Both the position numbers and the translations under genes were made by a program. 64,000 nt of DNA from Dyadobacter sp. UC 10 (GTDB lineage: Bacteria > Bacteroidota > Bacteroidia > Cytophagales > Spirosomataceae), in contig NZ_VSRN01000001.1 in assembly GCF_008369915.1 (NCBI RefSeq), forward strand, positions 1,954,001 to 2,018,000, written 5' to 3'. The notes below the pieces were generated by a model. It worked only from the letters and a program-made list of their open reading frames with translations. It made no database searches and was not told where the DNA came from. Each line of letters opens with the position of its first letter. The stretch's first letter is position 1. This document shows positions 1-64,000 of the stretch, one piece after another.

Positions 1-2
1 GG

Positions 3-950
3 GTCGATTCGCAGGTAGCTGATCACTCATCGGTCGGACAGTTTCTGGAAAAACGATTCGGCGTTCAGGTGCCGGCGATCAGCCCATGGCACCGGGCGGT
101 GAGCAGCGACCTCACTTCGGCCTTCGATTTTGTTAACCCCAATGATCCGGTTTTCCCAAAACTACCCGCCACAGCCGAATATGCCAACATTGAAGCCGAA
201 TCCAAAAAGCTCCCCCCGGCAGTGGCACCTGCCACAATGATGCCGCTCTTTCAGGAAAAAGGGACAAAGTTTTCACGTGCGCTACCTTATGAGTTGCACA
301 CGCACTGCAGCATCAATAATGCTGGGAATAAGGCTAGCCTGAAATTTGAAAATACCGGAAAGGCAGGTGCCGTTTTTCATGTTTACGATTTAAAACACCT
401 CGACCGCATTCCGAAACGCTATACTGTTGAATCTGACAAATCGCTTTCAGACGACTGGGATCTTTCTGCGGACAGCGGATTATACGACCTCGAAGTATAC
501 GGCCCGAATGGTTTTTTCAGACATTTTAAAGGAAATGCGAACCAGCCGGAGCCGGAAGTGAAAGTTAGCTATGCCAGGAAAGGCGGTGTGCTTGAGTTGT
601 TGGTGGAAAACACCAACAATGGCGGGGAAAACACCAACAATGGCGGGGGAAACACCGAAAACGGCGGGGGAAACGGCATAGAAAACGCCAACAAAGGCAC
701 ACAAGCCTCTCAAAATGGCACTTTTGAAATAAGTATCCATGCAAATGCGTATCAGTATGGTGGCCCCTGGGATACAAAGTTGAATGTAAAGGCAAGTTTC
801 AGGAAAGCCTGGACATTGAAAGACAGCGGCAACTGGTACGACTTCTCCGTCAACATCAAAGGCAATACCGAATATGTGCGCCGCTTCGCTGGCCGGGTGG
901 AAACCGGGAAACCCGCGATCAGCGACCCGGCAATGGCATTGCATATTTAG
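3..950 (+). CDS. Phosphocholine-specific phospholipase C, C-terminal part (5' end outside window)
   Basis: The reading frame is open from the first bases of the window, so this is the C-terminal 315 residues of a longer protein. The segment with GVQVPAISPWHRA, then two consecutive beta-sandwich modules (LPYELHTHCSINN... and the later ANAYQYGGPW...RRFAGRVETG), is typical of the C-terminal DUF756 pair of bacterial phosphocholine-preferring phospholipase C, secreted enzymes that cleave phosphatidylcholine or sphingomyelin. The catalytic domain lies upstream and is not visible. The second module is interrupted by about 30 Asn/Gly-rich residues made of 7-residue repeats (NTNNGGE, NTNNGGG, NTENGGG), encoded by the 21-bp repeats listed separately. 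The insertion lies between two strands (LELLVEN and GTFEISIHANAY), where a surface loop is expected, so the protein may well still fold. Family assignment is from sequence recall. Confidence 0.85.
   Translation, partial: VDSQVADHSSVGQFLEKRFGVQVPAISPWHRAVSSDLTSAFDFVNPNDPVFPKLPATAEYANIEAESKKLPPAVAPATMMPLFQEKGTKFSRALPYELHTHCSINNAGNKASLKFENTGKAGAVFHVYDLKHLDRIPKRYTVESDKSLSDDWDLSADSGLYDLEVYGPNGFFRHFKGNANQPEPEVKVSYARKGGVLELLVENTNNGGENTNNGGGNTENGGGNGIENANKGTQASQNGTFEISIHANAYQYGGPWDTKLNVKASFRKAWTLKDSGNWYDFSVNIKGNTEYVRRFAGRVETGKPAISDPAMALHI
609..690 (+). repeat. 21-bp in-frame tandem repeat inside phospholipase C
   Basis: Units of 21 bp built on aacaccaacaatggcgggg run in tandem: two near-identical copies (609-629, 630-650), then two decayed ones. 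21 bp is seven codons, so the frame is kept and the protein gains an Asn/Gly-rich loop. The 16-mer aacaccaacaatggcg (609-624 and 630-645) recurs exactly at 56115-56130 in the intergenic repeat region upstream of typA. Confidence 0.85.
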
Positions 951-1095
951 AGATGAATTTGAAAGAATTATCCCTTTAAAAATTTCAAATGAACAGCTGG
1001 ATAATTGCTTTCTGAAATGAGCCGAGGTTTGATTTGATTAACTGGGAATATGGGTCCCTGCTGGACTGGTAATTTTCAATTCTCAAATCAACTTT

Positions 1096-2685
1096 ATGAA
1101 AACGTCGTTTCTATCTCTGCTTTTCCTGCTCTCATTCCGATTCGTAGCTGCTCAGGCACCCGAAAGTTTCAATTTCCAGGGCGTCGCGCGAGGCGCGGAT
1201 GGAAAGTTGGTTAAAAATATAATTACCAGGCTGCGTATTACTATCCATTCTGAAAACCTTTCCGGGCCCGTCGCCTATTCGGAGACACACAGACCGTCAA
1301 CCAATGAGCATGGCATATTCACAATTGCAGTAGGGAAAGGCCTTGTAGAGAGCGGGGAATTCAACAAGATTTCATGGGGTACGGTATCTCACTTCATTCA
1401 TCTCGAACTTGACCCCGCGGGAGGTACCGAATATGTTGACTTGGGATCGACCCAATTACTGAGTGTACCCTATGCTGCACATGCCAAGGAAGCTGGTCAG
1501 TGGAGGGACGGGACGCCTGTCGTTCAGACAATGAAAATAGGAAGCGAAGTTGATGTAAACGATCCAAACCCTGATCCCAATGATCCCAAGGTAAAAAAAT
1601 ATTATTTGCCTGATATAGGCGACGGGGCAACCCTGATCTGGTATCCGGTTAAAGGTTCATTTCGAGCAGGAAATGCTGATGGGGGAAAATGGAATGATGG
1701 GCTTATGGGGAAGTTCTCGTTCGCGGCCGGAACCAGTACGGAGGCCAGCGGGTTAGCAAGTGCCGCATTTGGTATTTCTACAAAAGCATCCGTAGAATAC
1801 TCGCTGGCTACAGGACTTTTCACAGAATCAACCGCATCCGGTTCTGCTACCTTTGGTGCATTTACTAAGGCGCAGGGTGCAGCTTCTGCTGCATTTGGTC
1901 AATATACTGTCGCCAAAACGAGAGGTTCGTTTGTTGCAGGGTTGTATAATAATGCTTCCGATTTCCCAGATCCGGATAATGAAAAAGATGACGATCGGAT
2001 TTTTCAAATCGGTAATGGTGATTCTGAGAAACGACTAAATGCATTGACCTTACTCAGAAACGGAAATTTGGGGCTGGGTAAAGATGTACTTGAACCAAAA
2101 TACATACTCGATATTGGCGGGAGACCACGCGTGCGCCACATTGGTACGGCAACGGCGGGGATTTACCTGGATGATTCTGAAAATAAAGAACGCGGCTTTG
2201 TAGGAATGCGCACCGACGACCAAATCGGTTTTTATCTGGATACCTGGAAATTCTGGGTAAACACAGCAGGGAATGCAGTTTTATTGGGAAATCTCACTCA
2301 AACCTCCGATGCGCGTTTGAAGCATAAGCTAAGCCCAATCACCGAAAGTCTGGCAAAAGTTACAGGGTTGGCTCCCTACCACTACTATTGGAAAGATCCG
2401 GAAAGAGAGCAAAATATTCAGACCGGATTAATTGCTCAGGAGGTCGAAAAGCTATTTCCGGAATTGGTGAAAGCTGACGCGCAGGGTTACAAATCTGTCA
2501 ATTACATCGGTCTGATCCCCCATTTGATAGATTCGGTTAAAGAACTTAACAAAAAGAATGAGCTTCTGACTTCACAAAACCAATTGATTCAGGAACAAAA
2601 TGTGGTTATGATACGCAAACTGGAAGCAATGGAGGCGCGCCTGAATGAATCGGAATTCCCAAAGACAGCAATGCGGACGAAATGA
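1096..2685 (+). CDS. Secreted protein with YadA-head-like repeats and C-terminal S74 chaperone domain
   Basis: 529 residues. Residues 1-20 form a signal peptide ending VAAQA. Residues about 21-135 match an N-terminal module common in Bacteroidota surface proteins (FNFQGVARGADGK...LLSVPYAAHAKEA). Residues about 205-275 hold Ala/Ser/Gly-rich short repeats (ASAAFG, SATFGAFTKA, ASAAFGQYT) like the YadA beta-roll head. Residues from about 402 form a peptidase_S74 intramolecular chaperone: TSDARLKHKLSPI, GLIAQEVEKLFPELV, YIGLIPHLIDSVKELN, ending in a coiled coil. In phage tailspikes this domain trimerises the fibre and cleaves itself at the Ser of SDxRLK using the Lys. Both residues are present (S404, K409). 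Likely a trimeric surface fibre; its ligand is unknown. No phage genes surround it. Confidence 0.8.
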   Translation: MKTSFLSLLFLLSFRFVAAQAPESFNFQGVARGADGKLVKNIITRLRITIHSENLSGPVAYSETHRPSTNEHGIFTIAVGKGLVESGEFNKISWGTVSHFIHLELDPAGGTEYVDLGSTQLLSVPYAAHAKEAGQWRDGTPVVQTMKIGSEVDVNDPNPDPNDPKVKKYYLPDIGDGATLIWYPVKGSFRAGNADGGKWNDGLMGKFSFAAGTSTEASGLASAAFGISTKASVEYSLATGLFTESTASGSATFGAFTKAQGAASAAFGQYTVAKTRGSFVAGLYNNASDFPDPDNEKDDDRIFQIGNGDSEKRLNALTLLRNGNLGLGKDVLEPKYILDIGGRPRVRHIGTATAGIYLDDSENKERGFVGMRTDDQIGFYLDTWKFWVNTAGNAVLLGNLTQTSDARLKHKLSPITESLAKVTGLAPYHYYWKDPEREQNIQTGLIAQEVEKLFPELVKADAQGYKSVNYIGLIPHLIDSVKELNKKNELLTSQNQLIQEQNVVMIRKLEAMEARLNESEFPKTAMRTK

Positions 2686-2700
2686 CTACTGATATCTGTA

Positions 2701-3600
2701 TCAGAGTATCCGATTCTCAATCCGTATTTCCTCATCAAATAATGCAGAAGAGAGGCGGGCATGATCTTTAAAATTAAATACCTGTCCACTATTCCTGACG
2801 TTTTCAATTTTCGAGAAATCCAGCGCCTGTATCAGCCAGCCTTCCTGATTCGGAGGCATGGTTGCTATTATTCCTTCCTCCGGCAAATCCTTGTCGGGGG
2901 TTGCATAGAAAGCAGCAAAACCGTAGTTAATGTCAACTGCTGGTGACCATGCCGCATTTCCCACAGTTTGAGAAACAACCGTATAAGCCTGATTTTCAAG
3001 CGCGCGCGCGCGGGCACCTATATGTACGCGGGTAGCTCCGCGGATAGTTTCTGTACAACTGGGTGCCAGAACAAGTGTCGCTCCTGCATGGCTGAGTAGT
3101 TGGGAGCCTACCGAAAATTCAACGTCATAACAGATCTGAACACCAAATTTGCCCCATTCTGCTTCAAAAACAGTCAGCGTTTTCGGTGCACTTTCGATAC
3201 CCCATTCTTCATTTTCAAATCGGGTCATGAAAAATTTATCCTGATAACCCGCCGGCCCGGTCTGAGAAAAAACGTAAGCCCGGTTCAGGTTTTTTCCATT
3301 CTCTACTACGGGGATCGTCGGGGCTACGATGACAACATGATATTTTTTCGCCAGGCTTTCAAATGCCGCGCAATACTCATTCCTGATCGCGTCCAACGCG
3401 TGTATTTGTTTGCGGATATCGCGTTTGACATCTTCTGAAAAGATGCTTACAAGCTCCATAGAGCCATATTCAGGAAAGAGCAGCAATTCCGCACCCTTAC
3501 TTGCCGCTTCTCCAACCCACTTTTCAACATGCGCCTCCCAGGCAGAAAAATCCGCGTGTTCCGTGACCGGATACTGTGCGGATGCAATCGTTACCTTCAT
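2701..3600 (-). CDS. Carbon-nitrogen hydrolase (nitrilase superfamily)
   Basis: 299 residues starting MKVTIASAQYP. An upstream in-frame Met would add 25 residues overlapping the preceding gene, but the start at 3600 matches the family and overlaps that gene's stop (TGATG). The Glu-Lys-Cys triad is visible: E44 in LLFPEYG, K122 in YQDKFFMTRFE, C157 in VQICYDVEF. The family hydrolyses amides or nitriles of small metabolites; the substrate cannot be read from sequence. It is the last gene of a coupled set with a GNAT acetyltransferase and a SnoaL-like protein. In proteins such as Bacillus YhcX a GNAT domain and a nitrilase domain are fused in this same order, which supports joint action. It converges on the S74 gene with a 15-bp gap holding a small hairpin (2689-2704). 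Confidence 0.9.
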   Translation of the reverse strand: MKVTIASAQYPVTEHADFSAWEAHVEKWVGEAASKGAELLLFPEYGSMELVSIFSEDVKRDIRKQIHALDAIRNEYCAAFESLAKKYHVVIVAPTIPVVENGKNLNRAYVFSQTGPAGYQDKFFMTRFENEEWGIESAPKTLTVFEAEWGKFGVQICYDVEFSVGSQLLSHAGATLVLAPSCTETIRGATRVHIGARARALENQAYTVVSQTVGNAAWSPAVDINYGFAAFYATPDKDLPEEGIIATMPPNQEGWLIQALDFSKIENVRNSGQVFNFKDHARLSSALFDEEIRIENRIL

Positions 3601-4202
3601 CAATGATCTTTCAGGTTTTTGACCCAGAACGTCATTTTCTTTTCGCTCTGGACTGTGTCGCCAATGTCCAGCCATTTCATCTGCGTTTGGAGCCGCGATT
3701 CTTTATGATAACCTCTTTTAAGCCAAAAAGCGTCATTCGGACGATAATCAGATGGCTTCAACGGGTGATCCACCGCTCGTTCCACCGCGCAGAAACAGGC
3801 CGTTTCAAAATTCCCAAAACTACGGGCATGTGATTCTCTTTCGTCAAAAAAACGATGCCCCAGCCCTGCGCCCCGGTATTCTTTCAGTAAAATGCTTTCA
3901 CCGAAATAGAATACCGAACCCAAATCATAACCAGGATCCTCAAATGGCTTGCGAACTTCATCCGTTTCGTCGGTAAGTGGAATGCAGGTTGTAGCGCCAA
4001 TCATTGTCTGATCATCGTAAACAGCGAAAAGCAGCGCCTTGTCAGATTGAGCGTAAATTTTCAGATACTCCGTTTCATAGTTGGGCGAGCCTTCGTACAA
4101 GTAGGGGAAATCGCGAAAAACGGTAATGCGCAACTCGCCCAGATCTTCAAAAACGGAGGATATCTCAGCTCCTTTTTTCCAGATAAAAGTCAGCTCTCCC
4201 AT
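3600..4202 (-). CDS. GNAT family N-acetyltransferase
   Basis: 200 residues. The acetyl-CoA pyrophosphate-binding motif is seen as ESILLKEYRGAGLGHRFFDER (about residues 98-118), preceded by the beta strand LLFAVYDDQTMIGAT. The stop TGA shares one base with the start of the downstream nitrilase (TGATG), and the start shares one base with the stop of the upstream SnoaL-like gene (TAATG), so translation is probably coupled along the three genes. The substrate is unknown. Its fixed partnership with a nitrilase, fused in some Firmicutes, suggests acetylation of a small amine linked to amide hydrolysis; that is inference. Confidence 0.87.
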   Translation of the reverse strand: MGELTFIWKKGAEISSVFEDLGELRITVFRDFPYLYEGSPNYETEYLKIYAQSDKALLFAVYDDQTMIGATTCIPLTDETDEVRKPFEDPGYDLGSVFYFGESILLKEYRGAGLGHRFFDERESHARSFGNFETACFCAVERAVDHPLKPSDYRPNDAFWLKRGYHKESRLQTQMKWLDIGDTVQSEKKMTFWVKNLKDH

Positions 4203-4606
4203 TATTTTTTCGATACCAGTTCGATCCAGAGCAGCAGGTTATAGTAGGTGGTTATCCGATTGATTTTCCCCTCCTTCACTTCCAGAAACGCCCCGGCAGG
4301 AAGCACATAGGTTTGCCCATAAGCTTCCGGCAGGCCTTCTTCGCCTTTTTTATAAATTCCGTTTACCACAAATTCAACAGCCACCCGGGAGCCGGTCTTT
4401 TCAGTAAAAAAGACCATATCGGTCAGCGTTTCTTCGTAAGCCACGTCCATATTGCCCAGAAATTCCGTAAACTTTTCGATACCTATCCGGACATCCCCCT
4501 GATTCGCCTCGTGGCGGACTTGCGGGTCGAGGAGGGCGAGCATTCCTTTCCAGTCTTTTTTATTAAAACAGTCGTAATACAGTTCAACGGTTTCGAGTGC
4601 GGTCAT
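4202..4606 (-). CDS. SnoaL-like / ketosteroid-isomerase-related protein
   Basis: 134 residues with the NTF2-like alpha+beta cone layout: N-terminal helix ALETVELYYDCFNKKDWKGMLALLDPQVRHEANQ, then strands ending in ITTYYNLLLWIELV. It resembles the ketosteroid isomerase-related family of small cytosolic proteins. The start overlaps the stop of the upstream glycosyltransferase by 4 bp (ATGA) and its stop overlaps the GNAT start (TAATG), so it sits in a four-gene coupled string. Enzyme or ligand-binding role unknown. Confidence 0.8.
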   Translation of the reverse strand: MTALETVELYYDCFNKKDWKGMLALLDPQVRHEANQGDVRIGIEKFTEFLGNMDVAYEETLTDMVFFTEKTGSRVAVEFVVNGIYKKGEEGLPEAYGQTYVLPAGAFLEVKEGKINRITTYYNLLLWIELVSKK

Positions 4607-6594
4607 TTCAATTCATTTTGAGGTATATAAATCCATTTATCCCGGGTGCGGAACCCGACTTTATAGCTCTGCCCATGATAGTTAAGCCGCTCACCTTCAT
4701 AGCGTTCAGCGAGTATCAAATCCGGCTGAAATCCGGTTTCCTCTAAAACTTTAGAGGGATTCCGGACTAATACATGTTCAAAAATACGGCCTTCTTTTTG
4801 CAAAGCGTGTTGAAACCCGTAATCATAGCTGGCCTCCGTAAAGTCAAAACCTATTTTCTGAGGATTTCTTGCGTTGATGTAGCTGACTATCTCTTCAATT
4901 TCTGGAAGAAAATCTCCCCAAAGAATCTGCCCGGGCTCCGCAAAAAGTACGCTTTCCTGCATCAGGTTCAGGTTTTGCGAGCCTACCTGTATATTCAGGC
5001 TAAATGCGTCATTGATTTTGGGAAAAACCGTCTCGAAAAACCAGCGCGTCGACAGTAACGGGTGTGTAGAGCTGAGTAATGCGAACGGTAGCGCAGAAAG
5101 CCAGAAAAATGAGATAAGTATCTTCGAAAAAACGGAGGATAATATCGAGCCGTAAACCAGTCCTATTACCGGGGATATCAAAATAAAAAAGGCAATATGT
5201 AAACGCGAGCCGTAGATCTGGTAACCTATAAATGAGCAAAACACCAAAAAACTGAGAAAAGCAAGCAGAGCGTACCATTTGGCTTCCTTCGAAAGTCGTG
5301 CAAAGAACAGCATCGGTATACTGAACAGCACAACCCACATCGCGAAGAAATTATGTGCGAAATCTTCATTGAAATTGAGCTTATTCATTTTAAACACCAT
5401 TCCCACCCCGGGCTTGTTCAGCGGCACGCCGATGAGCTCGTGCAAACCCAGAAGCTTTGATTCCATAAAATGATTATACGCATTACCCGGCGAAACAAAG
5501 CCCAAATGCAGAAAAGTATGTTTGGATACCGATGAAATCAAATCGCCCGCACTGCGAATATCCGCCCGGTTTCCGTTGCTCATCGTACCAACCGGCGACT
5601 CAAATATTTCGTACGTGCGCAGCCAGAAAGGCGCATTCAGGAGCAGCACGATCATCACTATACCGGCCATCGCCAATGCCAGCGCTTTCCAGAAAACGGG
5701 TCTGACTAAAAGGAAAATCAGGAGATAGAATCCAAAAGGCAATGCGTAAAACACGAACGTCCCTTTGGTCATTAGTCCCAGTGAAACGGTCAGGGCAATC
5801 AGAAACAGTACTACATATTTCCGGTTGATTGTAAAATCAAAAACATAAAAAGCTGTCGCCGTGATCAGAAATGCGACAACCAGGTCATTCTGCGTGGTCA
5901 TTGATTCCAGTACCACAATCGGCAGCGTCGCTGTAAAGCATAGTGCAATCCGTAAAGCACGGTTTGTGCCCGAAAACAATTCAACCAGCAAGGAAACACA
6001 AACCAGCGTCCCCCCCAGACAAAGCCATTGCAGCAACTGAAAGTAGCGGTTGCCGCCAGAGACCAGATAAGTATGTAAATGCACATATTCCGAGAAAGGA
6101 CTAAAAGAGATAGCGCGCTCAATATGAGAAGCGTAGTGCTCTACATTGCCGTTTTGAACCCAGTAAACAAGCCTGCTCAAATGGTAACTGAGGGAATCGA
6201 GGTTGTTCGGCGTAGCGACGAGGGCCACGAGCAATGTACAGCCTGCCAGGGACACCAGTGTAAAAACCGTAAGTACGCCGAGCTTTTTATAAAACGCTTT
6301 GAACGATGTTTTCCAGTCACCAAAAATCGTGCGCAAATTGGTCCGGTGTGACTTTTGAAGCCTGGCCGAAACCGCAATTAATGCGACATTCAGCACCACC
6401 CACAAAGAATTGATTGCGAGCGCGTTGACGAGGTTGAAGGCGCTCAGCATCTCGGTACTGGCTGCGATAAAAAAGAACAGCAATACTGCGGAAGCCAGCA
6501 AAGAGCGCCGGAACGATTGAGGAGAACCTTTAAAAAATGCCAGATAGCTGCTCGCGGTGCAAAGCCACAACGCAAGCGGAATCAAAAAGATCAT
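4603..6594 (-). CDS. Multi-spanning membrane glycosyltransferase-like protein (GT-C fold, GT39-like)
   Basis: 663 residues with roughly a dozen hydrophobic membrane segments and a soluble C-terminal region. The first long extracytoplasmic loop contains PNNLDSLSYHLSRLVYWVQNG (from about residue 127), with the acidic residue and YH pattern typical of polyprenyl-phosphate-sugar-dependent GT-C transferases. These transfer a sugar to lipid or protein on the periplasmic side. The acceptor is not evident. It is the first gene of the minus-strand string running into the SnoaL, GNAT and nitrilase genes (ATGA overlap), an unusual partnership that may only reflect gene packing. The exact GT family should be regarded as tentative. 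Confidence 0.65.
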   Translation of the reverse strand: MIFLIPLALWLCTASSYLAFFKGSPQSFRRSLLASAVLLFFFIAASTEMLSAFNLVNALAINSLWVVLNVALIAVSARLQKSHRTNLRTIFGDWKTSFKAFYKKLGVLTVFTLVSLAGCTLLVALVATPNNLDSLSYHLSRLVYWVQNGNVEHYASHIERAISFSPFSEYVHLHTYLVSGGNRYFQLLQWLCLGGTLVCVSLLVELFSGTNRALRIALCFTATLPIVVLESMTTQNDLVVAFLITATAFYVFDFTINRKYVVLFLIALTVSLGLMTKGTFVFYALPFGFYLLIFLLVRPVFWKALALAMAGIVMIVLLLNAPFWLRTYEIFESPVGTMSNGNRADIRSAGDLISSVSKHTFLHLGFVSPGNAYNHFMESKLLGLHELIGVPLNKPGVGMVFKMNKLNFNEDFAHNFFAMWVVLFSIPMLFFARLSKEAKWYALLAFLSFLVFCSFIGYQIYGSRLHIAFFILISPVIGLVYGSILSSVFSKILISFFWLSALPFALLSSTHPLLSTRWFFETVFPKINDAFSLNIQVGSQNLNLMQESVLFAEPGQILWGDFLPEIEEIVSYINARNPQKIGFDFTEASYDYGFQHALQKEGRIFEHVLVRNPSKVLEETGFQPDLILAERYEGERLNYHGQSYKVGFRTRDKWIYIPQNELK

Positions 6595-6684
6595 GCGGAA
6601 GGTCAGGTACTGTTTGGCTAATATGTACCAAAACTAACTAATAAGACGAAAACAATGATACCAAATCACCGCTGAATGCCTCAT

Positions 6685-7707
6685 TTAACCATTATATTCA
6701 ATAAAATGCAAAAGCGCAGCCAGCGAATGTAGTTTCGTCTGCCGGTTCTCAAAACTGATATCCCAGGCATTTCCGCTCTCCGGATCTGACAAAACACTGA
6801 TTTTAAAGCGCGCGGTACTGTCCTGATCAACTTTTATTCCTGCTCTATGTAATGCTTTTTTAGTCCAGAATACCTCCTTCTCACTTCCCGACAACTCGAT
6901 CGCAAACGATCTTGACTGCCGCTCAATGACAAAATTACCCGAAAGCGCGTCAAACAATATCCCGTTTTTATTGAAAGCGGATTCAAAACACCCATTCAAT
7001 ATCAGATCCTCGGGCACGCCGGTAACCAGCTGCTTTTCCGGCTCCATCAGCCAAAGCTGATCCGCAGTTTGCAAAGCAAGATCGAGCTCGTGCGTACTCA
7101 GCAGAATGGCTTTCTGTGTTTCACTGGCCAGGTAATGCAGCAACTTCATCAGTTCGATACGGCTCGGGAGGTCCAGGTGTGCGGTGGGCTCGTCGAGCAT
7201 GATTACGCCGGTATCCTGCGCCAGGGCTCGCGCCAGCATCACTTTTTGACGTTCCCCGTCGCTGAGCTGGTTCATGTGCCGGTCGAGTAGATGGGCGCTT
7301 CCCGTAAATGCGACCGCATCGCCCACTTTTTCCTTATCTTTTTCACTTAATTTCCCAAGCCAGCCTGTGTAGGGCGTGCGGCCCAACTCGATCACCTCTC
7401 TGGCGGTCAGGTTACCTGTTTCCAGTCTTTCCGTGAGTACCAGACTGAGTTTGGTAGCCAGTTCCTGGGGTTGCAGATCGGTTAATGGTTCCGTACCGAG
7501 CAAAACCTGTCCTGCGAGTGCGGGTTGCAAACCGGCCAGCGTACGCATCAGGGTAGACTTACCCGAACCATTTGCGCCAAGCAGGCATACCATTTGCCCC
7601 GCTTGTAAATTCAGGTCGAGGTCGCGCGCAATAACCGTTTCGGTTTTTTTGGAACGATAACCTATCGAAAGCCCGGTGGTCGTGAGTAAAGGTTGCAGTT
7701 CTTTCAT
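6685..7707 (-). CDS. ABC transporter ATP-binding protein, cobalamin/iron-chelate type
   Basis: 340 residues. Walker A GANGSGKST (about 44-52), signature LSDGERQ (148-154), Walker B VIMLDEP (168-174) and switch His in LLSTHELD (H206) are all present. The usual Q-loop glutamine region reads VLTERLE, so the glutamine is replaced, as I recall for Bacteroidota relatives of this family. After about residue 235 there is an extra C-terminal domain of about 100 residues with no recognised motif. It energises the FecCD-type permease next to it (4-bp ATGA overlap). The set is a type II importer for cobalamin or a ferric chelate; linkage to queA and a cobalamin adenosyltransferase favours cobalamin. Confidence 0.9.
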   Translation of the reverse strand: MKELQPLLTTTGLSIGYRSKKTETVIARDLDLNLQAGQMVCLLGANGSGKSTLMRTLAGLQPALAGQVLLGTEPLTDLQPQELATKLSLVLTERLETGNLTAREVIELGRTPYTGWLGKLSEKDKEKVGDAVAFTGSAHLLDRHMNQLSDGERQKVMLARALAQDTGVIMLDEPTAHLDLPSRIELMKLLHYLASETQKAILLSTHELDLALQTADQLWLMEPEKQLVTGVPEDLILNGCFESAFNKNGILFDALSGNFVIERQSRSFAIELSGSEKEVFWTKKALHRAGIKVDQDSTARFKISVLSDPESGNAWDISFENRQTKLHSLAALLHFIEYNG

Positions 7708-8756
7708 GAGAACGAAGACCGGAGGTTATTACTGCGCAAAATAACCCAGATTACCACAGGAGCACCTAAAAGCGACGTCACGACATTAATAGGGATAACC
7801 GATTCCGTCCCCGGTAATTGCGCCACAATATCACAAAACAGCATCAACACTGTCCCTGTCAGGCAGGTTGCGGGTATAAGAATCCGGTGATTGGAAGTTT
7901 GTAGCAGCGATCGGGTCAAATGCGGGATTGCAATGCCGATAAAACCGATTGGTCCGCAAAAAGCGGTGATACTGCCTGTCAGCAAGCTGGTACTGATCAT
8001 GATCAGCAGGCGCGTCCGGACAATACTGAGTCCCATACTCTTCGCGTAATTCTCTCCCAACAACAACGCGTTCAAGGATTTGGAGCAAATGTAGGCTAGT
8101 ACCAGCCCAAACACTACCACCACTGCCAACGCAAACAAATGATACTGGGTAACCCCGCCGAGCGAGCCGAAAGTCCACATAATGTATTCCTGCAGCTGCT
8201 CCGGCTGACTGATATACTGCCAGACACTGACTACCGAAAGGGTAATAGTCCCGATCATGACACCGACGATCAGCAGCACCACATTGTCTTTCACCCTTCC
8301 AGCGATCAGGATGATCAGCGACATGACGAGCCCCGAGCCGAGAGAAGCCATTAAAATGACCAGCCAGCTGCCCGAAATCCCCAGTTCGCGTATCGCGTAC
8401 ATTCCCGCACTGCCGCCACCGGCCAGCATGACGGAAGCGACGCCCAGACCGGCACCGGCTGTAATCCCGAGCTCAGAAGGTCCGGCAAGCGGATTCCGAA
8501 ATAATGTCTGCATTTGTAAACCACTGACAGACAGGCCGCATCCTGCCAGCACCGCAGTAATTGCCTTCGGGATCCGGATCTTTTCGACTATAAACAGCCA
8601 GGCCGTATTTTCTGATTCCTGAAAAGCTACGATTTTAAATACCTCCTTCAACGGGATCGCAACAGAGCCTGACATGATATCGAGCGCAAAAAAAGCGAGC
8701 GTCAATATTCCCAATATGGTCAGGATCAGCCCTTGTCTGTTTGCGCGTGCAATCAT
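7704..8756 (-). CDS. FecCD/BtuC-family ABC transporter permease
   Basis: 350 residues of about ten membrane helices. Family landmarks include RIPKAITAVLAGCGLSVSGLQMQTLFRNPLAGPSELGI (spanning about residues 61-98) and GPIGFIGIAIPHLTR near residue 270, the region that contacts the ATPase. BtuC-type permeases act as homodimers moving vitamin B12 or siderophores across the inner membrane. It begins 3 bp after the binding-protein gene and overlaps the ATPase gene by 4 bp, giving the order binding protein, permease, ATPase. Confidence 0.92.
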   Translation of the reverse strand: MIARANRQGLILTILGILTLAFFALDIMSGSVAIPLKEVFKIVAFQESENTAWLFIVEKIRIPKAITAVLAGCGLSVSGLQMQTLFRNPLAGPSELGITAGAGLGVASVMLAGGGSAGMYAIRELGISGSWLVILMASLGSGLVMSLIILIAGRVKDNVVLLIVGVMIGTITLSVVSVWQYISQPEQLQEYIMWTFGSLGGVTQYHLFALAVVVVFGLVLAYICSKSLNALLLGENYAKSMGLSIVRTRLLIMISTSLLTGSITAFCGPIGFIGIAIPHLTRSLLQTSNHRILIPATCLTGTVLMLFCDIVAQLPGTESVIPINVVTSLLGAPVVIWVILRSNNLRSSFS

Positions 8757-8759
8757 TCG

Positions 8760-9920
8760 TTAAGGAAGTTGTTTGTAGTAAACCAATTGATGCCCAGGCA
8801 GCAGTTCGGGGTGAAATATATGGATCAGATCGGCCAAAACCGTGTGCGGATTGATCGTGCCCGATTCAAAAAAATCATTTGCCCCCTGCGCATTCACGCG
8901 ACTATTATAGCTGTACATCTTGCCGCTCTTCGCCGCTTTGAAATCGGTATAACGGGAATCCTGCGCCAAAATGCTCTTTCGCGTGTCGTTTTTATCAAAA
9001 CCAACATTGACCCAATATTGAGCCTCCAATGCTTTTGGATATACCGTTTCAAAACTAAGCGAAAGACTCCCGCCGCCCCTGGTATTGCCCCAGTAATAGT
9101 CGGCACCAGCGTCTTTCAGGAACTGTGACATATAATTTTCACCATTTGGTAAAAACCATATGTCTTTGATATTGAGACCAGAAATCACGGAAGGTTTTGT
9201 GCTCACCGAGCCGGCAAGCCTGGTTAGCCGGTGATATTCTTTTTCAATTACATCAAATTTCTCATTCACCACCTTTTCCTTGTTCAGCAGCGCGGCCGCC
9301 AGCTTGACCCACTCCATTCTGGCAAGTGGCGTGGTTTCTATCCATTCGGAATTGGCAAGAACGGGTATTCCGGCTTGTTTGAGAATTGTGTAACTGTCCT
9401 TTTTTGCACCCGGCGCGCCGACAGTCATGACGAGATCAGGATGCATTTCAACCAGCTTTTCCTGATTTAATCCATTATCGCGGCCGACCTCTGCAACTTT
9501 CCCGCCCTTGATCATCCCATTTACGGAAGGTGAATATACATATTGCAGGCTTCCCAGGCCGGTTAATATGCTTTCAGCGCCGAGAAATTCCAGCAACCCA
9601 ATGTGCATGGAAGACATTGCGACCATACTTTTCAGCGGGATTTGGATTACCTGTGCATCGGGAAATCCTTCCGGGCGACTTATTCCTTTTTCGAGCAGGA
9701 TATACTGATCTTCGGGTGAGTTGGGGTCAGCACTTTTAATGCTTACAATTTTATATTGGTCAAAATACCGGATAGAAAAACCTTTCGCATAACGAACACC
9801 AGTCGTGTCGGAGTAGCTCGTTTTTCCTTGCCTCCCCTGCTGTTGTTCCTGTGAAGTTTTGTCCGTGTTACATCCCTGCAACAACACAAAAATCAGCGGC
9901 AAAAGAAAAAGGTTTTTCAT
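8760..9920 (-). CDS. ABC transporter substrate-binding lipoprotein, BtuF/FecB-like
   Basis: 386 residues with a lipoprotein signal (LLQGC, Cys about residue 17) and a low-complexity Gln-rich linker. The periplasmic binding fold follows, with VAMSSMHIGLLEFLGA, LGSLQYVYSP, KLVEMHPDLVMTVGAPG and the long helix linking two lobes. It delivers a cobalamin- or siderophore-type ligand to the adjacent permease. It starts 19 bp after queA on the same strand. No cobalamin riboswitch (B12-box GCCACTG) is visible upstream of the operon. Ligand inferred from context: cobalamin more likely than iron. Confidence 0.85.
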   Translation of the reverse strand: MKNLFLLPLIFVLLQGCNTDKTSQEQQQGRQGKTSYSDTTGVRYAKGFSIRYFDQYKIVSIKSADPNSPEDQYILLEKGISRPEGFPDAQVIQIPLKSMVAMSSMHIGLLEFLGAESILTGLGSLQYVYSPSVNGMIKGGKVAEVGRDNGLNQEKLVEMHPDLVMTVGAPGAKKDSYTILKQAGIPVLANSEWIETTPLARMEWVKLAAALLNKEKVVNEKFDVIEKEYHRLTRLAGSVSTKPSVISGLNIKDIWFLPNGENYMSQFLKDAGADYYWGNTRGGGSLSLSFETVYPKALEAQYWVNVGFDKNDTRKSILAQDSRYTDFKAAKSGKMYSYNSRVNAQGANDFFESGTINPHTVLADLIHIFHPELLPGHQLVYYKQLP

Positions 9921-9939
9921 TTTGATAATTTATAAGTAG

Positions 9940-11202
9940 TTACTGCAAAGCATTTTGACCCCACAATAGCGAAGAGTCGCCGTAACTCAGAAAGCGGTAA
10001 TTTTTTTCAAATGCTTCTGTGTAAATCTGCTTCCAGTCTTTTCCGACAAAAGCTGCAACCAGCAAAATAAGCGTCGATCCTGGCTGATGAAAATTGGTAA
10101 CGAGACCCTTGCAAAGCTGAAAATGATAACCGGGAAAAATGAATATCTCCGTCTCGCCTGTCAATTGTTCCAGATTATTTTTATCCATAAAATTCGCTAC
10201 CTCCCTCAATGCCTCGACCGGCGAAGGCAAAACCTTTTCAGCCGCATGATAAGGATAAAGTTTTTCAATCCCGAACTCCTCTGTCTCCTTCCTAAATAAC
10301 TTAACACCAAACCAATACAGGCTTTCCAGCGACCGCAGCGAGGTAGTTCCAACCGGCACGATCATTTCTACCGAAGCAAGCAGATCGCCGATCAGTTTTC
10401 GGGAAAAAACAACCTGCTCCGAATGCATCTGATGCGCTGTCACCGACTCCACTTTAATAGGCAGAAATGTGCCCGCTCCTACGTGCAATGTAAGAAAAGA
10501 GCTTCGGATACCTTTTGATTCCAGCTGCTCAAAAACACGGTCTGTGAAATGCAGCCCGGCTGTTGGTGCGGCTACTGCTCCGTCGTGGTGCGCGTATACG
10601 GTCTGGTAAGTTTGCTTATCCGCCTCCTCAGTGTCCCGGTTGAGGTAAGGCGGCAAGGGAATTTCGCCTAATGCCTTTATAATTTCAAGAAACGTAAAAT
10701 CCGCACTCCAGCTCAGCTGAACGTGGTTTTTCGCGTAATCCACATAAGCAACTTCCAGTTTGACTTCCTGCGAACCGATTTCAATATCAGTGCTTAAAGT
10801 CTCGCCGGTCTTCCACCGCTTTTTGTTGCCGATCATACATTCCCAAACGCATTGCCGGCTTACCAGCATTGCATCCTGGATAATTCGCGTAGGAAGCTCA
10901 GGGTGCAGGAGCAGGATTTCAATTACAGCGCCGGTAGGTTTTTGAAAATGCGCCCGGGCCGGGATAACCCTGGTATTATTGAAGACGAGCAAGGTATTGG
11001 CCGGAAGCTGGGCAGGTAGGTCAGAAAATTGTCTGTGCTGTATGCTACCATTTTGATAAACGAGCAACTTAGACTGATCCCGGACTTCGAGCGGATAGTG
11101 CGCGATCCGCTCGTTTGGAAGATCATAAACGTAGTCTTCCAGTCTGATCGAACCTGCTGCTTCCAGCCAGTCGGCCTTTTCACTGTGTTTTTCTTTTTCC
11201 AT
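9940..11202 (-). CDS. queA: S-adenosylmethionine:tRNA ribosyltransferase-isomerase
   Basis: 420 residues, slightly long for QueA because of an N-terminal leader of about 18 residues before RLEDYVYDLPNERIAHYPLE. Diagnostic stretches include LVFNNTRVIPARAHF, AAPTAGLHFTDRVFEQLE, LHVGAGTFLPIKVE, GTTSLRSLESLYWFG and TNFHQPGSTLILLVAAFVG. QueA adds the ribosyl part of SAM to preQ1-tRNA to form epoxyqueuosine in the wobble base of GUN tRNAs. The next enzyme, QueG, needs cobalamin, and queA is immediately upstream of what looks like a cobalamin importer operon. Confidence 0.96.
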   Translation of the reverse strand: MEKEKHSEKADWLEAAGSIRLEDYVYDLPNERIAHYPLEVRDQSKLLVYQNGSIQHRQFSDLPAQLPANTLLVFNNTRVIPARAHFQKPTGAVIEILLLHPELPTRIIQDAMLVSRQCVWECMIGNKKRWKTGETLSTDIEIGSQEVKLEVAYVDYAKNHVQLSWSADFTFLEIIKALGEIPLPPYLNRDTEEADKQTYQTVYAHHDGAVAAPTAGLHFTDRVFEQLESKGIRSSFLTLHVGAGTFLPIKVESVTAHQMHSEQVVFSRKLIGDLLASVEMIVPVGTTSLRSLESLYWFGVKLFRKETEEFGIEKLYPYHAAEKVLPSPVEALREVANFMDKNNLEQLTGETEIFIFPGYHFQLCKGLVTNFHQPGSTLILLVAAFVGKDWKQIYTEAFEKNYRFLSYGDSSLLWGQNALQ

Positions 11203-11212
11203 GCTGCGCGGA

Positions 11213-11725
11213 TTACAGCCTGTCTTCGGGAACAGGAGGCCAGAGCAGGCGCAACGGCAGTAAAAATACCACTACGATAAGACCGATTCCTGCATAATAG
11301 ACCCAGGAGAAGTCGAAAACGTCCAGTTTGTATTGGGTGCTGTTGATTGTCGCGAGCGCAAAAAGACTGAACCCCATGATGGTATTGATTACCGCGACGA
11401 GGCAGTAGATCCAGTTGACCAGGTGCTCGTTCAGTTCCGGGCGGCTTTTAGCCCAGGCTTTCCGGTTCAGGATGGGCAGATGCATCGGGTCTACGTTCGG
11501 GATATGCCTGGCGAATGCCGAGATCACCACATTGTTCAGCAAAAACAAGCCCATAATGATGTAAAAAATGTGCTCTTTATCTACATAGCGCTCTGCCAGG
11601 CCAGTTTTGGCAAAGTCGACAGCGACCATTTCAGGGAAGAGAGAGTAAGTCCAGACCAACGCTCCCACCACGAACAATATGGATAGCCAGCGCCAGATTT
11701 TTATTGCAAAAGTTGTAATTTTCAT
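11213..11725 (-). CDS. Small integral membrane protein, unknown
   Basis: 170 residues with four predicted membrane helices (about 10-28, 53-72, 103-126, 143-162), the second and third separated by a polar loop containing IPNVDPMHLPILNRKAW. The pattern resembles DUF1648-type membrane proteins but the match is weak. It lies 10 bp upstream of queA on the same strand and would be the first gene of the queA/ABC-importer operon. No function can be assigned. Confidence 0.65.
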   Translation of the reverse strand: MKITTFAIKIWRWLSILFVVGALVWTYSLFPEMVAVDFAKTGLAERYVDKEHIFYIIMGLFLLNNVVISAFARHIPNVDPMHLPILNRKAWAKSRPELNEHLVNWIYCLVAVINTIMGFSLFALATINSTQYKLDVFDFSWVYYAGIGLIVVVFLLPLRLLWPPVPEDRL

Positions 11726-11734
11726 GAATTCTTT

Positions 11735-11749
11735 AACCTTCCGGAGGTT
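11735..11749. promoter_or_regulatory. Short inverted repeat in the divergent importer/adenosyltransferase region
   Basis: AACCTtCCGgAGGTT is an imperfect 15-bp dyad in the 97-bp region between the minus-strand membrane-protein/queA operon and the plus-strand adenosyltransferase gene. It could be an operator for both directions. Nothing else supports it, and no exact TAnnTTTG is seen here. Confidence 0.25.
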
Positions 11750-11822
11750 TTCGCCAAATTAAAATCAGGGTGCAAAATTAGGGCGGGGAGTTTCTAAAAC
11801 CTAATTGACAACGAAGCCAAAA

Positions 11823-12383
11823 ATGAAAATATACACAAAGACAGGCGACAAAGGTACCACGTCGCTGATCGGAGGCACGCGGCTCAGCAAGGCCCACGTA
11901 CGGATAGATGCGTACGGGACTGTGGACGAATTGAACAGTTATATAGGTATGCTCCGCGATCAACCCGTGAATGAAGGCCGGAAAGAACTGCTGAAAGAAA
12001 TCCAGGACAGACTTTTCACGATCGGCTCACATTTAGCCTCAGAATCAGACAGGAAGAAGAGAATATTGCCTGATCTGCTGGACGAAGATATTGTACTGCT
12101 GGAAACTGAAATGGATATGATAGAATCCAAAGTTCCGCCGCTGCGGGCATTCGTTTTACCCGGCGGGCACCAGTCGGTTTCATTCGGCCACGTGGCCCGG
12201 ACCGTATGCCGCCGGGCGGAGCGCGCGGTGATCCATTTGCAGCAGGGTGAAGAGGTGGAGGAAATTGTGATCAGGTATCTCAACAGGCTTTCCGACTACC
12301 TTTTTATGCTTTGCAGGGCAATGACTTATGAGCTCGGAATCGAGGAAGTTACGTGGAATCCGAGGGTCTCTTCTAAAAAATAA
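11823..12383 (+). CDS. Cob(I)alamin adenosyltransferase, PduO type
   Basis: 186 residues from ATG 11823 (MKIYTKTGDKGTTSLIGG); an upstream TTG would add six residues without family support. Hallmarks: TKTGDKGTTSLIGGTRL (ATP binding), VDELNSYIG, and the C-terminal ARTVCRRAERAV and YLNRLSDYLFMLCR. The enzyme transfers the adenosyl group of ATP to reduced cobalamin, making coenzyme B12. It is divergent from the queA/importer operon, so uptake and activation of corrinoid sit back to back. Confidence 0.95.
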   Translation: MKIYTKTGDKGTTSLIGGTRLSKAHVRIDAYGTVDELNSYIGMLRDQPVNEGRKELLKEIQDRLFTIGSHLASESDRKKRILPDLLDEDIVLLETEMDMIESKVPPLRAFVLPGGHQSVSFGHVARTVCRRAERAVIHLQQGEEVEEIVIRYLNRLSDYLFMLCRAMTYELGIEEVTWNPRVSSKK

Positions 12384-12481
12384 TTGTTATACTAAATATC
12401 AGGTATTTATAGATTAAATATTTAAATTGCAATCCCTGACAAAAGTCGTTTTCAGCGTACAAAAAATTAAATTTTGGCATC

Positions 12482-13549
12482 ATGACAGCCGACACATTAC
12501 AGATTGAGATTCAGCCGACAAGCCAGTCTCGCTTACAGGATGTTGATTTCGACAACCTGGTTTTCGGGCGGAATATTTCCGACCACATGTTTATCGCCGA
12601 ATATCGCGAAGGCCAATGGCAGGACCTTCGGATCGTCCCTTACGGCGACCTCTCGCTCAGCCCTGCTACTGCTGCCCTTCATTACGGACAAGCCATTTTT
12701 GAAGGAATGAAAGCCTACAAAAATGAAGAAGGCGAAGTGCTTTTGTTTCGTGCAATAGATAACTGGAAAAGACTCAACAAATCGGCGGAACGTCTCTGCA
12801 TGCCTTCCATCCCGGAGGAAATTTTCATGAACGGCCTGGTGGAATTGCTGCGCCTGGATGCTGGATGGGTTCCGTCACAGCCCGGCTGCTCGCTGTACAT
12901 TCGTCCGTACATGTTTGCTACTGATCCTTATATTGGCGTAAAGGCCTCTGATTCATACTATTTTATCATTTTCACCAGTCCTGTTGGCACGTACTATGCG
13001 AAGCCGCCGCGCGTGAAAGTGGAAACGCATTTTATCCGCGCCGCAGAAGGTGGGGTTGGCGGAACCAAATGCGCTGGTAATTATGCCGGTTCACTATACC
13101 CAGCCAAGCTGGCCCAGCAGGAAGGTTACGACCAGCTGATCTGGACAGACGCCCGCGAGCATGCTTACATTGAAGAATCGGGAACGATGAATATCATGTT
13201 CCTGATCGACGGAAAACTGGTTACGCCATACGTTTCCGAAACCACGCTTGACGGTATTACCAGGAAAAGCATTGTGGCGATCGCTCAGAAGTGGGGCATA
13301 CCTGTGGAAGAGCGCAGGGTAAGTGTAAAAGAAATTATCGACGCCGCAAAAGACGGCTCGCTGGAATCTGCTTTCGGGGCTGGTACTGCTGTGGTAATTT
13401 CTCCCTTCGCAACCATTGCCTACGAAGGAGTTGACTATACGCTTCCTGAAATCAAAGAGGATTCGTTTGTTACCAAAGTCAAAAACTATCTAACCGACCT
13501 GCGTACCGGTAAGGAAGAAGACGTGTTTGGCTGGATGCTGAAAGTTTAG
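12482..13549 (+). CDS. ilvE: Branched-chain amino acid aminotransferase
   Basis: 355 residues, full length for the class IV, eukaryote-like BCAT subgroup. PLP lysine is K196 in GGTKCAGNYAGS; other markers are LHYGQAIFEGMKAY, the substrate-loop YIRPYMFATDP, EESGTMNIMFLIDG and AFGAGTAVVISPF. It interconverts Leu/Ile/Val and their 2-oxo acids in the cytosol. It stands alone. The stop TAG (13547-13549) lies inside the first word of the mirrored repeat locus that follows. Confidence 0.96.
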   Translation: MTADTLQIEIQPTSQSRLQDVDFDNLVFGRNISDHMFIAEYREGQWQDLRIVPYGDLSLSPATAALHYGQAIFEGMKAYKNEEGEVLLFRAIDNWKRLNKSAERLCMPSIPEEIFMNGLVELLRLDAGWVPSQPGCSLYIRPYMFATDPYIGVKASDSYYFIIFTSPVGTYYAKPPRVKVETHFIRAAEGGVGGTKCAGNYAGSLYPAKLAQQEGYDQLIWTDAREHAYIEESGTMNIMFLIDGKLVTPYVSETTLDGITRKSIVAIAQKWGIPVEERRVSVKEIIDAAKDGSLESAFGAGTAVVISPFATIAYEGVDYTLPEIKEDSFVTKVKNYLTDLRTGKEEDVFGWMLKV

Positions 13550-13740
13550 AGTTTAGGAGTTCAATAAGTTTATGAGTTCGTAAGTTTAAAGTTTATGAGC
13601 AAAGAGCTCAAAGTAAGGTTCAACCGATGCTTTGAGCTCTTTTTCTTTTGCCGAAGAAACAAAAATCTCTTCCCACTCTAAACTTATTAACTCTAAACTC
13701 ATAAACTCTAAACTCATAAACTCTAAACTCCCAAACTCCC
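13544..13740. repeat. Mirrored word-repeat locus A (between ilvE and the AraC gene)
   Basis: Left arm 13544-13600 is a string of 7-8 nt words (gtttaga, gtttagga, gtttatga, gtttaaa). The right arm 13675-13740 is their reverse complement (actctaa, actcataa), including two exact 15-bp copies of actctaaactcataa. The arms can pair into a long imperfect hairpin enclosing the terminator at 13603-13644. It fills the whole gap between two convergent genes, and the arms touch both stop codons. Confidence 0.8.
13603..13644. terminator. Bidirectional terminator between ilvE and araC-type gene
   Basis: An 11-bp perfect stem, agagctcaaag (13603-13613) with ctttgagctct (13630-13640), has a 16-nt loop and is followed by ttttcttttg on the plus strand. 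Convergent genes on both sides fit a shared terminator. Confidence 0.8.
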
Positions 13741-14625
13741 TCAAACAAACGTCCGCGTGCCTGAATAATTCTCCCGAAACTCCTTGGGGGTGCAGCCGTT
13801 TTTGGTCTTAAATATCCTGTTGAAATACGACAAATTATTAAAGCCGCATTTGTAAGCGATTTCGGAAATTGTATCACTGGTATTGATCAAATACCTCGAC
13901 GCATGCCCCAGTCTGATCTCATTCAGGCTTTCAATGAAAGTCTTCCCTGTACTCTTCCTGATGAATCTGCTGAAAGAAACTTCGGACATACCCGCGAGTT
14001 TGGATATACCTTCGAGATTGATTTCTTTGTCGTAATTATCCCGCATATAAGCAAACACCTTTTCGATCCGCCGGCTATTGAAATTGATATTATCATTGCT
14101 AAAAGTGCTGTTAGAGAGTGTCCGCATATTGCGCGAAACCGACAGATCGTGCAGGATATACATTAATTCTAAAATCGAGTCGAACCCGCTTTTTTGAGCC
14201 AGCGCCTGAAACCGCGGCAAGATCCTTTCAATGGTCTCTTTGGAAAAAGATATCCCCTTTGCCGATTTTTCCAGCAGCGACCGCACAAAGAAAAGTTGAT
14301 TCCTTTTTAAAAATTTTTCATCAAAAAGGTCTTTATGAAACTGGACTGTTATCTCTTTTACCTCGGGCATTCCTTCCTGCCAGGTATAGCTGTGCGTAAG
14401 CCAGCCATGCGGCAGGTTATTGCCTACTAAAACCAGCTCGGCATCATCAATCACCTCCGTGTGGTCGCCGATAATCCGCTTCACCCCTCGCCCGGAAAGG
14501 ATCAGGTTCAATTCGTATTCCTCGTGTGTATGAAGCGGAAAGTCGAAAACTGTCTTACTGCGTGTAAATACCGTAAAACAGTCGTATTGTGTCAAAGGGG
14601 TAATTTCGCGGTAAATTTTATTCAT
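13741..14625 (-). CDS. AraC family transcriptional regulator
   Basis: 294 residues. The N-terminal half is a cupin-like sensor (PLHTHEEYELNLILSGRGVKRIIGDH, residues about 31-56). The C-terminal double helix-turn-helix begins about residue 185 with RRIEKVFAYMRDNYDKEINLEGIS and ends with ISEIAYKCGFNNLSYFNRIFK and GCTPKEFRENY. HTHEEYEL is the usual metal/sugar-pocket signature of Bacteroidota AraC sensors of carbohydrate signals, but no target operon is adjacent, so the inducer is unknown. It is convergent with ilvE. Confidence 0.92.
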   Translation of the reverse strand: MNKIYREITPLTQYDCFTVFTRSKTVFDFPLHTHEEYELNLILSGRGVKRIIGDHTEVIDDAELVLVGNNLPHGWLTHSYTWQEGMPEVKEITVQFHKDLFDEKFLKRNQLFFVRSLLEKSAKGISFSKETIERILPRFQALAQKSGFDSILELMYILHDLSVSRNMRTLSNSTFSNDNINFNSRRIEKVFAYMRDNYDKEINLEGISKLAGMSEVSFSRFIRKSTGKTFIESLNEIRLGHASRYLINTSDTISEIAYKCGFNNLSYFNRIFKTKNGCTPKEFRENYSGTRTFV

Positions 14626-15047
14626 AGAGTGACGGTTAGTTGTTACATAAATTAACTATCTGAAGTTTAAATTGTATCAGGCAACCCGAAATTACTCATT
14701 TTAGATTATTTGTTCAAATACGCCAAATAAACACATTTGAAAGGCATTCTACTACAACAGCGCAACAAAACATTGCATATTTTATAGAATGCATTATAAT
14801 AAGTAAGCGGTTTATCAAAACATCCATACTGGATGTTCAGCAATTAAATGTGCTGGAAATGCTCGATATGGATGGATCGTTACGATTATGCTATGGCATA
14901 AAAAGTGTATGGCTGCCGTGGCTGCGGTACAAAAAACCACCGAGTTGACCGCAGGCTCTCAAAACGTGTCGTACGGTAATATTTTAGGGTATCTTTTTGT
15001 TTTTTATCCTAATTTTGAAATTCACCTTAGCTACGTTATTTCCCTTT
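14626..15047. other. AT-rich 420-bp intergenic region with two dyads; no gene seen
   Basis: Separates the divergent AraC and cupin genes. It holds an 8-bp inverted repeat gcattcta (14744-14751) / tagaatgc (14785-14792), and a perfect 8-bp dyad with a 3-nt centre, aacatcca-tac-tggatgtt (14819-14837), which could be an operator. TAATTTTG at 15010-15017 matches the -7 consensus TAnnTTTG for the cupin gene, without a convincing -33 element. A 60-codon ORF across 14888-15070 has no recognisable features and I do not call it. Confidence 0.5.
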
Positions 15048-15563
15048 ATGATACAATCATTCATGGCTGACGCCGACAAAGATCTTGTTTTTGCAAAAGT
15101 TCAGCAGTTTATCACCGAGCAAGGCTTCACGGTTGTCAGCAAAGATCATTCGAGACCCTGGGGCGGCTTTTTTGTGTTAGAAGAAAGCCAGGCTCCCCAA
15201 TTCATTTCTACTTTTTTCCCACATCTTTCACTTGCAGATTTTGCCGGTTATGAAAAGCTGAGCCCAAAAATTCTGGTAGTGGCACCCAACAAGCGCCTTT
15301 CGTGGCAATATCACCACCGCAGGGCTGAAATATGGAAAGTAATTGGTGGTAATGCAGGTATTGTGATCAGCGACACGGATGAAGAAACTGAATTGCAACA
15401 ACTGCCTATCGGAACTGTTATCGATTTGAAAAAAGGGGAACGTCACCGTTTGGTAGGCGTCGATGAATGGGGGATTGTGGCAGAAATATGGCAACATACC
15501 GACCCTTCAAACCCTTCCGATGAGGACGATATTGTGCGTGTTCAGGACGATTTTGGCAGGTAA
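15048..15563 (+). CDS. Cupin protein, type II mannose-6-phosphate-isomerase-like
   Basis: About 171 residues from ATG 15048 (MIQSFMADADKD); ATG 15063 is an equally possible start, and an earlier one at 14997 would add a hydrophobic leader that looks like non-coding sequence. The core RPWGGFFVLEE, PNKRLSWQYHHRRAEIWKVIGG, IDLKKGERHRLVG and GIVAEIWQHTDPSNPSDEDDIVRVQDDFGR matches the C-terminal cupin of type II phosphomannose isomerase/guanylyltransferase, with its metal-site His residues (QYHHRRAE) and EIW. It probably isomerises or binds a phosphosugar; exact substrate unknown. Confidence 0.8.
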   Translation: MIQSFMADADKDLVFAKVQQFITEQGFTVVSKDHSRPWGGFFVLEESQAPQFISTFFPHLSLADFAGYEKLSPKILVVAPNKRLSWQYHHRRAEIWKVIGGNAGIVISDTDEETELQQLPIGTVIDLKKGERHRLVGVDEWGIVAEIWQHTDPSNPSDEDDIVRVQDDFGR

Positions 15564-15612
15564 ACCCACAAAGCTTTTTTCACAGTTTGATAAATCTTAG
15601 GCTTGATAAAAT

Positions 15613-16509
15613 ATGAAATTCGGAAAAGTTGACAATCCCGCAGAAATCGATTTTACGCTGCCGCCCGATGCGCCTGCAAATAAGCGTATCCTCACGAATG
15701 CGAAAGGCGGAGGCAAGCCTGAGATTTGTATCGGCTGTGCCAAATGGAATAAAACAGACTTGAAAAGTTTTTACCCCAAAGGTGTCAAAGACGAACTGGG
15801 TTACTATGCAACCCAGTTCAACAGCATTGAGCTAAATGCTACTTTTTACAATAATTTCCCGGTCGAAACGATCGAAGGATGGTATAATAAAACCAGCGAA
15901 GGCTTTAAATTCTTCCCAAAACTACACCAGGGAATCAGTCACTGGAAAAGGCTGAAAGATGCAAAAGAACCGACTGACGTTTATCTTGATGGTATTTCCC
16001 ATTTACAGGAAAAGCTGGGCATGCTCTTTCTTCAGTTGCCTGATAATTTCGGCCCAAAAAACTGGGAAGCACTCAAAGCATATCTGGAACAATGGCCCTC
16101 AGGCTTTCCGCTTGCATTGGAACTGAGGCACACGGCCTGGTACGACGGAAGTTTTGACAACACCGAGTTTTATGAAGTACTGGAAAGGAACAATATCACG
16201 CACATCATAACCGACTCCGCCGGGCGCAGGGATTTGCTGCACATGCACCTGACGACGCCCACTGCATTTATCCGTTATAATGGTGCTAACGTCGATTCGG
16301 ATTATACCAGACTGGACGATTGGTTCGAAAGAATCAAAATCTGGGTCGCGGAGGGTATCGAGAGAATTTACTTTTTTGTGCATCAAAATCATGAAGAAGC
16401 TTCGCCGCTCTTGTCGGCATATCTGATCCAAAAGTTCAATGATGAGCTGGGAATGAACCTGAAAGTACCCGCCCATCCCACCAATACAGGACAGATCAAG
16501 CTGCTTTGA
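15613..16509 (+). CDS. DUF72 (YecE-like) TIM-barrel protein
   Basis: 298 residues. Diagnostic segments: EICIGCAKWNKTDLKSFYPKG, YATQFNSIELNATFYNNFPVETI, LGMLFLQLPDNFGP, LALELRHTAWY and RIYFFVHQNHEEASPLLSAYL. DUF72 proteins are common, with a conserved acidic and aromatic pocket, but no established reaction. It is followed 12 bp later by a GNAT gene and then a VOC protein in the same direction, so the three are probably transcribed together. Confidence 0.9.
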   Translation: MKFGKVDNPAEIDFTLPPDAPANKRILTNAKGGGKPEICIGCAKWNKTDLKSFYPKGVKDELGYYATQFNSIELNATFYNNFPVETIEGWYNKTSEGFKFFPKLHQGISHWKRLKDAKEPTDVYLDGISHLQEKLGMLFLQLPDNFGPKNWEALKAYLEQWPSGFPLALELRHTAWYDGSFDNTEFYEVLERNNITHIITDSAGRRDLLHMHLTTPTAFIRYNGANVDSDYTRLDDWFERIKIWVAEGIERIYFFVHQNHEEASPLLSAYLIQKFNDELGMNLKVPAHPTNTGQIKLL

Positions 16510-16521
16510 ATATTTTTGCCT

Positions 16522-16986
16522 ATGATAGGAATAATCAGGACCAATAGTGACAATCCTGACTTTAAAAAATTGACAGACAAGCTGGACGATGAGCTTTGCC
16601 TGATATATAATACTAAAAAGGAGGATTTTGAGGAGTACAACAGGATTGTTGATCTGGATACAGTTGTTTTAGCTTACGAGGACAAGAAGGTTACAGGTTG
16701 TGGTTGTTTTAAAACACTGAATGATGCCACAATAGAGCTCAAACGTATGTATGTCGAACCTGAGTTTCGGGGACGGGGCATTGCTTCTGCTCTTGTGGCA
16801 GAAATAGAAAAGTGGGCGATGGAAAAGGGATATCATTCTGCATTTCTGGAAACCGGCAACGGGCAGCCACAGGCAATCGCTTTGTATCGTAAACTAGGTT
16901 ACAGCCAGGTTACTGATCTCATGCAATATGCAGTATCGGATTATAGTGTTTGTTTGCAAAAGGAATTGAAAATCAAAACAGCGTAG
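16522..16986 (+). CDS. GNAT family N-acetyltransferase
   Basis: 154 residues from ATG 16522; an upstream TTG at 16516 adds only two. The acetyl-CoA motif is IELKRMYVEPEFRGRGIASAL (about residues 74-94), followed by AMEKGYHSAFLETGNGQPQAIALYRKLGY, typical of small GNATs acetylating an amine on a metabolite or peptide. TATTTTTG (16511-16518), a match to TAnnTTTG, ends 3 bp before the ATG, which would imply a leaderless transcript if real. Confidence 0.87.
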   Translation: MIGIIRTNSDNPDFKKLTDKLDDELCLIYNTKKEDFEEYNRIVDLDTVVLAYEDKKVTGCGCFKTLNDATIELKRMYVEPEFRGRGIASALVAEIEKWAMEKGYHSAFLETGNGQPQAIALYRKLGYSQVTDLMQYAVSDYSVCLQKELKIKTA

Positions 16987-16990
16987 CAAA

Positions 16991-17365
16991 ATGGCAGGAA
17001 AATTTCTAGGGCTCCGGACAACTATCTACAAAGTCGCAGAGCTCGACAAAGCAAAGCAATGGTATACCGAAGCATTCGAAACGGCCCCTTACTTCGACGA
17101 ACCTTTTTATGTGGGATTCAATATTGCAGGCTATGAGCTGGGCTTGCAGCAGGAAGACGGCGCTGCCTCCGCAAAAACGGCGAATGTCGTGACTTACTGG
17201 GGTGTAGCAAACGCCGGACTGGAATTTGAAAGACTAATATCCCTCGGTGCCACGTCACACGAAGAACCCGCCAATGTAGGAGGCGACATCGTAGTAGCCT
17301 CCGTGATTGATCCCTGGGGCAATGTGATTGGCGTGATTTATAATCCCGAGTTTACGCTGGAGTAA
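16991..17365 (+). CDS. VOC family protein (glyoxalase/bleomycin-resistance fold)
   Basis: 124 residues with one VOC module pair: LRTTIYKVAELDKAKQWYTEAF at the N-terminus and SVIDPWGNVIGVIYNPEF at the C-terminus, where the usual metal-binding glutamate position is replaced (GVIYNP). It may be a non-metal ligand binder rather than an active glyoxalase. It starts 4 bp after the GNAT gene. Confidence 0.85.
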   Translation: MAGKFLGLRTTIYKVAELDKAKQWYTEAFETAPYFDEPFYVGFNIAGYELGLQQEDGAASAKTANVVTYWGVANAGLEFERLISLGATSHEEPANVGGDIVVASVIDPWGNVIGVIYNPEFTLE

Positions 17366-17370
17366 CCCGC

Positions 17371-17748
17371 TCAGATATGTTTTAAAATAAAGTCGGCAGG
17401 TACATTCAGCTTTGTATGAACTGCCTTGATAAAGGAGATGTCAGGCTTTTGCTTTCCGTTTAAAATCAGGGAAAGTTTGGTTCCACTTACTCCCAGGGTC
17501 TTCGCAAGGTCCTTTTGTTTCAATTTTAATTCATACATACGAAGTTCAATCATTCCTTCCAATGTTCTGGGAGGTTCTATATAATAGTGCTCTTGTTCGT
17601 AAGCTTCCGCCGCCAGCGCCTTTGCACGGATGGTCTGCATTTCCTCCTGAGAAAGATTGGCTTCACCTTTGTTCATTAAGACCAATATCTCCTCCATGAT
17701 CCGGTCGTACTCAGACTCACTTTTTATTTTTGTGTAGCTATTGTTCAT
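17371..17748 (-). CDS. higA: HigA-type antitoxin with HTH domain
   Basis: 125 residues. The C-terminal 65 residues form an XRE/HTH domain (LKQKDLAKTLGVSGTKLSLILNGKQKPDISFIKAV). The N-terminal part carries an E-rich segment typical of the antitoxins paired with HigB_toxin proteins. The start overlaps the end of the toxin gene by 4 bp (ATGA). It neutralises the toxin and should repress the operon through the dyad at 18103-18117. Confidence 0.88.
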   Translation of the reverse strand: MNNSYTKIKSESEYDRIMEEILVLMNKGEANLSQEEMQTIRAKALAAEAYEQEHYYIEPPRTLEGMIELRMYELKLKQKDLAKTLGVSGTKLSLILNGKQKPDISFIKAVHTKLNVPADFILKHI

Positions 17749-18053
17749 TTTTTACCAATCCTAATAGTTGAAGCTTCGATTTTGTCGTACTGAATGTGCG
17801 TCCCTATAAATAATAAGTATATAGTCCTTGTGCTAAAAATGATCAGCGTAACGAGCCGATAGTTATTTCCTTTAATGTTAAAGACATATCTATCATTTCC
17901 CACAGCATCAACAGAATTGAAATCCTTTTGTACTTCATGAAAATTTGCCCAGTTGGCCTTCTGGGCTTTCTTAAACCAAACGCTCAGCGTGTTTGCAGAA
18001 TCTGGATAACGCAACGCAAACTCTCTGATCATTTTGTAGCTGATTACGACCAT
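17745..18053 (-). CDS. higB: HigB-type mRNA interferase toxin
   Basis: 102 residues with the HigB_toxin pattern: MIREFALRYPDSANTLSVWFKKAQKANWANFHEVQKDF, then DRYVFNIKGNNYRLVTLI and a C-terminal FIGTHIQYDKI. These are RelE-fold, ribosome-dependent mRNA endonucleases. The toxin gene comes first, as in other HigBA loci, and the antitoxin overlaps by 4 bp. Confidence 0.9.
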   Translation of the reverse strand: MVVISYKMIREFALRYPDSANTLSVWFKKAQKANWANFHEVQKDFNSVDAVGNDRYVFNIKGNNYRLVTLIIFSTRTIYLLFIGTHIQYDKIEASTIRIGKK

Positions 18054-18087
18054 AATTAAAGTGTGTGTTTCCGAAATGGAATATTAG

Positions 18088-18117
18088 TAAAGTTAAATAA
18101 CTTTTAGAAATTCTAAA
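18088..18117 (-). promoter_or_regulatory. HigBA promoter and operator dyad
   Basis: A perfect 7-1-7 inverted repeat, tttagaa-a-ttctaaa, lies at 18103-18117, 50 bp upstream of higB. On the minus strand TAACTTTA (18095-18088) is one base from the -7 consensus TAnnTTTG. The dyad would cover the spacer and -33 position, where an antitoxin repressor would block RNA polymerase. Confidence 0.65.
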
Positions 18118-18132
18118 TTTATTTTAAGTTAC

Positions 18133-18175
18133 AAAAAAATGACAGACCACCTGGCCTGTCATTTTTTTATCGGGT
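18133..18175. terminator. Bidirectional terminator between the ABC1-kinase operon and higBA
   Basis: A 13-bp perfect stem aaaaaaatgacag (18133-18145) / ctgtcattttttt (18156-18168) with a 10-nt loop; poly-A before and poly-T after give a U-tract in either direction. It should end the minus-strand kinase transcript before higB. Confidence 0.88.
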
Positions 18176-18186
18176 AATATCAATTA

Positions 18187-19488
18187 TCAAACCGCAAATT
18201 GCTTCGTCTCGACTACTGCCTTCAAATCATGCAGCAGGCTGAACAAGCCGAAGAAAGTCCGGTTCATATAGATAAAATGCTTGGAGCCGCGGTTCATATT
18301 CATTTTGCGGAGCTCTTTGTCATTGGCGTATTTTTCGCCCAGCGCAGCCAGTCTCTGGAAGAAAGTTTCATCCGAAAAATCAAAGGTATCCGAGTTAAAT
18401 GGCTGCGTCAAAAGGCCCAGCACATCTTTGAAAAGGTTTGAAAAATAAACGATCTCTTTCTCTGTATCCTTCGGCTTGAGAATTTCAAGCTCCACTAATC
18501 TTTTGTGATAAATAACGGGATCGTTCAGATTTTCCGGCTCTGCGAGATCGAAATAAGGCGTATAAAAAGACTCAGGGATTTCTTTGATACAGCCGAAATC
18601 GATTGCGATCAGATTGTCCTGATCATCGACCAGGAAATTCCCAGGGTGCGGGTCTGCATGTACTTTTCGCAAATGATGAACCTGGAACATATAAAAGTCC
18701 CACAGTGCCTGACCGATCTTGTTGGCCAGATGCTGATCAGGATTTGACCTGGCAAACTCCGACAAATGCCGCCCCGACATCCAGTCCATCGTAATAACCC
18801 GCTCGCAGGAATATTCAGGATAATAAACCGGGAAGCGAAGATTCGGAATGTGTGAGCAAGCTTCGGCGATTTCCGAACTCTGCGCTATTTCCAGGATGTA
18901 ATTGGTTTCCTCCGTCAGCTTGGTTTCGACCTCTTTAAAATACTTATCCGAATCCTTAGCCTGAATATTAAACATTTTCATCGCAATCGGCTTTACCAGC
19001 GCAAGGTCGGTCGAAATGCTTTCGGCAACTCCGGGATACTGGATCTTAACCGCCAGCTGTTTTCCATCCGCACTAGCCTTGTGTACCTGTCCTATGCTGG
19101 CAGCATTGATCGCATTGGCGTCAAAGGTATCGAACAGGTCAAGCGGCGATTTACCGAAATACTTACGGAAAGTCTTCACAACCAGCGGCGCCGATAGTGG
19201 CGGAACTGAGAATTGCGACAGCGAAAACTTCTCCACGTAAGCCTGAGGGAGAAAATTCTTCTCCATACTCAGCATTTGCGCCAGTTTCAATGCGCTTCCT
19301 TTCAGGTTTTTAAGTCCATCATAGATGTCCTCTGCATTGTTTGTGTTCAGGTTATCCCTTGCAGACTCCGGATTTGTTATTTTCTCACCATAATATTTCA
19401 GGTAGTTCCCCCCGATCTTTACTCCGGTTGAAATAAGCTTGGTGGCACGCTGAATTTTCGAGGTAGGTATGCTATCAATTGTCTCCAT
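18187..19488 (-). CDS. ABC1/UbiB (COQ8-like) atypical kinase family protein
   Basis: 433 residues. Family marks are the KxGQ-like LKGSALKLAQMLS (about 62-74), the Ala-rich loop INAASIGQVHKAS, lysine in LAVKIQYPGV, catalytic HADPHPGNFLVDD and metal-binding IAIDFGCIKEIPE. These proteins act as atypical ATPases/kinases linked to quinone or lipid metabolism. In Bacteroidota, which make menaquinone, the role is unclear. It starts 2 bp after the TetR gene and is co-transcribed with it. Confidence 0.9.
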   Translation of the reverse strand: METIDSIPTSKIQRATKLISTGVKIGGNYLKYYGEKITNPESARDNLNTNNAEDIYDGLKNLKGSALKLAQMLSMEKNFLPQAYVEKFSLSQFSVPPLSAPLVVKTFRKYFGKSPLDLFDTFDANAINAASIGQVHKASADGKQLAVKIQYPGVAESISTDLALVKPIAMKMFNIQAKDSDKYFKEVETKLTEETNYILEIAQSSEIAEACSHIPNLRFPVYYPEYSCERVITMDWMSGRHLSEFARSNPDQHLANKIGQALWDFYMFQVHHLRKVHADPHPGNFLVDDQDNLIAIDFGCIKEIPESFYTPYFDLAEPENLNDPVIYHKRLVELEILKPKDTEKEIVYFSNLFKDVLGLLTQPFNSDTFDFSDETFFQRLAALGEKYANDKELRKMNMNRGSKHFIYMNRTFFGLFSLLHDLKAVVETKQFAV

Positions 19489-19490
19489 TC

Positions 19491-20165
19491 CTACCGCAGC
19501 GTTTCTTTAATGAGAAATTTTCCAAAATCAATAACACTTTCTAATGGAGTGGTATCAATCAGGTCGAATGTGGCCCGGATTGATTTTTCAATAAACAGGT
19601 CGGTTTTTTCAAATCCGATCGACTCGTCGTCGAGCCAGAATTTCAATGTAACCAGAAACTGAATCCAGGCGCCTTCTTCCAATGCATCCTGCTGCGCCTT
19701 GCGGATCCGCTCGCTTTTTGCTTTGAGGTAACCCTCGCTGACCTGGGAGATGAATGCCTTAAAATGAGTCCGGAAGTCTTTCAGCTTGAGAAGACTGTTC
19801 AGCCTGTTTTTACCTTCTTTCAAAGTCAGTATGACATAGCTCCTGTTGGCTGTCAGGATTTCGAAATAGGTATAATAATAGGTTAGTAGTTTATCCCGGA
19901 ATCCCAGCAATGCAATATCTTCGCTTTGATCCATCAGCTGCACAGCCAGCTTGTGGAAACTTACAAATACACTTTTTTCAATCGCGTCGATCGACGAAAA
20001 GTGTTTGTAAAAATCCTTTTCTGCCATTCCGTTTTGCTTGCAGAACAAATACACCGACTCGGGCTTTTTGTTGTTCTCCAAACAATAATGCATGAATAAC
20101 TCAGTGATTTTTTCGGAGGTAATCTCCTGTGCAGCGGCCGGAAGTTCTTTTAATTTCGTTGCCAT
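19491..20165 (-). CDS. TetR-like transcriptional regulator
   Basis: 224 residues. An N-terminal DNA-binding segment is seen in SEKITELFMHYCLENNKKPESVYLFCKQNGMAEKDFYKHFSSIDAIEKSVF (about 17-67), with the recognition-helix pattern of TetR proteins (FYKHF) in a diverged form. The C-terminal ligand domain is helical. The gene is 2 bp upstream of the ABC1 kinase gene, a pairing I recall from other Bacteroidota, so it probably regulates that gene or the lipid signal it handles. Confidence 0.75.
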   Translation of the reverse strand: MATKLKELPAAAQEITSEKITELFMHYCLENNKKPESVYLFCKQNGMAEKDFYKHFSSIDAIEKSVFVSFHKLAVQLMDQSEDIALLGFRDKLLTYYYTYFEILTANRSYVILTLKEGKNRLNSLLKLKDFRTHFKAFISQVSEGYLKAKSERIRKAQQDALEEGAWIQFLVTLKFWLDDESIGFEKTDLFIEKSIRATFDLIDTTPLESVIDFGKFLIKETLR

Positions 20166-20255
20166 TGTATATGTTGATTAGCGCAAAATGTCTATCCGAT
20201 AAACGCAATCATCGCCGTAATCGTGCCAGTTGCTACGCCCGAATCGTGTAAAGTT

Positions 20256-21626
20256 TCACCCGAATACGTTCAGCTTCAGGAAGTCATTTACAAATTTGCC
20301 CTTCGGATCATACGCTTTGGCCAACTTTCTGAAATCTTCCATTTTTTCACATCGTTTTTCCAGGATTGCTGGAGAAATGGTAAATAGCTTGCCCCAATGT
20401 GGCCTTACATTAAAAGGAGCTAGTTCGCGTTCGATTACAGGCAACAATTTACTTACAGCCGCCCAATCCTGCTTCCAGGTAAAATGAATGGCAACTGAAT
20501 CCTGCTTGTAACACGGGCTGAGCCACAAATTATCCGCTGCAATAGTCCGGATCTCGGAAGTAAAAAGGTGTGGCCCGACCTGGTTGCCTAATTTAGATAT
20601 CGCCAGAATAGCATCGACAGCATTCTTTCTTGGTACAAAATATTCCGATTGCAGCTCCTTACCGCTACTCGGCGTGAAACCCATTTTGAAATGCGGCATT
20701 CGCTCATACCACGGTCCCGGCACACCCATTTGTGGCGTACAGTTTTCCGCAGAAAGTTCAGGTATCGGGTGTAGGTTTTTAGTAGCGAGTTTTGCGCCAA
20801 AAAATTCTTCCTCAGGCAAAACTTTCAGTGGTTTGGCACTGTTCATGCCGTGAATGTACTTCACCCAAACTTCCGTAATATCATTGCTTTGCCAATTTGT
20901 AAATAAGCTAACGCTATATCCGCTGGACTGAATTTTGTCAAAATTATCCCTCAACTGATCTAGGGGCAGGTTTTCGTAAACATATTGTCCCATCAAAAAC
21001 GTAGGCTGAATGTCCAGCGTAACTTTCGTCACCACGCCCAATGCGCCCAGGTTCACTACCGCACCATTGAATTGATCCGCATCTTTTTTCCTACTCAATT
21101 GTAAAACATCGCCACTCGCAGTCACCAGCTCCATCGCCGCGACAGCCGTAGAAAGGTTACCATTCTTCTCGCCCGACCCGTGCGTGGCCGTAGCGCAGGC
21201 ACCAGCGACGGATATGTGTGGTAGCGAAGCAAGATTATGCAACGCGAATCCTTTTTTATGCAAAACCGGGCTCAGCTGGCCGTATTTCAGTCCCGCATTC
21301 ACGGTGACTGTTTTATTTTTTTCGTCTAAAACAATCTGCTCGTCCGCATTCACGACAGATATAAATTGGTCTTTCGTATCTGCAATATTATTGAAACAAT
21401 GCCGCGTACCGAGCACTTTAAGCTTCGGATATTTGGCAACAAGCTCCTTCACCTGCTGCAACGATTTCGCTGAATCCAGCTTATCAGTGCTATATTCAAG
21501 GTTACCTGCCCAATTTTTCAACTTTTCTCGGTCGGCCGGACTGTTCGCGGCCCAGCCCGTAAGCGGTGAGAATAATGGAGCTGTCATGAGCGCAGATGAT
21601 AGTTTAATAAATGTTCGCTTTTTCAT
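20256..21626 (-). CDS. FAD-linked alditol-oxidase-like protein (VAO family), exported
   Basis: 456 residues. Residues 1-27 look like an export signal (KKRTFIKLSSALMTAPLFSPLTGWA); the twin arginine is replaced by KR. The FAD domain shows KVLGTRHCFNNIADT, LPHISVAGACATATHGSG and VVNLGALGVVTKVTLDI. The C-terminal substrate domain ends with NVRPHWGKLF and KAYDPKGKFVNDFL, as in xylitol/alditol oxidase and aldonolactone oxidases. In alditol oxidase the His of the TATHGSG region holds FAD covalently. It likely oxidises a polyol or aldonolactone, releasing H2O2. No operon partner. Confidence 0.85.
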   Translation of the reverse strand: MKKRTFIKLSSALMTAPLFSPLTGWAANSPADREKLKNWAGNLEYSTDKLDSAKSLQQVKELVAKYPKLKVLGTRHCFNNIADTKDQFISVVNADEQIVLDEKNKTVTVNAGLKYGQLSPVLHKKGFALHNLASLPHISVAGACATATHGSGEKNGNLSTAVAAMELVTASGDVLQLSRKKDADQFNGAVVNLGALGVVTKVTLDIQPTFLMGQYVYENLPLDQLRDNFDKIQSSGYSVSLFTNWQSNDITEVWVKYIHGMNSAKPLKVLPEEEFFGAKLATKNLHPIPELSAENCTPQMGVPGPWYERMPHFKMGFTPSSGKELQSEYFVPRKNAVDAILAISKLGNQVGPHLFTSEIRTIAADNLWLSPCYKQDSVAIHFTWKQDWAAVSKLLPVIERELAPFNVRPHWGKLFTISPAILEKRCEKMEDFRKLAKAYDPKGKFVNDFLKLNVFG

Positions 21627-21692
21627 ACCGGGAGTTGCGGGAAAGGTTATAGGAATTTATTACAAATTAGTTGAATAAATCATGAATACAAC

Positions 21693-23180
21693 CTAGTACT
21701 CGCTAACCAGTACATCTCTCAAAATCAGAATCGCCTCTTCCATTTCTTCTTCGTTCATACTGCCGAAACCCAGCCGCACTGCGCTTAATTTCCCGGTTTG
21801 AAAAAGTAAAGTCTGTGGAAGATGCAGGTTTCGTTTCAAACAAGCCTTGCTGACGCGCATCAGGTTGATATCCTTGCGCCACTCCGTCCAGAAAGCGAGT
21901 CCGCCCGGAGGCGATTTGAATTTGAGATAGTCGCTTAAATGCATTGTGAGCAAATTTTCGAGCGCGTCCCGACGCTGGTGATATACTTTTTGTGCCTTCT
22001 TAATGTGCCTCTGCACTTCTCCTTCGTCCAATAATTCACCCAATGCCTGCTCCATCATCAGATCTCCCTGCCGGTCAATGATCCGTCTGAATTTCGCCAG
22101 CTCAGTAATCAGCTCAGCCGGAGCAATCAGGTAGCCCGACCGCAGCCCCGGTGCCAGAGCTTTGCAAAATGAACCCACATACACAACCATACCGGCCCGG
22201 TCGGCACTGGCAAGCGGCAGCACCGGACTACTGTTGTAATGAAAATCGTAATCATGATCGTCTTCCAGAATGATAAACCCGTATTTAACCGAAAGCCCCA
22301 GCAATTCCATCCGACGCTCGGCACTGAGCGTTACCGTAGTGGGATAATGATGATGCGGCGTAATATAAAGCATGCGGATCGGGGTAGTTTCGCATAGTTT
22401 CCGCAATGCTTCGACTGATATTCCCTGATCGTCGACAGGAATGGAAAGAATATGGGCGCCTGCTTTCTGGAAAATCATATTGGCCGTATAGTAACTCAGA
22501 TCAGCCACTACTACCTGGTCACCCTTTTTGATCAATAGCTGGGAAGCAAGATAAATTCCCATTTGAACGCCTCTGGTGGTCAGGATATTTTCAGAGCTGA
22601 TATGCAGTCCACGGGTATTGTTCAGGTAATTCGCCAGCTTTTCGCGGAAATAGGTATTGCCTTCCACGTGCGAGTAACCCAGATATTTGCGGTTATTTTT
22701 CCTTCTCAAAATCCCGGAATAAGTCTTTGCAAGCTTATCCATCGGCGCCAATCTCACATCAGGAAGCCCATCGGTAAATTCCAGTTCGACATTGGAAACC
22801 GAAACCGGACGGTCTAACAGCATACTTTTTTCAAATGTAAAACCGGTCTCTCGCGGGTAACTCACCAAATCCTCAGCCCGAAAATTTTGCAATCCTGAAT
22901 GCATAATATCCGATCGATAAGTCACATATGTGCCCTTGTTCGGCCGCATTTCGACCCAGCCCTGCGCGTCCAGTTCCTGGTAAGCGGCAACTGCTGTCTT
23001 CCTGTGAATTTGCAGCGACTCCGCAAGCGAGCGGCTTCCGGGCAACTTTGCACCATTCAACAATAACCCGCGCTGGATTGCATTAATCAGTCTGTGAGCG
23101 ACTTGCAGATATACCGGTGTACCGGAAAGCCGGTCTACCAGTATTATATTTTTGAAAGGAATTTCAACCGGACTATGCAT
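21693..23180 (-). CDS. MocR-family regulator: GntR HTH fused to a PLP aminotransferase-like domain
   Basis: 495 residues. Residues about 17-85 are a winged helix (LSGTPVYLQVAHRLINAIQRG, KLPGSRSLAESLQIHRKTAVAAYQEL, GWVEMRPNKGTYV). The rest is a fold type I aminotransferase-like domain with GYSHVEGNTYFREKLANYLNNTRG, ITPHHHYPTTVTLS, IILEDDHDYDFHYN and the PLP-lysine region VVYVGSFCKALAPGLRSGYLIAP. MocR proteins such as PdxR or GabR sense PLP or amino compounds. It is divergent from the TonB receptor across the repeat locus B; a regulatory link is possible but not shown. Confidence 0.93.
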   Translation of the reverse strand: MHSPVEIPFKNIILVDRLSGTPVYLQVAHRLINAIQRGLLLNGAKLPGSRSLAESLQIHRKTAVAAYQELDAQGWVEMRPNKGTYVTYRSDIMHSGLQNFRAEDLVSYPRETGFTFEKSMLLDRPVSVSNVELEFTDGLPDVRLAPMDKLAKTYSGILRRKNNRKYLGYSHVEGNTYFREKLANYLNNTRGLHISSENILTTRGVQMGIYLASQLLIKKGDQVVVADLSYYTANMIFQKAGAHILSIPVDDQGISVEALRKLCETTPIRMLYITPHHHYPTTVTLSAERRMELLGLSVKYGFIILEDDHDYDFHYNSSPVLPLASADRAGMVVYVGSFCKALAPGLRSGYLIAPAELITELAKFRRIIDRQGDLMMEQALGELLDEGEVQRHIKKAQKVYHQRRDALENLLTMHLSDYLKFKSPPGGLAFWTEWRKDINLMRVSKACLKRNLHLPQTLLFQTGKLSAVRLGFGSMNEEEMEEAILILRDVLVSEY

Positions 23181-23234
23181 TAGATCAAAACCGGAGTAGT
23201 TTAACGGGCCGGTAAGATAGTAGTTTTGTTGGGA

Positions 23235-23392
23235 TTAGCGGTTGGCGTTAAATATTAGCTGTTAGCCATTAGCTGTTAGCTCTTGGCTGTTAGATCTTAG
23301 CTGTTAATCGCAATCGTTCTCATGAATATTTACTAATTCAAAAGCAAAGACGCTAAAAGCCAATAGCTAACAGCAAAGGCCAACAGCTCATT
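23235..23392. repeat. Mirrored word-repeat locus B (between MocR and receptor genes)
   Basis: Left arm 23235-23310 is made of heptamers based on ttagctg (ttagcca, ttagctc, ttggctg, ttaatcg). The right arm 23352-23392 carries the complementary words (agccaat, agctaac, gccaac, agctcat). The spacer is about 40 bp. It lies upstream of both divergent genes, so it is not acting simply as a terminator. No clear promoter match is visible around it. Confidence 0.75.
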
Positions 23393-23410
23393 ACCAAAGC
23401 AACACCCAAA

Positions 23411-25357
23411 ATGAAAATCGCTACTAAAATCTGCGTCCTCACTTTACTTTCTACCTCATTACTTGCCCAGGATATTTCACTGGATCCCGTGACTGTAACT
23501 TCCTCGATCGTGGAGAAGCGGGCTTCGGAAACGGGGCGGAATATTGCGGTGATAAGGGGGGAGAATTTTCAAAATCTGCCGGTGCATAGCATCGACGATC
23601 TGCTCAGATATGTGCCAGGTGTAGAAATTCAGGCGCGCGGACCGATGGGTTCCCAAAGTGATATTGTGTTGCGCGGCGGTACTTTTCAGCAGGTGCTGGT
23701 TATTCTCGACGGAATTCGTTTGAATGATCCAAATACAGGTCACTTTAATAGCTATATCCCCATTTCACCTGCCGAAATCGAGCGGATCGAAGTTTTAAAA
23801 GGCGCTTCTTCAGCGATCTATGGCTCTGACGCGGTGGGCGGTGTTATTCATGTTATTTCCAAAACGTTTGCGGCCAAATTAAATAACGGAGGAGACGAAA
23901 ATAGCCCCGCAAAAACAAATATCAGTGCAGGTATCTCAGCCGGACAGTATGGGCTTATCAATGCGAATGCAGGTGGTTTTTATCAGAAAGGCAGGTTGGC
24001 CGTTTCAGGAGGCTTGCTGACAAATAATGCTTCCGGGGTCCGGCAGCGGGGCATCAAAGGGTATTTTCACAACAATACCGCTTCTCTTTCCCTGAATTAC
24101 CAACTCTCCGAAGCGTGGAATTTGGCGGCGCGCAGTTCCTACGATCACCGGGATTTTGCGGCGCAGAATTTTTATACTGTATTAAAATCAGATACTGCCA
24201 GCGAAAAAGTAAAATCGTCGTGGAACCAGCTGAAACTCGGGTACAAAAAGAATAAAACTGCATTTACCGTTGATGCGGGCTACAAGTTCGTGGAGGATAC
24301 TTATCTATTCAATCCACATTCAATCGCTAACAATAGTAAATCGCGGCTGTGGCAGGGGCTGGCTACTTTGCAGCAGGAATTTACGCCGGCCACCAGCCTG
24401 ATCGCCGGCTTGAATTATCAGAACCGGAATATCGCTTCCAACGACCGCGGTGACCATTCGCTCCACCAGCTGGCCCCCTTCGTCTCGATTGTCCAGCGTT
24501 TTGGAGAAAATTTCACAGTTACGCCTTCTGTTCGCGTGGATTGGCGGCAAAGCATTGGCACAGAAGCGGTTCCGCAAATCACATTATCTTATAAGAAAGA
24601 TAGCTGGCAGCTGCGCGGCAGTGCGGGCAAAACGATCCGCGATGCTGATTTTACCGAACGTTTCAACAACTATAACAAAGCGCTCGTGACGGGTGGAAAT
24701 GTAGGCAATCCGGACCTGAAAGCCGAGCGTTCTTTCAGCTACGAAGCCGGCGCCGACTGGTTTTTGACAACAAATAATAAATCCCAGCTCAAACTCTCGG
24801 CCACTTTTTTCCAAAGGCTGCAAAATGACCTGATCGACTATGTAACGACGCCTTATGCCCAAATGCCAAGAAAGGACAACCTTTCTCCGACTGGCAATTT
24901 CGGTCTGGCGCTCAATATTGCAGAGGTGAATACGACCGGAATCGAAGTGGATATTCAATCTGCAAATAGTCTCGGCGCCAATCAGAAACTACTTTTCAAT
25001 GCCGGTTTCACCTGGCTCGACAGTAAGAACAGTAATCAGATACCTTCATTTTACGTCTCTTCGCACGCAAAATTCCTGACCAATTTTTCAGCTATTTACC
25101 AGGTCAACAATTTCTCATTCAGCCTGAATGGTTTGTACAAACAAAGAGCAGCCCGCGAAACGGCGGCGATCGAGGCGCGGATCAGCAGCAGCTATTTTAT
25201 GATCAATGCGAAAGCTGAATATGCTTTTCTGAATAAAATGCTGGCGGTTTATGTGCAGGCTGACAATGCATTCGACGTGCAATACAGCGACTTGCTCGGC
25301 TCCAAAATGCCCGGCCGTTGGGTAATGGGAGGAATCAGGTTTAATCTCGCGAAGTAG
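23411..25357 (+). CDS. TonB-dependent outer-membrane receptor, BtuB-like
   Basis: 648 residues with a signal peptide (to about residue 19, LLAQ). The plug follows: TVTSSIVEKRASETGRNIAVI, VHSIDDLLRYVPGVEIQARG, SDIVLRGGTFQQVLVILDGIRLNDP, and PAEIERIEVLKGASSAIYGSDAVGGVIHV. The 22-strand barrel ends MGGIRFNLAK. Plug sequence and size match the BtuB-like/cobalamin or iron-chelate class rather than SusC receptors (no N-terminal carboxypeptidase-regulatory domain). With the importer and adenosyltransferase at 6.7-12.4 kb it could be the outer-membrane step of corrinoid uptake; no cobalamin riboswitch is seen. A hydrolase follows 50 bp later. Confidence 0.85.
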   Translation: MKIATKICVLTLLSTSLLAQDISLDPVTVTSSIVEKRASETGRNIAVIRGENFQNLPVHSIDDLLRYVPGVEIQARGPMGSQSDIVLRGGTFQQVLVILDGIRLNDPNTGHFNSYIPISPAEIERIEVLKGASSAIYGSDAVGGVIHVISKTFAAKLNNGGDENSPAKTNISAGISAGQYGLINANAGGFYQKGRLAVSGGLLTNNASGVRQRGIKGYFHNNTASLSLNYQLSEAWNLAARSSYDHRDFAAQNFYTVLKSDTASEKVKSSWNQLKLGYKKNKTAFTVDAGYKFVEDTYLFNPHSIANNSKSRLWQGLATLQQEFTPATSLIAGLNYQNRNIASNDRGDHSLHQLAPFVSIVQRFGENFTVTPSVRVDWRQSIGTEAVPQITLSYKKDSWQLRGSAGKTIRDADFTERFNNYNKALVTGGNVGNPDLKAERSFSYEAGADWFLTTNNKSQLKLSATFFQRLQNDLIDYVTTPYAQMPRKDNLSPTGNFGLALNIAEVNTTGIEVDIQSANSLGANQKLLFNAGFTWLDSKNSNQIPSFYVSSHAKFLTNFSAIYQVNNFSFSLNGLYKQRAARETAAIEARISSSYFMINAKAEYAFLNKMLAVYVQADNAFDVQYSDLLGSKMPGRWVMGGIRFNLAK

Positions 25358-25407
25358 AAAATCGTTATTGAGGCGCAGTTCGTATATTGAGAAGCTATTT
25401 TGAAATT

Positions 25408-26169
25408 ATGCCTCCTCTAAAACGGACTGCGTTTTTTGTTTTGCTCGCTTTCGCTTGTTTTTCGGCTCAATACATTTTTGCCAAGGAAAGCACGCCTGCT
25501 TCCAAAGATTCGCCTAAAATGAATGTGTACTTCCTCAGCGGCCTCGGTGCAGATAAGCGCGTTTTCAGCAGACTAAAGCTGGACGATGACATTTTAATAC
25601 ACCATATTGAATGGATTAAACCTGCTAAAAAAGAAACGATCGCACAATACGCGCAAAGGCTGCTCCCGCAAATTGACACGACGAAACCATTTCAGCTGGT
25701 AGGCGTTTCGTTCGGCGGAATGATCGCCTCAGAAATAGCCGAAATCGTTAAGCCTGAAAGGATCATTATTATTTCGAGCACTTCGACAGGCATTCCAGTT
25801 TCAGGTTTTTACAGAGGATTAACCAAATTTTTGCTGCTATCGCCTTTTGCCGGGCCGGTTTTGAAATCGGCTAATAAGATCACTTACAAATATTTCGGAG
25901 CGACCACACCCGAAGCGAAATCGCTTTTGAGAGATATTTTACACGATACCGACACTAAATTTTTGAAATGGGCGCTGGCGCGTACAGGCAGCTGGGAGAA
26001 AAAGCAGCGTGCCGAAAATCTCTATCACATTCATGGAGACCAGGACCGGCTTATTCCGGTCAAACTGGTCAAGCCGGACACCGTGATCGCGGGTGGCGGG
26101 CATTTGATGGTTTTCTCGCAGGCCGCGGAAATTTCAGCTATTTTGAACAAAAAATTGAAAGGAGAGTAA
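25408..26169 (+). CDS. Secreted or membrane-anchored alpha/beta hydrolase
   Basis: 253 residues from ATG 25408 (MPPLKRTAFF); a TTG at 25387 is less likely. Residues 6-26 form a signal or anchor. Nucleophile elbow GVSFGGM (Ser), acid in HGDQDRLIP and catalytic His in GGGHLMVF are present, so the triad is intact. Substrate unknown; it follows the TonB receptor closely and may be co-transcribed. Confidence 0.83.
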   Translation: MPPLKRTAFFVLLAFACFSAQYIFAKESTPASKDSPKMNVYFLSGLGADKRVFSRLKLDDDILIHHIEWIKPAKKETIAQYAQRLLPQIDTTKPFQLVGVSFGGMIASEIAEIVKPERIIIISSTSTGIPVSGFYRGLTKFLLLSPFAGPVLKSANKITYKYFGATTPEAKSLLRDILHDTDTKFLKWALARTGSWEKKQRAENLYHIHGDQDRLIPVKLVKPDTVIAGGGHLMVFSQAAEISAILNKKLKGE

Positions 26170-26180
26170 GGCAGCTGCTA

Positions 26181-27170
26181 TTACTTATTTACCAGCATAA
26201 TCTTACCAGTATGTTCGCTGCTCTCCATTAGCCGGTGCGCTGCCGCAGCTTCTTCGAGTGGAAATTCCTTAAAAATAACGGGTTTAAACAAGCCTTTCTC
26301 CAGTATCGGCCAAACCTGATCACGGATTTCGAGTGCAAGCAACGTTTTAAATTTAATATCTCGGTTCCTTAAAGTACTACCCGTGACAGTCAGCCGCTTG
26401 CGCATGATCAGCCCGTAATCCACATAATCGTCGCCGGATTTTACCCGGCTGCCTTTCATGATGTTGATAAACACGAGGCGCCCATCGATATTCAACAGAC
26501 GGATGTTTTTTGGAATATAATCTCCTCCAACCATATCGAGGATCACATCCACTCTCTGCTCTTTCAGGACACTTTCGAAGTCATTTTCCTTATAATTAAT
26601 ACAAATATCAGCTCCAAGTGCAACGCATGCATCGCATTTTCCGGCAGTACCGGCTGTCGTAAAAACCTTGCCGGCGCCCATTGCCCTGGCCAGCTGAATT
26701 GCGGTGATACCAATTCCGCTGCTTCCGCCGTGCACCAGAAAATTCTCTCCTGGTTTGAGCTGCCCGCGCTGGAATACATTGTGCCAGACTGTGAATATGG
26801 TTTCGGGTAAAGAAGCTGCCTGGACGTAGCTGAAACCGGCAGGTATCGCAAGACAATGTCCGGTTTGCGCGATCGCATATTCCGCATAACCGCCGCCGGT
26901 GAGCAAGGCGCAAACCTGATCACCCGGTTTCCAGTTAGAAACCCCGCTGCCTGTTTCCACTATTTCTCCGGCTACCTCAAGGCCCGGAATATCCTTAGAA
27001 GCGCCGGCAGGAGGCGGGTATTTCCCCTGCCGCTGCATGACATCGGGCCGGTTCACACCGGCTGCATGCACTTTGATCAACACTTCGGTCGCATTGGGCC
27101 GGGGCATTTCGAGTTCCCGGATCTGCAATACTTCCGGCTCACCGGGTTGCGTAATAACGGCTGCTTTCAT
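26181..27170 (-). CDS. NAD(P)H-quinone oxidoreductase, PIG3/QOR family
   Basis: 329 residues. Zinc-free MDR fold: MKAAVITQPGEPEVLQIRE, AAGVNRPDVMQRQGKYPPP, NADPH-binding FLVHGGSSGIGITAIQLARAMGA, VDVILDMVGGDY and the C-terminal MESSEHTGKIMLV. The PIG3-like sequence YPPPAGASKDIPGLEVAG is clear. It reduces quinones or enones with NADPH in the cytosol. Convergent with the hydrolase (11-bp gap). Confidence 0.92.
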   Translation of the reverse strand: MKAAVITQPGEPEVLQIRELEMPRPNATEVLIKVHAAGVNRPDVMQRQGKYPPPAGASKDIPGLEVAGEIVETGSGVSNWKPGDQVCALLTGGGYAEYAIAQTGHCLAIPAGFSYVQAASLPETIFTVWHNVFQRGQLKPGENFLVHGGSSGIGITAIQLARAMGAGKVFTTAGTAGKCDACVALGADICINYKENDFESVLKEQRVDVILDMVGGDYIPKNIRLLNIDGRLVFINIMKGSRVKSGDDYVDYGLIMRKRLTVTGSTLRNRDIKFKTLLALEIRDQVWPILEKGLFKPVIFKEFPLEEAAAAHRLMESSEHTGKIMLVNK

Positions 27171-27190
27171 TCCTGATCTTTTAATGCGGA

Positions 27191-27559
27191 TTAATAAACT
27201 TCCTTTCCGAATGGGGTCAAAGACAGGCTCATCAGTTTGAAATGCTGCTTTGCAAAAGGTAGTCCGATGATCGTGATGGCAAGAATTATACCAAAAACCA
27301 GGTGGGTAAGCGCAATCCAGATTCCACCTATAACAATCCAGATTACGTTAAAAACAGTGGATAAACAGCCCGTATTACCGGGGACATCGCGTACCTGCTG
27401 CCCGAATGGAAAAAGGGAAAGCATTCCTATTTTAAAACATTGAATACCAAAAGGAATCCCGATAATGGTTAGGCAGAGTACCAGGCCAGCCACCATATAT
27501 TCCAGAAAAACCAAGAAACCGCCGAATATCAGCCAGATAATATTGCCAATGAGATTCAT
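27191..27559 (-). CDS. YccF domain inner-membrane protein
   Basis: 122 residues. Two copies of the YccF module appear: NIIWLIFGGFLVFLEYMVAGLVLCLTIIGIPFGIQCFKI and NVIWIVIGGIWIALTHLVFGIILAITIIGLPFAKQHFKL, each a helical hairpin ending in an IIGxPF motif. Integral membrane protein of unknown function. Confidence 0.93.
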   Translation of the reverse strand: MNLIGNIIWLIFGGFLVFLEYMVAGLVLCLTIIGIPFGIQCFKIGMLSLFPFGQQVRDVPGNTGCLSTVFNVIWIVIGGIWIALTHLVFGIILAITIIGLPFAKQHFKLMSLSLTPFGKEVY

Positions 27560-27616
27560 AACCGGACAGATTTTATTTAGTGATAATTACTGTGATAAAA
27601 CTAGTAGCCCTGCCGC

Positions 27617-28282
27617 TTAACGTTCCAGTTTTTTGACAAGCGGTTCAGTCTGTGATTTATTGGGAACATCGTTTGATTGCCAGTTTTCTATCTTCAGCAA
27701 TCTGAAAAATTCCGTCTCCTCTATTTCCCTTACCCGGCCGGGCGGCAGGTCGGCGAGTTCGAGATCTTCGATACTGACGCGCACAAGCCGCTTGCACCGG
27801 TGGCCGGCGGTACGTACCATTTTGCGTATCTGATGATACTTCCCCTCCGTCAGGCTTATTTCCAGCCAGGTATTCGGGACATTTTCATAAGTTTCGTTTT
27901 GGTGTTTAGTTAAAACAGCGGGCCTGGAAATAATTTTGACTTCGCAGGGTGTGGTCACATATTCAACTCCGCCTTTAATTTTGATCCCGATTCCGCTGCG
28001 GAGCAACTGCAAAGTGTGCTCGCTGACGTGGTGCCCCACATTGACCCAATAGGTACGTTTATGCGGAACCTGGCCCATAAACAGTAGATTGGTAACCCGT
28101 TTGTTTGTGGTAAGAATCAGTAAACCTTCGGAGTGGTTATCGAGCCTGCCAATTGCATGGGTGCCTTCGGGGAAGTCAAAATCCAGGTCACCCAGCAGCC
28201 TCACCTCATCCGAGCTGACAAACTGCGATACCATATTGGCGGGCTTGTTTATTATAAAGTAGCGGTAACGCGATTGGGTCAT
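27617..28282 (-). CDS. RsuA-family pseudouridine synthase (RluE/RluF-like, no S4 domain)
   Basis: 221 residues. The catalytic aspartate is in AIGRLDNHSEGLLILT (about residues 42-57); FIINKPANMVSQF opens the domain and EGKYHQIRKMVRTAGHRCKRLVRVSI is the family's C-terminal motif. The protein starts directly at the catalytic domain, with no S4 RNA-binding domain, as in RluE. It converts a specific uridine in 23S rRNA or tRNA; the site cannot be told from sequence. The C-terminal 30 residues are a charged tail. Confidence 0.92.
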   Translation of the reverse strand: MTQSRYRYFIINKPANMVSQFVSSDEVRLLGDLDFDFPEGTHAIGRLDNHSEGLLILTTNKRVTNLLFMGQVPHKRTYWVNVGHHVSEHTLQLLRSGIGIKIKGGVEYVTTPCEVKIISRPAVLTKHQNETYENVPNTWLEISLTEGKYHQIRKMVRTAGHRCKRLVRVSIEDLELADLPPGRVREIEETEFFRLLKIENWQSNDVPNKSQTEPLVKKLER

Positions 28283-28290
28283 TTGCGAAT

Positions 28291-28653
28291 TTACCGACTC
28301 TTGTTAACAATTTCTTGAATTACAGAAATGACTTTATCAATCCGGAAGTATATATCTTCATTCGTAAACCTGATTACCCAAACATCAAATTCCTTAATTA
28401 AGTCTGACCGCAATCGATCATACGCTGCATTCTCTCGCAACAGATGAATGTTTCCGTCTACTTCAATCACGAGCTTAAGCTCGTGGCAATAAAAATCTAC
28501 GATAAAACGGTGGAAGGGATGCTGCCGCCTGAATTTCACTCCAAGTTGCTTGCCTGACAATCTTTCCCAAAGCAGTTTTTCGGCCCGGGTTTCATTTTTA
28601 CGAAGTTCTTTTGCGCGAGCGAATAAGATCGGCGCAGCGCCATAATGCATCAT
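28291..28653 (-). CDS. DUF559 endonuclease-domain protein
   Basis: 120 residues of the Vsr/PD-(D/E)xK-like DUF559 family: ARAKELRKNETRAEKLLWERL, then VKFRRQHPFHRFIVDFYCHELKLVIEVDGNIHL with the catalytic D...E.K-like pattern (IVDFYC, LVIEVDG). The role is undefined. Directly upstream lie the two structured repeats at 28755-28959, which may be its partners or simply neighbours. Confidence 0.88.
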   Translation of the reverse strand: MMHYGAAPILFARAKELRKNETRAEKLLWERLSGKQLGVKFRRQHPFHRFIVDFYCHELKLVIEVDGNIHLLRENAAYDRLRSDLIKEFDVWVIRFTNEDIYFRIDKVISVIQEIVNKSR

Positions 28654-28754
28654 AGTGTGTTTAATTTCCCACTTTCTCTAAAACAAAAGTGGGTGTTTCT
28701 TTTGCTAATACTTGATTTGTAAAGAAAAGGCTATTGGGAGATTCTAATGCACTA

Positions 28755-28959
28755 GCGCCAAGTCCCCCCGGACCCTGAGGGGGAGACGTATGATTTTGAA
28801 ATCAGTACAAAAAAGCTCCTCTAGGGGATTTAGGGTAACCCGCGAGCCTAAGTTCTTTCAGTCGCGCCAAGTGCCCCCGGCCCCTGAAGGGGAGACGTAT
28901 GATTTTGAAATCAGGCTAGCTCAGCACAAAAAGTCCCCCTTAGGGGATTTAGGGGTGCC
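28755..28959. repeat. Two-copy structured repeat, about 90 bp each
   Basis: Copies at 28755-28840 and 28864-28959 share gcgccaagt, a C-run/G-run pair, gagacgtatgattttgaaatcag, and a tail ending taggggatttaggg. Each copy can form three hairpins: a C5/G5 stem, tgattt-tg-aaatca, and a TCCC/GGGA stem (perfect in copy 2: tcccc-ctta-gggga). Copy 2 runs into the DUF3500 gene and contains its stop codon (28949-28951) and last codons. It resembles a dispersed REP/BIME-like element. Confidence 0.85.
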
Positions 28960-29992
28960 CCTTTTCATAATGTGCCCGCAGCATATCTTCCCCGAAATCA
29001 TTCGTCAGGTCCCGTACTACTGAATGAATGTGATTACCGCCATTTTGGGTGTTGTCAAATTCAATCAGGAACGTGGGACCGTGAATGCGGTAGTAGTGCC
29101 CATGACCAGGTCCGATGAGCGGCTCCCGGTCTCCCATCCAAGCGAAATGAATTTTTTCCAGGCCTGCCTTTTCCAGCTCAGACCATTGCTGATTTTTTAG
29201 CGTCACGTGGTACCGCTGCAGATAAGACATGATCAGATCTTTGAAAACCGCATTTTGTGCTGCATTCATATCTCTCATCGCAAGCCCTTCCATTTTTTCG
29301 AGAGACGCTTTGCGGGTGTTGGAAGTGAATATCTCGTTTGGTGCCTTCGCGCCCAGGCTTACCTTTTCGGCCTGAGATCCGTCGAAACTGTTCAGCAACC
29401 TGAATGCTGTCTCCTGTTCGGCTCTAAGAATGATCTTGCCTTTTTGGGGTACATCTGCCAGTACTTTGCCGGGATTACTGCCCATAAAACTCGGCGTATA
29501 GGTAACGTGGTTTTTAATGGAAGAAAAGTGCAGCGAAAGGTGGTGACCTTCCACCCGCCACCCCCAGGGGGCGCTGCCCGGTTTTCCGAATATCAGAAAT
29601 GCATAGTTTTCCGGATCTCGGTAAGTATCGTTGGCCGGGCGCGTTTCAGTTACCCTAAGTACATTTTCCAGATCAATGATCTGCTCAACCTTGCTATATC
29701 CTTCCTGACTCAAAACCAACTCGACCAATGCCATAGCTGCTTTTCGCTGTTCCTGGTTCATCTGTTTCAAAGTCAAACCTTTTCTCTCTCTGGGCGTAAA
29801 ATTCCAGTCAGAACGAACGGGATCTGAATAGGCTGCCAAAGCGGTTTTTTGCTGCTCAGCGTCGAGTGTTTTGAGGAAAGAATTGACGGCTGCCGCCATT
29901 TCCTTCGCTAACTTCTCGTCAGCTGCGACGGTCACATTTCCTGTGTTAAAAAGCAGTACCCATAGCCCGGCAAGAAACCCTATCTTTCTCAT
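28949..29992 (-). CDS. DUF3500 family secreted protein
   Basis: 347 residues with a signal peptide (to about residue 23, VTVAA). DUF3500 marks: VRSDWNFTPRERKGLTLKQMN, YAFLIFGKPGSAPWGWRVEGHHLSLHF, FAWMGDREPLIGPGHGHYYRIHGPTFLIEFDNTQNGGNHIHSVVRDL and a C-terminal DFGEDMLRAHYE. Multiple conserved His suggest metal binding, but no reaction is established for the family. The last residues (GHP) and the stop come from the repeat that follows. Confidence 0.92.
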   Translation of the reverse strand: MRKIGFLAGLWVLLFNTGNVTVAADEKLAKEMAAAVNSFLKTLDAEQQKTALAAYSDPVRSDWNFTPRERKGLTLKQMNQEQRKAAMALVELVLSQEGYSKVEQIIDLENVLRVTETRPANDTYRDPENYAFLIFGKPGSAPWGWRVEGHHLSLHFSSIKNHVTYTPSFMGSNPGKVLADVPQKGKIILRAEQETAFRLLNSFDGSQAEKVSLGAKAPNEIFTSNTRKASLEKMEGLAMRDMNAAQNAVFKDLIMSYLQRYHVTLKNQQWSELEKAGLEKIHFAWMGDREPLIGPGHGHYYRIHGPTFLIEFDNTQNGGNHIHSVVRDLTNDFGEDMLRAHYEKGHP

Positions 29993-30128
29993 GAACAGTC
30001 AGTTTGAGAATTTGCAATATGTGTTTTTGAATTTTAAAGTAGCTGGCGTAAGGAAACTACCAATATAGTGTCTGTTCACACTCTGCATTTGATCCGAATT
30101 TTCAGTGAAGGAATTAGGTGAAACCGAT

Positions 30129-30136
30129 TAGATTTG
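30129..30136 (+). promoter_or_regulatory. Probable -7 element for the dGTPase gene
   Basis: TAGATTTG matches TAnnTTTG, 18 bp before the dgt start codon. No good -33 TTTG at 17-23 bp. Confidence 0.4.
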
Positions 30137-30154
30137 CCACTTTAAGATAAGAAT

Positions 30155-31501
30155 ATGATGAATTGGGAAAAGTTGCTTTCCGCCAAACGCTGGGGAAGCG
30201 AAGACAAGTACAATGCGGATCCTGCCGAGGCCAGGTCCGAATTCCAGCGCGACTACGACCGGCTCATTTTTTCCTCTCCGTTCAGACGACTTCAGAATAA
30301 AACGCAGGTATTCCCCCTCCCCGGAAGCGTTTTTGTTCATAACCGACTCACTCACAGTCTCGAAGTAGCCAGTGTAGGTAAATCTCTGGGAAGGATATTT
30401 TACAATAAACTTTGCGCTGAGGACAAGGATATTGATCAGAAGTTGCCTTTAATCAGTGAAATAGGAAATATCGTATCGGCGGCCTGCCTGGCACACGACC
30501 TTGGCAATCCTGCTTTCGGGCATTCGGGAGAGGCTGCCATCTCTCATTACTTCACAGATGATGAGGGATTGAAATACAAGTCGGAGGTAACTCAGGAGCA
30601 ATGGGCCGATCTTATTCACTTTGAAGGGAATGCAAATGCCTTCAGGATATTGACGCATCCTTACGCCGGGAAAGGTTACGGAAGCTTCGCACTTACTTAT
30701 TCAACGCTGGCCGCAATCGCAAAATATCCCTGTGAGGCGATCGCGGGCCATAACAAGGCAAATATTTACACTAAAAAATATGGGTTCTTTCAGTCTGAGC
30801 AAGCTGGTTTCCAAAAGATTGCCACTGAATTGGATTTACATAAAGAATCGGACTCTCCGCTGATATTCCGGCGCCACCCGCTTGTTTACCTCGTCGAAGC
30901 GGCGGACGACATTTGCTATAATATCATTGACCTGGAAGATGCTCACCGCCTGAAAATACTTTCCTACCAGGAAGTTGAGACGCTGCTTTTACAGCTTTGC
31001 AATGATCCGAAAATGCCGGCGCGATTACAGGAGATAGATGATGCCGATGCTAAAATCAGCCTTCTCAGGGCCAAATCGATCAGTACGCTTATCGGCCAGT
31101 GTTCTGAATTATTTTATAATGAACAGAAAACCATTCTTGCCGGAAATCTGAACAAAAGCCTTATTGACAGCATGCCCGAGCCTTACAGGTCGGCTATGAA
31201 AGAGATTGAATGCATCTCTGTCAGCAAGATTTACAATTATTCTTCTGTTGTACAGATTGAAGTGGCTGGCTACAAAGTAATTGGCGGTCTATTGGAAGAA
31301 TTCGTGCCTGCCTATCTTAATAATAATAACCACTATACCAGGAAACTTGTAGAGTTAATTCCAAAGCAATTCATAACTTCGAAGGAAGATCCCTACTCTA
31401 AAATTCAGACTGTACTCGATTTTGTGTCTGGCATGACCGATCTGTACGCTGTGGAGCTCTTCCGAAAGATTAAGGGAATTTCTTTTCCTTCTATTACCTG
31501 A
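30155..31501 (+). CDS. dgt: Deoxyguanosinetriphosphate triphosphohydrolase (dGTPase)
   Basis: 448 residues. HD-domain metal ligands: the first His in NRLTHSLEVASVG and the HD pair in ACLAHDLGNPAFGHSGE; also FSSPFRRLQNKTQVFPL at the N-terminus and the conserved YLVEAADDICYNIIDLED. The enzyme hydrolyses dGTP (or dNTPs) to deoxynucleoside and triphosphate, controlling dNTP pools and sometimes phage. Single gene. Confidence 0.95.
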   Translation: MMNWEKLLSAKRWGSEDKYNADPAEARSEFQRDYDRLIFSSPFRRLQNKTQVFPLPGSVFVHNRLTHSLEVASVGKSLGRIFYNKLCAEDKDIDQKLPLISEIGNIVSAACLAHDLGNPAFGHSGEAAISHYFTDDEGLKYKSEVTQEQWADLIHFEGNANAFRILTHPYAGKGYGSFALTYSTLAAIAKYPCEAIAGHNKANIYTKKYGFFQSEQAGFQKIATELDLHKESDSPLIFRRHPLVYLVEAADDICYNIIDLEDAHRLKILSYQEVETLLLQLCNDPKMPARLQEIDDADAKISLLRAKSISTLIGQCSELFYNEQKTILAGNLNKSLIDSMPEPYRSAMKEIECISVSKIYNYSSVVQIEVAGYKVIGGLLEEFVPAYLNNNNHYTRKLVELIPKQFITSKEDPYSKIQTVLDFVSGMTDLYAVELFRKIKGISFPSIT

Positions 31502-31639
31502 ACACTAAATCACCGGCGTGAGATCAGTGGCCTAAAGACGAAGTGAATGTCAAAAGAGCAGCCGTGTCGACGCTGAAAAAGTCATTGCACCCTTTACGAA
31601 TCCCTGGAATAATATTACTTGACGTGATTAGATCCTGTT

Positions 31640-33634
31640 ATGACTACTCTTGATATCCTGCTCGTAGAAGATGACGATATTGATGTGATGCAGTTCGCAC
31701 AAGTCGTCCAAAAGTCACAGGTAGAGATCGGGGAAATGAGGATCTCGAAATATGCGGAAGATGCTTTGCAAGTGTTAAAAGAGTGGCTGCCAACCTGCAT
31801 TTTTCTTGATTATCAGCTCCCGGAAACCAACGGCCTGGAAGTATTGAAAAAGATCAGGGAAGCCGTGCCGGGCATTCCCGTGATCGTGATCACCTCCCGG
31901 AGCGACGAACGTATTGCCGTCGAAATCATCAAGGCCGGGGCGATGGACTATTTCACCAGGTCAGAAATGAATGCCGAAAAGCTGACCAAGACCTTTCATA
32001 CCGTGAGCCAGATGCGGGAAGCCGAGGAAGGCCGCGAAAAGGCACACCGCGAGCTTGCCGAGAAAGAGGAATTCATCAACAAAATAGCACTGTTATCCCC
32101 CAATATTATTTATGTGATTGACATTGAAAAATGGACCAATATCTTTCACAACAAACAGATTTCCAAAATACTAGGATACTCTGAAGGTGACAATCTGCCA
32201 GATGGTACCAGCGGGCTAGCGAAGATCATCAATGAGCAGGATCAGCTTGCATTCCGCAGGCACTATCACTTTATGAGGCATTGGGTGAAAGATTCAGATG
32301 TGACAGAAAAGGAGTTCCGGTTGAAACACAAAGACGGTTCTGAGGTTTGGATTATTACGCGGGAGGTGCCTTTCAAACGCAATGAGAAAGGCAGTGTACA
32401 GGAAGTTTTGGGAACGGCAATCGACATTACCAGCAGAAAAAAAGCAGAAGAAGAGCTATTGCAAGCGAAAAACGATGCCGAAGAAGCAGCTCGGATAAAG
32501 TCAGATCTATTGTCAACAATGAGCCACGAGATCCGTACTCCCATGAATGGTATCATCGGGTTCACTGAGCTGTTGCTGGGCAGCAATTTCCCGGAAGCAG
32601 ACAGACAATACCTTAAGATGATCAAATATTCCGCTGACAATCTGATGGTTATTTTGAATGATATTCTCGATTTCTCTAAAATTGAAGCCGGAAAGTTTGG
32701 ATTGGAAAACTTTGAATTCGACCTGAAGGAAAAGCTGGAATACCTCGTCAGGACTTTCGACGTAAGAGCGAAGGAAAAATCAATTGACCTTACTTTTCGC
32801 TCAGGACCAAATGTGCCCAAGATGCTGATGGGAGACGCATACCGGCTCAATCAGGTCCTGATCAATTTGGTCGGAAATGCGATCAAGTTTACCGAAGAAG
32901 GTGGGTTTGTTAAAGTTTCCGTAGAACTACACGAAGACAAAGGCAATAGTGCCGACATTAAAATTGATGTAACAGATTCGGGAATAGGCATTTCCGAAGA
33001 TAAGCTTGGCGTTATTTTTGATAGTTTCTCCCAGGCGCATCAAAACAATGCAACCCGCTATTTCGGTGGAACCGGCCTTGGCCTCAGCATTACCAGAAAA
33101 ATAACTGAACTGATGAACGGTACCATTTCTGCTAAAAGTAAATTGGGGGAAGGATCAACGTTCAGTGTGATCCTCAATTTTAGAAAAGCCGTAACTGCAC
33201 TACAACAGCAGATAATTGCACCCGAGCAGGTATCGCTCAAAGGTTATCGCATTCTGGTAGCGGAAGATATCCTGGCAAACCAGATTTTGCTCAAACATCT
33301 GCTCACGAGGTGGGGCGCTTACTTTATCATATGCAATAATGGAAAAGAAGTGCTGGATCGCCTGGAAGAGGGTGAATTTGACCTCATCCTGATGGATCTT
33401 CAAATGCCTGTGATGGACGGAATTACGGCTATGAAAGCCATTCGCTCCTCCTATCCGCAGCATGCACATGTTCCGGTAATCGCCTTTACAGCAGACACTT
33501 TCGCTGAGAATGCCCCTGTGATTGATGGAGTTAGGTTCGCCAGCTTTGTTACTAAACCATTCCGTGCGGAAGAATTGATCAGGGTAATCAGCCACCAGTT
33601 GAACATCAGTCATAAAGCAAGCCCGGTCAGCTGA
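31640..33634 (+). CDS. Cytosolic hybrid histidine kinase: REC-PAS-HisKA-HATPase-REC
   Basis: 664 residues, no membrane segment. Receiver 1 occupies 5-120 (D57 in CIFLDYQLP). The conserved receiver lysine is replaced by Arg (DYFTRSE, R107). A PAS domain spans about 150-265, then a coiled linker, HisKA with H296 in MSHEIRTPMNG, ATPase boxes DSGIGIS and GGTGLGLSI, and receiver 2 from about 535 with D586 in LILMDLQMP and VTKPF. An N-terminal receiver means it takes input from another kinase or modulates itself, while the C-terminal one passes phosphate on. No HPt or output gene is adjacent. Its end overlaps the convergent molybdenum-hydroxylase gene by 8 bp. Confidence 0.93.
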   Translation: MTTLDILLVEDDDIDVMQFAQVVQKSQVEIGEMRISKYAEDALQVLKEWLPTCIFLDYQLPETNGLEVLKKIREAVPGIPVIVITSRSDERIAVEIIKAGAMDYFTRSEMNAEKLTKTFHTVSQMREAEEGREKAHRELAEKEEFINKIALLSPNIIYVIDIEKWTNIFHNKQISKILGYSEGDNLPDGTSGLAKIINEQDQLAFRRHYHFMRHWVKDSDVTEKEFRLKHKDGSEVWIITREVPFKRNEKGSVQEVLGTAIDITSRKKAEEELLQAKNDAEEAARIKSDLLSTMSHEIRTPMNGIIGFTELLLGSNFPEADRQYLKMIKYSADNLMVILNDILDFSKIEAGKFGLENFEFDLKEKLEYLVRTFDVRAKEKSIDLTFRSGPNVPKMLMGDAYRLNQVLINLVGNAIKFTEEGGFVKVSVELHEDKGNSADIKIDVTDSGIGISEDKLGVIFDSFSQAHQNNATRYFGGTGLGLSITRKITELMNGTISAKSKLGEGSTFSVILNFRKAVTALQQQIIAPEQVSLKGYRILVAEDILANQILLKHLLTRWGAYFIICNNGKEVLDRLEEGEFDLILMDLQMPVMDGITAMKAIRSSYPQHAHVPVIAFTADTFAENAPVIDGVRFASFVTKPFRAEELIRVISHQLNISHKASPVS

Positions 33635-35825
33635 CCTTCGCCCAATCAATCTTATCGGATGTTAAAGGCAGTTCCCGAAGGCGGCTGCCGGTTGCACTGC
33701 ATATCGCATTGGCAATCGCAGCTGAAGTAGGCCCCTGGGCCGCCTCCCCAGCGCCGAGCGGCTCCTCCTCCGGTCTGTCAATAATGTAAACTTCGGTGTG
33801 GGGAACCTGGTCAAAACGGAGGATTGGATACGTTTCCCAGGTAGTACTCCTCACTCCCGTTTCATCAAACTTCACTTCTTCCAGCATCGTCCAGCTCGCC
33901 GCCTGGATCATTCCCCCGGAAGTCTGGTTAATGATCCCGTCCCTATTGATCACTTGTCCGGAGTCGATCACTGCGGTCAGCTTGGTTAATTGATAACTCT
34001 TCGTGGCCTTGTCGACGCTTACCTCTGCTTTAACAGCCAGATAGGCGGCACTGTTTTTATATTGGGCAAAGGCAAAACCTTCACCGCGGCTACTCCCCCA
34101 GCCCGCTTTTTCGACCAGGGTAGTGATCACCTTGCGTGCACGCTCGTCTTTCAGGTGCGAGAGCCTGAATGCTACCGGATCCTCACCTGCTTTCCAGGCA
34201 AGCTCATCCATAAAAGACTCCAGAGCGAAGATATTGGCATAAGCCCCGAGACTTCTCAAAGCGGAAGTCCGCAATGGTCCGTCAAAATCGCTCAGGCTGA
34301 TTTTCCTGGAAGCAAAGTCATAAAGCGGCACGGAATTCCGGTGACTCCCTCCCGAAAAGCCCCCCGATTTGAAGACAAAGGGTTTCGCAATGTGCCTGCC
34401 CGCCAGCAAATGCCCGGCATTCCCGCCCGGCCGCGTACTGTGCGTATCCGACCAGATTTCAGTATTCCAGGCATCGACCTTACCTGCTTCGCCGATCCGT
34501 CCTTTTACATTCAATACCATTGCAGAACCATAAGGCTCCCATTTGTGCTCATCTTCCCGCATCCATTGTACCCGGACCGGCCTACCCGGCATTTCCATTG
34601 CGAGCAAAGCGGCGTCGCCACCAGCATCGTCGGCACCATTGTGCCCGTAACAACCAGCCCCCGGCACACCGATCACCCTGATCTTGTTTTCGGGCATTTT
34701 CAGCAGATCAGAGATCGTTTTGCGCAGGGGATAAACGCCCTGGGTATGCGACCACACTGTCAGTAAATCATTTTTCCAAAGCGCTATTGCGCATGACGGG
34801 CCAATAGAACCGTGCATTTGGTAAGGTCTTTTATAAGTTGCTTCGTGCTTAAAATCTTTCGCCGGCATGCCGGAGCCGCTCTCTTCTATTATTTTGGAAG
34901 CTGACGCAGACGCCTGTATATGATCGTACAGCTTATCCGGCGAAACGCTAAGTGGCAGGGAGTCCCATTTCGCATTGGTTTTTAATACTTCCAAAGCTTT
35001 TACAGCCGTATATTCCTTTGCCGCGATCACGGACACAAAGTTTCCGTTTACCACCAATTTTAATACATCGGGTAATTTTTCAATTTGCTCTCTGGGAACC
35101 GATATCAGCTTTGCATTGTAAACCGGCGGTCGCAAAACGCGTGCGTGGACCATTTCAGGTAATCGCATATCCTGAATGTAATAGGCTTTCGCAACGGCCA
35201 TTTGGGCAATGTCCTCGCGGTGCACGCCTTTACCAATCAACTTATAGGTAGCCGGGTCTTTCAGCGGGGCTTTTCCCGTCACTTCTATTTCCAGGCGCTT
35301 TCCCGCTACCAGCTCCTGGTAGGTTACCTTTTTTTGATTTCCGGAAGATATTACTACTCCGTTTTCTACTGAAAGAGATTCAATTTGCGTTTCGAGCTTT
35401 TGCGCGGCCAGCTTCAACAAATATTGTCTCGCTTCTGCTGCCGCGTTCCGGATCGCTCGGCCGCTGCCTTCAATGGAGCCACTGCCTGCGGTATAACGTT
35501 CATCCTGGGTCTGGCCGGTATCTGCGATGATAATACGGACCCGGTTCATCGGTATATCCAGTTCTTCCGCTGCCATTTGCATCAATGCCGTCCGTATACC
35601 CTGGCCGAGCTCCATTTTACCCGTGATCACAGTAAGCTTTCCATCCGCATCAAAACGGATCCAGGCATCGATCAGCTGGCCATTGGTAACCGGCGCGGTA
35701 CCACATGATTCATCAGATCCGGCAATGCCTGTAAAGGTCGGGAAAAGCTGAAATCCGACCAGCAAATGACCGGCGCTTTTGAGAAATGAGCGTCTATCCG
35801 CATTGAAACTGGATTGATTTTTCAT
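33627..35825 (-). CDS. Molybdopterin-binding subunit of a xanthine-dehydrogenase-family oxidoreductase (IorB-like), Tat-exported
   Basis: 732 residues. Tat signal DRRSFLKSAGHLLVG at about 10-24. Family stretches: GKMELGQGIRTALMQMAAEELDIPMNRV, GQTQDERYTAGSGSIEGSGRAIRNAA, GVPGAGCYGHNGADDAGGDAALLA, VQWMREDEHKWEPYG and PLGAGEAAQGPTSAAIANAI near the C-terminus, carrying the catalytic Glu (GAGE). It resembles isoquinoline 1-oxidoreductase beta subunits, hydroxylating an N-heterocycle or aldehyde in the periplasm with the [2Fe-2S] subunit encoded just upstream (4-bp overlap). The substrate is unknown. No separate FAD subunit is present. Confidence 0.92.
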   Translation of the reverse strand: MKNQSSFNADRRSFLKSAGHLLVGFQLFPTFTGIAGSDESCGTAPVTNGQLIDAWIRFDADGKLTVITGKMELGQGIRTALMQMAAEELDIPMNRVRIIIADTGQTQDERYTAGSGSIEGSGRAIRNAAAEARQYLLKLAAQKLETQIESLSVENGVVISSGNQKKVTYQELVAGKRLEIEVTGKAPLKDPATYKLIGKGVHREDIAQMAVAKAYYIQDMRLPEMVHARVLRPPVYNAKLISVPREQIEKLPDVLKLVVNGNFVSVIAAKEYTAVKALEVLKTNAKWDSLPLSVSPDKLYDHIQASASASKIIEESGSGMPAKDFKHEATYKRPYQMHGSIGPSCAIALWKNDLLTVWSHTQGVYPLRKTISDLLKMPENKIRVIGVPGAGCYGHNGADDAGGDAALLAMEMPGRPVRVQWMREDEHKWEPYGSAMVLNVKGRIGEAGKVDAWNTEIWSDTHSTRPGGNAGHLLAGRHIAKPFVFKSGGFSGGSHRNSVPLYDFASRKISLSDFDGPLRTSALRSLGAYANIFALESFMDELAWKAGEDPVAFRLSHLKDERARKVITTLVEKAGWGSSRGEGFAFAQYKNSAAYLAVKAEVSVDKATKSYQLTKLTAVIDSGQVINRDGIINQTSGGMIQAASWTMLEEVKFDETGVRSTTWETYPILRFDQVPHTEVYIIDRPEEEPLGAGEAAQGPTSAAIANAICSATGSRLRELPLTSDKIDWAKVS

Positions 35826-36295
35826 AAATTTTTCATTTTATCGGCGGCTTTCTTGACTGCGCTGATGATCCTGGTGTGCGTGCCGCAGCGACAAAGTACC
35901 CGGTTGAGCGCCTGCCGGATTTGCGTATCGGAAGGATTTTTATTTTCCGCCAGTAAAGCTTTTGCCGACATGATCATTCCATTCATGCAATAGCCGCATT
36001 GCGCAGCCTGCTCCTCTATAAATGCCTCCTGAACAGGATCGAGCTTCCCGTTTTTAGCCAGCCCGTCCAGCGTAGTTACCTCATAAACCGCAGCCGCACT
36101 GCACGGGATGACACAGGAAGGTTGTGCTGCCCCATTTAAGAGTACCATACAACTGCCGCACCGCTCAATTCCGCAGCCATATTTGGGACCATTCAATTTC
36201 AAATCGTTCCGAAGTAAATAGAGCAAAGGCATTTCCGGGTCGGCTTGCACCTTGTGCACTTTTCCGTTTACCCTGATCGTCATGAGTTCAGCCAT
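35822..36295 (-). CDS. [2Fe-2S]-binding subunit of the same oxidoreductase (IorA-like)
   Basis: 157 residues if started at ATG 36295 (MAELMTIRVNGK); ATG 36283 is also possible, and an earlier in-frame ATG at 36346 would add 17 residues without homology. The plant-type cluster is bound by GPKYGCGIERCGSCMVLLNG...SC, and the second all-helical cluster by QCGYCMNGMIMSA and RVLCRCGTH. It passes electrons from the molybdenum site onward. It has no export signal, so it probably rides through Tat with the large subunit. It is divergent from blaI. Confidence 0.92.
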   Translation of the reverse strand: MAELMTIRVNGKVHKVQADPEMPLLYLLRNDLKLNGPKYGCGIERCGSCMVLLNGAAQPSCVIPCSAAAVYEVTTLDGLAKNGKLDPVQEAFIEEQAAQCGYCMNGMIMSAKALLAENKNPSDTQIRQALNRVLCRCGTHTRIISAVKKAADKMKNL

Positions 36296-36379
36296 AGAGT
36301 CCGAAGTAACCTTTAAAAACAGTTTGTTAATACTGTGCCATTCCAATTAAATGCTAATTCAAAACGAAATTTTATAATA

Positions 36380-36413
36380 ACTAATAAAATAGTTTTGAAA
36401 CTAAATAAATAGT
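36380..36413. promoter_or_regulatory. Paired operator-like sites ACTA-N6-TAGT upstream of blaI
   Basis: Two sites, ACTAATAAAATAGT (36380-36393) and ACTAAATAAATAGT (36400-36413), are spaced exactly 20 bp apart, two helical turns, on the same face of the helix. They frame the -33 element and abut the -7 element of the blaI promoter. BlaI/MecI proteins bind dyads of this general kind as dimers and repress their own operon. Confidence 0.7.
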
Positions 36414-36423
36414 CTTAACTTTG
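36393..36423 (+). promoter_or_regulatory. Bacteroidota promoter of blaI operon
   Basis: TTTTG (36393-36397), 18 bp, then TAACTTTG (36416-36423): a full match to the Bacteroidota -33/-7 consensus TTTG-N17-23-TAnnTTTG. It lies about 43 bp ahead of the blaI ATG. Confidence 0.82.
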
Positions 36424-36465
36424 AATCAACCATTAATCTACAAGTCTAATACAATAGTCAACATC

Positions 36466-36840
36466 ATGGAAATACGCACATTGACGCGAGCAGAAGAAGA
36501 GGTTATGAGAATTCTCTGGCAACTAAGGAAGGGATTCGTTAAAGATATACTGGCCGAAATGCCAGAACCCAAACCTGCCTACAACACGGTCTCTACGATC
36601 ATTCGTATACTCGAAAAGAAAGAAGTAGTGGGCTATACTGCCTATGGAAAAACGCACGAATATTTTCCGCTCATTAGTGAGGAAGAATATAAGCGTCACG
36701 AAATGAAGCAGTTGATGGTCAATTATTTTGACAACTCACTTCCCAACCTGGTTTCGTTTTTTGTAAAAGACAACGACCTGAAAACCAAGGATCTGGACGA
36801 GATTATGAAGCTTATCAATCAACATAAAGACGAAAAATAA
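36466..36840 (+). CDS. blaI: BlaI/MecI/CopY family transcriptional repressor
   Basis: 124 residues from ATG 36466; a TTG at 36421 falls inside the -7 element and is not used. Winged helix: LTRAEEEVMRILWQLRKGFVKDILAEMPEPKPAYNTVSTIIRILEKKEVVGYTAYGKTHEYFPLI, followed by a dimerisation helix. BlaI repressors are inactivated when the partner M56 membrane peptidase is triggered. The two M56 genes follow at 12 and 5 bp, forming one operon. Confidence 0.93.
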   Translation: MEIRTLTRAEEEVMRILWQLRKGFVKDILAEMPEPKPAYNTVSTIIRILEKKEVVGYTAYGKTHEYFPLISEEEYKRHEMKQLMVNYFDNSLPNLVSFFVKDNDLKTKDLDEIMKLINQHKDEK

Positions 36841-36852
36841 ACGCTGTTAGCC

Positions 36853-38592
36853 ATGGACATGCTATTATATATCGGCAAGGTGAACCTGTACTGGATTTTA
36901 TTATTCGTCTGCTACCGCCTGATGCTGCGCAACCACACTTTTTTCCAGTGGAACCGGGTTTACCTGCTCGGATCGATCGCGATTGCATTTGCATTGCCTT
37001 TTGTGATCTATCCTGAAACTGCACCCGCCATTCCCGCTATTTATGAATTGAGTGCTGCCCCGGTTTCCATTTCATTTGTGCAGGAGGAAAAACCGCTTTT
37101 TACCTGGAAGGAGGCAGCAGGGCTCACATATTTCATCGGACTTTTCATTGCCGCATTTTATCTGGTACGGCACATTTTACAACTCCGGAGCTTCCTGAAA
37201 TCGGGTGAGGTGATCGAGCTGGAAGATTGTACTGTGGTAATGATCGATTCTAACAAGATCGGTTCGTTTTCTTTCCTGAAATGGATCGTGATCAACCGAA
37301 ACGACTATGAAAGTCATTTTGACGAAATTCTGAGTCACGAAATGGTGCACACCCGACAGTGGCACAGTGCGGATATCCTTTTCCTGGAAGTTATGAAAGT
37401 GGTGTTCTGGTTCAACCCGGTCCTGCTCCTCTACAAACGCGACTTGCAGGAAGTACACGAATTTCTGGCCGATTCGAAAGCATCGAACCGGGAAAACTAT
37501 GCACGGTTCCTCGTCAGCTACGCACTGAATGCACCTATCGCTTCTTTGACAAATCATTTCTTTAAACCATCACAAATCAAATCAAGAATTCAGATGATCT
37601 ATAAAAACCGAAGTTCGAAATGGTTGCTGAGTACTTATCTGGCAGCTGCATCATTGATTGGCGCCACTGCATTGTTCGTTGCCGGATGCGAGCAGCGCGA
37701 GGATAAGCAGCCCGAAACAGTAGAAAAACAAGACGGACCAATGCCTGACAAGGTTTTTACCGTAGTTGAAAAAGCACCGACATATCCAGGCGGGGAACGT
37801 GCTATGTTTGAGTTCTTAGCAAGAAAAATCAAATATCCGACGGCAGCGTCGAAAGCAAACGCGCAGGGAAAAGTGTTCGTTTCCTTTATCGTGACCGAAA
37901 CGGGCGCTGTACAGCACGTATCGATCCTGAAAGGAATCGGATTTGGCTGTGATGAGGAGGCCATGCGGGTGATCAGGAGCATGCCCGACTGGACGCCGGG
38001 TTCGCAGAATGGGCATAAAGTGAATGTAAAAATGACCCTTCCGATCAATTTCATGCTCGAAGAAAACACAACAGGCAAGCTTAATGTAGAGGACATCAAA
38101 GACAACCCGCTATACGTGGTCGATGGTAAGGAAATGAAAAAGGAGGATGTTCAAAAAAATGTCCAGTCTTACCAAATCGCTTCGTTAAATGTGCTTAAAG
38201 GTGAAAAAGCGGTTGCTTTGTATGGCGACAAGGCGAAGGGCGGGGTGATTAACATTACTACAAAGCCGGCCAATCCGGACGTAGCCGGGCAGGTGGCGGT
38301 TGTGCATGTTACTGATAAAAAGGATACTGAAATTCGGGGCACGGCCAAAGTAAGAGAGCTTAACCCGGATGCTGCATCAGGTGCAAAAATTCAGTTCAGA
38401 GGTGACCCGTCTGCTGAAAAAGCGCCTTTGTATATCATCGACGGAGTTAAACAGGCGCGTGGCCTAGATCCGGGCAAACTTGACCCTAATACTATTGAGA
38501 AGCTCGACGTATTGAAAAACGAGGGTGCTACTAAGGTTTACGGGGACGAAGGCAAGAACGGGGTGGTCCTGATCACTACCAGGAAAAACTAG
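36853..38592 (+). CDS. BlaR1-like M56 membrane peptidase fused to TonB domain and two plug-like repeats
   Basis: 579 residues. Membrane helices at about 4-21, 34-52, 90-107 and 258-277. The cytosolic gluzincin site is H162-E-M-V-H166 with a downstream Glu in QEVHEFLADS. After the last helix the periplasmic part has a TonB C-terminal domain (about 303-400: YPGGERAMFEFLARKIKYP, GKVFVSFIVTETGAV, MPDWTPGSQNGHKV). Then come two modules resembling the end of a TonB-receptor plug: NPLYVVDGKEM...ALYGDKAKGGVINITT (418-470) and APLYIIDGVK...KVYGDEGKNGVVLITT (524-576). Likely role: sense an envelope signal and cut BlaI or another substrate. There is no penicillin-binding sensor domain, so this is not a classical BlaR1. 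Confidence 0.9.
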   Translation: MDMLLYIGKVNLYWILLFVCYRLMLRNHTFFQWNRVYLLGSIAIAFALPFVIYPETAPAIPAIYELSAAPVSISFVQEEKPLFTWKEAAGLTYFIGLFIAAFYLVRHILQLRSFLKSGEVIELEDCTVVMIDSNKIGSFSFLKWIVINRNDYESHFDEILSHEMVHTRQWHSADILFLEVMKVVFWFNPVLLLYKRDLQEVHEFLADSKASNRENYARFLVSYALNAPIASLTNHFFKPSQIKSRIQMIYKNRSSKWLLSTYLAAASLIGATALFVAGCEQREDKQPETVEKQDGPMPDKVFTVVEKAPTYPGGERAMFEFLARKIKYPTAASKANAQGKVFVSFIVTETGAVQHVSILKGIGFGCDEEAMRVIRSMPDWTPGSQNGHKVNVKMTLPINFMLEENTTGKLNVEDIKDNPLYVVDGKEMKKEDVQKNVQSYQIASLNVLKGEKAVALYGDKAKGGVINITTKPANPDVAGQVAVVHVTDKKDTEIRGTAKVRELNPDAASGAKIQFRGDPSAEKAPLYIIDGVKQARGLDPGKLDPNTIEKLDVLKNEGATKVYGDEGKNGVVLITTRKN

Positions 38593-38597
38593 GAATC

Positions 38598-40418
38598 ATG
38601 GAAATGCTGACCTATCTGGCCAAAGCGAACCTGTACCTGGCCCTATTCTACGGATGCTACTGGCTATTTTTCAGACAACATACCTTCTTTCACTGGAACA
38701 GGTTCTTTTTACTCGGTTCGATCGGTGCAGCTTTTCTACTTCCCGCAATCACCTTTTCGATTCCCGCGCCTGTTTTGGAAACCGGAAATGTCCGTGAATC
38801 CGTACAAATCGTAACTGCTGCGACGGGCCCGGCAGAGGAACCATTCAACTGGGCATTGGTAGCGCTGGGCTGTTACCTGGCTGGCGTTCTCCTATTGATT
38901 TTCAAGCTGTCGAGCTCTTTTAGAAAATTGTTTTTGCTGATACGCCACAGCGAGCGTGTTTCCACGGAAGGTTTCATACTCATATTCACGGACAATTCAG
39001 AATACCAGCATGCAGATAACGGCTCATTTTCATTTTTTAAATGGCTCATTGTCAACCGGGACGACTACGAAAATAACCCTGACGCGATCATCAGGCATGA
39101 GTATGTGCATATCCGGCAGTGGCACAGTGCCGATATTATGCTGATTGAAATATTGAAAGCGCTGTTTTGGTTCAATCCGGTATTGTGGCTTTACAAGCGT
39201 TCGATCCAGGCCGTGCACGAATACCTGGCCGATGTGGAAGCGCCTAACCGCGACCGTTATGCTAGTTTCCTCGTCTCTTATGCATTAAAAGTGCCGGAGC
39301 AGATGCTTGCAAATCATTTTGCCAATTCCTCTTTACTCAAAAACCGAATTCAGATGATATACAAGAACCGCACGCCGAAATGGTTACTGGCCAAATATGT
39401 ACTGATTGTTCCATTGACTGCTGTAACAGTTTTTTTGACCGCGGCAAGGGAACATATCCCCTCTCCTGCCAACGGGAACACCGCGATAATTGAAAACTTA
39501 GGTATCAATATTAAAGGTACTGTCTCAGATAACAACGGGAAGAAGGTAGCCGACGCAATTGTGGTCGTAAAGGGAACTAACCAGGGTACGCCCACTGACG
39601 CCGAAGGCAGATTTGAGCTGCGCAATGTGCCCGAAAACGCTTCAATTGTGGTTAGTCACGTGCAATTCAAGTCGCAGGAAATCAAGATTAACAAGAATAA
39701 GCTCATCTACGACATTATACTTGAAGCCAGCACCGAGCCTGTCCAGGCAAATGTTGTCAGACAGGATGCACCGGTAGGAAAACCACAGGATTCCGGGTCT
39801 AAAACTGAAAAAATGGTAGTCGTCGAACAGAAACCGCAATTTCCGGGCGGCCAGCAGGCGATGGTAGATTATTTTAAAAACAATACAGAATATCCGGAAA
39901 GCGCCAGAAAAGCGAAAGTGTCGGGGATCGTCACGGTAAGATTTACAGTAACCAAGGAAGGTTCGATCGGTAATGTGGCGATCGTAAAAGGGGTCGGATT
40001 TGGTTTGGACGCAGAGTCCGTGAGATTAGTAAAGAATATGCCCAAATGGCAGCCTGCTATCCAGAACGGAAAACCACTGAGCGTTACGCAGGATATTGAG
40101 GTGAAGTTTGACTTGCCCGGCGAAAAAACCGAGATGCGGCAGGGTTTTCATTTACCGGAACCCAAACCACTTTTAACAGCCGTCCGGATCGCCAGAGTAG
40201 AGGTTGAGGATCTTTTCAACTCTTCCCTCGCTTTCTTTGAGCCTAAAACCTTCAAACCGTCCGCAAATCCTCCAAAAGCTGAATATCGCTACACACCCGA
40301 TTCGAGTAGCTATCGATTTATGAATTACCATATTCCAAACCATCCAAGTTCTGTCATGACTTTTCAAACGACAGGTAAGTACAAATACCATAAAGAGCTT
40401 CATGACAGCAAGAACTAA
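38598..40418 (+). CDS. Second BlaR1-like M56 peptidase, with carboxypeptidase-regulatory and TonB domains
   Basis: 606 residues, a paralogue of the preceding gene over residues 1-280 (HTFFHWNRFFLLGSI, RHEYVHIRQWHSAD with H167-E-Y-V-H171, VHEYLADVEAPNR, SLLKNRIQMIYKNRTPKWLLA). The periplasmic part differs. A CarboxypepD_reg-like beta-sandwich spans about 303-378 (IKGTVSDNNGKKVADAIVVV, TPTDAEGRFELRNVP), then a TonB C-terminal domain spans about 405-508 (FPGGQQAMVDYFKNNTEYPESARKAK, MPKWQPAIQNGKPL), then a Pro-rich tail of about 95 residues. The same operon therefore encodes two peptidases with one shared repressor and different periplasmic ends, suggesting two inputs. It starts 5 bp after the first. 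Confidence 0.9.
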   Translation: MEMLTYLAKANLYLALFYGCYWLFFRQHTFFHWNRFFLLGSIGAAFLLPAITFSIPAPVLETGNVRESVQIVTAATGPAEEPFNWALVALGCYLAGVLLLIFKLSSSFRKLFLLIRHSERVSTEGFILIFTDNSEYQHADNGSFSFFKWLIVNRDDYENNPDAIIRHEYVHIRQWHSADIMLIEILKALFWFNPVLWLYKRSIQAVHEYLADVEAPNRDRYASFLVSYALKVPEQMLANHFANSSLLKNRIQMIYKNRTPKWLLAKYVLIVPLTAVTVFLTAAREHIPSPANGNTAIIENLGINIKGTVSDNNGKKVADAIVVVKGTNQGTPTDAEGRFELRNVPENASIVVSHVQFKSQEIKINKNKLIYDIILEASTEPVQANVVRQDAPVGKPQDSGSKTEKMVVVEQKPQFPGGQQAMVDYFKNNTEYPESARKAKVSGIVTVRFTVTKEGSIGNVAIVKGVGFGLDAESVRLVKNMPKWQPAIQNGKPLSVTQDIEVKFDLPGEKTEMRQGFHLPEPKPLLTAVRIARVEVEDLFNSSLAFFEPKTFKPSANPPKAEYRYTPDSSSYRFMNYHIPNHPSSVMTFQTTGKYKYHKELHDSKN

Positions 40419-40437
40419 CATTTCATAGAACATCCCT

Positions 40438-40495
40438 GCTGTTATTTCTGCTAATGTTTCCATATTTTACGGCAACTATATCAGAGATAACAGCA
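40438..40495. other. Inverted repeat before the Gfo/Idh/MocA gene
   Basis: tgctgttat (40438-40446) and ataacagca (40487-40495) form a 9-bp dyad with a 40-nt loop, between the end of the M56 operon and the next start codon at 40501. No U-tract follows. It could be an operator or a weak processing structure. Confidence 0.3.
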
Positions 40496-40500
40496 TTCCT

Positions 40501-41523
40501 ATGTCACTCCTCAAGGCCGCTATCATCGGCGGCGGGCACATTGCCGACCAAAACCATATTCCCGCATTAAAAGCGCTCAGCGACCGGGTCAAAATCATTT
40601 CAATATGCAGCCGGGTTAAAGAAAAAGCCCGCGCGCTGGCAGACAAGCACCAGGTTCCTTTCGCCTTTGATAACGCTGCCGAGATGTATGCAGGCGAAGG
40701 CAAGCCGGATATGGTGGTGATATGCACAGCCAATAACCTGCATTATCCTTTTGCAATGCAGGCACTCGAAAATGATTGTCACGTATTCTGCGAAAAGCCG
40801 CCGGCCATAACCGCCGCAGAAGCCAGCGAAATGGCAGAACTTGCCAGGCAAAAAGGTAAGATCATTGCCTACAACCTCCAATTGCGTCAAACTCCCGAAT
40901 TCTCATTTATCAAAAAATGTCGCGAAGAGGGAGCATTAGGTAAAATCTATCATATCAAAGCCAATTACCTGCGGCGGCGCGGGATCCCGGGCTGGGGAAA
41001 TTTTACGAACAAATCCATACAGGGAGGCGGCGCATTGATGGACCTGGGTGTGCATATCCTCGATCTGGCGCTGGAAATGCTGGACTACCAAATGCCCGAC
41101 AGGATTGTGGCCAATACCTACGATTTTATCGGAAAAGCGGGCGGCAAAGGACTAATGGGTGAATGGAATGCGGAAAGCTTTGAAGTAGAGGATGCCTGTT
41201 TCGCGCACTTATCTTTTCCCGACAATTCCAGTATCAGCTTGTCGGCTTCCTTTGCATTGAATATGAAAGCTGAGAAAGATGTCAATCTGGAAGTTTTCGG
41301 AACAAAGGGAGGCGCCGTCTACAAGCCGCTGTCTCTATTTACCGAAATAGGAGGCGAACTGGCGGATGTTCAATTTCCACATTTGAAAGAAGAGGATATT
41401 CAGCTTAAAAATACAACCGCATTCCTGAACGCATGCGAAGGAAAACCCAGCAACATCGCAACAGGCGAACAAGGTGCCATTTTGCAGGCAGTTGTTGATC
41501 GCATTTATGAGAGTGCGGGGTAA
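40501..41523 (+). CDS. Gfo/Idh/MocA family oxidoreductase
   Basis: 340 residues. NAD-binding AAIIGGGHIADQNHIPAL at the N-terminus (Gly-rich loop GGGHIA), DMVVICTANNLHYPFAMQALE, catalytic-region HVFCEKPPAITAAEA (EKP lysine) and LMDLGVHILDLALEML. It should oxidise or reduce a sugar or cyclitol with NAD(P). No sugar operon surrounds it, so the substrate is unknown. The stop lies within a G-rich run (see repeat D). Confidence 0.92.
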   Translation: MSLLKAAIIGGGHIADQNHIPALKALSDRVKIISICSRVKEKARALADKHQVPFAFDNAAEMYAGEGKPDMVVICTANNLHYPFAMQALENDCHVFCEKPPAITAAEASEMAELARQKGKIIAYNLQLRQTPEFSFIKKCREEGALGKIYHIKANYLRRRGIPGWGNFTNKSIQGGGALMDLGVHILDLALEMLDYQMPDRIVANTYDFIGKAGGKGLMGEWNAESFEVEDACFAHLSFPDNSSISLSASFALNMKAEKDVNLEVFGTKGGAVYKPLSLFTEIGGELADVQFPHLKEEDIQLKNTTAFLNACEGKPSNIATGEQGAILQAVVDRIYESAG

Positions 41524-41541
41524 GGGAGGAAAGGGGGAGGG
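41517..41541 (+). other. Canonical G-quadruplex motif spanning the oxidoreductase stop codon
   Basis: Four G-tracts of three or more separated by TAA, AGGAAA and A (GGGG-TAA-GGG-AGGAAA-GGGGG-A-GGG) fit G3N1-7. The TAA in the first loop is the stop codon of the gene. It forms the start of the left arm of repeat locus D. Confidence 0.7.
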
Positions 41542-41660
41542 AGGAGCGGAGGAGGGAGGGAATTTTAAATATTTATACAAAAAAAGGGAGACTGGCTGAA
41601 CGGGAACAAGCCTCTACGCGGGCCGCCCTTCCTCCATTCTCCCTTTCCTCCTTACTCCTT
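41524..41660. repeat. Mirrored word-repeat locus D (purine arm / pyrimidine arm)
   Basis: Left arm 41524-41560 is all purine but one base (words gggagga, aaggggg, agggagg). The right arm 41626-41660 is five pyrimidine-rich heptamers in register (cccttcc, tccattc, tcccttt, cctcctt, actcctt). The arms are reverse complements in style, with about 65 bp between them. It occupies the gap between the convergent oxidoreductase and exbD genes and may act as their shared terminator; no classical hairpin-plus-U-tract is seen. Confidence 0.78.
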
Positions 41661-41666
41661 AATAAA

Positions 41667-42059
41667 TTATTTAGCCGTAGCCATCACCATTTTGATGTCA
41701 TTCTTGGCGCCTACTTCGAGGACGTCGACGAGATCCTGGACAGCTAGGTTTTTATCTACTCTCAGTACAACCGTCCGTTCTTCTACATTGGCGAAAATGC
41801 TTTGCAGTTCCGCTTCGAGGCGATCGAACGGGATTGGTTCTTTGTCAATAAAATAGCCTTTGTTTTCATCCACTGACAATGTTATCTGTTTTTTGTACAT
41901 CTGCTGCGTGGCCGAAGCTTTCGGCAGCATCAGCTTGATCACGTTCGGATTGGACATCGTTGAGATGATCAAAAAGAACAGGAGCAGGAAAAACATAATA
42001 TCGTTGAGCGAGTGCGTGAACACCTCAGGGGCAAACCGGCTCTTGCGACGTATTTTCAT
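41667..42059 (-). CDS. exbD: ExbD/TolR family biopolymer transport protein
   Basis: 130 residues: a short cytosolic head, one membrane helix about 20-37 opening with the conserved Asp (D20 in SLNDIMFFLLLFFLI), and a periplasmic TolR-like domain (ITLSVDENKGYFID, VVLRVDKNLAVQDLVDVLEVGAKNDI). It works with the upstream ExbB-type protein as a proton-driven motor for TonB or Tol. It follows exbB by 15 bp. Confidence 0.92.
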   Translation of the reverse strand: MKIRRKSRFAPEVFTHSLNDIMFFLLLFFLIISTMSNPNVIKLMLPKASATQQMYKKQITLSVDENKGYFIDKEPIPFDRLEAELQSIFANVEERTVVLRVDKNLAVQDLVDVLEVGAKNDIKMVMATAK

Positions 42060-42074
42060 AAATAATGTTGTCTT

Positions 42075-42755
42075 TTACTTCGCAGCCACAGGCTTTTGTA
42101 ATACATCCAGAAAATCAGAAGCAGCCATTTGCAAACGCAAGGCAAAGCGGTCGATTTTCATGTTGAGCAAGTGATATCCCGCATAAGCGATCAGACCGAT
42201 GATCAGACCGGATCCCGAAGTGATCATTTTTTCATACATACCTCCTGCGATGGTACTGATATTGAAGTCGTTGGAGATGGATATATCGTAGAAAATCCGG
42301 ATAATACCTGAGATCGTACCCACAAACCCGAGCATAGGCGCAATACCCGCGATCACCCCCAGATAAGGCAGATTACCTTCCATACGCTGGATCTCAATCT
42401 GGCTCGCATTCTCAATTGTTGTTTCAATGTCCTTGATCGGATAACCGATCCGGCCGCAGGCTCTTTCAAGGATCCGGCCAGCTGCATTGCGCTGGTTCCG
42501 GCACAGCGACTCGGCCGATTTCAAATTACCCTGCTGGATAAAATCTTTAACGTTATCCACAAACTGCGGCTCAATCTTTCCATTCGCACCAATCCCTAAA
42601 AACCGCTCGATGATTAAAAAAAGCGTCGCCAGGAAAAGCAAGCCAAGTGGCAACATAACCCAGCCGCCTTTTGCGAGCAGGTCTATAATAGAAAGTCCCT
42701 GGTCAGCAACAGGCGCCGCTACCGTAGAGTCAGTAAGTGCTTGCAGAAGCATCAT
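42075..42755 (-). CDS. exbB: MotA/TolQ/ExbB proton channel family protein
   Basis: 226 residues with three membrane helices (about 33-52, 128-152, 167-190). The typical segment is NLPYLGVIAGIAPMLGFVGTISGIIRIF and later MYEKMITSGSGLIIGLIAYAGYHLL. Forms the proton channel with ExbD. No tonB gene is adjacent, although the M56 proteins 2-5 kb away carry TonB C-terminal domains. Confidence 0.92.
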   Translation of the reverse strand: MMLLQALTDSTVAAPVADQGLSIIDLLAKGGWVMLPLGLLFLATLFLIIERFLGIGANGKIEPQFVDNVKDFIQQGNLKSAESLCRNQRNAAGRILERACGRIGYPIKDIETTIENASQIEIQRMEGNLPYLGVIAGIAPMLGFVGTISGIIRIFYDISISNDFNISTIAGGMYEKMITSGSGLIIGLIAYAGYHLLNMKIDRFALRLQMAASDFLDVLQKPVAAK

Positions 42756-42995
42756 ATAAAATATAATAGTGAAAGTTTAAGCGAATGGAACAGAGGTCAA
42801 TCCTGAAAAAAACGACTTTGAACATAAACGGAGACAGGGCCTCCATATTGTTTAAAGGCCAAATATAGGAAAATTACTGTTCGTGAGCAGCAATGCATAG
42901 TTTTGCTCTGATAACAATTGAGCCGGAGGCCACGCCGCGAGCAGGCAACTATATAGCAAGCAAAAGGGTCAGGTTGAAGTAAATACATAAACAAA

Positions 42996-43468
42996 ATGAA
43001 AGGATCTCTGCTGGTTGTTTTGCTCGCATTCATTATCCAAAGCTGCGTCGATTGCGGCCCGCAGCGGGAGCTTTCCGTCGAGATCAGATTTATGGAGGAT
43101 TCGCTGGGGATCGATTCTATTTTTGCTGTGAATGCATTGGACAATCAAATTTTCCAAAACGAAGCCGAGAACCTGACCGAAATGTATCGAAGCGTCACTT
43201 TGCCAATTTCAATGCATGCGGATAGTACAACCTTTGTTTTCGTTTCCCGCGCAAAACGGGATTCGTTCACTGTTTCTACAACCGCGTGTTCAGATACAAA
43301 GGTGATTGCGGATTTATTGTCGATGCAGGCCAGCCGGAGAAGGGTCCGGAATCCAGAAGCACTTATCAGAAAGTAACTGTTAACTACGCATCTTATGCAG
43401 TAAGCGGGAGAGTGGGATTTCCGTCCGGGAAGCAGGCACAAGGGATTTTAATTGATATTTTGCCATGA
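42996..43468 (+). pseudogene. DUF6452-like lipoprotein gene with a frameshift
   Basis: The first part (from ATG 42996) reads a lipoprotein signal (IIQSC, Cys about residue 17) and VEIRFMEDSLGIDSIFAVN...LPISMHADSTTFVFVSRAKRDSFTVS. That frame then runs on without family character and stops at 43376. In the -1 frame, from about 43271, the expected continuation appears: YNRVFRYKGDCGFIVDAGQP...YQKVTVNYASYAVSGRVGFP, ending at 43468. This end overlaps the next start by 4 bp (ATGA), as intact neighbours would. One base seems to be missing near 43270-43280. The whole would be about 157 residues, right for DUF6452. There is no classic slippery heptamer, so a mutation or sequencing error is more likely than programmed shifting. 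Confidence 0.72.
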
Positions 43469-44127
43469 ACAGATTGGTCTGCCTGCTATTTTTATCAATG
43501 CTTGTTTCCAATGCAAACGCACAGGAAACTGAAAAGAGCCCGCATTACCTGGGAATTGATATTATAAATAGTATCCCTACCTATCTGTTCCCAAATCGAT
43601 ATTTCATCCGAAAAACGATTATTATAGAACCTTACTATTTGCTCCCAATCAAAAAACCGAATCGCGGCTTCCTGATTGGGGCCGGCTTTGCAGACGGTTC
43701 AACCCACGAATACTCATTTCATTATCCCTCCCAACACTTCCGGGGTGTTTATTTCAGAATGGCTTACGAGATAAAAAAGACGCAAGGCTGGCAAAAAATG
43801 CTTCGGGTGGGTTATGGCCCGGTGCTTTCTTTCGCGGGTTATAGTGGAAATTATAGATTTGCGGGGCCTGCCTTTGGAGATTATAACGGCAGTTTCCATG
43901 AAAAGGGACAGGTCGCATTGGGCACGGAAGGATATGTAGCTTATGATATTAACCTGAACAAAAAGCTGTTTCTAAGGTTACTGATCCGCAATGTGATTGG
44001 TGCGCGCACGAAACCGTCGGTTTATGCCCAATATTTCCCGGGCCTGGGCTATGGTTTTCCGTGGGCTAATAACCGCTTTTTGTACTCGGCGAATTTTTCT
44101 GTCGGCCTTTTTCACAAGGTCAGGTAG
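43465..44127 (+). CDS. Outer-membrane beta-barrel protein, possibly DUF6048-like
   Basis: 220 residues with a signal peptide (to about residue 20, NANAQ). Alternating hydrophobic strands (YLGIDIINSIPTYLF, IIIEPYYLLPI, GFLIGAGFAD, VYFRMAYEI, MLRVGYGPVLSF, LYSANFSVGLF) indicate a small barrel. In Bacteroidota a DUF6048 protein commonly follows a DUF6452 lipoprotein, and this gene's position and start fit that pair, though the sequence match is not strong. ATGA overlap with the upstream gene. Confidence 0.65.
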   Translation: MNRLVCLLFLSMLVSNANAQETEKSPHYLGIDIINSIPTYLFPNRYFIRKTIIIEPYYLLPIKKPNRGFLIGAGFADGSTHEYSFHYPSQHFRGVYFRMAYEIKKTQGWQKMLRVGYGPVLSFAGYSGNYRFAGPAFGDYNGSFHEKGQVALGTEGYVAYDINLNKKLFLRLLIRNVIGARTKPSVYAQYFPGLGYGFPWANNRFLYSANFSVGLFHKVR

Positions 44128-44201
44128 GTTTTGCAAATAAATGCACCCTTTTTTCTGTTGTATCTTTTAGATAAACACCTTCATTCTGTTTCAAATAGTG
44201 T

Positions 44202-45026
44202 ATGAAAAGATATTCTTCAATCGCTGCCAGTTTTGTATTCGCTGCACTGGCGCTACTTCAATTCTCCTGCTCCGACAATGACCCGCAAGTTGAGACCGGC
44301 AGTATCGTAGTAAATTTTGACAATATGGTCGGCGATGCGAACCTGGCTTTGAATAGCGGAACTTACATTAACGCAGCTGGTGAAGATTTTACGGTCAGCA
44401 AACTCAATTACTATATTTCCAATATCAAATTCACTAAAACCGACGGCAGCAGCTTTACGGTACCAAAAGATTCGAGCTACTTTTTGGTTCGCGAAGGAAA
44501 TCAAGCGTCGCAGACCCTAAGGATCAACAATGTGCCGGTGGGTAACTATGCCGGAATTGAATATATGATCGGAATAGACAGTTTAAAAAGTATTGAAGAG
44601 CCGGAGAACAGAAAAGGGGTTTTGGATATATATACCGGCCCTACGAACGAAGAAGCCATGTATTGGAACTGGAATCCGGGGTACATTTTCCTTAAGATCG
44701 AAGGAGCATCGGATTCGTCGACCACTGCTAATGGAAATTATCAATACCACATCGGCGGCTTCGGTGGAAGAACGGGAAAAACCTTGAATAACATCAAAAC
44801 GGCAAAACTGAATTTCGGCAGTCAGACAGTGGCAGTTACCACTGCGGCAGTTACTACCACCTCGGCACCGCAGATTTATATTAAAGCTGATATCCTCAAA
44901 ATTTTTGACGGGCCTACCAAACTGCGTATTGCAGAAAAGTCAGGAGTAATGTTCGAACCATTTTCTGCGAATATTGCCGATAATTATGCCAATATGTTCA
45001 GCGTAAAAGAAGTGCGAAACAACTGA
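44202..45026 (+). CDS. MbnP-like periplasmic copper-protein family lipoprotein
   Basis: 274 residues with a lipobox (LLQFSCSDND, C23). Beta-rich domain: GSIVVNFDNMVGDANLAL, FTVSKLNYYISNIKFTKTDG, FLVREGNQASQTLRINNVPVGNYAGIEYMIGID, the family hallmark MYWNWNPGYIFLKIEG (W155, W157) and a later NYQYHIGGF. In the characterised methanobactin-operon MbnP a Trp is oxidised to kynurenine by the di-haem partner MbnH and takes part in copper binding. The partner is encoded 19 bp downstream here. Function outside methanobactin operons is open. Confidence 0.85.
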   Translation: MKRYSSIAASFVFAALALLQFSCSDNDPQVETGSIVVNFDNMVGDANLALNSGTYINAAGEDFTVSKLNYYISNIKFTKTDGSSFTVPKDSSYFLVREGNQASQTLRINNVPVGNYAGIEYMIGIDSLKSIEEPENRKGVLDIYTGPTNEEAMYWNWNPGYIFLKIEGASDSSTTANGNYQYHIGGFGGRTGKTLNNIKTAKLNFGSQTVAVTTAAVTTTSAPQIYIKADILKIFDGPTKLRIAEKSGVMFEPFSANIADNYANMFSVKEVRNN

Positions 45027-45045
45027 TTATGAGTCAGTAGCTACA

Positions 45046-46173
45046 ATGAAAAATATATTCAACTTTTCGATTATGCTCACCTGGCTCCTGCTGGTGCAGA
45101 TTTCCTGTGGAAAGGAGACCGAAAAGCCTTTGCCCGAACCAGAACCGAAACCAAGCGGTCCGACGCCGGTGCAGTTCAGCAAGCCCTCCTACTTCCCCGC
45201 GCCGGTTTACGATCTGTCTAAAAATCCATTGACCGAAGAAGGAATTGAACTTGGCAGGTTTCTTTTTTATGACGGGATCTTGTCCAGAACTGATAATATC
45301 GGCTGCGGTACCTGCCATCAGCAACAAGCCGCATTCACGCACCACGGACACGACCTCAGCCACGGCGTCGACGACAAACTCGGAACAAGAAATTCGCCTT
45401 CTGTACAAAATATGGCATGGAATACTTCCTTTTTCTGGGACGGCGGCGTGCACGCAATGGACGAAGTACCGCCGGTACCGATTCAGAATGAGGTTGAAAT
45501 GGGCGAGCGTACAGCCAATGTGATCGAAAAACTAAAAAAGACGCCTGTTGCAGGAGCCGTGAAGCAAGTCGATTATCCAAAGATGTTCAAAGCGGCTTTT
45601 GGAACAGATGAAATTACGGCTGATAAAATGATGAAAGCATTGTCGCAATTTATGATGACGATGGTTTCGGCGACTTCACGCTACGACTATCATTTACAGG
45701 GAGACGCATCGGCTTTGAATGCATTGGAAAAGGAAGGGTTGTCGGTTTTCAAACAAAAATGCAGTTCCTGTCACGCTACGGAGCTTTTTACAGATCATAG
45801 TTTCAGAAATAATGGCCTGCCGCCCAACCGGATCAACGACCAGGGCAGGTATGCGATCACATTGAACGAAAGCGACCGTTTGAAATTCAAGGTACCGAGC
45901 CTGCGAAACGTTGGTTTGACTGCGCCGTACATGCACGACGGGCGGTTTACTACTTTGGAAGAAGTGCTGAACCATTATGCAAACGATAATGTAAAACCTG
46001 GCATCCACGAATCAGCGACGCTGGACCCGCTCCTGAAAACTGGCACGAAACCGGGAATTCAGCTGAATGCATCCGAAAAACAATCGATCATCGCGTTTTT
46101 GAAAACCCTGAATGACGAGCAGTTTATCAGAGACAAAAGGTTTTCAGATCCGGGAATCGGAACTTCGCTGTGA
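45046..46173 (+). CDS. MbnH-like di-haem cytochrome c peroxidase/MauG family lipoprotein
   Basis: 375 residues with a lipobox (VQISC, C21) and Pro-rich linker. Two c-type haem sites: C87-GTC-H91 and C239-SSC-H243. Other marks are EGIELGRFLFYDGILSRTDN, QNMAWNTSFFWDGGVHAMDE, VPSLRNVGLTAPYMHDGRFTTLEEVLNHY and a C-terminal ASEKQSIIAFLKTL. Pairing with the MbnP-like gene indicates a MauG-type role (tryptophan oxidation in the partner) rather than peroxide defence. Periplasm-facing. Confidence 0.9.
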   Translation: MKNIFNFSIMLTWLLLVQISCGKETEKPLPEPEPKPSGPTPVQFSKPSYFPAPVYDLSKNPLTEEGIELGRFLFYDGILSRTDNIGCGTCHQQQAAFTHHGHDLSHGVDDKLGTRNSPSVQNMAWNTSFFWDGGVHAMDEVPPVPIQNEVEMGERTANVIEKLKKTPVAGAVKQVDYPKMFKAAFGTDEITADKMMKALSQFMMTMVSATSRYDYHLQGDASALNALEKEGLSVFKQKCSSCHATELFTDHSFRNNGLPPNRINDQGRYAITLNESDRLKFKVPSLRNVGLTAPYMHDGRFTTLEEVLNHYANDNVKPGIHESATLDPLLKTGTKPGIQLNASEKQSIIAFLKTLNDEQFIRDKRFSDPGIGTSL

Positions 46174-46193
46174 GGAGAAGCGGCAAGTTGTGT

Positions 46194-46346
46194 GCTTTGA
46201 GCTATAGGCAATAGGCTTTAGGCTATATGCTCTTTTCAATATTGACTGTCGAATTACTCTATTAATCATTCCCGGCAACCATAGCCAACTCGTTGACCGG
46301 ACACATAGCTTAAAGCCTAAAGCTTACAGCCTAAAGCATAAAGCTT
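46194..46346. repeat. Mirrored word-repeat locus C (after the MbnH-like gene)
   Basis: The left arm 46194-46235 is six consecutive heptamers each starting GC (gctttga, gctatag, gcaatag, gctttag, gctatat, gctcttt). The right arm 46307-46348 is six consecutive heptamers each starting AGC (agcttaa, agcctaa, agcttac, agcctaa, agcataa, agcttct), matching the complement of the left words. A 70-bp spacer with no repeats separates them. This is the cleanest example of the pattern. Confidence 0.85.
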
Positions 46347-46456
46347 CTGACATTCCACTGACTAAGGTCATGATTAAACATTCATTAAAATCAAGGAAAA
46401 TTGCGATTCGCATTGTTTCTTTGCAGGATACTAAAACGCAGTCAAGACGATAATAT

Positions 46457-46786
46457 ATGCAGAGCGGAGAAAAAAATGTGCAACCCTGGTTGGGTAAAAT
46501 GCAGCAGAAATGGGGATTGGAAACAACCAGGCAAGTTCTTGTCGTATTAGCCGTTTTTAGTTTGGCAGGCTCCTCAGTGGTCTGGTTTAGAAAGGGGTTG
46601 TTTTACCTGCTGGGATACGATGACCTCACACCGATGTGGCTGAAAACGATTACCTACATCATCTTCATTTTCCCGATGTACCAGACTTTGCTGCTGGCTT
46701 ATGGTTTTTTGCTTGGCCAGTTTTCATTTTTTTGGGAAAAAGAAAAGAAAATGTTCCGCTGGGTAGCTGCGAAGTTTAAGAAATAA
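46457..46786 (+). CDS. DUF6787 family membrane protein
   Basis: 109 residues: LGKMQQKWGLETTRQVLVVLAVFSLAGSSVVWFRKGLF, a second membrane helix (LKTITYIIFIFPMYQTLLLAYGFLLGQFSFFWEKEKKM). The KWG opening and GQFxFFWE ending match a small Bacteroidota-specific two-helix family. Function unknown. Transcription ends at a strong terminator 20 bp later. Confidence 0.8.
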   Translation: MQSGEKNVQPWLGKMQQKWGLETTRQVLVVLAVFSLAGSSVVWFRKGLFYLLGYDDLTPMWLKTITYIIFIFPMYQTLLLAYGFLLGQFSFFWEKEKKMFRWVAAKFKK

Positions 46787-46806
46787 ACAATACAAAGTAT
46801 ACAAGG

Positions 46807-46851
46807 AAGGGTGAACAACCGGCGACAAGCCAGTTGTTCACCCTTTTTTCT
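46807..46851 (+). terminator. Rho-independent terminator after the DUF6787 gene
   Basis: A 13-bp perfect stem aagggtgaacaac (46807-46819) / gttgttcaccctt (46833-46845), loop 13 nt, followed by ttttcttat. Confidence 0.92.
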
Positions 46852-47002
46852 TATAGCCCTTGCAATCAATAATTTCTGCTTGATTTTTATCAATATACGT
46901 TGCTAATATCCCGTAAATAAATGACTTTGCAACTTGCGGCGGGTTCAGGAATTACCGCCTCTGCAATTCATCCCAAATTTGTCAATAAAACCGCTATTAC
47001 AC

Positions 47003-47815
47003 ATGGACATTAACATTATTAAGGCGCAGATCTGGGCGTTGGCGACACTGTACGGAGGTAAAATCCTCCTTGCCATTATTTCTCTAATTATCGGACGTTT
47101 CATTGTCAGCAAAATCAGTTCAATGCTGAGCAATGTCATGGAGAAACGGAAGGTCGACCGGGACGTACAGCCGTTCCTCACCTCGCTGGTGGTGGTACTT
47201 CTCAATGTAATGCTCCTGCTCAGCATTGCCGGTATTGTCGGAATCCAAACATCTTCATTTGTAGCAGTATTGGGTGCGGCAGGTCTGGCGGTTGGCCTGG
47301 CACTGCAAGGCAGTCTGGCGAACTTTGCCGGCGGGGTCCTGATTCTCATCTTCAAACCTTACCGGGTGGGGGATCTAATCAATGCGCAAGGTTTTACCGG
47401 CACCGTTGAAGGGGTTCAGATTTTCAATACCATACTTGTAACTCCGGACAACAAGACCATTATCCTCCCAAACGGCTCGCTGTCGACATCACCGATCACC
47501 AATATCTCCGGAAAAGGCAAAATTCGCGTGGATATGGTGTTTGCGGCGGGAAGTCAGAATGGCGTGGATAATATCAGGACATCCATACAAAAGGTAATTG
47601 ACGCCTGCCCGACCGCTTTGAAAGATGTACCGCATGATATTCTGGTCACTAAACTGACGGAGAATGCGATTTTCTTCGATGTGCGTGTGTGGACACCCAG
47701 CGCTACATATTGGGATACCTATTATAACCTGCACGAAGGTATCAGCCGGCAATTTGCACAAGATGGTATTCAGGCACCGAAACCGGCAGAGGTAAGCGTT
47801 GCTTTGAAGCAATAA
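47003..47815 (+). CDS. MscS family mechanosensitive ion channel
   Basis: 270 residues from ATG 47003; an earlier ATG at 46934 would add 23 residues without signal or helix character. Three N-terminal helices (about 13-33, 55-78, 85-105), the pore helix VLGAAGLAVGLALQGSLANFAGGVLIL with the Gly/Ala pattern of MscS TM3, then FKPYRVGDLINAQGFTGTVEGVQIFNTIL and PNGSLSTSPITNIS. Small MscS type opening under hypo-osmotic stress. Followed by a hairpin terminator. Confidence 0.93.
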   Translation: MDINIIKAQIWALATLYGGKILLAIISLIIGRFIVSKISSMLSNVMEKRKVDRDVQPFLTSLVVVLLNVMLLLSIAGIVGIQTSSFVAVLGAAGLAVGLALQGSLANFAGGVLILIFKPYRVGDLINAQGFTGTVEGVQIFNTILVTPDNKTIILPNGSLSTSPITNISGKGKIRVDMVFAAGSQNGVDNIRTSIQKVIDACPTALKDVPHDILVTKLTENAIFFDVRVWTPSATYWDTYYNLHEGISRQFAQDGIQAPKPAEVSVALKQ

Positions 47816-47843
47816 CCCGAACTTAAGGAAACCGAATAAAATG

Positions 47844-47880
47844 GGGGTACGGGAAGTAACGTTCCTGTACTCCTTATTTT
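47844..47880 (+). terminator. Terminator after the MscS gene
   Basis: A 12-bp stem with two G-U pairs, ggggtacgggaa (47844-47855) / ttcctgtactcc (47862-47873), loop 6 nt, followed by ttatttt. It overlaps the region where the ffh -33 element should lie. Confidence 0.7.
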
Positions 47881-47885
47881 ATTTA

Positions 47886-47893
47886 TACATTTG
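47886..47893 (+). promoter_or_regulatory. Probable -7 element for ffh
   Basis: TACATTTG matches TAnnTTTG, 43 bp before the ffh start. No clear -33 TTTG upstream. Confidence 0.5.
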
Positions 47894-47935
47894 TGACTTA
47901 TTTCAAGTCAGATCCAGCACAATACCTTATAATCC

Positions 47936-49258
47936 ATGTTTGAGAACTTACAGGATAAACTTAACAATGCCTTCCGCACACTCAAAGGAAAGGACAGGAT
48001 ATCCGATATAAATGTTGCCGCAACTACCAAGGAAGTCCGCAAAGCATTGGTCGATGCCGATGTGAACTTCAAGATTGCCAAAGACATCACAGACCGTATC
48101 CGCGAAAAAGCACTTGACCGAAAAATCCTGATTTCTGTTGAGCCGGGGCAAATGTTTGTCAAGATCGTCCAGGAAGAGCTGACGGAGCTCATGGGCGGAA
48201 CAGCCGAAGGAATCAATATCAAGGGCGATCCGGCTGTGATCCTGATCGCAGGTTTGCAGGGTTCCGGTAAAACCACTTTTTCAGGGAAACTGGCAGCATT
48301 ACTCAAAAAACAAGGCCGCCAGGTATTACTTACTGCCTGCGACGTGTACCGCCCGGCTGCGATAGACCAGCTGAAAGTACTCGGTGAGCAGGTGGGAGTT
48401 GAAGTATATTCAGAGCCTGAGAACAAGAATGCGGTGAGCATTGCATCCAATGCAGTAGCACACGCGCGGAAAACTGGCAAGAAGATCGTGATCGTCGATA
48501 CCGCAGGCCGTTTGGCTGTGGACGAGGTGATGATGAAGGAGGTGGAGGATATTAAATCCACCGTAAAACCATCTGAAATCCTGTTCGTCGTGGATTCGAT
48601 GACGGGTCAGGATGCTGTTAATACGGCCAAAACATTTAATGAAAGACTTGATTTCGACGGCGTTGTTTTAACGAAGCTGGACGGAGATGCCCGCGGTGGA
48701 GCGGCGCTTTCGATCCGTCAGATTGTTGACAAGCCGATCAAATACATTAGTACCGGCGAAAAAATGGAAGCCCTGGACTCTTTCTATCCTGACAGGATGG
48801 CAAGCAGGATCCTGGGTATGGGTGATGTGATTTCTCTGGTTGAACGTGCGCAGCAGGCTTTCGATGAAGACGAAGCGAAGCGAATCAACGCGAAAATGCG
48901 TCAGAACAAATTCGATTTTGACGATTTCCTTGGTCAGTTACAGCAGATCAAGAAAATGGGTAATGTGAAAGATCTGATCGGCATGATCCCGGGAATGGGA
49001 AGCGCGATGAAGGATCTGGATATCAGCAATGAATCTTTCAAACCCATTGAAGCGATCATTCAGTCGATGACCAAAAAGGAGCGGGAAAATCCGGATATGA
49101 TCGACGGAAGCCGCAAGAAAAGGATCGCAGCCGGTAGCGGAACAACTATTTTGCAGGTAAACAACCTGATCAAGCAATTTGACGAAATGCGAAGAATGAT
49201 GAAGAAAATGAACACCATGCAGGCTGCCGGTAAATTGAATAAAGCAATACGCCGCTAG
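47936..49258 (+). CDS. ffh: Signal recognition particle protein Ffh
   Basis: 440 residues with the N-G-M layout. G domain: GLQGSGKTTFSGKLA (about 106-120), DVYRPAAIDQLKVL, VIVDTAGRLAVDE, TKLDGDARGGAALS and KYISTGEKMEALDSFYPDRMASRILGMGD. The M domain holds MIPGMGSAMKDLDIS and the Met-rich C-terminus (MRRMMKKMNTMQA). It binds signal sequences and SRP RNA and delivers ribosomes to FtsY. The next gene starts 2 bp after its stop. Confidence 0.97.
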   Translation: MFENLQDKLNNAFRTLKGKDRISDINVAATTKEVRKALVDADVNFKIAKDITDRIREKALDRKILISVEPGQMFVKIVQEELTELMGGTAEGINIKGDPAVILIAGLQGSGKTTFSGKLAALLKKQGRQVLLTACDVYRPAAIDQLKVLGEQVGVEVYSEPENKNAVSIASNAVAHARKTGKKIVIVDTAGRLAVDEVMMKEVEDIKSTVKPSEILFVVDSMTGQDAVNTAKTFNERLDFDGVVLTKLDGDARGGAALSIRQIVDKPIKYISTGEKMEALDSFYPDRMASRILGMGDVISLVERAQQAFDEDEAKRINAKMRQNKFDFDDFLGQLQQIKKMGNVKDLIGMIPGMGSAMKDLDISNESFKPIEAIIQSMTKKERENPDMIDGSRKKRIAAGSGTTILQVNNLIKQFDEMRRMMKKMNTMQAAGKLNKAIRR

Positions 49259-49260
49259 TG

Positions 49261-49761
49261 ATGAAAAAGTTGTTCTGTCTGCTCATCATCCTTTTTGCAT
49301 TAAGTACCGAAACGCTCAAAGCACAAGCTTCAGTAGGCTATTACCCTTGGAGCAGCCTGCTTTCGGTGAGTACCAGTCCCAGGAAAGCGGTCTGGCTCGA
49401 TACCCGCTTTCAGACTAACTCGCTTTTCAGCAGTCTGAGCGTTGATCTGCTGCCGATGATCAACCTGAAAAGGGGCGAAGTAGTGCAATGGTATATCGGC
49501 GGCGGACTTCGGCTGAATCCGCTTTACCGCATTGCCGATGCGGATGCAGACCTGATCACGATCGACGGCTATTCATTGAATGTAGGTGTGAGAATATCGC
49601 CTTTACCTCAAAACAGGAACATTCAGGTTGCTTTGGAACTGAATCCTTATGTGAAGGATGAATTCGATAGTGGAGTGTTGAAAAGTCATTTCGGGCTGGT
49701 TTATGTTTTTGGTAAAAAGAAAAAAACAGAGGCGTTGCCCGACCTACCGGCAAATCCCTGA
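49261..49761 (+). CDS. Small secreted, probably outer-membrane, protein
   Basis: 166 residues from ATG 49261 (a GTG at 49258 overlaps the ffh stop). Signal peptide to about residue 22 (TLKAQA). Alternating strands (AVWLDTRFQTNSLFSSLSVDLLPMINLK, VQWYIGGGLRLNPLY, YSLNVGVRISPL, IQVALELNPYV, HFGLVYVFGKKKK) suggest a small beta-barrel. No family recognised. Co-transcribed with ffh, ending at the terminator that follows. Confidence 0.75.
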   Translation: MKKLFCLLIILFALSTETLKAQASVGYYPWSSLLSVSTSPRKAVWLDTRFQTNSLFSSLSVDLLPMINLKRGEVVQWYIGGGLRLNPLYRIADADADLITIDGYSLNVGVRISPLPQNRNIQVALELNPYVKDEFDSGVLKSHFGLVYVFGKKKKTEALPDLPANP

Positions 49762-49785
49762 TATTTAATAATTTCTTAGTGCATC

Positions 49786-49834
49786 AATGCTCTCAAATCC
49801 GGTAAAATCCCGTTCATTTGAGAGCATTTTTTTC
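49786..49834 (+). terminator. Terminator (or attenuator) directly before the phosphatase gene
   Basis: A 13-bp perfect stem aatgctctcaaat (49786-49798) / atttgagagcatt (49816-49828), loop 17 nt, then tttttctg. Its U-tract ends about 9 bp before the ATG of the next gene, leaving no room for a promoter between them. Confidence 0.9.
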
Positions 49835-49842
49835 TGTTCAAA

Positions 49843-51084
49843 ATGAAGATTCTATCGATATCCCTGCTCAGTTTCCTCTTGCTCCTTTTTCAAAATGAGA
49901 GCATTTTTGCCCAAACAAAGATCAAAAAGACGCTTTTCGTGATTGTAGACGGGATTTCCAGTGATAGTAAAGAGAAAATCCCTACACCTAACCTCGACGC
50001 AATTGCCAAACTCGGAGGGTACACCAGGGCGCACGTAGGCGGGGACAAAGGTACCTATTCCGAAACGCCGACGATTTCGGCAGTAGGCTACAACAGCCTT
50101 TTGACCGGTACCTGGGTCAATAAGCACAATGTTTTTGACAACGACATCAAAGACCCAAACTACCACTATTGGACACTTTTCCGCTTCCTGGAAAGCCAGT
50201 ATCCTCACAAAAAGAGCGCGGTATTTTCAACCTGGCTTGATAACCGCACCAAGCTTGTCGGGGAAGGTCTGGAACAGACAAATAAGTTACAGCTCGATTA
50301 CTCCTTCGATGGTCTGGAAGTAGATACCATTCATTTTCCCCACGATAAACAGGCGCAGTATATTCATCAGATCGATGAGAAAGTGGTGGACGAAGCTGCG
50401 TTGTACATTCACGATAACGGACCGGATATGTCGTGGGTATATCTGGAATTTACCGATGATATGGGGCACCGCTTTGGGGATAGCGAGCAATTTCACAAAG
50501 CTATTCAAACGATGGACGATCAAATGGGGCGGCTTTGGAAATCGGTCCAATTCCGCGAAAAGACCTTTAATGAAGACTGGCTGGTGGTGGTTACCACCGA
50601 TCACGGCCGCGATAGTAAGACCGGAAAAGGCCACGGCGGGCAGTCTGACCGGGAGCGTGGGACGTGGATTGTAACCAACGCAAAAGACCTTAACCCCAAC
50701 TTCAAAGCCAACCCGGGGATCGTCGACATTATGCCCACCGTGGCGCGGCATATGGATATTCACATTCCGAAAGACCAGGCTTTTGAAGTAGACGGAATTG
50801 CGCTGACGGGAAAAATCTCCATTATCAGCCCAACCATAAAAAAAGAGCAGGGTAAAATTTCACTTACGTGGAAATCTATTGATAATGAGGGAAAAGTTAA
50901 AGTCTGGATCACTACTACAAACAATTTTGCGAAAGGGACACGGGACATTTATCACCTGGCAGGTGAAGTGCCGGTAAGCAATGAAAAAGCCGAAATAGAT
51001 ATCAGTAAATACCCTTCCGGCTTTTTTAAAGTGGTGTTAGAAGCGAAATACAATAGTGTGAATCGCTGGATCGTGGAGAAATAA
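49843..51084 (+). CDS. Secreted alkaline-phosphatase-superfamily enzyme (nucleotide pyrophosphatase/phosphodiesterase-like)
   Basis: 413 residues with a signal peptide (to about residue 24, SIFAQ). Metal and nucleophile motifs of the superfamily: LFVIVDGISSD, the Thr in SETPTISAVGYNSLLTG, DDMGHRFGDSEQF and VVVTTDHGRDSKTGKGHGG. The last 100 residues form an Ig-like tail (ISIISPTIKKEQGKISLTWKS...). It should cleave phosphomono- or diesters in the periplasm or at the surface. It starts 10 bp after the preceding terminator. Confidence 0.88.
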   Translation: MKILSISLLSFLLLLFQNESIFAQTKIKKTLFVIVDGISSDSKEKIPTPNLDAIAKLGGYTRAHVGGDKGTYSETPTISAVGYNSLLTGTWVNKHNVFDNDIKDPNYHYWTLFRFLESQYPHKKSAVFSTWLDNRTKLVGEGLEQTNKLQLDYSFDGLEVDTIHFPHDKQAQYIHQIDEKVVDEAALYIHDNGPDMSWVYLEFTDDMGHRFGDSEQFHKAIQTMDDQMGRLWKSVQFREKTFNEDWLVVVTTDHGRDSKTGKGHGGQSDRERGTWIVTNAKDLNPNFKANPGIVDIMPTVARHMDIHIPKDQAFEVDGIALTGKISIISPTIKKEQGKISLTWKSIDNEGKVKVWITTTNNFAKGTRDIYHLAGEVPVSNEKAEIDISKYPSGFFKVVLEAKYNSVNRWIVEK

Positions 51085-51088
51085 CCTA

Positions 51089-51751
51089 TTAGTTACCGCC
51101 ACGCCCGGCTTTGTATGAATCATATTCTTCCAGTAATTTGATCAAATCGTCATCGGCTGCGAAGTCAAGCTGCTGCTCACGGATCACGTACTGCATTTTA
51201 TTTTTCTCGTCGGTGAGTAATTTCAAAAAGCTGTTTCGGTTATTCAGCTCAATAGGGTTCATTTTACCATCTTTCAAAATATAAAGCTTGGCCGACGGTT
51301 CCATTTGCCTGGTCGCGCTTGCCTTTTCCACCTTGATCGGCTTTACGTATTTTTTCAAAAGCTTGGTATTTCCATCATACAAGAGCCTGTAAAAGCTTTT
51401 TTCAGTTTGATCACCCACCGAAGGATAGCCGCTTCTGAAGGTATATAGATCGGTACCAGTAGGAAGATTGAACTCTTTGATACCTGCCGAAACCCTGTAC
51501 ATGCCCGAATCGGCTTTGTATTCCAATTCGTCTTTGTTCACATCATACCGGATCTTCACGCCATCCCGAACCCTGTCGTCGCTGCCCTTGATACTACCTG
51601 AGTACCATTCTTTGAATAAGTAATGCGAACCGTCGGTATCTGCTGAGGCTTCACTGTAGGAAGTCCCCGCAAGACCTGTTGAATCCTGTGCCAGCGCCAG
51701 GTGTGCCAGTAATATTGGGGTTAAGAGAAAAAATCTTCTTAAATATTTCAT
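51089..51751 (-). CDS. Secreted protein of unknown function
   Basis: 220 residues with a signal peptide (to about residue 21, HLALAQ). The body is beta-rich: SHYLFKEWYSGSIKGSDDRVRDGVKIRYDVNKDELEYK, then DLYTFRSGYPSVGDQTEKSFYRLLYDGNTKLLKKY and a charged C-terminal helix. I recognise no family beyond a general Bacteroidota secreted type. It converges with the phosphatase gene (4-bp gap) and is divergent from nuoN. Confidence 0.7.
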   Translation of the reverse strand: MKYLRRFFLLTPILLAHLALAQDSTGLAGTSYSEASADTDGSHYLFKEWYSGSIKGSDDRVRDGVKIRYDVNKDELEYKADSGMYRVSAGIKEFNLPTGTDLYTFRSGYPSVGDQTEKSFYRLLYDGNTKLLKKYVKPIKVEKASATRQMEPSAKLYILKDGKMNPIELNNRNSFLKLLTDEKNKMQYVIREQQLDFAADDDLIKLLEEYDSYKAGRGGN

Positions 51752-51823
51752 GATTTAAGTTGGTTAATTTGATAAGTTCGAAGTCGGGTAGCCGCATTGG
51801 CTGGTTTCCCTGTCATCTTTAAG

Positions 51824-51831
51824 TACTTTTG
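51824..51831 (+). promoter_or_regulatory. Probable -7 element for nuoN
   Basis: TACTTTTG matches TAnnTTTG, 23 bp ahead of the TTG start codon. TTGG at 51797-51800 is a possible but distant -33 (about 24 bp). Confidence 0.5.
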
Positions 51832-51854
51832 CCAAAAAAATTGTACCCGTTCCA

Positions 51855-53312
51855 TTGAATATCAGCGAACAGCTCATACATATACGCCAAAGCTTAGCAG
51901 GCATCGTTCCGGAAATTTTCCTGGCTCTCCTTTTTTGTTTCATCCTGCTCGCCGAATTGCTTTTTTTCAAAAGATTCACTCCCGCAAAATCAGCAGCTTA
52001 TTTGCAAAATATAGCCCTAGCTGGATGTATTGTCACTTTCGGGCTGATTTTAGTGCAATGGAATGCTGAACCCTCTTTCAAATTCCACCCCCTGTTGTTT
52101 CTCGACCGGCAGGCAGTTTTTTTTAAGCTATTGATCGCATTTGCGTGGCTGTTTACCTTATTGCACGTCCGGATCCTCAAATACGATTTCCCGCCGGAAT
52201 ACAATGCGTTGCTGATCGCGGCCGTGGCCGGGATGAATTTGCTGAGTATGTCCACACATTTGCTCTCCATTTATTTGTCGCTCGAACTCATTTCGATCAG
52301 TTCTTATATTCTCGTCGCATTGTTGCCCTACCGGAAAGCTGCGGAGGGTGGTATCAAATACCTGCTTTTCGGTTCAGCCAGCTCAGCTGTCATGCTCTAC
52401 GGAATTTCGTTCATCTACGGTATTACCGGTACGATGGACATTACCAGCGAGGCACTCACTGCCGGACTATCTAACAATAATGATCTGGTAGTAACGGTAA
52501 CCATTGTACTGACGCTCGCCGGGCTGCTTTTCAAACTGTCGCTCGTTCCATTTCACGTCTGGACACCAGATGTTTACGAGTCCGCTCCTACCCCACTGGT
52601 CTCCTTTTTGTCTGTGGCACCTAAGGTAGCGGTTGTATTGGTATTAATGCGTCTTGCGGGAATTTTACCTGCACAATATTTCCCAATCCTGGGCGGCATC
52701 GCGCTGATCAGCATGACGATCGGGAATGTTGCTGCCTTGTGGCAAACCAATGCGCGGCGACTTCTAGCCTATTCCTCTATCGCACAGGCGGGTTACCTGC
52801 TCGTGGGAATCGCTGCTTACAGTCGTTTTGGTTTCGAGGCGGCGGTATTTTACACTGCTTCCTATTTGATTATTAACCTGGGCGCATTCCTGCTCATTGA
52901 TATTTTGAAACCAAAATCCGACACCAATCTGGCTGATTATGAGGGTTTGGGTAAGACAAATATCTGGATTTCAGCAACTCTCACCGTAATAATGATCGCG
53001 CTGGCCGGGTTGCCGCCTACGGTTGGGTTTACTTCAAAAGTCTTAATATTTTCTGCGCTTTGGGAAAGTTACCACCAACAAGAATTTCCGTGGATGTTGT
53101 GGCTGCTGATCGGCGGGATATTGAATGCGGCGATTTCACTGGCATATTATCTGCGGCTCCCCTATTTACTTTTCTTTAAATCTGAAAAAGTGGGAATACA
53201 GGAACCCAATGATAATGTTCCAGGAAAAGTATTGGCAGGATTTGTATTGATCGCCGTACTCGCATTGTTCTTCAGCCCCGACTGGCTGTTGCAATGGATT
53301 AGTGCATTCTGA
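51855..53312 (+). CDS. nuoN: NADH-quinone oxidoreductase subunit N
   Basis: 485 residues, about 14 membrane helices. Antiporter-like signatures: LLSIYLSLELISISSYILVALLPYRKAAEGGIKYLLFGSASSAVMLYG, LSLVPFHVWTPDVYESAPTPLVSFLSVAPKVA (proton-channel Lys/His), NARRLLAYSSIAQAGYLLVG and LAGLPPTVGFTSKVLIF. Part of the proton-pumping arm of complex I. The only reasonable start is TTG 51855; no in-frame ATG precedes the first helix. It stands alone with its own promoter, whereas nuoN usually closes the nuo operon. Confidence 0.93.
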   Translation: MNISEQLIHIRQSLAGIVPEIFLALLFCFILLAELLFFKRFTPAKSAAYLQNIALAGCIVTFGLILVQWNAEPSFKFHPLLFLDRQAVFFKLLIAFAWLFTLLHVRILKYDFPPEYNALLIAAVAGMNLLSMSTHLLSIYLSLELISISSYILVALLPYRKAAEGGIKYLLFGSASSAVMLYGISFIYGITGTMDITSEALTAGLSNNNDLVVTVTIVLTLAGLLFKLSLVPFHVWTPDVYESAPTPLVSFLSVAPKVAVVLVLMRLAGILPAQYFPILGGIALISMTIGNVAALWQTNARRLLAYSSIAQAGYLLVGIAAYSRFGFEAAVFYTASYLIINLGAFLLIDILKPKSDTNLADYEGLGKTNIWISATLTVIMIALAGLPPTVGFTSKVLIFSALWESYHQQEFPWMLWLLIGGILNAAISLAYYLRLPYLLFFKSEKVGIQEPNDNVPGKVLAGFVLIAVLALFFSPDWLLQWISAF

Positions 53313-53313
53313 A

Positions 53314-54180
53314 TTACAGTACTGGCCGGACTTTAAATCCTTGTCCGCGCAGCAGTGCGATCACACCCTGCTCACCTCCTAAATGTGCCGCGCCTACCGC
53401 AAAAAAAGTCGGCTTCTCCTCTATCATTTTCTGAATACGCGGAATCCATTTCTTATTCCGGTCAAAAAGCATGATTTCGGCATTTCCTTCCAGCCCATAT
53501 TCGCTTTTCATTGTCAGGCTATATAGTTCGCTGATATTCTGAACTTTATAAAGTGCAACCAGGTTTTTAAACTCTTTTCTGGCTTTCGGAAGATCATTGA
53601 CCATTGAAACAATCATTTTCGCCTGGTCCTTGTAAGGTATTGAGTCAAAAATGGCCATTTGTTCGTCAAGCGCTTCGAGCCCTACTATTTCAAGCTCCTG
53701 CTTTTTTGCCAGGTCCATCAACGCCATTTCGTAGGATTGCGGCTGACAGGCCAGGACCGCGTTGAAGAGCGGCCCCATCAAAACAAACGGTTTGGCCTTT
53801 TCAAACATCGCCAAACCAATTCCTACTGAATCTTTATAAAACTGATTGAGCTTATTGTATTCGGACTCGGTAATCAGACTTTTCAATTCGACGCCGTCTT
53901 TCATATTCATAGACTTCATCATCGTCATCATCATTCCCGGATCGTCCATATCCATTTCCAGAGCAACCTGCCCGGATCTGGATAAAGCCGATTTCAATGA
54001 ATCAGTCAGCGAAAAATCCCCCGGACAGATCAAATGAATCGTACCGAAAAGGTAGGAAGGTTTCGCTTGGCCGGGTTTCGAAATTTCCCAAAGCAATGCA
54101 TTTTCAGCAGGAACCTGCGCAAAACCAGCTTTTGTCCAAAAACAAAACATCAACCCAAAAATCCAAACCGAAACCCTCAT
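53314..54180 (-). CDS. TraB/GumN family secreted protein
   Basis: 288 residues from ATG 54180 (MRVSVWIFG); an earlier ATG at 54237 only adds residues coded by a polypyrimidine repeat. Signal peptide to about residue 22. TraB/GumN marks: ALLWEISKPGQAKPSYLFGTIHLICP (GTIH) and the C-terminal TFFAVGAAHLGGEQGVIALLRGQGF (GxxHLxG). The family resembles Tiki-like metalloproteases; activity in bacteria is unproven. Convergent with nuoN (1-bp gap). Confidence 0.9.
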   Translation of the reverse strand: MRVSVWIFGLMFCFWTKAGFAQVPAENALLWEISKPGQAKPSYLFGTIHLICPGDFSLTDSLKSALSRSGQVALEMDMDDPGMMMTMMKSMNMKDGVELKSLITESEYNKLNQFYKDSVGIGLAMFEKAKPFVLMGPLFNAVLACQPQSYEMALMDLAKKQELEIVGLEALDEQMAIFDSIPYKDQAKMIVSMVNDLPKARKEFKNLVALYKVQNISELYSLTMKSEYGLEGNAEIMLFDRNKKWIPRIQKMIEEKPTFFAVGAAHLGGEQGVIALLRGQGFKVRPVL

Positions 54181-54201
54181 CACAAAAAAAGTTAAATACA
54201 A

Positions 54202-54235
54202 CCTTTCTCCCCTTCCCCCTTCCTCCCTTTCTCCC
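54202..54235. repeat. Single-arm polypyrimidine heptamer tract (locus E)
   Basis: Five heptamers in register (cctttct, ccccttc, ccccttc, ctccctt, tctccca) between the M28 and TraB genes. On the minus strand it is a purine tract in the 5' leader of the TraB gene, similar in words to locus D. No opposing arm is found nearby. Confidence 0.65.
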
Positions 54236-54243
54236 AAAAACCT

Positions 54244-55836
54244 TTATTCCTTATTACTATCCACCAAGATCCTTTCATCACGGTTCACGAGCTCCCAGGC
54301 CGTATGGAAAACCAATTTCACAATCGATGTTTGTTTGTCGAAAAGGATCTTCTCCACATCGTCACCCGGCTTGTGGTAATCTTCGTGCACGCCAGTAAAA
54401 TAGAAAATCACAGGTACGCCGACTTTTGCAAAATTGTAGTGATCCGAGCGATAATAGAAGCGGTTTGGATCTTTGGGATCGTTGAAAGTGTAGTCAAGCT
54501 TAAAGTTGACATATTTTTTATTTGCCTCTTCACTGATCTCATGCAGCTTGGATGAAAGCTTATCAGAACCGATCAGATACACATATTTATGATCATCTTT
54601 ATGTGCCTCATCCACGCGGCCGATCATATCTATATTCAGATCTGCAATCGTATTTTTAAGGGGGTATAAGGGGTTTTCCGAATAATATTCAGAGCCGAAC
54701 AATCCCTTTTCTTCTCCGGTGACATTCAAAAACAGAATGCTTCTTCTTGGTCCCTTTCCTTCTGCTTTGGCCTTACTGAAAGCTTCGGCGATTTCGAGCA
54801 GAGACACAGTTCCCGAACCGTCATCATCAGCGCCATTATTGATTTCCCCGTTTGGAGAAATACCGATATGATCCAAATGCGCACTGATTACAAGCACTTC
54901 ATCCTTTTTATCTGACCCTTCCATAAAGGCGGCCACATTCTCAGTCTCAATCGTTTCGCTCGTACGCTCAGCTTTCACAGCCACCTGGCCTGATGGATTT
55001 TTGGTCAGAGGCTTGCCTGTTTTGTCAATAGCGGCTTTGCTTTTTGCCAGCTTTGCTACCGAGGTATTCAGGATTTTCGCAGCCACATCCTGCGAAACGC
55101 CAACCGCCGCAATATTGTTCGGGTTTTCCTGAACAGGCTTCAAGGTAGGCGCATTAAATCTGCGCGCCATAACCGCCCGCTGCCGGATTTCCTTATCGAG
55201 ATCATCGCCGGTTTTATCCGTGATAATAAAAACATACTTCGCTCCTTTCTCGTGAGCCGCTTTTACTTTACTCTGCCAGCCGATAGCCGCGCCCCATTTG
55301 CTCTTCTCGGAAGTTCCACTGATCAGATATTTCCCGTCGCCAGCTTTTGGCTCACCTTCGAAAATGATGACCGATTTACCTTTTACGTCCAGATCCTTGT
55401 AATCCGAATAGGCCTGATCATCAATACCATAACCAGCCAATATCACCTCCGAAGAAACTTCTTCCGGAGCGATCAGTATCCCATTTAAGTAGAAATCCTT
55501 ATTGAACTCAAACTTTTCATTGCCAGCCTTCACATACACATCGCCCCAACCTCTTTTATGCAGGGTATATTTCTGTAAAAAGCTTTTAGAACCGTCAGAA
55601 TCAGTTGCCGCAGGCAGCAAACCGAATTGCTTATAGTATTTCGAAACATACTCAGCAGCTTTTTTCTGTCCCGGCGAACCTGTATCGCGGCCTTCCAGAC
55701 TATCGGAAGCGATAATAACGAGGTGCTTTTTAAGATCACCAGCGGTAATGCTTTCTGCATATTTAGCCGCATCGTCCTGTGCATTCGCAATTGTTGCAGC
55801 GGAAAGGAATATCCCTGCGAGCCAATTTTTATTCAT
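54244..55836 (-). CDS. M28 family zinc aminopeptidase, secreted, with PA-like insert
   Basis: 530 residues with a signal peptide (to about residue 19, IANAQ). M28 zinc ligands: SAHLDHIG (His), GADDDGSGTVSLLEIA (bridging Asp), TGEEKGLFGSEYY (catalytic Glu-Glu), LNIDMIGRVD (Asp) and a late His in VHEDYHKPGDD. A protease-associated-type region (VILAGYGIDDQAYSDYKDLDVKGKSVIIFEGEP to about residue 210) lies inside the N-terminal half. It releases N-terminal residues or glutamate-type substrates in the periplasm or outside. Confidence 0.92.
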   Translation of the reverse strand: MNKNWLAGIFLSAATIANAQDDAAKYAESITAGDLKKHLVIIASDSLEGRDTGSPGQKKAAEYVSKYYKQFGLLPAATDSDGSKSFLQKYTLHKRGWGDVYVKAGNEKFEFNKDFYLNGILIAPEEVSSEVILAGYGIDDQAYSDYKDLDVKGKSVIIFEGEPKAGDGKYLISGTSEKSKWGAAIGWQSKVKAAHEKGAKYVFIITDKTGDDLDKEIRQRAVMARRFNAPTLKPVQENPNNIAAVGVSQDVAAKILNTSVAKLAKSKAAIDKTGKPLTKNPSGQVAVKAERTSETIETENVAAFMEGSDKKDEVLVISAHLDHIGISPNGEINNGADDDGSGTVSLLEIAEAFSKAKAEGKGPRRSILFLNVTGEEKGLFGSEYYSENPLYPLKNTIADLNIDMIGRVDEAHKDDHKYVYLIGSDKLSSKLHEISEEANKKYVNFKLDYTFNDPKDPNRFYYRSDHYNFAKVGVPVIFYFTGVHEDYHKPGDDVEKILFDKQTSIVKLVFHTAWELVNRDERILVDSNKE

Positions 55837-55907
55837 ATGTAAACCTCTTGTTATGTCAATTGTTACAAAGTAACTAAACCGCGGGTCGAATGCAAAACGC
55901 CGCCTCA

Positions 55908-56130
55908 GTGCGTGTTGTCAACGGACGCATCGTGCCTGCCCCCAGTTGGTGTTGTCACCGACTGCATTATTCCTGCCCCAGTTGGTGTTGTCACCGACTG
56001 CATCATTCCTGCCCCAGTTGGTGTTGTCACCGACTGCATCGTGCAGGGTTGTTGGTGACAACACCAACAAACGCGGAACACCAAAAAAGGTGAAAGCAAT
56101 ATCAACAACCGCGGAACACCAACAATGGCG
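55908..56130. repeat. 36-bp tandem repeat with an inverted decayed arm (locus F)
   Basis: Units at 55935-55971 (37 bp), 55972-56007 and 56008-56043, each containing ccagttggtgttgtcaccga and ending ctgcat(t/c)att or ctgcatcgtg; a decayed copy precedes them at about 55908-55934. The complement ggtgacaacaccaac (56054-56068) and two words gcggaacaccaa (56073-56084, 56111-56122) follow, so the locus can fold back on itself. The 16-mer at 56115-56130 also occurs twice in the phospholipase C gene. No spacers lie between units, so this is not CRISPR. Confidence 0.88.
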
Positions 56131-56249
56131 CGAATTGAAAAATTCGCCGCACTTCTCTTCACCATTTGCACTTCTTGTAGTAGAAAGCCTGTTTTTCAGC
56201 TATTAACAATAATTTAATTGTAAAATACTGTTATTCAGTAGAAAAGTAG

Positions 56250-56257
56250 TACATTTG
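56250..56257 (+). promoter_or_regulatory. Probable -7 element for typA
   Basis: TACATTTG matches TAnnTTTG, leaving a leader of about 95 nt. The -33 region is a poor match (tgtta). Confidence 0.5.
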
Positions 56258-56359
56258 CACCTTATTTTGACAATACTTCAGTCAAACAAGCATAGCGGGG
56301 CCTGGTAACACATTCCAACTATCGATTTCAGGTTTCGTAAACAATTGATCTATAAAACA

Positions 56360-58174
56360 ATGCAAGCCATTCGTAACATCGCAATCATTGCGCACGTTGA
56401 CCACGGTAAAACCACATTGGTTGACAAAATCATTCACGCTTCAAAGCTCTTCAGGGACAATCAGGAGTTCGACGACCTGATTCTGGACAACAACGACCTG
56501 GAACGCGAGCGTGGAATTACAATCGTTTCTAAGAACGTATCGGTGCGTTACAAGGATGTGAAAATCAATGTAATTGATACACCAGGTCACGCAGACTTTG
56601 GTGGTGAGGTGGAACGCGTACTTAAAATGGCGGATGGCGTATTGTTGCTGGTCGATGCTTTTGAAGGCCCGATGCCACAAACCCGTTTCGTATTAGGAAA
56701 AGCGATCGATCTGGGTTTGAAGCCGATCGTAGTTGTAAACAAAGTAGATAAAGAAAACTGCCGCCCGGAAGAAGTTCAGGAAAATGTATTTGACCTGATG
56801 TTCAACCTGGGCGCTACTGAGGACCAACTTGACTTTGTTACAGTTTACGGTTCGTCAAAACAAGGCTGGATGGGCCCTGACTGGCAGAAACCAACTGATA
56901 ATATTACTTACCTGCTGGATACGATCATAGAATCGATCCCTGCACCGGTTATAGACGAAGGTACCTTGCAAATGCAGATCACGTCGCTTGACTACAATGC
57001 ATTCGTTGGCCGGATCGCAATTGGTCGTGTGAAACGCGGTACTATTAAAGAAGGATCGACATTGTCTCTTTGCAAAGCGGACGGTGTGATCAAAAAAGTG
57101 AAAGTAAAAGAACTTCAGACTTTTGAAGGTCTTGGAAGAGTGAAGGTTTCAGAAGTTACAGCAGGAGATATTTGTGCAGTAACCGGTATTGAAGATTTCG
57201 AAATCGGTGATACACTTGCTGATCTTGAAAATCCTGAGCCAATCGCTCGTATTGCCGTGGACGAGCCAACTATGAACATGCTCTTCACGATCAATAACTC
57301 TCCTTTCTTCGGTAAAGAAGGCAAGTTTGTAACATCACGCCACTTGCGTGACCGTTTGATGAAAGAAACGGAGAAAAACCTTGCATTGCGTGTTGAAGCA
57401 ACTGATACAGAAGATAAATTCCTTGTTTTCGGACGTGGTATCCTTCACTTGTCGGTATTGATCGAAACAATGCGTCGCGAGGGATATGAGCTGCAACTAG
57501 GTCAGCCTCAAGTTCTTTTCAAAGAAGATGAAAACGGTGAGCGACTGGAACCGATCGAAACATTGGTGGTAGATGTTCCGGAAGCAACTGCTGGTAAGGT
57601 GATCGAATTGGCGACGCAGCGTAAAGGTGAATTGCTGGTTATGGAGCCAAAAGGCGATTTGCAACACCTTGAATTCCTGATCCCGTCAAGAGGTTTGATC
57701 GGATTGCGTTCTAATGTATTGACTTCAACGCAGGGTGAGGCAGTTATGACACACCGGTTCAAAGAATTCGGTACATTCCGCGGACCAATCCCAGGACGTA
57801 TCAGCGGTTCTATTATTTCTAAAAACACAGGACCAGCTACTGGTTATACCATTGATAAATTGCAGGATCGCGGCCGTTTCTTCGTGGAGCCAGGTGACGA
57901 GATCTACGGTGGACAGGTTATCGGCGAGCACAACCGCCCGAACGATATCGTGGTAAACTTGCAGGAAGCGAAAAAACTGACCAACATGCGTGCATCAGGT
58001 ACAGATGACGGTCTGCGTATCGCTCCGAAGATCAATTTCTCTCTGGAAGAATCGATGGAATACATCCAGAAAGATGAATATCTTGAAGTGACGCCGCAAA
58101 GCATGCGTATGCGCAAGATCTATCTGGAAGAAAACGATCGCAAGCGTTACGCTTCAAAACTGGAAATGGTCTAG
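56360..58174 (+). CDS. typA: Translational GTPase TypA/BipA
   Basis: 604 residues from ATG 56360 ([20 protein letters not shown]); a TTG 15 bp upstream is not needed. GTPase motifs [33 protein letters not shown] and NKVDKENCR, then EF-G-like domains and the BipA C-terminal domain ([73 protein letters not shown]). It assists 50S assembly and stress translation. Confidence 0.97.
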
Positions 58175-58196
58175 CACATTTCTGAAATATTATAGT

Positions 58197-58226
58197 AAAA
58201 GGGGAGCGCGAAAGTGCTCCCTTTTT
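58197..58226 (+). terminator. Terminator after typA
   Basis: aaaaggggagc pairs with gctcccttttt around a short gcgaaagt loop, followed by further Ts (58197-58226). It sits between convergent typA and the receptor gene and could serve both. Confidence 0.8.
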
Positions 58227-58239
58227 ATTTCGTAGCAGC

Positions 58240-60684
58240 CTACAACCGCTCCTTCTCTTCATCCGAAGCATTGTTGTTATGTCTTCGCTTCCGGACGAAT
58301 GTATCCTTTCCAAAACGATAAGTGAATGCGGCCCCGATCCGCTGTGTATCCGTTCTGTTTGTCTGAAAATTTTCTGAATTGATCAGTGCGATCGAACGGT
58401 TGTGATAAACCCAGGAATGGAAAATGTCTTCAGCAGAAATTCTGATGCTTCCTTTTCCTTCCCAAAGCTTTTTCTGGATCGATGCATTCACGCGATACAT
58501 TCCACCTGTCACGGTCTGGGCAGTGAAGTCGCGGCTTGCATAATAACCGCCCAATTCCGCTGAAACCGTTTTTCCAAGTGTGAAGTAATTATTTACTTCA
58601 AGCCGGGCGATATTGGTTTTGAAATCAATAGCCGAATTGAATGCCTCGCCTTTCAGCCCGATCCTCGACAGCCGCAAAGTGGTATTGGTGTACCACCATT
58701 TGGTAAGCGAGGCCGAGACAGTTGTGTTTAGCAGTACCATAAATCCCCCGGCAACGTTACCCGGCTTATTGACGAAAACAGTATCAATGATTTGTGTGAT
58801 CGGGATTAATGTGTTTTTAAATTTATTGTAACTCAAACCCATGTTCAGCCATTGTTTGCGCTGGTATTTTAATTCCAGACGACTTTGGTATTGCGGATTC
58901 AGATCCGGATTGCCTGTACTGTAAGTGTATTGATCGCGAAGGAAAAGAAATGGATTAAGTAATTGATAATTAGGCCGACTGATCCTTCTGACAGCCATTA
59001 AGCCCAAAGTATTATTTCCTTTTTCGTCTGGTTTGAAACTCAGGTATCCGCTTGGAAAAAGGCCGGTGTAATGTTTGGCAAATGTCGATCCGGTAACTGC
59101 TGCGTTGCCCAGCTGATTTCCTTCAATATTCGTATTCTCAACCCGCAATCCAAGCTGTATCCCGAACTTCTTCCAGGATTTTTGTCCGTTCAGGTATGCA
59201 GCATTGATATTTTCATTGTATTTAAAATGATTGGATTGCGTATTGTTCAATGTTTCCGCTCCATCTTCCACATCGTAATAGTTGAATACATTATCAGTTC
59301 TGATCAGACTGGATTTAAAACCGGATTCGAATCGCGCATTGTTTTTCAATGGATGTGCGTAATCTGCTTTGGCAGTATAAATATGAATGTCGGAAGGAAC
59401 GCGGTATCTGAAATTTTCCTGATCGGAAAATTCACCGCCTGGCTCAAATGTCTGGTTTCTTAAAAGTTGATTTCCATTATTACCATAATTCAGGTAATTG
59501 ATATCCATCGAAAGTTCTCTCCCGCCGGTATTGAATTTATGAAGCATATTAAAATTGATGCCGGTATTAGCCCGTTTATCCCCACCAATTGTACTGCCCG
59601 AACCCATTACTACCAGCTGATGCGCGGCATCATAATTTTTACTTTCGTATTCAAACACACCATCTCTTTTTGCTTTATTCAAATTGAAAATCAAACCATA
59701 GGTCGTTTTCGCAGTAGCTGCAAAGTCCAGACCGAAATTGGCATTGATACTTTTGTTTTTATAAACCTGATCATTTGTCAGATCCACACTCGAAATCAGA
59801 TTTGAAGATTCATTATAAAACCTTCTGTCGAAAATATCTTCACTGTAATTTTTCTCGTAACCATAACCCAGGTTCGCAAACAGATTTACTTTTTTATGGC
59901 TGTAATTGAGGTTCAACGCACCATTGCTTCTGGCGTACCTGCCCTGGCTCATTCCCACCGAAAAACTCCCGGTAAGTCCTCCTACACGATTCTTTTTCAA
60001 TTTTATATCAATTACAGCATTACCGGCCGCGTCGTATTTGGCCGAAGGATTATCAATCAGCTCGATTTTGTCAAGCAATCCTCCCGGCAGTGATTTGAGG
60101 TATGCAGCTAAATCTGCCCCCGACATATAGGTACTCCGCCCGTCAATGAGTACCAGCACACCGTTCTTTCCATTCAGGCTTATTTCACCGTTAATATTGA
60201 CAGAAACGCCAGGTGTTTTTTCCAAAACTTCCAGTGTATTGCTTGTAGCGCTGCTGATCATTGATTCTACATTCACAATTGTACGGTCGATTTCCTGTTC
60301 AATGAGCGGCCTTTTCGCCTTTACAGTAACTTCCTTCAATGCGATGTCCTTTGCCGGAAGCAGAATAATTGCCGGTAACACAATGGATCGGTGCACGCTG
60401 TCAAGTGTCATCGGCAGGCTGACAAATCTTTTCTGTCCGATTGCCGATATATCCAGAAGATAGGTTCCGTTCTCCAATGCATTGATCTGAAACTGGCCAC
60501 CAATGTCCGTAATCTCTCCTTTTACAAAAACCGAATCGGGCATTCTTAGTATTCGCACAGTTACGCCGGGCAAAACCTCATTGCCTGTATTTTTCACATT
60601 TCCGGAAATCGAATGGGTCGGTGACTGGGCAAACAGCCGGTTGGTAAAAAGTAAAATGATCAAAAATTTGCTTATCGTTTTCAT
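58240..60684 (-). CDS. Oar/SusC-like outer-membrane receptor with carboxypeptidase-regulatory domain
   Basis: 814 residues from ATG 60684 (MKTISKFLIILLF); a further 32 in-frame residues upstream look non-coding. Signal peptide to about residue 19 (RLFAQ). CarboxypepD_reg-like domain about 22-105 (SISGNVKNTGNEVLPGVTVRI, DIGGQFQINALENGTYLL). Plug: TNTLEVLEKTPGVSVNINGEISLNGKNGVLVLIDGRSTYM and KIELIDNPSAKYDAAGNAVIDIKLKKN. A barrel of the OMP_b-brl_3 type ends GAAFTYRFGKDTF, with a charged tail. It lacks an adjacent SusD, so it is unlikely to be a glycan receptor of the standard kind. It is divergent from the LytS/LytTR pair. Confidence 0.88.
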   Translation of the reverse strand: MKTISKFLIILLFTNRLFAQSPTHSISGNVKNTGNEVLPGVTVRILRMPDSVFVKGEITDIGGQFQINALENGTYLLDISAIGQKRFVSLPMTLDSVHRSIVLPAIILLPAKDIALKEVTVKAKRPLIEQEIDRTIVNVESMISSATSNTLEVLEKTPGVSVNINGEISLNGKNGVLVLIDGRSTYMSGADLAAYLKSLPGGLLDKIELIDNPSAKYDAAGNAVIDIKLKKNRVGGLTGSFSVGMSQGRYARSNGALNLNYSHKKVNLFANLGYGYEKNYSEDIFDRRFYNESSNLISSVDLTNDQVYKNKSINANFGLDFAATAKTTYGLIFNLNKAKRDGVFEYESKNYDAAHQLVVMGSGSTIGGDKRANTGINFNMLHKFNTGGRELSMDINYLNYGNNGNQLLRNQTFEPGGEFSDQENFRYRVPSDIHIYTAKADYAHPLKNNARFESGFKSSLIRTDNVFNYYDVEDGAETLNNTQSNHFKYNENINAAYLNGQKSWKKFGIQLGLRVENTNIEGNQLGNAAVTGSTFAKHYTGLFPSGYLSFKPDEKGNNTLGLMAVRRISRPNYQLLNPFLFLRDQYTYSTGNPDLNPQYQSRLELKYQRKQWLNMGLSYNKFKNTLIPITQIIDTVFVNKPGNVAGGFMVLLNTTVSASLTKWWYTNTTLRLSRIGLKGEAFNSAIDFKTNIARLEVNNYFTLGKTVSAELGGYYASRDFTAQTVTGGMYRVNASIQKKLWEGKGSIRISAEDIFHSWVYHNRSIALINSENFQTNRTDTQRIGAAFTYRFGKDTFVRKRRHNNNASDEEKERL

Positions 60685-60928
60685 GGCTTCAATTATTAAA
60701 GGTTGTCCTTTTATGATGAAGCAAATATTGGCAACTGGCACAAACAGGGGAAATAATAGTGTCGTAACTTCCCAAACCACTGACAGAATACGATTACAGG
60801 CTTACAAAACAATTCGAACCGCATTTCGCGGTGTTTGTCAGGAATTAAATACCGTATGCCAGTAGGATTTTAAAATAGGGACCGGGTCGTTGAGATTTAC
60901 GATCTTAAAGAACTAAGCATCAAAATCA

Positions 60929-61966
60929 ATGAATAAGCCTAAGGATCTTCAGAATCACGAGTTTCTGGTAAAAGCACCTGTCGTTGTCGTCGCCGGGCTC
61001 GTGTCCGTGCCGATATGGATTGCGATGGATTTTTTCTGCAATGCCATGCATTTCAATAACGATGAGGCACTTGCGACGGCCATTACCATCTTTTTTATGG
61101 CCGCTATTTTTGTTGGAAGATACTTTGCCGAGCTCCTCATTATTCACGTCAAAGATCTTCGCACACTTGCCATTGCAATTGCTATTGTATTGATCGCCAG
61201 CGGCATTGGTTTATTTGCGCAGCTCGCATTTCCCTTCGAAGGAGCGGCAGCACTCCACATTCTTCTTTACTGGTTTCCATTTCTGATCGGCAGTATTTCT
61301 TTGGGTATGCTAATAAAGGTTGTGAGAACGATTGGAAAAAGAGAATTGCAGGAAGCCAGGAGCCAGGCCGCACATAGTAAGAGTGAGCTGCATTTACTTC
61401 AATCCCAGTTAAGTCCCCATTTCTTGTTTAATACATTAAATAATCTGTACGGATTATCCATTACGCAGCATGAAAAAATCCCGCCTTTACTACTCAAACT
61501 CGCCGACTTACTCCGTTATTCCGTGTATGATGCCGGAGAAACATTCGTCCCGCTCAAAGATGAATTGGCTTACATTGAGAATTATATTGAATTTGAAAAG
61601 ATCAGGATCGGCGAGCGGCTGGCGCTGGTGACGGACATTGAAAATATAGCGGACGCCAACATTAAAATTGCCCCGATGCTGCTCATTGTGTTTATAGAAA
61701 ATGCATTCAAGCACTCGAAAAACACACCGGACGAAAAGATTTTCGTCAATATTTCCCTCAAAACCTGGAACGACCTTATCTTGTTTTCAGTAAGGAATTC
61801 TTACGGAAAATCGGAAGCAGAAAATACGATATTGGGTAAAAATAGTGGATTCGGGCTTCCGAATGTAACAAAGAGACTGGAATTACTGTACCCGAACGAG
61901 CACGAATTGACTATAAAAGCGGAAGCAGCAGATTATCAGATTGCGCTAAGGCTCAAAGCAAAGTGA
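60929..61966 (+). CDS. LytS-type sensor histidine kinase
   Basis: 345 residues. Four membrane helices (about 17-35, 48-70, 79-100, 109-130), then a coiled coil and His_kinase domain SELHLLQSQLSPHFLFNTLNNLYGLS with H164, and an ATPase domain (MLLIVFIENAFKHSKN, SGFGLPNVTKRLELLYP). This kinase type works with LytTR regulators, and one follows 1 bp after its stop. No periplasmic sensor domain: the signal is read in the membrane. Confidence 0.94.
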   Translation: MNKPKDLQNHEFLVKAPVVVVAGLVSVPIWIAMDFFCNAMHFNNDEALATAITIFFMAAIFVGRYFAELLIIHVKDLRTLAIAIAIVLIASGIGLFAQLAFPFEGAAALHILLYWFPFLIGSISLGMLIKVVRTIGKRELQEARSQAAHSKSELHLLQSQLSPHFLFNTLNNLYGLSITQHEKIPPLLLKLADLLRYSVYDAGETFVPLKDELAYIENYIEFEKIRIGERLALVTDIENIADANIKIAPMLLIVFIENAFKHSKNTPDEKIFVNISLKTWNDLILFSVRNSYGKSEAENTILGKNSGFGLPNVTKRLELLYPNEHELTIKAEAADYQIALRLKAK

Positions 61967-61967
61967 A

Positions 61968-62684
61968 ATGGAAAAAATCAAATGCATGATCGTCGACGAC
62001 GAGCCTATCGCCCGGGATATCCTCAAAACATATTGCGCGCATTTACCATATCTGTCTGTCGTGGCTTCGATCGGTAATGCATTGGAAGCGAAAACCTTCT
62101 TATTTCAGCAAAATGCCGATATTCTCTTTTTGGATATCAATATGCCTGTGATCGACGGCGTCACTTTTCTAAAAACACTGAAAAACCCGCCGCAAGTAAT
62201 TTTTACCACTGCCTATAAAGAATACGCACTGGATGCATTCGACCTTTCTGCCTGTGATTATCTTTTGAAACCCTTTTCCCTCGAGCGATTCATTACAGCC
62301 GTCGACAAAGCCGTAGAGCGGCTGCTGATTCCCGCGCAAGCCTCCAAACCTGCTCCTAACGATCCCAAAACGGATTTTATTTTCATAAAAACGGAGGGTA
62401 AAATCTTCAAGTTATTCTTTACTGAAATACTTTATGCCGAAGCCAGCGGCAACTACACAAAAATCGTCACATCCCGGCAGACGCTCCTTCCCGCTATGAC
62501 TTTTTCCGGCTTTGAGGAACTGGTACCTAAATCCGGCTTCTCCCGCGTGCACAGGTCGTTTATCGTAAACAAATCTAAAATCGATCATATTGAGGGAAAC
62601 AGGTTGCTCATCGGCCCAACCGAAATACCGATCGGCAGCAATTTTAGGGAAGCTTTTCTCAAAGACCTGGGATTACCGTCATAG
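61968..62684 (+). CDS. LytTR family response regulator
   Basis: 238 residues. Receiver with D56 in ILFLDINMPVIDG, acidic pocket VDDEP, Thr in IFTTAYKEYALDAF and Lys in YLLKPFSLERF. The C-terminal LytTR DNA-binding domain spans about 132-238 (FIFIKTEGKIFKLFFTEILYAEASGNYTKI, FSRVHRSFIVNKSKID, IPIGSNFREAFLKDL). Partner of the adjacent kinase; the divergent outer-membrane receptor gene is a plausible target. Confidence 0.95.
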   Translation: MEKIKCMIVDDEPIARDILKTYCAHLPYLSVVASIGNALEAKTFLFQQNADILFLDINMPVIDGVTFLKTLKNPPQVIFTTAYKEYALDAFDLSACDYLLKPFSLERFITAVDKAVERLLIPAQASKPAPNDPKTDFIFIKTEGKIFKLFFTEILYAEASGNYTKIVTSRQTLLPAMTFSGFEELVPKSGFSRVHRSFIVNKSKIDHIEGNRLLIGPTEIPIGSNFREAFLKDLGLPS

Positions 62685-62872
62685 GATCTGCCGATTCAAG
62701 TGGGCTAAAAATATTTCCTCTCAACGCCAATTTGTGTTATTTTAAAAAAGCTGAAAAACCTGTCATCATATTTGGATTTCTGATTGGAAGTCGATAATTC
62801 GTATCAGACAATTACACAGACAAAGAACAATCTACTTTTCGCGTTTTATTGTAGTATTTCAAGAAATTTTGG

Positions 62873-62908
62873 TTTTTTGTTATTATAAAAACAAATACAG
62901 TAAGTTTG
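62873..62908 (+). promoter_or_regulatory. Bacteroidota promoter for the glutamate dehydrogenase gene
   Basis: ttttttg (62873-62879), 21 bp, then TAAGTTTG (62901-62908): a full match to TTTG-N17-23-TAnnTTTG. The leader to the ATG is about 46 nt. The rest of the 276-bp gap after the LytTR gene shows nothing else I can name. Confidence 0.78.
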
Positions 62909-62960
62909 TATTGTTCAATGCGAATTATTCATTAACAATCTTAAATTCAATAAGTTAACG

Positions 62961-64000
62961 ATGTCATACATAGAACCGGCCCCCATCAAGGATAAAGAAA
63001 ATCCGTTGGAGTCAATGATGCAAAGATTTGATAAAGCTGTGGACATTCTGGGAATTTCGGAAGAAATGTACCACATATTAAAAGTACCCCGCAAGCAGGT
63101 AATTGTTGGCCTGCCCGTCACCATGGATTCCGGCGAGATCAGGACTTTTGAAGGTTACCGTGTCATACACTCTACTATTTTAGGTCCCAGCAAAGGAGGC
63201 ATCCGGTTTGACCCGGATGTAAATCTGGATGAAGTACGCGCGCTTGCAGCGTGGATGACGTGGAAATGTGCAGTTGTGGATATTCCCTACGGGGGTGCAA
63301 AAGGCGGCGTGGCTTGCAACCCGCGCGAAATGTCTGCCGGCGAAATTGAACGCTTAATGCGCGCCTACACAACTGCCTTACTGGACGTTTTTGGTCCTGA
63401 CCAGGATATTCCGGCACCCGATATGGGAACCGGCCCCCGGGAAATGGCCTGGCTGATGGACGAATACTCCAAATCGAAAGGAATGACCGTGCCGGCAGTA
63501 GTTACCGGAAAACCGCTGGTACTCGGCGGCTCGCTCGGCAGGACAGAAGCTACCGGCCGGGGTGTTATGGTATCGGCGCTGGCAGGTATGGAAAAGCTGC
63601 GTATCAATCCTTACCGGGCTACCGCGGCAGTTCAGGGGTTTGGCAATGTGGGATCACATGCTGCATTACTCCTCCGTGACCGTGGCGTCGCGATTCACGC
63701 AGTAAGCGATATTTCCGGCGCATATTATAATGACAAAGGTATTGATATGGCAGCCGCTGTCGCTTACCGTGACGCCAATAGAGGGTCTCTGGAAGGATTT
63801 TCAGGTGCCGAACTAATACCTGGCGATGACCTGCTTACTTTACCGGTAGATGTACTTGTGCCAGCAGCCAAGGAAGATGTTATCACCCGCAAAAATGTAT
63901 CCGGCATTCAGGCTAAGATGATCGTAGAAGGCGCCAACGGCCCCACTTCGTCCAAAGCCGACGATATTATCAATGAAAAAGGCATCATGGTAGTCCCTGA
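62961..64000 (+). CDS. gdhA: Glu/Leu/Phe/Val dehydrogenase (glutamate dehydrogenase), 3' end outside window
   Basis: 346 codons are visible; about 75-80 more residues are expected. Reading from ATG 62961: SMMQRFDKAVDILGI, GYRVIHSTILGPSKGGIRFDPDV, WMTWKCAVVDIPYGGAKGGV with the catalytic Lys, APDMGTGPREMAWLMDEYSK, GRTEATGRGVMVSAL and the Rossmann loop VQGFGNVGSHAALLLRDRG. It matches the NAD-linked hexameric Glu dehydrogenase group by the segment VEGANGPTSSKADDII. It interconverts glutamate and 2-oxoglutarate with ammonia. It ends in the frame VVP at the window edge. Confidence 0.95.
   Translation, partial: MSYIEPAPIKDKENPLESMMQRFDKAVDILGISEEMYHILKVPRKQVIVGLPVTMDSGEIRTFEGYRVIHSTILGPSKGGIRFDPDVNLDEVRALAAWMTWKCAVVDIPYGGAKGGVACNPREMSAGEIERLMRAYTTALLDVFGPDQDIPAPDMGTGPREMAWLMDEYSKSKGMTVPAVVTGKPLVLGGSLGRTEATGRGVMVSALAGMEKLRINPYRATAAVQGFGNVGSHAALLLRDRGVAIHAVSDISGAYYNDKGIDMAAAVAYRDANRGSLEGFSGAELIPGDDLLTLPVDVLVPAAKEDVITRKNVSGIQAKMIVEGANGPTSSKADDIINEKGIMVVP

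What the first reader, a model, noticed from the sequence alone, without database searches (positions are those of the whole stretch)
46194..46346. A class of mirrored heptamer-word arrays at gene ends: same architecture, different sequence at each locus
Four intergenic loci, A (13544-13740), B (23235-23392), C (46194-46346) and D (41524-41660), share one design. The left arm is a string of degenerate 7-nt (A: 7-8 nt) words in tandem, then comes a spacer of 40-75 bp, and the right arm is a string of words that are the reverse complement of the left. The word differs: gtttaga at A, ttagctg at B, gctttag at C, gggagga at D. Locus C has six heptamers in register on each side. Since the words are unrelated, the loci are not copies of one element. 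The common feature is period plus mirror symmetry, which suggests a shared generating process (slippage plus hairpin-templated correction) or selection for long hairpins at operon borders. I know no named element with this definition.
Basis: seen in the sequence. Interest (0 to 1): 0.85.

Follow-up and report, generated by a model that had tools for sequence, protein, structure and literature searches.

The report
Swappable-word hairpin arrays at gene junctions
Some gaps between genes in this Dyadobacter-type genome are filled by two facing runs of one 7- or 8-letter DNA word, and related species have such runs at several of the same places but with different words, so the runs are likely kept for the hairpin they would form and not for their spelling.

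Summary
The four loci are real and belong to a genome-wide class. In 802 intergenic regions of a 1.664 Mb sample of this genome, period-7 arrays number 41 (0.0 per shuffle) and period-8 arrays 22 (0.1); periods 5, 6, 11 and 13 give none. The words are not private to a locus: a few dialects recur. All 25 two-arm elements face the same way, G/T-rich arm first, and they abut stop codons (19 of 22 stop sides within 20 nt). The arms share the dialect (p about 5e-5) but not word order (p 0.97) or fine composition, which speaks against hairpin-templated correction; slippage inside an arm is seen. At orthologous junctions the place persists while words change: at locus A one 15-species clade shows three dialects around a terminator-like core, with matched arms in 12 of 14 two-arm species. 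Best reading: slip-tolerant stems built from repeats, kept by pairing at the level of the whole array. Closest known: convergent GGGAATC heptamer pairs of Xanthomonas. Function is inferred; there are no RNA data.

The parts
13544..13599 (+). Locus A left arm, words GTTTAGA/GTTTATGA; overlaps the stop codon (13547-13549) of the aminotransferase gene 12482-13549
13601..13642 (.). Locus A core: AAAGAGCTCAAAG hairpin followed by a T-run; a core of this kind is also present in relatives without arms
13675..13738 (-). Locus A right arm, ACTCTAAACTCATAA array (15-nt period)
23235..23306 (+). Locus B left arm, TTAGCTG-type words, 6 nt downstream of TAGTTTTG (23221-23228), which matches the Bacteroidetes -7 promoter consensus as recalled
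23352..23389 (-). Locus B right arm, AGCTAACAG-type words (below the detection threshold; read by eye)
41524..41560 (+). Locus D left arm, GGGAGGA-type words, directly after the stop codon that ends at 41523
41626..41660 (-). Locus D right arm, TCCTCCC-type words, 6 nt from the end of the ExbD ORF 41667-42059 (-) (read by eye)
46194..46232 (+). Locus C left arm, TTTAGGC/TATAGGC-type words, 20 nt after the stop of the CCP_MauG gene (read by eye)
46233..46303 (.). Locus C spacer; the stretch 46229-46308 has no other match at E 0.01 in this genome or in 47 congeners
46304..46346 (-). Locus C right arm, AGCTTAAAGCCTAA array

Best explanation
The loci belong to a genome-wide class of paired, opposite-facing arrays of 7-8-nt words that occupy some gene junctions, and they are likely kept as slip-tolerant hairpin stems that frame a terminator or, as inferred, a promoter core. 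Shown: arms gain and lose whole words; the arms share a dialect but not word order; the polarity is fixed (G/T-rich arm first on either strand); two-arm elements mostly begin within 20 nt of a stop codon; and between species the place can persist while the dialect is replaced, at locus A mostly in both arms. Inferred: because every word in one arm can pair with every word in the other, the stem survives any unit gain, loss or shuffle, so selection acts on the arrays sharing a dialect and not on base-by-base register; the words can then drift or be swapped if both arms follow. The stem, with the core at its tip, would end, shield or insulate the transcript at the junction. How a new dialect enters, and why the G/T-rich arm always comes first, is not explained.
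For: Period-7/8 excess over shuffles. Polarity: 25 of 25 two-arm elements (one, L038:6145, has an unrelated right array), and 9 of 9 two-arm groups in other loci, partly the same junctions; by my reading of the listed places (the lists are capped), all pairs within 300 bp are convergent: 12 of 12, 12 of 12, 11 of 11, 11 of 11. Stop anchoring of two-arm elements: median 2.5 nt, 19 of 22 stop sides within 20 nt, all 6 convergent sides within 12 nt. Dialect shared by the two arms, permutation p 5e-5 to 1.5e-4, 25 elements; my reading: 21 of 25 same dialect, 3 mixed, 1 other. Orthologous places with different words, some arms below threshold and read by eye: locus B (TTRGCT in own, G034, G028; GGGAGGA in G019, G007), locus C, and C1:2031561 (TTAGCT types in own and G034, TCGGC in G007 and G028). 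Locus A in 36 Dyadobacter: 5 K/K, 5 O/O, 2 S/S, 2 K/O, 2 one-armed, 20 none; at least one arm in 15 of 15 species of one clade (support 98/89) and in 1 of 21 outside it; at least 4 dialect changes among the 14 two-arm species. Own arms pair better than arms permuted among species (-31.9 vs -24.6 kcal/mol, p 0.011, n = 13). L132 element: same spacer (78% identity) and same left-arm word order in G033 apart from one 7-bp unit.
Against: Within the main dialect there is no covariation: real partners pair no better than swapped ones (p 0.63, n = 14), and order and composition are not shared. Mixed-dialect elements exist (L043:8014, L058:6218, L169:2696; locus A in two sister species), so pairing is not strictly needed; in one of those sisters the own arms pair worse than with other species' arms. 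In one search, 30 of 55 elements show a single arm above threshold, and single arms are not stop-anchored (median 49 nt, 11 of 27 within 20 nt); some are not of this class and weak partners were not tested for all. Divergent junctions carry elements about as often as convergent ones (8 vs 10, about 200 junctions each), which a pure terminator role does not predict. The p 0.011 ignores shared ancestry, and the word lists were chosen after seeing the sequences. If the core terminates transcription, only one arm is in a given transcript, and the stem could then form only in DNA or in read-through RNA. No expression data. The promoter core in tandem and divergent elements is inferred from locus B and one conserved spacer.
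Confidence: 0.45

Rival explanations
1. Fold-back or MITE-like mobile family: each dialect is a dispersed family with word-array inverted ends, inserted as a unit, after which each arm drifts by slippage.
For: Shared dialect of the arms; dialects recur over the genome; TTGGC words concentrate in the outer quarter of arms in the main dialect (38 of 67 against 19/80, 17/76, 12/42 towards the spacer); junctions with and without elements at orthologous sites, e.g. overlapping stop-start TAATG in L078, L080, L086 against mirrored TCGGC arrays in L077, L082, L084, L087, L090 (which state is ancestral was not determined).
Against: Spacers are not seen as copies: 27 spacers against the 1.664 Mb sample gave only hits within the octamer family and one 59-bp 76% hit; the locus C spacer is unique in 48 genomes; a second spacer matches only its own place, one orthologue and two short partial stretches in loci without such arms. 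At locus A different arms surround a retained core. No constant end sequence over all dialects. Target-site duplications were not tested systematically.
Confidence: 0.2
2. Slippage plus hairpin-templated correction: one arm is copied onto the other, and slippage multiplies the words.
For: Slippage is visible. The mosaic element at C1:2031561 has TTAGGC/TATGC words outside and TTAGCT words inside on both arms and the highest rare-word sharing. A flipped loop in L082 against L077/L084 (by eye) suggests that the arms can interact.
Against: No word-order or composition match between arms; rare-word sharing over 15 elements is not significant (p 0.16). Mixed-dialect elements.
Confidence: 0.15
3. 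The arms act singly and strand-specifically, without pairing: for example the C/A-rich arm as a Rho loading site behind the core terminator on each strand.
For: Fixed polarity in all 25 two-arm elements, mixed dialects, single arms, and arms that evolve independently.
Against: The main dialect gives AGCTAAN on the C/A strand, with few C; divergent elements sit in leaders, where such a signal would harm the gene; it does not predict a shared dialect. Rho site rules are recalled, not looked up.
Confidence: 0.1
4. Neutral filler: arrays born by slippage occupy whatever intergenic DNA is unconstrained, bounded by codons, promoters and terminators.
For: Arms run up to stop codons, promoter-like sequence or a terminator-like core; a CCGGCGTT array in G019 where sister G034 has a shorter form (by eye).
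Against: Fixed polarity and shared dialect of the two arms; arms in 15 of 15 species of the locus A clade.
Confidence: 0.1

Closest known systems
GGGAATC heptamer repeats of Xanthomonas (Rehm et al. 2015, PMC4692102; passages and sections 10 and 14 read)
   Same: Degenerate heptamer arrays, mostly intergenic, lying nearer the upstream gene; 70 and 75 cases of two repeat sites in convergent orientation, one on each strand; 83% at the same gene context in a sister species; singular or paired type usually kept.
   Different: There one G-rich word with a G-quadruplex reading; here at least five dialects in one genome, 7- and 8-nt, most without G-tracts, and replacement of the dialect at orthologous junctions.
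TAACTGA heptamer repeats of Beggiatoaceae, Cyanobacteria and some Bacteroidetes (PMC4679880; abstract and passages read)
   Same: Intergenic heptamer arrays, also in Bacteroidetes; up to 43 copies in several Bacteroidetes and Cyanobacteria.
   Different: Direct repeats, mostly just upstream of start codons in the main genome; one inverted case there; one word.
REP/BIME palindromes and GTAG/CGTC-tagged repeats (PMC3733652; search listing only)
   Same: Hairpin-forming, dispersed, intergenic (the last as recalled).
   Different: REPs are fixed 20-40 bp palindromes by that abstract; here the unit is a 7-8-nt word without its own palindrome.
Foldback transposons (recalled)
   Same: Long inverted repeats built of short tandem units around unrelated loops.
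   Different: No sibling copies or transposase shown here.
Minisatellite-bearing MITE of Porphyromonas gingivalis (PMC4596501; search listing only)
   Same: Tandem repeats combined with inverted repeats in a Bacteroidetes genome.
   Different: A defined MITE; no such unit was seen here.

Membership tests
Xanthomonas-type paired heptamer SSRs | Tandem degenerate heptamers, mostly intergenic | tested here: met
   81 intergenic arrays of 92 (93 less one run of N); period test
Xanthomonas-type paired heptamer SSRs | Convergent pairs, one array on each strand | tested here: met
   25 of 25 two-arm elements
Xanthomonas-type paired heptamer SSRs | Word GGGAATC/GGGANTN with G-tracts (G-quadruplex) | tested here: not met
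   Main dialects TTRGCYN, TGAATGAN, GTTTAGA have no G-tract; only the GGGAGGA dialect has. GGGAATC itself was not searched for.
Xanthomonas-type paired heptamer SSRs | Same gene context in sister species | tested here: met
   (few junctions; own-plus/relative-plus 3, 3, 1, 4 against own-plus/relative-minus 2, 2, 4, 1 above threshold)
TAACTGA repeats | TAACTGA word | not tested
   the word was not searched for in this genome
TAACTGA repeats | Direct repeats just upstream of start codons | tested here: not met
   inverted pairs with fixed polarity; two-arm stop side median 2.5 nt, start side 20.5 nt
MITE / foldback element | Sibling copies sharing ends and interior | tested here: not met
   (27 spacers against a quarter of the genome; two spacers in 48 genomes)
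MITE / foldback element | Target-site duplication | not tested
   edges were printed but no systematic test was made
REP/RAYT | Conserved palindromic unit with a RAYT transposase | tested here: inconclusive
   no palindromic unit seen inside the words (by eye); RAYT genes not searched
Intrinsic terminator | Stable hairpin followed by a T-run | tested here: inconclusive
   at locus A an inverted repeat was found in 34 of 36 species (in L178 it is the arms themselves, in L197 and L206 it lies far from the stop); 14 of 15 species of the arm-bearing clade have a GTTCAAAG/GCTCAAAG core, mostly followed by T's; spacers of other elements not shown to be terminators
Hairpin conserved as an RNA structure | Covariation of the two arms | tested here: inconclusive
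   dialect level yes, word level no

The most novel reading that the evidence does not exclude
A register-free stem: a hairpin whose two strands are made of one repeated word, so that pairing survives all slippage, and which therefore evolves by swapping the whole word on both sides. Covariation then acts between arrays and not between bases, and each Dyadobacter lineage rewrites the same gene junctions in its own dialect.
Probability: 0.33. Interest if true: 0.75.

Novelty: new variant of a known kind. Interest (0 to 1): 0.6.

Why it matters
If true, a structure is conserved while its sequence is replaced wholesale, which base-by-base covariation and alignment methods miss. It would explain how abundant intergenic repeats can look like junk by sequence yet stay at the same junctions, and it offers natural replicates (several dialects at one site) for testing what a long stem at a gene junction does.

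Tried and rejected
Terminator-only role: rejected as general, since divergent junctions carry elements about as often as convergent ones. Hairpin templating: register and composition tests negative. Ectopic conversion or transposition carrying the spacer: no sibling spacers found in what was searched. Telomerase-like addition to both ends of a break would explain polarity, shared word and absent register, but not the retained core at locus A; considered only. Literature: word strings, heptanucleotide plus Bacteroidetes, Dyadobacter plus tandem repeat, heptameric repeats plus inverted, three further combinations and the first search listed no description of paired multi-word arrays in Bacteroidetes; the library holds open-licence papers only, and I read titles and abstract starts except for the two papers named. 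Phylum survey: TTAGCTNTTAGCTNTTAGC in 13 of 296 Bacteroidota genomes, 12 of 140 genera, this genome and genus included, so the word recurs sporadically. Other dialects were not surveyed outside the genus. The reversed control of the TCGGC pattern is not clean: it also matches these arrays read with a following T (26 control hits in G007, 36 in G011).

Rows dropped: 7 of 55 elements left out as not 7-8-nt word arrays, and one without both neighbours; L038:6145 left out but counted; one search adds the element at C1:2031561; one run of N counted among the 93 arrays, 13 of the 14 two-arm species were used for the duplex test.

Full report
Observation. Arrays of 7- or 8-nt words face each other across a spacer. 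B lies between divergent starts, not at gene ends; A is a 7+8 array around an internal hairpin followed by a T-run; C has five to six words a side. In 802 intergenic regions of a 1.664 Mb sample of the same genome (80 stretches of 20 kb plus the window), period 7 gives 41 arrays and period 8 gives 22, against 0.0 and 0.1 per shuffle; periods 5, 6, 11 and 13 give none, 9 gives one, 4 gives 8, 10 gives 9 and 12 gives 4. 23 regions hold two or more arrays, against none in each of 10 shuffles.

A genome-wide class with few dialects. The words are not private to a locus. TTAGCTNTTAGCT occurs 194 times in the genome against 1 for the reversed control, TGAATGANTGAATGA 95 times against 0. GGGAGGA, GTTTAGA/GTTTATGA and TTAGGC types recur in the sample. 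The dialect mix differs between species: TCGGCNN triplets are 0 in this genome but 93 in G007 and 122 in G011, where TTAGCT gives 42 and 0 (the reversed TCGGC pattern also matches these arrays, so its control is not clean).

Anatomy. groups 81 intergenic arrays into 55 elements; 25 have two arms and all 25 have the G/T-rich arm first (read on either strand). One of them (L038:6145) has an unrelated right array, and one single array (L040:19166) holds a local stretch of opposite order. Two-arm elements mostly fill the junction: the stop-side distance has a median of 2.5 nt, 19 of 22 are within 20 nt, and the six convergent sides are all within 12 nt; single arms are not anchored in this way (median 49 nt, 11 of 27 within 20 nt) (7 of 55 elements left out as not word arrays, one for lack of a neighbour). 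Of the two-arm spacers, 23 are 19-133 bp long, 34% G+C, and two are 10 and 1 bp; they are unrelated to one another except in the octamer family. In the main dialect TTGGC words are commoner in the outer quarter of arms (38 of 67) than further in (19/80, 17/76, 12/42).

How the arms relate. Both arms usually share a dialect (permutation p 5e-5 to 1.5e-4, 25 elements). Yet word order in one arm does not predict the other (combined p 0.97), within the main dialect partners are no more alike than strangers (p 0.78-0.92, 15 elements), and partner duplexes are no more stable than swapped ones (p 0.63, 14 elements). Two halves of one arm are alike (p 0.005). So each arm appears to turn over by itself. 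The L132 element has an orthologue in G033 with the same left-arm order except for one exact 7-bp unit, between coding flanks that differ at many positions. G019 has a CCGGCGTT array where its sister G034 has a shorter form.

Place kept, words replaced. In 224 kb compared with four congeners (117 junctions; 54, 53, 47 and 42 resolved in G019, G034, G007, G028) own-plus/relative-plus junctions were 3, 3, 1 and 4, own-plus/relative-minus 2, 2, 4 and 1 (several with visible sub-threshold arms), own-minus/relative-plus 1, 0, 1 and 1, and neither 48, 48, 41 and 36. At B the flank is shared up to TAGTAGTTTTG and then the element is TTRGCT-type in own, G034 and G028 but GGGAGGA-type in G019 and G007 (G007 below threshold), with spacers that do not look alike. 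At C1:2031561, own and G034 carry TTAGCT types, G019 a 26-nt remnant, G007 and G028 TCGGC. At locus C, own carries TTAGGC words, G007 and G028 one TCGGC-type arm (G007 below threshold), G019 and G034 a shorter stretch without an array; congeners with another downstream gene have mirrored TCGGC arrays (L077, L082, L084, L087, L090) or an overlapping TAATG (L078, L080, L086), and the loop is flipped in L082 (by eye).

Locus A over the genus. In 36 Dyadobacter sequences an inverted repeat of terminator size is found in 34 (in L178 it is the arms themselves, in L197 and L206 it lies far from the stop); 14 of the 15 species of the arm-bearing clade have a GTTCAAAG/GCTCAAAG core. Two arms occur in 14 species: 5 K/K, 5 O/O, 2 S/S and 2 K/O; 2 have one arm and 20 none (word lists chosen after seeing the sequences). 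All 15 species of one clade (support 98/89) have at least one arm and 1 of the other 21 does; the two-arm species need at least 4 dialect changes, all 36 at least 7 changes of state. By my reading three of the four involve both arms and one only the right arm, though forks inside the nine-species group are poorly supported. Own arms form better duplexes than arms permuted among species (-31.9 against -24.6 kcal/mol, p 0.011, n = 13, not corrected for ancestry).

Reading. The data fit a stem built of repeats in which any unit can pair with any unit: order and length may drift by slippage, but the dialect of the two arms must agree for pairing. That gives shared dialect, no register and concerted replacement. 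It is array-level covariation, which I take as the best evidence for pairing, with mixed elements as tolerated intermediates. What the stem does is inferred: at locus A it frames a terminator-like core; at B it lies directly downstream of a promoter-like TAnnTTTG box (consensus recalled). Fixed polarity remains unexplained.

Known relatives. Rehm et al. 2015 (PMC4692102; passages and sections 10 and 14 read) describe GGGAATC heptamer arrays in Xanthomonas, with 70 and 75 convergent pairs, mostly intergenic, nearer the upstream gene, 83% at the same context in the sister species. This is the same kind of arrangement. What is added here is several coexisting dialects, 8-nt words, replacement of the dialect at orthologous sites, two-arm elements starting at the stop codon, and the absence of register. 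MacGregor 2015 (PMC4679880; abstract and passages read; author name recalled) reports TAACTGA direct repeats, also in some Bacteroidetes.

Noticed in passing
orthologue of window 41524-41666 in G034 (L255-L258) and G028 (L263-L266): A REP-like inverted repeat (GTCAGTCTGAGCG..AGTCGAAGAC and its complement) lies nested in the spacer of locus D in two congeners that are not sisters.
   Followed up: no
L058:6218-6313, L039:3738 onward, L066:6827-6866: Octamer (TGAATGA) elements of the own genome share an extra segment like GACCGGGTCGCCGGTGCGATGA in arms or spacer, also seen in G034 at locus A.
   Followed up: partly
L077, L082, L084 after the CCP_MauG gene: The loop between mirrored TCGGC arms is inverted in L082 relative to L077 and L084, and L078, L080, L086 have a bare stop-start overlap TAATG at the same junction (by eye).
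   Followed up: partly
own C1:1890935-1891076, orthologue in G019: An 8-nt CCGGCGTT array is present in G019 only among five genomes, with a shorter form in sister G034.
   Followed up: no
window 605-674: A 21-nt tandem repeat inside a coding sequence.
   Followed up: no
own C1:2031561-2031749: A mosaic element with TTAGGC/TATGC words in the outer half and TTAGCT words in the inner half of both arms.
   Followed up: partly
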